Shown here: positions 1 through 22,102 of the stretch, in pieces
Layout of the letters: each line of letters opens with the position of its first letter
How positions within the stretch are numbered: the stretch's first letter is position 1
Source of the DNA: a virus
Virus record (IMG/VR): IMGVR_UViG_3300023184_000566
Span: 1-22,102 of that record
Direction: 5' to 3' (one strand)
DNA: 22,102 nucleotides
Position numbers and translations under genes: made by a program
Notes under the pieces: generated by a model
Told to the model about the DNA's origin: nothing
The model's database searches: none
The model's input: only the letters and a program-made list of their open reading frames with translations

Positions 1-1
1 C

Positions 2-448
2 TACGACCAAATACAGCGGTGGCTGCGGTCATGGCGTGCGCTGCCTACGGGTCAGAACAACCTAAAGCGCACGTCACAGCACACACTGCAACTTGACGCC
101 CAAGCCGGCCATTATTTACCGGCTGACGCTGGCGTTGAGCTTCTCATCACTGAAAGCGGCAATAACATCATTACTGAAACAGGCGATTATTTGGCGGCGT
201 CTACAACGCCCGCCGTTAATCCAGAGCCTCAGTTTATGCTGCGCTGGTCTGACGATGGCGGCCATACTTGGTCTAATTCACATTGGGCTGGCGGCGGCGC
301 CGTTGGTGCGTATGGCAGACGTATATTCTGGCGTCGGCTGGGTATGACGCTCAAGTTGCGCGACAGGGTTTACGAGCTATCAGGCACTGATCCTATTAAG
401 ATCGCAATCATGGGCGCGGAACTTGTTTTGAGTCCGACAAATGCTTAA
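2..448 (+). CDS. P22 gp10-like DNA-stabilization / tail accessory protein, C-terminal part
   Basis: The frame is open from the window edge and gives 148 residues, so the gene is cut at its 5' end. The tail of the protein holds the pattern MLRWSDDGGHTWS, then GAYGRRIFWRRLG, then RDRVYELS and DPIKIAIMGAEL. I recognise this as the C-terminal signature of phage stabilization proteins of the P22 gp10 type, which close the portal vertex and help hold packaged DNA in podoviruses. The family assignment is from memory of the motif, not from a search. The next gene starts inside its last codons (8-base overlap). Its place just before the tailspike fits a neck or tail-accessory role. An ATG or TTG start inside the visible part is unlikely because the coding frame continues upstream. 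Confidence 0.62.
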   Translation, partial: YDQIQRWLRSWRALPTGQNNLKRTSQHTLQLDAQAGHYLPADAGVELLITESGNNIITETGDYLAASTTPAVNPEPQFMLRWSDDGGHTWSNSHWAGGGAVGAYGRRIFWRRLGMTLKLRDRVYELSGTDPIKIAIMGAELVLSPTNA

Positions 449-803
449 CCTAACCAATATCCCTTCTGCCCGTGTCGTGTTTATCGACCCGCAAACAAAC
501 CTTATGTCAAGGTCTTGGTATAGGTTTTTCTTTAATTTGTTTGTGCTTAGCGGCTCTGGCCAGCCCCCAGCGGCGCTTACCGCCATTACGGTAACCGCGT
601 CGCCTTTTGTTTACACCAACACATCAGACTTGCTGGTGGACGTAATCGTCAGCGGCGGGAATGTTTCAAAGCTGGAATTTTCCCGTGATGGTGTTACATT
701 TTTTAACACAGGCAGTTATTATGGGATGTTTGGTTTATCGCCAGGAGATCAACTCCGAGCAACCTATGTAACGCTGCCGACAATGACTCTTGTTCCGAGG
801 TAA
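441..803 (+). CDS. Small phage protein next to tailspike, function unknown
   Basis: This encodes 120 residues. The ATG lies within the stop region of the preceding gene (8-base overlap), which suggests translational coupling. The N-terminus has an aromatic-rich stretch, SRSWYRFFFNLF, around residues 24-35, of a kind I have seen in small proteins beside tail genes in environmental phages. The C-terminal half, from about residue 50, is beta-rich, with SPFVYTNTSDLLVDVIVSGG and a FSRDGVTFFNTG segment. No enzyme motif or signal peptide is clear. It may be a tail or adaptor component, by position only. Confidence 0.7.
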   Translation: MLNLTNIPSARVVFIDPQTNLMSRSWYRFFFNLFVLSGSGQPPAALTAITVTASPFVYTNTSDLLVDVIVSGGNVSKLEFSRDGVTFFNTGSYYGMFGLSPGDQLRATYVTLPTMTLVPR

Positions 804-805
804 AT

Positions 806-3800
806 ATGACCACTTACTTGACCCCCAGCCCCAAAATGCAATTCTTTGATGCTAATGGCAATCCATTGGCAGGCGGCAAACTGTACAGCTACGCCAGCGG
901 AACAAGCACTCCTCTGACAACTTACACCGATTCAACCGGATTGTCGGCTAACACTAACCCCATCATCCTTGATTCTCGGGGCGAGGCCAATGTTTGGCTT
1001 GGCGGTAACAACTACACTTTGACGCTCAAGACGGCCACCGACGTGCTGATCTGGTCGGTTGACGGCGTAAACGGTTCGTTTAATTCGTCCAATATTAGTT
1101 ACACACCTGCGGGTACCGGCGCTGTTACTACTACGGTGCAAGCCAAATTACGTCAGACTGTTAGCGTCCAAGACTTTGGCGCCATAGGCGACGGCACTAC
1201 TGACGACACTGCTGCCATTCAAGCCGCCATTAACGCGCTGTCCGCAGCCGGTGTCGGCGGTACAGTTTTGCTGCCTGCTGGCGCGTACAAGATTACCCAG
1301 AATCTGAGCATTACTTGGCCTAACTCTACCGATCAGAACTCACCTGGACGCATCACGATGCGCGGTGAAGGCGCTGATCTGTCCTACATCTATGACTATC
1401 GTTCTAATGCTTCCGCAGCTACCGGCGGTGCCGTTACGATAGACTTTACGGCTGGGTACGACAACAAATTTTTCACGATGTACTTTGGTCAGTTCAGCCT
1501 GATCAAGAAATTCAACGCGACAACCTACGCCAGCGGTAGTTACACGATTGGCGTAGGTACTGGCTTGTACCTAAAAAACATACCTGGCATAGGTGAATTT
1601 AACGACATTCGCATCATTGGTTACAACACTGGCGTTGTAATGAACGACTGCCTTGGATTAACGGTAGCCAACTTTAACGTTCAACTAGCCGACATTGGCT
1701 TTTTAGTCTCTCAGACATCTTTCTCCGAGCCTACCGCCATGCAGTACAACAACTGCACGGTGGCCGGTATTAAGTCTATTGGTTACCTAATTGTTGGCGG
1801 CGGCCCTGTTGCTTTTAACGGCGGCGTGATTGAAACCTGCGGCGTAATGAGTGGCAGCAGCCAAGGTACATCTGGCGGTATCTATTACCAATCCACGGCT
1901 TTCGTGCCCACGCAATTGATTGTTGACGGCGTATTCTTTGAGAACAACGGCGGCAACGCTGACATCTACATCAACGCGCCTACTAGCGTCGCAGCCCGTT
2001 CTACAAGCAGCATCAGCAATTGTTTGTTTGCCCGTAACAGCAATACGCTGTACACAACCAATAACATTTTTGTCAACAACAATAGCTCAACGGCCACCTT
2101 GGTGGTCAACGTTATTGGCAATGGCTTTAAAGGTTTTTCGCCTTACGTTGACAGCAGCTCACGCAAATACATTTCCAGCGGCGGCACCAACGTATCTGGC
2201 ATCACCATTTACGGTTTGGGTAACTTTTACAACAGCGCAACTGAAACCCCGACAGTTGTCATTGACATAACAGGCGGTGGTGGTGGTTCGCAGAATCTGC
2301 AAAGCGTTACAACAATTGGCGCGACCACAACGGTCAATTCAACGTTTAACGGCGTAAACATCGGAACGTACTCCAGCACACCTTCTGTCACGTCATCCGG
2401 CACAGCGATGGCGTTGGCAAACTCTACCAACGCCGTTGGTCTTGTGTCTGCTGCTTGGCAAGGTGCAGGCAACAATACCAACGATCTGGGCGCTCCTGGT
2501 ACAAGCTGGAACAATATTTACGGTACAACTTATCGCATCGGTTCGGGCACGGCAACAATTACGGCGTCCGGCAACAACATCAACCTTAACGGCGTAGCAG
2601 CGGCAGTGGCCACAGTTGGCCTTGGCCCTGTCACTACCGATACCTATTTCCTAGGCGGCTCGACCCTTAAATGGAAGTCGCTATACCTAGGTACCGGCGT
2701 CATTGATTGGAACGGATACGCAATTGCTGCGCCTTCTGGCGGTACAACAACATTTTTGCGTAATGACGGGACTTGGGTGACTCCTAGCGGGTCAGGCTCT
2801 GGGACAGTTACAACGGTAGGCACAGGGACTGGATTAACTGGCGGCCCTATCACAACTACCGGCACCATATCTTTGGCCAATACGGCAGTCACGCCTGGTT
2901 CTTACACAACGGCCAACATTACCGTGGACGCTCAAGGGCGCATTACGGCGGCTGCAAACGGCTCCGGCATTGGCACAGTTACTAGCGTCGGCTCTGGCGC
3001 TGGCCTAACTGGCGGCCCTGTTACAAGCAGCGGATCGTTGGCTATTGACTACACCTACGCAGGCACTTGGACGGCAAACCAGACATTTAACGGAGTAAAC
3101 ATCGGGACGTATTCCACTGTTCCGTCAATTACTACAAGTGGCACCACAATTGGATTGGCCAACTTCACCAACGCTGTTGTGCTTGTTTCCGCTGCTTTGC
3201 GCGGTGCTGGTAACAATACTAACGATCTTGGCGCTTCTAGTTACAACTGGAACAATGTTTACGCAACTACTTACCGAATTGGGTCAGGCACTGCTAATAT
3301 AACGGCGTCTGGCAACAACATTAACCTTAATGGTGTAGCAGCGGCAGTAGCAACTGTTGGTTTTGCGCCGGTTACAGACGACACCTACTATTTGGGTGGC
3401 AGCACGCTTAAATGGAAAGGTTTGTATTTAAGCAACACTGCGGCGCTAACTTGGGGCACATACTCAATTGCGGCTCCTGCTGGTGGAACCACTACATTTT
3501 TACGCAATGATGGTACATGGGCAACCCCAGGCGGCTCTGGCATCGGCACCGTGACCAATGTGGCCACAGGTACCGGCTTGACCGGCGGGCCTATCACAAG
3601 CACTGGCACCATCTCGCTGAACTTGGCCAGCGTCAACACTTGGACTGGCAAACAAACCTTTAATGGTGAGTTTCAGACTAACACCATTGGCACGGTCAGC
3701 GGCGTTGGGCTTGCCCCAGTAACGGACAATACTTATTATTCTGGTGGTAGCACTTTGCGTTGGGCGGGTATGTACACCAACGCGCTAAACACTTTGGGTG

Positions 3801-5323
3801 TTTTTACTTGGAACAGTTACGCCATACCCGCACCTACGGGGTCAACTGTAACTTTCTTGCGCAATGATGGGACTTGGGCAACACCAAGCGGTTCTGGCAT
3901 TGGCACTGTTACTAATGTTGCTACTGGCACCGGACTGACAGGTGGCCCAATTACAAGCACTGGTACCATTTCTCTTGCCAATACGGCGGTAACAGCAGGT
4001 ACTTATACCGCCGCAAATATTACCGTTGATGCGCAGGGACGCATTACTGCGGCTGCAAATGGTTCCGGCGGTGGCAGCGGCACAGTTACATCTATTGCGG
4101 CGGGTTCTGGTCTGACCGGAGGAACAATCACTACTACAGGCACCGTAGCAATAAATTTTGCAAGCGCCAATACTTGGACAGTTAATCAAAACTTTAACGG
4201 CGCCAACATAGGTACATTCTCAACTGTTCCAAGTGTTACATCTACAGGATCAACAGTTGGATTAGGTAACTCAACTAACGCTGTTATCCTTAACGGATCA
4301 TCTTGGCAAGGTGTTAGCAATAACACAAATGATCTTGGCGCGTCGGGTTTAAATTGGAATAACGTTTACGCTACAAAGTACAACATAGGTTCTGGGACAG
4401 CGTATATCGGCGCGTCAGGAAACAATGTTAGCTTAAACGGAGTTGCGTTTGCAGTGCCTTTGGTTGGTTTTGCCCCAGGTATTGACGATTATTATTATTT
4501 AGGCGGTTCAACTTTGCGTTGGGCATCGGTGTATATAGGTTCTGGCGCATTAAATTGGAATACTTATGCTATTCCGGCGCCTACTGGCTCTACATCTACT
4601 TTCTTGCGCAATGACGGTACTTGGGCTACTCCAACTGGTTCTACCACCAACGCCGTTACGTTTAACAGCGGCGGCTCCGGCGGTGGCTCGGGCAGCACAT
4701 TCAACGGCGCGTCTGCGCTGACTGTTTCCTACAACACCGTCGGCGCCCCCAGCACGGGCGGCACCGGCGCTACCGGCACTTGGGGTATCAGCGTCAGCGG
4801 TACATCGGCTGGCCTGACTGGTTCGCCTAGCATCACTGTCACCGGCGTTACAGTTGGTTCGGCAACTACGGCGGTCGGCTCCAGCGGCACCAACACGACG
4901 CTGGGTAACAACACAGTGTTTGTTTCTCCAAGTGTTGGGTTTGCACCGGCAGTGGACAACAGCTACGTCCTTGGCTCGCCGTCCTTCCGCTGGACTACGG
5001 TCTACGCCACCACCGGCACGATCAACACGTCCGATGCCCGCCAGAAACAGCAAGATCGCCCGCTGTCTGAAGCCGAACGCGCTGTAGCCGTCCGCGTCAA
5101 GGGTTTGATTAAGACCTTCAAGTTCAACGAGTCAGTGGCTGCCAAGGGCGACGGCGCCCGCATTCACATTGGCGTGTACGCACAGGAGCTGGCCGACGCC
5201 TTTGCTGCCGAGGGGCTGGACGCTACCAATTACGGGATGTTCTGCTACGATGAATTGGAAGGCACCGAAATTTACGGCGTGCGCTACGAGGAACTGCTGG
5301 CTTTTGTGATTGCGGCGTTATGA
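806..5323 (+). CDS. Giant tailspike/tail fibre: beta-helix plus S74 chaperone
   Basis: This encodes 1505 residues, a host-recognition protein. Residues 1 to about 95 look like a phage particle-binding head domain (FFDANGNPLAGGKLYSYASG and a LDSRGEANVWL element). From about residue 119, VSVQDFGAIGDGTTDD opens a Pectate_lyase_3-type right-handed beta-helix that runs to roughly 480 and could bind or cut surface polysaccharide. Residues about 513-1300 are repeated Gly/Ser/Thr/Asn-rich modules. Residues about 1409-1505 form an intramolecular chaperone of the endosialidase/Peptidase_S74 family. It begins at TSDARQK, and the Ser at 1409 matches the self-cleavage site of that family; the KTFKFN segment follows. 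By family knowledge the chaperone helps the trimer fold and is then cut off. A GAGG lies just before the ATG. The next gene overlaps its stop by 4 bases. Confidence 0.88.
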   Translation: MTTYLTPSPKMQFFDANGNPLAGGKLYSYASGTSTPLTTYTDSTGLSANTNPIILDSRGEANVWLGGNNYTLTLKTATDVLIWSVDGVNGSFNSSNISYTPAGTGAVTTTVQAKLRQTVSVQDFGAIGDGTTDDTAAIQAAINALSAAGVGGTVLLPAGAYKITQNLSITWPNSTDQNSPGRITMRGEGADLSYIYDYRSNASAATGGAVTIDFTAGYDNKFFTMYFGQFSLIKKFNATTYASGSYTIGVGTGLYLKNIPGIGEFNDIRIIGYNTGVVMNDCLGLTVANFNVQLADIGFLVSQTSFSEPTAMQYNNCTVAGIKSIGYLIVGGGPVAFNGGVIETCGVMSGSSQGTSGGIYYQSTAFVPTQLIVDGVFFENNGGNADIYINAPTSVAARSTSSISNCLFARNSNTLYTTNNIFVNNNSSTATLVVNVIGNGFKGFSPYVDSSSRKYISSGGTNVSGITIYGLGNFYNSATETPTVVIDITGGGGGSQNLQSVTTIGATTTVNSTFNGVNIGTYSSTPSVTSSGTAMALANSTNAVGLVSAAWQGAGNNTNDLGAPGTSWNNIYGTTYRIGSGTATITASGNNINLNGVAAAVATVGLGPVTTDTYFLGGSTLKWKSLYLGTGVIDWNGYAIAAPSGGTTTFLRNDGTWVTPSGSGSGTVTTVGTGTGLTGGPITTTGTISLANTAVTPGSYTTANITVDAQGRITAAANGSGIGTVTSVGSGAGLTGGPVTSSGSLAIDYTYAGTWTANQTFNGVNIGTYSTVPSITTSGTTIGLANFTNAVVLVSAALRGAGNNTNDLGASSYNWNNVYATTYRIGSGTANITASGNNINLNGVAAAVATVGFAPVTDDTYYLGGSTLKWKGLYLSNTAALTWGTYSIAAPAGGTTTFLRNDGTWATPGGSGIGTVTNVATGTGLTGGPITSTGTISLNLASVNTWTGKQTFNGEFQTNTIGTVSGVGLAPVTDNTYYSGGSTLRWAGMYTNALNTLGVFTWNSYAIPAPTGSTVTFLRNDGTWATPSGSGIGTVTNVATGTGLTGGPITSTGTISLANTAVTAGTYTAANITVDAQGRITAAANGSGGGSGTVTSIAAGSGLTGGTITTTGTVAINFASANTWTVNQNFNGANIGTFSTVPSVTSTGSTVGLGNSTNAVILNGSSWQGVSNNTNDLGASGLNWNNVYATKYNIGSGTAYIGASGNNVSLNGVAFAVPLVGFAPGIDDYYYLGGSTLRWASVYIGSGALNWNTYAIPAPTGSTSTFLRNDGTWATPTGSTTNAVTFNSGGSGGGSGSTFNGASALTVSYNTVGAPSTGGTGATGTWGISVSGTSAGLTGSPSITVTGVTVGSATTAVGSSGTNTTLGNNTVFVSPSVGFAPAVDNSYVLGSPSFRWTTVYATTGTINTSDARQKQQDRPLSEAERAVAVRVKGLIKTFKFNESVAAKGDGARIHIGVYAQELADAFAAEGLDATNYGMFCYDELEGTEIYGVRYEELLAFVIAAL
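2342..4650 (+). repeat. Diverged in-gene repeat modules of the tailspike
   Basis: Within the tailspike gene, a module begins near codons 513, 760, 951 (shortened) and 1129. Each holds an FNG...IG opening, and the full copies contain a NNTNDLG...WNN(V/I)Y segment. Each then has a (Y/F)xxGGSTLxW segment and a TFLRNDGTWxTP segment. Three GTVTxV-type linkers and two complete copies of ANITVDAQGRITAAANGSG are interspersed. The copies are alike as protein but differ in many third codon positions. The copy at about 4190-4640 looks more AT-rich than the first. Confidence 0.85.
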
Positions 5324-5757
5324 CCGAAACGCTTGCCCTGCCCGATCAGATGCGCCAGAAGGTGGAAGCGCTTCAAGCTGCGGTATCTCGGATGCCGCAG
5401 TATGAGCCCATCACCAAGCATACATTTCACGGCGGTATGTACTGCCGCGAGGTGTTTCGGGAAGCTGGCGTGCTGGTTGTCGGCAAAGTTCACAAAAAAG
5501 AGCATTTTTACCTGATTGTGGGCGGTACCGTGGCAATTACAACCGATGAGGGCGTCCAATTTGTGACCGGCCCTCAATTGCTGTGTAGCAAACCAGGAAC
5601 CAAACGGGCGGTTTACGCCGAAACAGACGCTTTGTGCATGACTTTCCACCGAGTAGAATCGGATAATGTAGAGGATGCCGAAGCTGAATTAGTTGAAGAT
5701 GACGCGACGTCCATGTTCGCAATCGGCAATCAAATTAAAGCGAAGGAGTTGACATGA
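5320..5757 (+). CDS. Cupin-like small protein downstream of tailspike
   Basis: This encodes 145 residues and starts within the tailspike stop (ATGA overlap). Residues about 50-110 resemble a single cupin beta-barrel: GKVHKKEHFYLIVGG (His58, His62, Gly69) looks like cupin motif 1, and KPGTKRAVY with a later His110 looks like a reduced motif 2. The usual full metal-binding set is not complete, so a structural or sugar-binding role is as likely as catalysis. The end is acidic (DNVEDAEAELVEDD). It is coupled to the tailspike upstream and to the ejection-type genes downstream. The function is not established. Confidence 0.72.
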   Translation: MTETLALPDQMRQKVEALQAAVSRMPQYEPITKHTFHGGMYCREVFREAGVLVVGKVHKKEHFYLIVGGTVAITTDEGVQFVTGPQLLCSKPGTKRAVYAETDALCMTFHRVESDNVEDAEAELVEDDATSMFAIGNQIKAKELT

Positions 5758-6569
5758 CATTCTGGGTAGCTGGAGCCGCCGTTGCAGGTGGCCTTATCGG
5801 AGCGTCAGGCGCTCGCTCTGCTGCGTCCACGCAAGCGGATGCCGCAACAAACGCGGCCAACATTCAATCGCAATCTTCTGATAAAGCGCTTGCATTACAG
5901 GAAAAGCTATACAACCAACAGGTCGGTCTTCAAGAACCGTACCGTCAAGCTGGCCTGACTGGCCAGAACCGGCTGATGGAACTGCTGGGTTTGGGCGGCA
6001 ACACAGGCGCAACTAACTATGGACAATACGCGCAGAATTTTGGAATGTCTGATTTCCAAGCCGACCCAGGCTATGCTTTTCGATTGGCCGAAGGGCAAAA
6101 GGCTTTAGAACGAAGCGCGGCTGCACGCGGTGGTTTGATCTCTGGTAGCGCGCTCAAGGCAACCACGCGCTATGGCCAAGACATGGCGTCGCAAGAATAC
6201 CAAAGCGCCTTCAACCGCTATCAAACAAACCGCACTAATCAGCTTCAGCCGCTGGGCAATTTGATGGCATCCGGCCAAGCTGCGGCGTCTAACCAAGGCG
6301 CGTCTGCGGGCAACTATGGCACCAATGCAGGCAACTTGATTACTGGACAAGGTAATGCAATGGCCAGCGGCATTAACGCAGCCGGTCAAGCGGGCGCCGC
6401 AGGTCAATATGGCATGGCCAATACTTTTGCTAACGCTCTTAATACTGGCGCTTCAGCATATCAAAGACAAAACAATTTTAATGATTGGTTAACTAGACAG
6501 CCGCAATCACAACCAGGATATAACTATATGTATTCTGATCCTTCTGCTGTTGGCCCATTTCCAGGATAG
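5754..6569 (+). CDS. DNA transfer/ejection protein, P22 gp7-like
   Basis: This encodes 271 residues and overlaps the cupin gene by 4 bases. The N-terminus is a small hydrophobic Gly/Ala stretch (about residues 4-20), then Ala/Gln-rich helix. The middle holds DFQADPGYAFRLAEGQKALE, then ARGGLISGSALKA and QEYQSAFNRYQTNR. This is a pattern I recognise from phage DNA-transfer (injection) proteins carried inside podovirus heads and ejected with the genome. The C-terminal part is rich in Gly, Ala and Asn. It is followed by two more large Ala/Gln-rich proteins, as expected for the trio of ejection proteins in P22-like phages, although here they follow the tailspike. The assignment is by motif memory. 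Confidence 0.7.
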   Translation: MTFWVAGAAVAGGLIGASGARSAASTQADAATNAANIQSQSSDKALALQEKLYNQQVGLQEPYRQAGLTGQNRLMELLGLGGNTGATNYGQYAQNFGMSDFQADPGYAFRLAEGQKALERSAAARGGLISGSALKATTRYGQDMASQEYQSAFNRYQTNRTNQLQPLGNLMASGQAAASNQGASAGNYGTNAGNLITGQGNAMASGINAAGQAGAAGQYGMANTFANALNTGASAYQRQNNFNDWLTRQPQSQPGYNYMYSDPSAVGPFPG

Positions 6570-6579
6570 GAATTAAATC

Positions 6580-7998
6580 ATGGCCGATCTAAATGCACTT
6601 ATCGCACAAGGCGTGCAATTCAAAGCACCTCCTGATCCGTTTGTTCAGTACGCCCAGATGCAGCAATTGCAGCAAGGCGAACAAGCAAATCAATTAGGTC
6701 AAATGAAGATGCAAGAATATCAACGTGGATTGCAAGAGCAAAACGCTTTGCGTAACGTTGTGAGTCAGCCAGGGTTTGACCCTATGAATCCTACGCATCA
6801 GGCTAGTGCGTATTCTGCTGCACCAACGCTAGCGCCTGGATTTATTGAAAAAGCATTGGCTACTAGAGAAACTGTTGGCAAAATTGGCAAACTTGGTTCT
6901 GAAACAAACGCAGCAACGTTTAAATTACAACTAGAAAAAGCTAATACGGCTATTAAAGACATTACGTCGTTAAACAATCCGCAAGAAGCGGCTGCCAGCA
7001 TTGATGCGCATCTAGCAAACGGCGACATCACGGCAGATAAAGCAGCGATGTTAAAAAATTCTTTGACTGCTGCGCCTAGTTTTGGCGATTGGCAAAAGAA
7101 AATGGTTATGGGCATTTTGGATGCCAAAGATCAATTGACCATGACTGCGCCTAAACCTACTGAAATGCGATTAGGTAATGTAGTCAAGTTGATCGACATG
7201 AATCCTAATAGCCCGACATTCAAGCAAGAAGTTTTGCCATCTCAAAGAATAGGATTGTCTCCAGGCGAAGCATCAACCGCAGCCACTGCCGCTGCCCGTT
7301 TGGATTTTGATAAAGCTAAAGTTCAATGGGAAAGGGATAACCCTGGCTTTACCATTGAAAAGGTTGGCCAACCTGATGGCACAGAGCAATTTGTTGCAGT
7401 TGACAAGAAAACTAGGCAGGCCACCCCAATTACTACAGCCGCGCCACCAACTGCTGCACCGGCTGGCGCAGGCCGTGGCGCTGTTGGCGTAACGGATACA
7501 ACGGCTGGCATCCCATTGGTCGGCGCGGCTAAAAACGCACAAGCAACTGAAGGCGAACGCAAAGCTGCTACGTTATTGCAACGATTGCAATTCTCGCAAG
7601 GCCAACTAATGCAAGCCTTAAAAGAAAAACCAGATGCGGATAAGCCTGGTTTATTTGCGTCTGCCGTCGGAAAGTTGTCTACTACTGGCGAAAATCTGCT
7701 TAATTCTGCTGAAAGGCAAAGAGTGCAAGCAGCTCAGTTAGACATTCTTGATGCCGCCTTAACCCTTGGTACCGGTGCTGCATATACCAAGGAACAGCTT
7801 GAGGGGTACAGGACTTCATACTTCCCTGCTTATGGGGATGAGCCTGCAACGGTTTTGGATAAGCAATTGCGCTTAAAGAACGTTATTGATGCTGCCAAAA
7901 CTGCCGCTGGCAGAGCTGCTAAGTTAGTGCCTGCTGCACCGGCTGCTGCTGGTGGAGGCTCCGCTAGAGAAGCCGCCGACAAGATACTTGGACTTTGA
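6580..7998 (+). CDS. Putative internal virion/ejection protein (second of three)
   Basis: This encodes 472 residues. The ATG has AGGA about 9 bases upstream and lies 10 bases after the previous stop. The N-terminus (FVQYAQMQQLQQGEQ, then further Gln-rich sequence) is predicted to be a long helix or coiled coil. The rest is Ala/Lys/Thr-rich with a low-complexity linker near residues 285-310 (TTAAPPTAAPAGAGRG). No catalytic motif is seen. Size, composition and position between the gp7-like protein and another large Ala-rich protein suggest a head-internal protein ejected with DNA, in the role of P22 gp20. This is inference from context. Confidence 0.62.
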   Translation: MADLNALIAQGVQFKAPPDPFVQYAQMQQLQQGEQANQLGQMKMQEYQRGLQEQNALRNVVSQPGFDPMNPTHQASAYSAAPTLAPGFIEKALATRETVGKIGKLGSETNAATFKLQLEKANTAIKDITSLNNPQEAAASIDAHLANGDITADKAAMLKNSLTAAPSFGDWQKKMVMGILDAKDQLTMTAPKPTEMRLGNVVKLIDMNPNSPTFKQEVLPSQRIGLSPGEASTAATAAARLDFDKAKVQWERDNPGFTIEKVGQPDGTEQFVAVDKKTRQATPITTAAPPTAAPAGAGRGAVGVTDTTAGIPLVGAAKNAQATEGERKAATLLQRLQFSQGQLMQALKEKPDADKPGLFASAVGKLSTTGENLLNSAERQRVQAAQLDILDAALTLGTGAAYTKEQLEGYRTSYFPAYGDEPATVLDKQLRLKNVIDAAKTAAGRAAKLVPAAPAAAGGGSAREAADKILGL

Positions 7999-8008
7999 GG
8001 TAAAAAAT

Positions 8009-9751
8009 ATGGCTACCGCTGACCAATACGCTCAATGGATTGTCAATAATGCAGGCAAAAAAGGAACGCCTGAGTTTGATACGGTTGCAAAAGCCTATCA
8101 AGAAGCCAAAGCATCTGAAGGCTCGGCTGCGGCTCCTGCTGCCCCAAAACAAGATGGCGGTTATGACTTTGGTAAAACGTTATCAAATGCGCTGCCTAGT
8201 CTTTACCAAAACACCATTGGCGGTTTGTCTCAGGTAGTAGCTCATCCGTTGCAAACCGCGCAAGCCTTGGGCGATGTTGTCGCCGGTGGTGTTTACAAAG
8301 CATTGCCAGGCCCAGTACAGCGCGGTTTAACAGCGATTGAGCAGTCGCCATACAACCCTCTTGGCGATCCAGCAGCCTTGCAACGCGCACAGAATGTAGC
8401 CGGCGCCATTGGTCAGGACTATGCAACAACGTATGGGACAGGCGCAGGATTTCAAAAAGCTATGGAACAAGACCCTTTTAGGGTTGTTGGCGATTTATCA
8501 ACCGTGTTAGGTGGAACTGGTCTTGCGCTTAAAACTGCCAATACTGCGGGAAAAGTTGGTCAAGTAGCTAATGCTTTGTCTAAGGCATCTGAGCTCACCA
8601 ATCCTATGAACGCTTTAATCAAGCCAGCGGCAGCGGTCATTAGTCCAAATGTTTCCCCACAAATTCAATCTTTAATGAAAGAAGGCGTCGTACCTACTGC
8701 CGGTCAGATTTTGGGTGGCGGCTACAAACGCGCAGAAGAAGCCTTAACCAGCGTACCAGTTCTTGGCGATTTTATTAAGAGCGCACAAAACAGGGCTGCG
8801 CAGCAAGTTAATACTGCCGCATTTAATCGTGCTCTTAAACCTATTGGTGAGAAATTACCAGAAGGCGTTGTTGGCCGTGAAGCTGTGCAATTTGCATCCG
8901 ATAAATTGGATGATGCTTACGGTAAATTGCTGCCTAAGATGACTGTTATGCAAGATGCGCCATTTCAAACTGAAATTGCTAATTTAAAATCCGCAGTTCA
9001 GACTGGCGCAATTGATCCTAAAGCAGTCAATTTCTTCAACAATTGGGTTGACAGCAATGTGCTTGGCAAGTTTCAAGGACAGGCAGCAATTACCGGCAAG
9101 ACATTAAAGGAAGTGCAGAGCGACTTGCGTGAGACGATTAACCGTTTAAGCGCATCAACTGATGCAGACCAACGTCTTATTGGCGATGCTTTAAAAGAAA
9201 CTCAAGACCAGGTTCGCCAATTAGTCAGAAGAAGCAACCCCCAATTTGCTGACGAATTAAAAGCTATAGACACAGGTTATGCCAATTTCAAGCGCGTTGA
9301 ACGTGCTGCTAGTGGCCTTGGATCGGAAGAAGGAATTTTCTCACCGGCTCAATTGCAAAGTGCTGTGAAAGCAATGGACAAGAGCAAGGATAAAGGTAAA
9401 TTCGCCAAGGGCGAGGCGTTAATGCAAGATTTGTCAGAAAACGCAAAGATTGCATTGGGCAACAAAGTGCCTGATTCTGGTACGCCATACCGAGCCCTAA
9501 TAGCTGCTCTTGCGGCCTCGGGTGGAGCTGGAGCAGCAGGGTTCCCAGCAGTTGCTACAGCATTAGGCGGCCTTACGGCGTCACCATTGCTGTACTCGGC
9601 GCCAGGCCAAAAAATGGCGGCTACATTGCTTGCTCAAAGACCAGCAGGCGCTAACACATTGGCTAACTCACTAAGAACAAGTGACCAAGTTAAGTTAGCC
9701 GCATTACTGGCCGCGCAGGCTGGCAACAGACAAAACGCACTGGCACCATGA
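8009..9751 (+). CDS. Putative internal virion/ejection protein (third of three)
   Basis: This encodes 580 residues. I chose the ATG at 8009 because GAGG lies about 9 bases upstream and the protein then starts with the typical MATADQYAQWIVNN segment. A GTG 57 bases earlier would overlap the preceding gene with no good site. The N-terminal 35 residues (KKGTPEFDTVAKAYQEAKA) recur in many internal virion proteins that I recall. The centre has Gly/Ala-rich hydrophobic stretches (GVVPTAGQILGGGYKRAEEA) and long helices. Residues about 500-545 are hydrophobic (ALIAALAASGGAGAAGFPAV) and might insert in a membrane. No lytic transglycosylase motif is visible. A P22 gp16-like role is inferred from position. 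Confidence 0.65.
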   Translation: MATADQYAQWIVNNAGKKGTPEFDTVAKAYQEAKASEGSAAAPAAPKQDGGYDFGKTLSNALPSLYQNTIGGLSQVVAHPLQTAQALGDVVAGGVYKALPGPVQRGLTAIEQSPYNPLGDPAALQRAQNVAGAIGQDYATTYGTGAGFQKAMEQDPFRVVGDLSTVLGGTGLALKTANTAGKVGQVANALSKASELTNPMNALIKPAAAVISPNVSPQIQSLMKEGVVPTAGQILGGGYKRAEEALTSVPVLGDFIKSAQNRAAQQVNTAAFNRALKPIGEKLPEGVVGREAVQFASDKLDDAYGKLLPKMTVMQDAPFQTEIANLKSAVQTGAIDPKAVNFFNNWVDSNVLGKFQGQAAITGKTLKEVQSDLRETINRLSASTDADQRLIGDALKETQDQVRQLVRRSNPQFADELKAIDTGYANFKRVERAASGLGSEEGIFSPAQLQSAVKAMDKSKDKGKFAKGEALMQDLSENAKIALGNKVPDSGTPYRALIAALAASGGAGAAGFPAVATALGGLTASPLLYSAPGQKMAATLLAQRPAGANTLANSLRTSDQVKLAALLAAQAGNRQNALAP

Positions 9752-9969
9752 TGGATCAGCAAACTATTAATATCATCATTGGCGCGTGCTTGACCGTGGC
9801 CGGTTGGTTTGCCCGTGAATTGTGGGCAGCCGTGCAAGAGTTGAAAACCGACTTGGCCAAGCTGCCGCTGGTCTACGTTACCCGCGGGGATTACAAGGAC
9901 GATATGCGCGAGGTCAAGGAAATGCTCGGCAAAATTTTTGACCGGCTGGAAAACAAAGCTGACAAATGA
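9748..9969 (+). CDS. Small membrane protein with cytosolic/periplasmic helix, lysis-cassette neighbour
   Basis: This encodes 73 residues. The first ATG overlaps the previous stop; a second ATG directly follows and could also be used. Residues about 7-20 (INIIIGACLTVAGW) form one membrane segment. After it comes a charged helix (DYKDDMREVKEMLGKIFDRL) likely to be coiled coil. The topology is reminiscent of small phage lysis or tail-associated membrane proteins. It is the first of four membrane proteins before the endolysin, so a part in lysis is plausible but unproven. Confidence 0.68.
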   Translation: MMDQQTINIIIGACLTVAGWFARELWAAVQELKTDLAKLPLVYVTRGDYKDDMREVKEMLGKIFDRLENKADK

Positions 9970-10436
9970 TTGACCCGATCACCGCCTTTGCGACAGCGCA
10001 AGCCGCCGTAAAGGGGGTGCAGGCCGCCATCAAGCTGGGCAAGGACATCCACGCCATCACTGGCGAGGCAATGAAGTTCTTTGAGGCCAAGGATGTCGTC
10101 CAGCGAGAGGCGTCCAAGCCCAAGGGCACCTTCGCCAAGTCGGACACGGCGCAAGCCTTTGAGATCGTCATGCAGGCCAAGATGCTCAATGACGCCGAGA
10201 AGGAATTGAACAACTGGATGGTGATGTCTGGCCACGCCGATCTGTGGCAGCAACTTTTGATTGAGCGCAACAACATCATTCAAAAGCGCAAGAAACAAGA
10301 AATTTTGGACGAGCAGCACGCTGCGGCTAAGAAAAAGGAAATGGACGAGTTAATCAACTGGCTTCTTGGCGGCGCAATTGTTATTTTGGTTTTGGGCCTT
10401 GTCTTTTGGTGGCTAACACTTTTAATGGGGAAATAA
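9966..10436 (+). CDS. Tail-anchored phage protein of unknown function
   Basis: This encodes 156 residues, coupled to the upstream gene by an ATGA overlap. The N-terminus (MIDPITAFATAQAAVKGVQA) is an amphipathic helix. A helical middle contains EIVMQAKMLNDAEKELNNWM and a basic QKRKK segment. Residues about 131-153 form one C-terminal membrane segment (LLGGAIVILVLGLVFWWL). I have seen this overall layout in environmental phage genomes without a function. It sits in the run of membrane proteins leading to the holin, so a lysis or membrane-remodelling role is an inference. Confidence 0.7.
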   Translation: MIDPITAFATAQAAVKGVQAAIKLGKDIHAITGEAMKFFEAKDVVQREASKPKGTFAKSDTAQAFEIVMQAKMLNDAEKELNNWMVMSGHADLWQQLLIERNNIIQKRKKQEILDEQHAAAKKKEMDELINWLLGGAIVILVLGLVFWWLTLLMGK

Positions 10437-10790
10437 ATGAGTGAGGAAAAAATTCAGAACATGGAAGCCAAAGGGCAACTGATTGAAAAGATCACGTTTG
10501 CTTTATTGCCATTGTTATTCTCCTGCGTGGTCTACTTAATGTCGGCATTGTCAAACTTGGCCCATGAAGTCACCATCCTTAACAGCAAAATTAGCCTAGT
10601 TGTTACCAGCGACAACAAGCAAGCAAGCAACACTGGAGCAGAACTTGCACGGGAAAAACTACGTCAGGACTTGGAAAAAGAAATCCAACGCAACCGTGAC
10701 CAGATTGCAGAGAACAGGATGCATATTGCAATCCTTGAAGAAAAAACTACAGTGAACCGTCCCATCAAAAGCCTAACTGGAAAAGACTAA
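10437..10790 (+). CDS. Single-pass membrane protein with coiled coil, possible inner-membrane spanin
   Basis: This encodes 117 residues; its ATG directly follows the previous TAA. A single membrane segment at about residues 19-39 (ITFALLPLLFSCVVYLMSAL) is preceded by a short charged N-terminus. A long charged helix at about 66-104 (REKLRQDLEKEIQRNRDQIA) is likely coiled coil. One membrane segment followed by a coiled coil is the layout of inner-membrane spanins, which span the periplasm and disrupt the outer membrane. No partner outer-membrane lipoprotein was found nearby, and the Cys in the membrane segment lacks a good lipobox. The spanin idea is therefore weak. Confidence 0.65.
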   Translation: MSEEKIQNMEAKGQLIEKITFALLPLLFSCVVYLMSALSNLAHEVTILNSKISLVVTSDNKQASNTGAELAREKLRQDLEKEIQRNRDQIAENRMHIAILEEKTTVNRPIKSLTGKD

Positions 10791-10793
10791 ACC

Positions 10794-11309
10794 ATGCTTA
10801 CCATCCTATCAACTCTAATCTCCTTCCTGATGGGCGGCTTGCCCAAGCTGCTGGATTTCTTCCAAGACCGGCAGGACAAACGCCACGAACTGGATTTGGC
10901 CCGGATGCAGATTGAGCGGGAGCTTGAGTTACGCAAGGCTGGGTTTGAAGCACAGGAGCGAATTGAGCAGATACATAGCGCCCAGCTTGAGATGGAAACC
11001 ACCGCCAAGGGCAACGAGAACCTCGTAAACGCCCAAGTGGCCGAGATGAACGCCATCTACCAGCACGACGAGTCGCTAAACGAGGGAACCAGCCAGTGGA
11101 TGAAAAACCTCCGCGCAGGTGTCCGTAGCTTTATTACTCTTGGATTCTTCGCCCTGCTATGCTTTGTGGACATCGGCCTGTTCATCTACGGCTACAACAA
11201 CGGCGTGCAGTTCCCTGTGTTGGCTGAGAAGCTGTGGGATTCCAACACCCAAGCGTTGTTTGCTTCAATTATTGCGTTTCACTTTGGCGGCAGAGCGTTC
11301 GGCAAATGA
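10794..11309 (+). CDS. Holin-like protein with three hydrophobic segments
   Basis: This encodes 171 residues and starts 3 bases after the previous stop. Hydrophobic segments lie at about residues 1-20, 113-133 and 153-165, with a long charged helix between the first two. The C-terminus ends FHFGGRAFGK. The W..NLRAGVRSFITLGFF segment, followed by a second membrane helix and the final GGRA motif, resembles the 3TM holin family found in phages and gene-transfer agents. Its gene overlaps the endolysin start by 4 bases. Its expected job is to make the membrane lesion that releases the endolysin, which has no export signal of its own. Confidence 0.62.
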   Translation: MLTILSTLISFLMGGLPKLLDFFQDRQDKRHELDLARMQIERELELRKAGFEAQERIEQIHSAQLEMETTAKGNENLVNAQVAEMNAIYQHDESLNEGTSQWMKNLRAGVRSFITLGFFALLCFVDIGLFIYGYNNGVQFPVLAEKLWDSNTQALFASIIAFHFGGRAFGK

Positions 11310-11788
11310 AAGTCTCGGACAAAGCGCTGGGGGTAATTAAGCACCATGAAGGTGTGCGCCAGCGCGCATACCGGTGCCCCGCTCGCCTTTGGACAATTGG
11401 TGTAGGCCATGTGCTGTACCCTGAGCAAGGACGATTGAAACTGGAAGAGCGTGATGGTTTTGCCCTGCGCCCAGAGGATGATAGGGTTTTCCCTATGGAG
11501 GAAGTAGATGGAATACTTGCAGCAGATTTGGCTAGATTTGAGCGCGGGGTCGAGCAGTTCTGTCCTGTCCCTCTTACACAGGGTATGTTTGATGGGCTTG
11601 TTAGCTTCTCTTTCAACGTGGGTCTTGGGGCACTCCAGCGTTCTACGCTTCGCCAAAAGCTGCTTCGCGGGGATAAGGCGGGCGCTGCGGACGAATTTCT
11701 CAAATACTGCATGGCCGGGGGCAAGCCGCTAAAAGGGTTGCAAAACCGGCGGATTGACGAACGGGCATTGTTCTTGGGCTCCGCTTGA
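11306..11788 (+). CDS. Endolysin, GH24 lysozyme (T4/P22 type)
   Basis: This encodes 160 residues. I chose the ATG at 11306, which overlaps the holin stop, over an upstream ATG that would run through the holin gene. Residues 13-35 (HHEGVRQRAY then WTIGVGH) give the GH24 active site with Glu15, eight residues, Cys24, five residues, Thr30. The usual Asp of the E-D-T triad is Cys here, a variation known in other phage lysozymes. A later AFNVGLG-like element (SFSFNVGLGALQRSTLR) and the LKGLQNRRIDERALF ending are also typical. There is no signal or SAR segment at the N-terminus, so release should depend on the holin. It cuts the N-acetylmuramic acid to N-acetylglucosamine bond of peptidoglycan. Confidence 0.93.
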   Translation: MKVSDKALGVIKHHEGVRQRAYRCPARLWTIGVGHVLYPEQGRLKLEERDGFALRPEDDRVFPMEEVDGILAADLARFERGVEQFCPVPLTQGMFDGLVSFSFNVGLGALQRSTLRQKLLRGDKAGAADEFLKYCMAGGKPLKGLQNRRIDERALFLGSA

Positions 11789-11798
11789 GTTTAAGCGG
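11781..11798. other. Small inverted repeat at end of late block
   Basis: CCGCTT and AAGCGG flank a six-base loop over the endolysin stop codon; one G-U and one C-G pair could extend the stem. No run of T follows on the plus strand, so this is at best a weak or factor-dependent terminator between the two converging blocks. Confidence 0.3.
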
Positions 11799-11841
11799 GG
11801 AATGACATAAAATCTTGGCGGGCGAGTGCTGCCAGGTCTAG

Positions 11842-12024
11842 TTAAGCGCCGGACTGCCGAGTGCCGTCTTTTCTAACCCGCATAAATTCATCGGCTAGAT
11901 TAAACGCCACTGAAACAATTAAATCGTACGGCCCTTCCCGCATCAATAACCCCATCATAGCAAACAGTGCTGCCATGTCGTGCAAGTTTTGTTCGTGATC
12001 TGTTGGTTCAATTTCTTTTTTCAT
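11842..12024 (-). CDS. Small phage protein, last gene of leftward operon
   Basis: This encodes 60 residues, and its ATG overlaps the preceding stop (ATGA). The core DMAALFAMMGLLMREGPYD, followed by AFNLADEFMRVR, resembles a family of small phage proteins with an A..AM.GLL ... LAD.M...R pattern. The same pattern appears in the gene at 12904-13131, so the two may be distant paralogues. It is predicted to be helical with no membrane segment. The function is unknown. Confidence 0.62.
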   Translation of the reverse strand: MKKEIEPTDHEQNLHDMAALFAMMGLLMREGPYDLIVSVAFNLADEFMRVRKDGTRQSGA

Positions 12025-12230
12025 ACTTTACTCTTAATGTTTTTGTGGTCATGGGCGCCAGCGCGTGGCGTGTCCATGTTTGGTGATTTGTAGACCGGCT
12101 GCTGCCAGATGCTGATGGATAACGGTGGCGCCTCACCTGGTAGTTTTTTGCGCGGTGCCCAAGGCATCATTAGGTTAAGGGCTTTGCGCTTAGAGTCAGA
12201 GCCCTGCGGGAAACGTCCGTATTCAGCCAT
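12021..12230 (-). CDS. Small basic protein of unknown function
   Basis: This encodes 69 residues, rich in Lys, Arg and Pro (SKRKALNLMMPWAPRKKLPG, ending HDHKNIKSKV). It starts 8 bases before the stop of the upstream gene, with GAGAAG nearby, and overlaps the next gene by 4 bases. No domain is recognised. The unbroken overlap chain is the main argument that it is real. The composition would suit nucleic-acid binding, but that is a guess. Confidence 0.55.
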   Translation of the reverse strand: MAEYGRFPQGSDSKRKALNLMMPWAPRKKLPGEAPPLSISIWQQPVYKSPNMDTPRAGAHDHKNIKSKV

Positions 12231-12492
12231 TGTTCTTCTCCTTCAGTCTAGCTAAGCACCATGCAACGCCTTGGTCAAATACGTCGGGCATATCTTCAAT
12301 TTCTTTCCAATCCTCATCTGTCAGCCCCACCCAAGGGCGCTGTTGTGGGGTGATGTATAGGGGAACGGTGTTCTCTCCTATGCCGTGGGTGGCCCTTGCC
12401 TCCCACACAGAATTAGCCCAAGCCTCAAGCTCTTGCGCTGGCTGTGCCAACTTGTCCCGCGCTGCTGCTTTTTTGCTTTGATAGCCTGTCAT
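12223..12492 (-). CDS. Small conserved-looking phage protein (WVGLTDEDW type)
   Basis: This encodes 89 residues. The ATG at 12492 has AAGGGG a few bases upstream and overlaps the preceding stop. An earlier in-frame ATG at 12597 would run deep into the upstream gene and was not used. The second half, PQQRPWVGLTDEDWKEIED then LARLKEKNN, matches a small phage protein type I recall with PxWVGLTDEE and a Lys-rich end. The function is unknown. Confidence 0.68.
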   Translation of the reverse strand: MTGYQSKKAAARDKLAQPAQELEAWANSVWEARATHGIGENTVPLYITPQQRPWVGLTDEDWKEIEDMPDVFDQGVAWCLARLKEKNNG

Positions 12493-12743
12493 GTTGTTCC
12501 CCTTGCGCGGATGGTGGTCGCTACTCTGCTTCCATATATTTTTGTTCCTGTTGGTAAATGAACGTCGCAGACAGTTTCCTCTGCTATCTTTGCACACTCT
12601 TCACGCTCGTGCGCTGCTATCAAAGCGGCAAACTTTTCAAGATGACTTATATGAACGTCCATATCTGTTTTATAAATATTAGAAAACCACATATCGCCAT
12701 CTTGTTCCATCCCCGCTTGCTTTGCTAGTTCCATGATGTTCAT
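12489..12743 (-). CDS. Small phage protein with AHEREECAKIAEE motif
   Basis: This encodes 84 residues. It overlaps both neighbours by 4 bases. The segment FAALIAAHEREECAKIAEE, followed by a short acidic/Cys region and a terminal TIRARGTT, is a widespread pattern in small phage proteins of unknown function. The first half (MELAKQAGMEQDGDMWF) is also typical of that type. Two Cys and one His are present but do not make a clear zinc site. Confidence 0.72.
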   Translation of the reverse strand: MNIMELAKQAGMEQDGDMWFSNIYKTDMDVHISHLEKFAALIAAHEREECAKIAEETVCDVHLPTGTKIYGSRVATTIRARGTT

Positions 12744-12907
12744 TTAAACACCGCCGCTACAAGCATTGACGCACCCACCACAAAGATCACCCACACGATC
12801 AAGCCTTTGATTTGCTTCACAAACTGCGCGTAATCGCTAGGCTCGGGCTCGTCGTACTCCCAGTCCTTTTGCTTGCGGTGTATGTATGCTTTGTCTGCTT
12901 CGTTCAT
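12740..12907 (-). CDS. 55-aa single-pass membrane protein
   Basis: This encodes 55 residues. The ATG at 12907 overlaps the upstream stop and the TGA overlaps the downstream start, so it sits exactly in the coupled chain. The N-terminal part is charged (KAYIHRKQKDWEYDEPEPSD). Residues about 36-53 (LIVWVIFVVGASMLVAAV) form one membrane helix. The function is unknown. Confidence 0.75.
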   Translation of the reverse strand: MNEADKAYIHRKQKDWEYDEPEPSDYAQFVKQIKGLIVWVIFVVGASMLVAAVFK

Positions 12908-13131
12908 TTGTTGCGCTCCTCAAGCATTGCGTCTGCCATTTTGTATGAGGCTGCGGCAACCCAACCCCAGCCAGAACCGTGGATATCGTCTTCGTAATCA
13001 ACTCCAGTAGCAAGCAGCCCCTGCATAGCTAACCCAGCAAAGTGGTCGCGCAGCGTCATGTCCTTTGCGTAGCCGCCTGTCTTGATGTGCCATTCAGTGT
13101 AGGCACCTGCCATCACAATGTTGTCTTTCAT
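12904..13131 (-). CDS. Small phage protein, MTLRDHFAG...MADAML type
   Basis: This encodes 75 residues, coupled on both sides by ATGA overlaps. The segment MTLRDHFAGLAMQGLLATG, then AAASYKMADAMLEERNK, is a pattern common in small phage proteins, often embedded in operons like this one. The C-terminal A.YKMADAML.ER segment parallels the AFNLADEFMRVR ending of the gene at 11842-12024. The function is unknown. Confidence 0.75.
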   Translation of the reverse strand: MKDNIVMAGAYTEWHIKTGGYAKDMTLRDHFAGLAMQGLLATGVDYEDDIHGSGWGWVAAASYKMADAMLEERNK

Positions 13132-13322
13132 TGTTTGTACTCCTTCAATCGTTCGTTAAGTCGTTCAATTCGCTTCTCGTTGTACGCCAGCACTGCCGTT
13201 GCGTACTCGGTGGCGCCCTCTGCTTCCAGGCGGTCAAGGTGGGCTTGCGCCAGCTCTCGAATAATCAGCTCGCGTGGGGTCATGTCACGCCAGTAATCCC
13301 TAAATAGTCTAATAAATTTCAT
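13128..13322 (-). CDS. Small helical phage protein (MTPRELI type)
   Basis: This encodes 64 residues. The core MTPRELIIRELAQAHLDRLE, then EYATAVLAYNEKRIERLNERL, is entirely helical and charged and probably forms a coiled coil. I recall similar short proteins in phages with no function. The start could be the ATG at 13322, which overlaps the upstream stop, or the internal Met at residue 14. The overlap favours 13322. Confidence 0.7.
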   Translation of the reverse strand: MKFIRLFRDYWRDMTPRELIIRELAQAHLDRLEAEGATEYATAVLAYNEKRIERLNERLKEYKQ

Positions 13323-13789
13323 TCAGTTTTCTCCAATATTATCCGCGCCTTGCGGTGTTTGATTTCGTCTTTCACAATGTCGATTGCCTTCTCCATCACC
13401 TCAACTGTTGTCACTTCAATCTGGGCGTCGTGTATTTCCATACCCAAGTTAATAGCGGTCAATTCCTGACCCTTTACAACAAACCGATACTCTCTGTCTA
13501 TCCCGCGCCTAGAGACGGCGTAAAGGGCGTCCTGTGCCTCTCTAAGCTCCTCCTTGTACTCATCACCAATACCAAGACGCTGGAGTGCCTCGGCAACGTT
13601 AAAGGCGCCAATGATTGCGTCAATGTCCTCGCGGTCGGCAATACCCTTTCTCAGCGCGTCAATTGCGTGATGGTTCTTGATCTGCACGTTGACGATCCCG
13701 TTTTGCGAGATGGGTTTAAATCCGTTGATAACCCAAGCCACGGGATTGGGAAGCTGGGGCCGTGGGCGGTATGAGCTGCGCTTTCTCAT
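13319..13789 (-). CDS. Conserved-type phage protein, function unknown
   Basis: This encodes 156 residues, the largest gene of the leftward operon. It begins MRKRSSYRPRPQLPNPVAWV and continues with IKNHHAIDALRKGIADREDI, then NVAEALQRLGIGDEY. This layout is one I recall from phages of Betaproteobacteria without a known role. The N-terminus is strongly basic, and the rest is helical with a short beta region near residues 100-130 (RFVVKGQELTAINLGMEIHD). Its family is often found among early or accessory phage genes. It is coupled at both ends. Confidence 0.75.
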   Translation of the reverse strand: MRKRSSYRPRPQLPNPVAWVINGFKPISQNGIVNVQIKNHHAIDALRKGIADREDIDAIIGAFNVAEALQRLGIGDEYKEELREAQDALYAVSRRGIDREYRFVVKGQELTAINLGMEIHDAQIEVTTVEVMEKAIDIVKDEIKHRKARIILEKTE

Positions 13790-14052
13790 CGTTTCAACGC
13801 CATGATTTCCATCTCTAAATCCTTGCAGTGGGATTTAAGCTGGTCATACTCATAGTTGAGGTCGGCTATCGTGCGGGTGGTCTGCGTCCTAGCAAGACGT
13901 TCGCCGGCAACATAACCGATCAGCGTGCCTTGGGTGGCCGCCTTGCGCACTAGGTCGCGGACATCTTTGCTAGTTATCAGGCCGACGGCGCCAGCAGGCG
14001 GGGAAAGCTGGTCAACTAGCTCATCAATTTGTAGCTGCATAGATTCGGACAT
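13786..14052 (-). CDS. Small coiled-coil protein
   Basis: This encodes 88 residues. I chose the ATG at 14052 because GGAG lies about 8 bases upstream; a longer reading from 14124 would overlap the small membrane protein gene upstream. The protein starts MSESMQLQIDELVDQL. It has a Gly-rich middle (LIGYVAGERLARTQ) and ends in a helix with heptad character (LNYEYDQLKSHCKDLEMEI). The function is unknown. Confidence 0.62.
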   Translation of the reverse strand: MSESMQLQIDELVDQLSPPAGAVGLITSKDVRDLVRKAATQGTLIGYVAGERLARTQTTRTIADLNYEYDQLKSHCKDLEMEIMALKR

Positions 14053-14054
14053 AT

Positions 14055-14168
14055 TCAGACTCCATAAACAAGTAAGAGGGCCAAGCCGACGCCGATGGCC
14101 GTAGCCAAAGCAACGTCTAACCACTTTTGGGCAGTGGGTTGGATGGTGTAGTGTTCGCGGTAGCGCAT
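14055..14168 (-). CDS. 37-aa single-pass membrane protein, first gene of leftward operon
   Basis: This encodes 37 residues. The ATG at 14168 is preceded by AGGAG at an ideal distance, and the next gene begins 2 bases after its stop. The N-terminal half (MRYREHYTIQPTAQKW) is polar and residues about 18-36 (DVALATAIGVGLALLLVYG) form one membrane helix. It is the first gene after the divergent control region. Confidence 0.72.
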   Translation of the reverse strand: MRYREHYTIQPTAQKWLDVALATAIGVGLALLLVYGV

Positions 14169-14338
14169 GGTTTTCTCCTGTTGGCGGTTGTTGATAGGGT
14201 GCATCCTAAATGCAAATTGACTAAGTAATCAACGCATTTTAGTAGGTGTTTACCCTAGTTTGTGCAAAATAATTGTATTTGTAGTCAAAAAACCTCGCTA
14301 GAATGGACTCATTCGTCAATTTAAGGGGTTAAGGCACA
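14169..14338. promoter_or_regulatory. Divergent promoter/operator region
   Basis: This 170-base gap lies between the leftward operon and the rightward early block. It has no gene. TGCAT-N5-ATGCA at 14200-14214 is a perfect 5-base-arm inverted repeat, and TTGAC...ATCAA at 14217-14232 is an imperfect one. A leftward promoter could use AATCAA/ATCCTA (read TTGATT-N18-TAGGAT) at 14203-14232. A rightward one could use TTGACT-N17-TAGTAG at 14217-14245, or the later TAGAAT at 14299-14304. GTCAA also recurs at 14284 and 14315. The palindromes overlap the promoter candidates, so the Cro-like protein next door may regulate both directions. The individual boxes are guesses. Confidence 0.5.
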
Positions 14339-14548
14339 ATGGTTACAACAACTGAGCAAACAATCGGCGCCCTGCGCCAAAAAGCCAAGGAGCATGGGTT
14401 TCGCATGGCAGACATAGCCCAGCAGGCAGGCGTAGACCCAGCCCAGCTATCGCGCTGGGCCACGGGTAAGGTAGTCCCGCTGCACTCCAACATCGTCAAG
14501 CTAGAACAGGCCGTGGACGCAATGATTGCGGCAAAGGCACCGGCATGA
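14339..14548 (+). CDS. Cro-like helix-turn-helix regulator
   Basis: This encodes 69 residues. Residues about 22-41 (RMADIAQQAGVDPAQLSRWA) form a typical XRE/Cro-type helix-turn-helix, followed by TGKVVPLHSNIVKLEQAVDA. The size equals a Cro monomer with no extra domain. AAGG lies close upstream of the ATG. It is the first gene of the rightward block and faces the palindromes in the divergent region, so it probably represses one or both early promoters. No CI-type partner or integrase is in the window, so lysogeny cannot be judged. Confidence 0.85.
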   Translation: MVTTTEQTIGALRQKAKEHGFRMADIAQQAGVDPAQLSRWATGKVVPLHSNIVKLEQAVDAMIAAKAPA

Positions 14549-15015
14549 TAGTCATGTCAATTGACCCAGGTCTTAGCGGCGCTGTTGCGGTGTTCCACGA
14601 CGGCGAGCTCATGCAAACCATAGATATGCCCACGCATACCTTGACGCGCAACCAAGCAACAAAGCGGCAGGTGTCGGCGTCGGGGTTGGCTGACCTGTTT
14701 ATAGCCCATAAGCCTCGGCACGTTGTAGTTGAAAAGGTACACGCTATGCCTGGTCAAGGCGTAACGTCTATGTTTTCCTTTGGGCGCAGCTTTGGGGTCA
14801 TTGAAGGCATACTTGCAGCCCTGATACTGCCAGCTACCTACGTCACGCCATCAATATGGACAAAGGGGATCGGCAGGGGCTACGGAAAAGATGCGTCACG
14901 GGCTCGGGCGTGCGAGCTGTTTCCCCAGCATCAGAAGATGTTTGCTCGGATCAAGGACGATGGCCGCGCTGATGCTGCCCTGATCGGGGCATGGTTTTTA
15001 AAGGGTGAAAAGTGA
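14545..15015 (+). CDS. RuvC-like Holliday-junction resolvase
   Basis: This encodes 156 residues and overlaps the HTH gene by 4 bases. It has an RNase-H-like fold with the order of acidic residues expected of RuvC. Asp7 is in SIDPGLSGAVAVF, Glu63 is in VVVEKVHAMPGQG, and the final pair is around Asp139 and Asp143 in KDDGRADAALIGAW. The segment MFSFGRSFGVIEGIL between them is also typical of phage RuvC proteins. It would cut four-way junctions or branched DNA before packaging. Confidence 0.9.
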   Translation: MIVMSIDPGLSGAVAVFHDGELMQTIDMPTHTLTRNQATKRQVSASGLADLFIAHKPRHVVVEKVHAMPGQGVTSMFSFGRSFGVIEGILAALILPATYVTPSIWTKGIGRGYGKDASRARACELFPQHQKMFARIKDDGRADAALIGAWFLKGEK

Positions 15016-15209
15016 ACCTCCACGACCTACGAACACTGCGCGAGCACGCCGTTTATTTAGGCCAGCAATTGGAATCCGAGCGCGAGAACTCTAGAAACAA
15101 GACCCAATTCCTAAAGCGCCTTGTCCACCCCGAGGACTTGGGGCACGCCGTATCAGCCGAGGTACGCAACCTCGCGTATCAATTACTCATCAACGAAAGC
15201 AGCGAATGA
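15012..15209 (+). CDS. Small phage protein between resolvase and nuclease
   Basis: This encodes 65 residues. It starts with GTG at 15012, overlapping the resolvase stop (GTGA), with AAGGG just upstream. The stop overlaps the next ATG, so the three genes are coupled. The first half is a charged helix (LREHAVYLGQQLESEREN). The second half, LVHPEDLGHAVSAEVRNLAY, is a recurring phage segment that I cannot assign. Confidence 0.62.
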   Translation: MNLHDLRTLREHAVYLGQQLESERENSRNKTQFLKRLVHPEDLGHAVSAEVRNLAYQLLINESSE

Positions 15210-16288
15210 AACAACTGATCCTACGCCCATCATCAGCAGCACGCTGGATAGCTTGCCCTGCCTCTGCCCGTTTATCAGAGAACGTACCCTACGAACCCGC
15301 AGGCGAGGCCGCGCAGATAGGTACAGCAATCCATGCCCTGTCCGAGCTGTGTTGGCAGCTTGACCAAGACCCTGAGTCCTACGTCGGCAAGATGATTGAA
15401 GGCATAAAAATAACAGCGGAGAACGCAGCGTTTGCTCGGGCGCACGTTGAGACCGTCAGCAACCTTAAGCAAGAACTTGGCACGGTCAAGGTGGAGCAGT
15501 ACGGCGTTGCCTACGAGAGCTTGGCCGCCAAGGTCGGCGGGACTGCGGACGTTGTGGCGTACAACCTCAATCAATCCATTATGGAGATTGCTGACCTAAA
15601 AACAGGGCGTATGTGGGTGGATGCAGACTCAGCGCAGATGAAGATTTACGCGCTGGGCGTAATGCGTAAGTTAGTCAAGACGTTTGACACTGTGCGCCTA
15701 ACGATTGTTCAGCCCCAGGCTGGTGTAAACCGCACGCACGAAATGACGGGCGATGAGCTATTTGCTTGGGGTGAGACGGTACTGGTGCCTGCCATCAAGG
15801 CTGCGGTATTGGGCACTACAGAACCTACGCCGTCAAAGGATGCCTGCCAATACTGCCCTGCTAAGATGATCTGCCCAGCTCAGACCAGGGCGTTGGCAGA
15901 GGTGCCAGTAACAATGGACGTGAAAACATTGACGCCTGACCAGGTGGCTGACCTGTTGGACAAGGCCGATCTGATTGAGGACTTTATCGCAGCCCTGCGC
16001 AAGCAAGCTACTAAGACGCTTACAGAGGGCGGTGTACTGCGGGGCTGGCAGATGGCGCCCAAGCGTGCAACGAGGGCATGGTCTAAGGAAGCGGATGCAG
16101 CGCAGGTGCTGCGCGATGCTGGCATCCCCGAAAATCAAATATTTGAGACATCAATTATTTCACCTGCTGCCGCAGACAAGTTGCTCGGCAAGGACAGGAA
16201 ACAAGTTTTGGATAGCGTGACCACGAAAGTATCGTCGGGGCTTACGCTGTCTAAATCCCGTGGGCTAGGCGAGAGCACAGCCCTTTAA
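15206..16288 (+). CDS. Cas4/RecB-like PD-(D/E)XK nuclease (DUF2800 type)
   Basis: This encodes 360 residues. The start LRPSSAARWIACPAS (Cys17) and the segment ACQYCPAKMICPAQ (Cys214, Cys217, Cys223) give the four cysteines that hold a Fe-S cluster in Cas4/AddB-type nucleases. Between them are His43 in GTAIHALSE, Asp115 in GGTADVVAYN, Asp130-x-Lys132 in EIADLKTG, and Gln144/Tyr148 in QMKIYAL. These are the motifs of a PD-(D/E)XK exonuclease. DUF2800 proteins of this layout are common in phage replication modules. It probably resects DNA ends for recombination. Confidence 0.9.
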   Translation: MKQLILRPSSAARWIACPASARLSENVPYEPAGEAAQIGTAIHALSELCWQLDQDPESYVGKMIEGIKITAENAAFARAHVETVSNLKQELGTVKVEQYGVAYESLAAKVGGTADVVAYNLNQSIMEIADLKTGRMWVDADSAQMKIYALGVMRKLVKTFDTVRLTIVQPQAGVNRTHEMTGDELFAWGETVLVPAIKAAVLGTTEPTPSKDACQYCPAKMICPAQTRALAEVPVTMDVKTLTPDQVADLLDKADLIEDFIAALRKQATKTLTEGGVLRGWQMAPKRATRAWSKEADAAQVLRDAGIPENQIFETSIISPAAADKLLGKDRKQVLDSVTTKVSSGLTLSKSRGLGESTAL

Positions 16289-16304
16289 AAACTCTGAAAG
16301 CTAA

Positions 16305-16877
16305 ATGCAAATGCTAAATCTATCTTCTGGCAGCGGCTCTGGTAACTACATCCGCTTTTCGCCCCAAGCTAACGCTTGGACTAACAACAACAACGAGGAA
16401 ATTGAACTTAAAAAAGTGGTGTTTGACATCGACAACATCAAGACAGGCTGGCTCTTACTTGGTGTAGGTGTACGCGATTGGGTGCAAGATGAGAGTGTTG
16501 GAAAGAAAGGGCCGCAGCCCAGCCCCGAACACAAACGAGGATTTCAAGTTGTCTTGTACAACAAAGAGATCGGTGCAGCTGAATGGTCTAGCAACGGTGT
16601 TGGCCCCAACATGGGATTGGAGCAGATGTACAAGGCTTGCGCAGCCGAGCGTGCCGCTAACCCTGGCAAGCTGCCGGTATTGCAGTATGGGCACTCTAAG
16701 GCCGAGAAAATCGGCAAAGGCACGACTCGGATTCCTATCTTTGTGTTGACGGGTTGGGTTCCTCGGCCCGCGGGATTGGATGCTGTAGCCGAGGAAGCTG
16801 TGCCAGAGCCAATCCAACAGCCAGTTCGTAAGCAGGCACCCAAGGCTGCTGTCGTGGAGGACGACGAGATTTTCTAA
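16305..16877 (+). CDS. Putative single-stranded DNA-binding protein
   Basis: This encodes 190 residues; Met at 16305 or 16311 may be used, and neither has a strong Shine-Dalgarno. An N-terminal, beta-rich body (NYIRFSPQANAWTNNN, then ELKKVVFDIDNIKTGWLLLG) is followed by a Pro/Ala-rich linker and an acidic tail ending VEDDEIF. An acidic tail with terminal Phe is the partner-binding end of bacterial and phage SSBs. The gene lies between the nuclease and primase-helicase. The family name is not certain, but the role fits replication. Confidence 0.62.
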   Translation: MQMLNLSSGSGSGNYIRFSPQANAWTNNNNEEIELKKVVFDIDNIKTGWLLLGVGVRDWVQDESVGKKGPQPSPEHKRGFQVVLYNKEIGAAEWSSNGVGPNMGLEQMYKACAAERAANPGKLPVLQYGHSKAEKIGKGTTRIPIFVLTGWVPRPAGLDAVAEEAVPEPIQQPVRKQAPKAAVVEDDEIF

Positions 16878-16892
16878 GCGGTACAGTGCCGC

Positions 16893-16924
16893 GCCGGTGG
16901 GTTGATCTCCACCGGCTTTTTTTT
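16893..16924 (+). terminator. Intrinsic terminator after the SSB-like gene
   Basis: A perfect 8-bp stem (GCCGGTGG at 16893-16900 pairs with CCACCGGC at 16909-16916) closes an 8-base loop and is followed directly by eight T. It lies just 24 bases before the primase-helicase start, too close for a promoter of its own. It therefore probably lowers rather than stops transcription into that gene. Confidence 0.9.
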
Positions 16925-16947
16925 CCTCTAAAAATAGAGACCAAATA

Positions 16948-18927
16948 ATGGACACAGAAACAATAGCCAAGGCGCTGGGCAACGCCAAGAAGGTCAATGG
17001 ATCATGGGTGGCATCATGCCCCGTACCTGGCCACGGCAGAGGCAACGGGGACAAGAACCCTAGCCTGTCTATCTCAGAATCAGAGGGCAAGGTCTTATTC
17101 CATTGTCACGGCGGCTGCGACCAGCGGGACGTGTTTGACTCGGTACGCGAGCGCAACTTGCTACCCACAACGCCCAAGCGGGAGGAGATTAGCTTTACCC
17201 AGCATCAGGCGCCGGTATTGCAACAGGAATGGGAATACACGGCAGAGGACGGCAGCGTCTTATTCACTAAGCGCCGGTATAAAACAGCAGACGCCAAGGG
17301 TAAGACGTACTCAATACACAGGGTAGATGCCAACGGCAAGCGGACGGCGGGATTAAAAGACACCAGAATTGTGCCCTACCGCCTGCCGGAGATGCTGGTA
17401 GCCAAAGCAGCGGGACGCGCAATCTACTTGGTGGAGGGCGAGAAAGCAGCCGATGCGCTCATCAGCATTGGCGCGGTGGCCACCACAAGCCATACGGGTG
17501 CAGGGTCATGGCCCGAGGATATCACCCAGTATTTCGCGGGCGCCAACGTCGTGATAGTGCCTGACAACGACGAGCCAGGCAGAGCATATGCGAAAAAGGC
17601 TATAGCCAAGCTTCTACCCGTGGCTAAGTCAATCAGGTACTTAGACCTTAATCTCATGATGGAAGGCGACGATGCCTATGAGTGGGTCAACGACATGGCG
17701 GGCACAAGGACTGAGCTTGCAAGCCTAGCCAAGAAGTCGCCAGTCATTACCGAGCCGGCAGAGGAGCCAGTTCCAGAGCCCATGCCTGACATGGACACAT
17801 ACAACCCTACGCCGCAGCTCCTAAACATTGAGGCATGGGACACCATAAAAGACGAGCCGGTCAGCTGGATCATTGAAAACGTATTGCCTGACAAAGGATT
17901 TGCAGCCCTGTACGGCCCGCCAGGCAGTTACAAGTCGTTTGTGGCGCTGGACATAGCCGAGGCTGTGGCCACGGGAAGGCAATGGATGGGCAACGAGATT
18001 GCATTGGCGGGCGCCGTAATCTACATTGCCGGCGAGGGGCACGGCGGTATCGGGGCGCGGATTAAGGCGTGCAAGATACATAACAAGACGCAGGACGGGG
18101 CAGATATTTACGTCATTAGGCACCAGCTCAACCTCAGATCAAGCGCGGACGACTTTAACCTGCTGATGGAGTCGATTGACAACCTGATAGAGCAGACAGG
18201 CATCCAATTGCGCTTAGTTCAGATAGATACGCTGGCTCGAGCATTCGGTGGCGGCAACGAAAATGACAGCCAGGATATGGGTGCATTTATCCATAACACG
18301 GGAAGAATGCAGCGCAAACTGGGCTGCGCGCTCATGGTTTTGCACCACTCAGGTAAGGACGCCACCAAAGGATTGCGCGGTCATAGCTCATTACTAGGCG
18401 CCGTGGACACGCAACTCGAGCTGCAGAAACTTGACGTAACAGTCAAGAAGGACGGTGTAGCCGGACAAGGAATCATCACCATAAGCAAGCAAAAGGACGG
18501 TCAGGACAACATCAAATTTGGGTTTGAGATGGTGCAAATTAACACCAGCGGCGGGCTAAACCTGGGCGAATCCCTTTCACTAGCGGTCAAGGAGCATCAG
18601 GAAATGATTGACGAACAGCACAAGAAACCTAAGACGCCACCAATAAGAACAGGGGCTGGCGGCATCCAAAAGCAGGCTTTGGACGCCTTGCACAAGGCGA
18701 TTGCAGAGCACGGCGAGATGAGAATAATTGACGGAAAGCGCAATAAATCAATCTACACTGAGCAGTGGCAGCAAGCGTTTGAGGCGGCCCAGATGGACAA
18801 AGCAGGCATCAAAAGGCGGTTTACGAGGTGCGTTCAGAGCCTTCAAAACGCCAAAAGGGTGGAAGTTTTTGATCCTTTTGTGTGGGTGATTTGGGACGAT
18901 AGTGACCAAAATGGCGGGGACTTTTAG
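16948..18927 (+). CDS. Primase-helicase: zinc finger, TOPRIM, RepA-like AAA ATPase
   Basis: This encodes 659 residues in three visible parts. A zinc ribbon uses Cys24, His29, Cys53 and Cys57 (SCPVPGH and FHCHGGC), as in phage primases. A TOPRIM core follows, with Glu163 in IYLVEGEKAADAL and PDNDEPGRA at 205-213. An AAA_25/RepA-like helicase has a Walker A of GPPGSYKS at 323-330, a Walker B around LVQID (Asp427) and HHSGKDATKG near 466-475. The C-terminal 100 residues are helical and may bind DNA. It primes and unwinds the origin and fork. It has no strong ribosome site, and its stop codon sits in an inverted repeat that adjoins the iteron-like array. Confidence 0.92.
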   Translation: MDTETIAKALGNAKKVNGSWVASCPVPGHGRGNGDKNPSLSISESEGKVLFHCHGGCDQRDVFDSVRERNLLPTTPKREEISFTQHQAPVLQQEWEYTAEDGSVLFTKRRYKTADAKGKTYSIHRVDANGKRTAGLKDTRIVPYRLPEMLVAKAAGRAIYLVEGEKAADALISIGAVATTSHTGAGSWPEDITQYFAGANVVIVPDNDEPGRAYAKKAIAKLLPVAKSIRYLDLNLMMEGDDAYEWVNDMAGTRTELASLAKKSPVITEPAEEPVPEPMPDMDTYNPTPQLLNIEAWDTIKDEPVSWIIENVLPDKGFAALYGPPGSYKSFVALDIAEAVATGRQWMGNEIALAGAVIYIAGEGHGGIGARIKACKIHNKTQDGADIYVIRHQLNLRSSADDFNLLMESIDNLIEQTGIQLRLVQIDTLARAFGGGNENDSQDMGAFIHNTGRMQRKLGCALMVLHHSGKDATKGLRGHSSLLGAVDTQLELQKLDVTVKKDGVAGQGIITISKQKDGQDNIKFGFEMVQINTSGGLNLGESLSLAVKEHQEMIDEQHKKPKTPPIRTGAGGIQKQALDALHKAIAEHGEMRIIDGKRNKSIYTEQWQQAFEAAQMDKAGIKRRFTRCVQSLQNAKRVEVFDPFVWVIWDDSDQNGGDF

Positions 18928-18947
18928 CCGTTTTTGGGCGGCTAAAA
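18922..18947. repeat. 9-bp inverted repeat across the primase-helicase stop codon
   Basis: TTTTAGCCG at 18922-18930 and CGGCTAAAA at 18939-18947 are exact reverse complements with an 8-base spacer. The stem contains the stop codon. No T run follows on either strand, so it is not a normal intrinsic terminator. Confidence 0.75.
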
Positions 18948-18969
18948 AGGTTACAGATTTGATTAGTGA

Positions 18970-19132
18970 CAAATGGAGCCAAATGGTGAGCCAAATGGAC
19001 GGATGAGAGGAAAAACGTGAAATTTGCCAAATGGGACAAATGGGACAAATGGATGCCAAATGGATGCCAAATGGTGAGCCAAATGGAGAAAAATGGTGGT
19101 TTGCATAGATTTGGTGCAGTTTTGCCAAATGG
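18970..19132. repeat. Iteron-like array of CAAATGG direct repeats
   Basis: CAAATGG starts at 18970, 18980, 18992, 19028, 19037, 19046, 19057, 19068, 19080 and 19126, all in the same orientation. Most are preceded by C or A and are spaced 9-12 bp, near one helical turn. Degenerate copies lie at 18906 (CCAAAATGG), 19090 and 19175. An inverted copy is at 19159-19165. The array occupies the non-coding gap right after the primase-helicase gene, where replication iterons would be expected. Confidence 0.88.
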
Positions 19133-19170
19133 GAGAGCGTATGTCTTAATATACGCTCCCATTTGGCAAA
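19121..19170. repeat. Long imperfect hairpin built on the repeat motif
   Basis: TTTGCCAAATGGGAG at 19121-19135 is the exact reverse complement of 19156-19170. A two-base bulge (AG, 19136-19137) is followed by a further 5-bp pairing (CGTAT with ATACG) and an 8-base loop. The hairpin would put one direct and one inverted CAAATGG on opposite strands of the same stem. No T run follows it. Confidence 0.85.
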
Positions 19171-19209
19171 TTACCAAATGCCCGAGGTTGTGTTTTTTAG
19201 GATGATGTG

Positions 19210-19854
19210 ATGGCTACAAATAAGCGTAAAGTTTTGACAAGTATTGAGGTCAGGCAGCCGAGCTTTCCAGCGGATCGGTTTGAGTTGTTTAGGAATGCGG
19301 TTTTGGTGGAGTTGGAGAATCGGAAGAAAGACCATGATGCGAAGTGGGGTATTGATAGATTGATTTGGTTGGTGAGTACCGAGTTGCGGGAAAAGGTCTG
19401 GGCGCAGCTCCAGCGGGTTTACCTAGCTCAAGAGTCGCGGGACGACGAAAGGATGGCCAAGGCGGTTAGCGGGATGTGCAAAGCCTACGACGCTATGGAG
19501 GCTTGGGCGACAGAGAACAACGTGGAGCAGGTAGCCGATGTACGCCAGATCGAATGGCGGCAGCCGGACGGGGTAATCTTTGTGGTGGTGCCCGACGAAA
19601 AGGCGAAAAAGGTTTATTTGCAGAATTGGCCAGGCACTGCGGACAGGATTGTTTGGACAATGAAAGAAATTGCGATAATAGTCAACAAGCAGGCAGAGGG
19701 ACAGATCAACGAGCTAAAACGGCAATGGCCAGGCAGTCAGCTGGTTTCGGTCGGCGGGCCTAGCGGGTTTGATGACATGGACAATGACATTGATATGGTG
19801 ACGCCGAGCAAGACGCCAAAACTGTTTGATACAAAAGCCTTTGCAAAGGCTTAA
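19210..19854 (+). CDS. Phage protein of unknown function between two repeat clusters
   Basis: This encodes 214 residues. I chose the ATG at 19210 because AGGA lies about 8 bases upstream; GTG at 19207 is possible. The protein has a charged segment ENRKKDHDAKWGIDRLIWLV, then helical sequence (GMCKAYDAMEAWATENN). The C-terminal half reads like a beta-rich domain (GVIFVVVPDEKAKKVYLQNW) and has an acidic stretch, DDMDNDIDMV, near residue 190. I recall similar proteins in other phages without a function. Repeat clusters on both sides suggest it may bind one of them, as an initiator, partition or packaging-related factor. This is only inference. Confidence 0.78.
   Translation: MATNKRKVLTSIEVRQPSFPADRFELFRNAVLVELENRKKDHDAKWGIDRLIWLVSTELREKVWAQLQRVYLAQESRDDERMAKAVSGMCKAYDAMEAWATENNVEQVADVRQIEWRQPDGVIFVVVPDEKAKKVYLQNWPGTADRIVWTMKEIAIIVNKQAEGQINELKRQWPGSQLVSVGGPSGFDDMDNDIDMVTPSKTPKLFDTKAFAKA
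19835..19852. repeat. 18-bp perfect palindrome at gene end
   Basis: AAGCCTTTGCAAAGGCTT reads the same on both strands and reaches the first base of the stop codon. It could be a protein-binding site or part of an end signal; no T run follows. Confidence 0.8.
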
Positions 19855-19859
19855 AACGT

Positions 19860-19948
19860 GCCAAATAGCCGTTTGGCGGTGTTTGGCGGTACTTGGGTGC
19901 TGATTGTGGGCAAAGTGGCAGCATCAGCGGCAAAAGGGCAAAGTGGCA
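19860..19948. repeat. Second direct-repeat cluster (GTTTGGCGGT and GGGCAAAGTGGCA)
   Basis: GTTTGGCGGT occurs twice in tandem at 19871-19880 and 19881-19890. GGGCAAAGTGGCA occurs exactly at 19908-19920 and 19936-19948, 28 bp apart. GCCAAA at 19860-19865 and TTTGGC at 19872-19877 form a 6-bp inverted repeat. This fills most of the 153-base gap before the terminase small subunit. Confidence 0.82.
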
Positions 19949-20007
19949 ACGTTATGCGCTTTTTGCATACATTTTAGATAATTACGCGCACGCGCTGGGG
20001 GTAATGA

Positions 20008-20532
20008 GTGAAAACAGCAGCCGAAAAGATGACAAAAACAGGTGCAATCATGGGCAGACCAGTGAAATGGCCGCCCGAGCATCCAGTTTGGCGGGAGATT
20101 ATTGGTCGCGTTTCGGCTGGCAAGGCGCTGTCAACGGTGCTAACTGAGCCTGGTTATCCGACTTGGGGCGGCTTTCACGCAATGATTGACCAAGACGCCG
20201 AGCTCAAGATGGCCTATGAGAAGGCCGTCCAAGACCGCGCAGACAAGCTGGCTGACGAGATACTGCAGCTCTCTGATGAGCAGATGCCCGCGGGGCTGGA
20301 AGGCGCTATGGCGTCTGCCTGGGTGCAGCAAAAGCGGATGCAGGTGGACGCGCGCAAGTGGATCGCCAGCAAGCTCAAGCCGAGGACGTACGGCGACCGC
20401 ATTGACATGACGGTGAGAGACGAGCGCATCAGCGTGCTCGGCGCGCTCGAGGCGGCGCAGGCCAGGGTGCAGACATTGCAACTGGACAACGTCACCGACA
20501 TCACGCCCAAGGTTGTGGACAAGTCTAGCTGA
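20008..20532 (+). CDS. Terminase small subunit
   Basis: Up to 174 residues. The GTG at 20008 has GGGGGT upstream; the ATG at 20050 (160 residues) has AGGTG and gives the usual MGRPVKWPPEH beginning, so the start is not settled. Residues after the HTH-like N-terminal part (IIGRVSAGKALSTVLTEPG) lead to a helical middle and to VDARKWIASKLKPRTYGDRI. The latter is the typical C-terminal segment of phage small terminases. It recognises phage DNA for packaging and recruits the large subunit, which is not in this window. Confidence 0.86.
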   Translation: MKTAAEKMTKTGAIMGRPVKWPPEHPVWREIIGRVSAGKALSTVLTEPGYPTWGGFHAMIDQDAELKMAYEKAVQDRADKLADEILQLSDEQMPAGLEGAMASAWVQQKRMQVDARKWIASKLKPRTYGDRIDMTVRDERISVLGALEAAQARVQTLQLDNVTDITPKVVDKSS

Positions 20533-20576
20533 TACGTTTGTACTTTATACAACGGGCGTTATGTTAAGTACAAGGG

Positions 20577-20600
20577 CTGTGGATAACCCTGTGGACAACC
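20577..20600. repeat. Tandem 12-mers with DnaA-box-like sequence
   Basis: CTGTGGATAACC at 20577-20588 is followed directly by CTGTGGACAACC. The first contains TGTGGATAA, which is the exact complement of the DnaA box TTATCCACA. The second differs by one base. They may bind host DnaA or a phage protein. Confidence 0.7.
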
Positions 20601-20629
20601 CTACCCTTGGGCGCTTGGCACGGCTCTTG

Positions 20630-20694
20630 CCCACCCGCCAATCCCGCCGAGGCCCCCCCTAGGGCCGACGGCAAAGGGCCAAGGAACGGGTGGG
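20630..20694. repeat. GC-rich nested inverted repeats near terminase gene
   Basis: CCCACCCG at 20630-20637 pairs with CGGGTGGG at 20687-20694. Inside, GCCG-A-GGCCC at 20646-20655 can pair with GGGCC-GA-CGGC at 20662-20672. CCTTGG at 20605 and CCAAGG at 20679 form an alternative pair. It is possibly a packaging signal or a strong structure; no gene is seen in 20533-20742. Confidence 0.55.
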
Positions 20695-20722
20695 TTCACG
20701 AACAATTTTTATTTTTTATAAA
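20695..20722 (+). promoter_or_regulatory. Candidate promoter for the last gene
   Basis: TTCACG (20695-20700) and TATAAA (20717-20722), with a 16-bp AT-rich spacer, resemble a sigma-70 promoter 20 bases ahead of the ATG at 20743. The same AT-rich tract could instead be a DNA-unwinding segment. Confidence 0.4.
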
Positions 20723-20742
20723 TTTGTGGTAAAAACCGCCCT

Positions 20743-22095
20743 ATGCCCATATCCAACGCCCTAATCCAAGCCACGCCCCGCAACGCGCTCCTTGGTGGGT
20801 TGTCCGACTTTCTTGCGCAGAGTTACTCGCCAGAGCGTACGCAGCATATGCAGGGCATAGCTAAGTTTTTAAGTGCGCCTGAGATCAGCCGAACGCTAGA
20901 TAGGTTGTCTTACGGCGAGCCCCTGACCACGGGAGCCGGAGGGCTTGGCGGCACGACAAAGTTTAACAATGACGCGCTGGATGCGATGATGGCTGTGGCG
21001 CCGATGGTTGGGCCTGGTGCCAAAGCCGTTGGCCAGGGAGCGATGATGGCGGGCCGCGCCGGTGAGCGCTTGGCTGAGAAGGTGGTTCCCCAGATCATGG
21101 AGCGCGGCGGGCTGCCTGCTGAGATGCTTGGCGCAATGGGACAGAATACGCAGTCAATGGCAATTAAACCTGTTGGCGCGTTTGATCCTAGGTTTGACAA
21201 TCGGGCGCTAGAAAAATTGAAGCTGGGTTCAATGACAACTGACATTGTGCCTACGCAAGCCGCCGCCAAACCTGCGGTGTCGTTAGCTGATTTTGAAGGC
21301 AGACCATTTATTACAAGTATGTCCGACAGAACGGCTGCTGGCGGCAATTTGATAGGCATTAATGACGTCAAGTTTAATCGGCCTGTTGAATTAAAAGGCG
21401 GTCAGGATTTTATGTTTAATAATCCTGGGCAGGTTTGGGCTTCTGCGCAAAATCCTGTTAATGCGATTATGAAGCAAGCCAATGAGATTAAATCTGTTAC
21501 GGGACAGAACCCATTATTTTTACCATGGCGTATGGCCCCAACTGGCGGCGACTTTGCGGCCATGACTGGGGAATCTATGTTGGCGTATGCTGACAGCGCA
21601 ATGAATAAGGCTCAGAAAAAATTATTAGATAAATCTATTAAGCAATATATTCCAGAATGGGCTGGAGTTTCTAGCCCACAAAGCGTAGACCAGTTTCGCG
21701 GGGCCCCAGATCAAGTTCGCAAAGCATTGAAAGGGATGATGGATGTCAACTTCCGCAATAGTGGTGGCTTAAACATTGGCCAGGCAAGGTTGTCGATAGC
21801 TGACCCAGCTCAATTGATGGCGCCTGATGCTGGGGTTATGAATGTCGGAGAAATATTTTCCGGCCAACCAATGGTAATGCAGTCTGGCCATCCTTCATAT
21901 CCTCGCGGCGTGCCTGGACAGGGATTGGGCGTATTATCTGAAGATAGGAATATTTTTGAATTAATGCCGGAAGTTGCTCGAGCTCGAGGCATTGCAAATC
22001 CAACAATGCCTGGCCAAACAGATATTAGAGCACTTCAAATGAAGCCATATTCTGGAGTAATTACTAATGAATTACTTAAGAAACTTGGTTATTAA
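20743..22095 (+). CDS. Phage protein of unknown function, possible structural or polyvalent protein
   Basis: This encodes 450 residues. The N-terminal region (about 1-120) has PRNALLGGLSDFLAQSY, then LDRLSYGEPLTTGAGG and Ala/Gly/Met-rich sequence. I recall it as a shared leader on assorted phage proteins with differing C-terminal parts. The C-terminal half contains FLPWRMAPTGGDFAAMTGES, then VMNVGEIFSGQPMV and SYPRGVPGQG, ending MKPYSGVITNELLKKLGY. No catalytic motif is sure. It starts without a clear Shine-Dalgarno. The 5' part is GC-rich and the 3' part visibly more AT-rich, as if assembled from two sources. It sits where a large terminase would often follow the small subunit. Confidence 0.75.
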   Translation: MPISNALIQATPRNALLGGLSDFLAQSYSPERTQHMQGIAKFLSAPEISRTLDRLSYGEPLTTGAGGLGGTTKFNNDALDAMMAVAPMVGPGAKAVGQGAMMAGRAGERLAEKVVPQIMERGGLPAEMLGAMGQNTQSMAIKPVGAFDPRFDNRALEKLKLGSMTTDIVPTQAAAKPAVSLADFEGRPFITSMSDRTAAGGNLIGINDVKFNRPVELKGGQDFMFNNPGQVWASAQNPVNAIMKQANEIKSVTGQNPLFLPWRMAPTGGDFAAMTGESMLAYADSAMNKAQKKLLDKSIKQYIPEWAGVSSPQSVDQFRGAPDQVRKALKGMMDVNFRNSGGLNIGQARLSIADPAQLMAPDAGVMNVGEIFSGQPMVMQSGHPSYPRGVPGQGLGVLSEDRNIFELMPEVARARGIANPTMPGQTDIRALQMKPYSGVITNELLKKLGY

Positions 22096-22102
22096 ATAAA
22101 AA

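Follow-up and report, generated by a model that had tools for sequence, protein, structure and literature searches.

A likely phage replication origin made of an iteron array and an iteron-bearing hairpin directly 3′ of a primase-helicase gene

The window analysed in this work (the whole stretch of 22,102 nucleotides, a 22-kb record of an uncultured virus) carries, between its primase-helicase gene and an uncharacterised gene called X here, a region (18970-19182) that is likely to be the replication origin of the phage, read by the C-terminal domain of the phage's own primase-helicase, with the product of X as an accessory factor. The array of short direct repeats (iterons) and the hairpin that make up this region keep their position across divergent phages, the hairpin shows compensatory changes, and the iterons covary with the C-terminus of the helicase and not with X. 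From these observations we infer the origin function, the binding of DNA by the C-terminal domain, and the roles of the hairpin loop and of X.

The array and the hairpin

The primase-helicase (16948-18927, plus strand) combines a Zn-finger-like N-terminus, a Toprim primase and an AAA_25 helicase of the RepA type, and matches PHROG primase/helicase families. Its Toprim matches are weak; its RepA-type RecA-fold core is recognised by AAA_25 (E 4e-39) and by the sole match among PDB sequences, RepA of RSF1010 (1g8y, E 4e-6). Elsewhere in the window, a 190-aa protein (16305-16877) has no family match and a C-terminus, EDDEIF, resembling the acidic tip of SSBs; in the same position Roseobacter phages have a gene annotated as ssDNA-binding protein. 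An ORF of 450 aa at the end of the contig (20743-22095) matches neither Pfam nor PHROG.

Eleven of the 12 matches to CAAATGG in the window fall within 200 bp (18970-19165), nine of them forming the array (18970-19086, plus strand; mostly GCCAAATGG, some GACAAATGG) and two lying in the arms of the hairpin (19103-19182). In 200 dinucleotide shuffles of the 282-bp intergenic region that holds all eleven no 7-mer exceeded five copies, so the array that the original prediction had placed ahead of gene X is confirmed as far above chance. Iteron-type origins have several direct repeats of one word, in numbers far above chance, beside the gene of a replication initiator; the window has such repeats, and, as far as sequence can tell, the array has the look of an iteron-kind initiator-binding site. 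To this extent the initiator layout originally proposed holds; the part of it in which X is the reader, with sites on both sides, is not supported. Each phage has a word of its own, uniform along its array and in both hairpin arms, and in the close clade these words form three classes: CAAATGG, ACG[G/A]AATGG and GAAAAATGG. The search of viral contigs with the array word also returned L035 (1963-2023), L037, L040, L049 and L050, which were discarded as false positives; they encode an unrelated phage protein whose GQM tripeptide repeat is spelled by tandem CAAATGGGA units.

The hairpin (no strand assigned) is 80 nt long and two-tiered, with the iteron in both arms of the inner stem and GTCTTAAT in the loop, and folds strongly as DNA (z = -7.8) and as RNA too. 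Among nine distinct ungapped sequences, 11 pairs show two-sided changes and 95.7% of the cells are paired, values that none of 500 shuffles reached, and sliding the structure leaves at most two such pairs; changes of the iteron are therefore mirrored in both arms. A CTTAA-like core of the loop is kept in most loci (GTCTTAAT, CCCTTAAGGG, TTGCTTAATGCAA) and is a possible priming or nicking site. In the apical loop (19140-19150 in the window) this core is common to clades with otherwise unrelated stems. At the hairpin there is neither an intrinsic terminator nor a terminator-like T run, and an Rfam search with it matched no family. Cumulative GC skew was uninformative and gave no support for an origin.

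Covariation of the repeat word with the helicase C-terminus

When primase-helicase and X are scanned by a sliding window, the word class segregates only with the last ~70 residues of the helicase (family-wise p 0.001-0.002). These belong to the proposed iteron-reading domain (residues ~559-659; 18622-18924, plus strand), in which the class signal is strongest at residues ~590-659. Across 71 loci, motif distance follows the helicase end (partial r 0.67 after control for core and X, p 0.001), with no correlation for X itself (partial r -0.07, p 0.96), in permutation-based statistics that treat related loci, mostly metagenomic fragments, as separate points and use no phylogenetic model. The corresponding values for the HTH protein, the resolvase, the exonuclease, the SSB-like protein and the small terminase are 0.04-0.35 (0.04 for the small terminase of the window, n = 14). 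The HTH protein (14339-14548) was considered as iteron reader and rejected, as it covaries little with the word. The pattern is independently repeated in Roseobacter phages, where the array word is GTATAAA in CRP-831/821 and CTACAAA in CRP-823/811 and the helicase ends differ, with X proteins at least 90% identical in spite of the differing words.

As X lies just as near the array as the helicase end does, one would expect linkage by itself to leave its mark on X as well. Because helicase and array are adjacent, exchange of both as a cassette could create part of the correlation, though the equally near X shows none. Since the repeats vary with the helicase tail and not with X, the primase-helicase is probably their reader, in so far as covariation among sequences can indicate it, and the idea that the array is gene X's own binding site finds no support. 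The C-terminal domain itself matched nothing in Pfam, the PDB or P4 alpha, for which reason its reading as a winged helix was made by eye only.

Gene X, its relatives and its surroundings

Gene X is, as predicted, an ORF of 214 aa starting with ATG (19210-19854, plus strand), with an alternative GTG start at 19207. Searches of its product against Pfam, PHROG, NCBIfam and PDB sequences gave only sub-threshold, inconsistent matches, which bears out the earlier impression that it belongs to no recognised family. An AlphaFold2 model was poor with a shallow alignment and became usable with a deeper one of 36 sequences (mean pLDDT 69.8), where it shows a bundle of helices together with a small alpha/beta domain and an acidic, disordered tail. 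Viral proteins gave the model 13 significant structural matches, of which one bears the label small terminase and the others are uncharacterised or unnamed; among PDB structures it has no significant match, so that structure prediction and homology search led to no initiator family or fold. We propose an X family with these three predicted parts, the fold being that of the mid-confidence model of the window protein, encoded directly 3′ of the iteron-hairpin region. Near its end the acidic tail carries a conserved LF, and the homologue in Caudoviricetes ctyzp037 ends in an SSB-like DPIPF; these ends suggest, as a lead only, a protein-docking tip.

About 100 metagenomic relatives of X were found, besides those of cultured Roseobacter phages, always just 3′ of an array and hairpin. 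Successive searches gave 31 and then 53 viral contigs with X relatives, and none was found in GTDB genomes; tblastn with P0001 found no relatives in annotated phages and P0003 as query found no viral ones. Searching with the upstream primase-helicase gave 80 loci, of which 48 are more distant (helicase 58-63% identical) and, where enough sequence is available, carry a repeat array and an X homologue 36-44% identical to that of the window. Gene order is conserved in the cultured Roseobacter phages CRP-811, 821, 823 and 831, with X only ~23% identical. In ctyzp037 (MW202711) a profile search recovers X (E 2e-12) directly 3′ of a GGGACA array and hairpin, which adjoin X with repA ~1.5 kb away, an arrangement that counts against the helicase as reader. 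There the array and hairpin (7800-7960) fall within the annotated CDS start of the X homologue, and small reverse-strand ORFs lie beside the array, one of which, on the side of repA, codes for an MqsA-like antitoxin and separates repA from the array.

Idiomarinaceae phage 1N2-2 (KJ847052, 3884-4148) has unannotated GGTACA iterons and a hairpin 3′ of its primase-helicase, while a search at E <= 1 found X nowhere in it. Roseobacter phage CRP-406, whose helicase is of another branch (PMC12629253), has no gap 3′ of the helicase and likewise lacks X. On this evidence helicase, array and hairpin form a unit, which X often accompanies.

The original prediction also saw X bracketed by its own sites, with a second repeat cluster behind it and GCCAAA/TTTGGC cores in both. 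The letters are there: GTTTGGCGGT occurs twice (19871-19890) and so does GGGCAAAGTGGCA (19908-19920, 19936-19948). These two short pairs (19871-19948, plus strand) decay in close relatives, however, being broken in one (L056) and partly lost in another whose protein is 95% identical (L006), and are absent from more distant ones; we judge them incidental and outside the system. GGCAAAGTGGCA with up to two mismatches has 4 hits in the window against 3.98 expected, and over 71 loci the local array word was counted 501 times upstream of X and never in a downstream stretch of equal length. With GGCAAAGTGGCA at chance level, the 3′ repeats unconserved and the array word never downstream, no GCCAAA/TTTGGC site is shared, and the layout with repeats on both sides is peculiar to the window contig and its nearest kin. 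The synteny survey that had been called for thus retains the array and hairpin ahead of X, and not the repeats behind it. Behind X the window has an Sf6-like terminase small subunit (20008-20532, plus strand; Sf6_terminase E 2e-23), a mere neighbour. In the window (19855-20540) and its close relatives the gene after X is one of at least two small-terminase types or another gene altogether, and such switching places a module boundary directly behind X.

X, as a phage-only family, is probably an accessory replication factor that targets the helicase, ssDNA or the origin structure, and not the iteron sequence. It is conceivable, if rather unlikely, that X represents a novel type of origin factor, one that recognises the origin by its structure (hairpin and conserved CTTAA-like loop) and not by its letters. 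Two proteins would then read the origin, the helicase tail its sequence and X its shape, and the constancy of X beside ever-changing iterons would be explained.

Other readings of the region fare worse. That array and hairpin are an RNA element or a transcription switch (attenuator or operator), with the helicase end as autoregulator, is quite improbable: they do form the leader of X, and the hairpin's strong RNA fold would suit such a switch, but the lack of a terminator-like T run and of an Rfam match speaks against it, as do multi-copy iterons, repeated in both hairpin arms, that covary with a replication protein, and an array that is kept in 1N2-2 despite the absence of X. We hold it very unlikely that X itself is a sequence-specific, iteron-binding initiator similar to RepC of RSF1010, loading the helicase. 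Its place directly 3′ of array and hairpin in every clade, even in ctyzp037 with repA displaced, would fit; yet X hardly varies from one word to the next, 1N2-2 has array and hairpin but no X, and, contrary to what is expected of a plasmid iteron initiator, X neither follows the iteron word nor matches a known initiator family or fold. A role of the array in packaging, as a pac site with X as its packaging factor, is hardly credible, for although the next gene after X in the window is that of a terminase small subunit and one structural match of X bears that label, the genes after X differ among relatives (different small terminases included, and non-packaging genes in Roseobacter phages) and the small terminase of the window shows next to no covariation with the word.

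Known systems and the evolution of the origin

A self-recognising primase-helicase is the most economical model. The origin would consist of the iteron array and a hairpin with the same iteron in its arms, directly 3′ of the gene whose product acts on it, and the tail of the primase-helicase would bind iterons just 3′ of its own gene. The hairpin may extrude or turn single-stranded and so expose its conserved CTTAA-like loop, which perhaps serves for priming, and X, directly 3′ of the origin, would act as an accessory replication factor on the helicase, ssDNA or the origin structure.

Parts of this arrangement resemble known systems. The alpha protein of satellite phage P4 similarly unites Toprim primase and helicase in one protein, together with a C-terminal origin-binding domain such as is proposed for the window protein (PMC4234260), and the type-1 repeats of P4 ori1/crr are, like the window array, short and directly 3′ of its gene. 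The P4 helicase, however, is not of the AAA_25/RepA type, crr has no annotated iteron-bearing hairpin, P4 has no X, and the two proteins are related neither in helicase nor in C-terminal domain (hhalign probability 4.2 and 0.2), the C-terminal domains showing no similarity in profile comparison. SaPI Rep and SCCmec Cch2 are helicases that use their C-terminal domain to recognise iterons lying immediately downstream of the helicase gene (PMC7581432), a pairing to which statistical covariation points in the window; unlike the window, these Gram-positive islands have a separate primase or primase-polymerase and no known X. RSF1010 (IncQ), whose RepA is the nearest solved relative of the window helicase (1g8y), has an oriV with iterons and ssi stem-loops for priming (PMC4234260), but there a separate RepC reads the iterons, whereas in the window the helicase C-terminus appears to do so. 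The archaeal plasmid pRN1 encodes a multifunctional primase-helicase with a winged-helix end, ORF904, with an essential stem-loop of ~100 nt just 3′ of its gene, and similar stem-loops have been reported in some phages (PMC4234260); it differs in its prim-pol, its superfamily-3 helicase and its lack of iterons. Since the system seems to work like those of P4 and SaPI without sequence membership in the P4 alpha family, it is a distinct combination of Toprim primase, RepA-type helicase, iterons probably read by its tail, iteron-bearing hairpin and X family.

The many natural pairs of helicase tail and iteron word on a nearly constant core would make origin specificity decodable and swappable in the laboratory, cultured Roseobacter phages included. 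By the layout of array and hairpin, likely replication origins can be located in uncultured phages, and attention is drawn to the uncharacterised protein family that is their steady neighbour. Exchange of iteron-plus-tail cassettes hints that these origins may be under diversifying pressure, for example against cross-recognition between co-infecting relatives.
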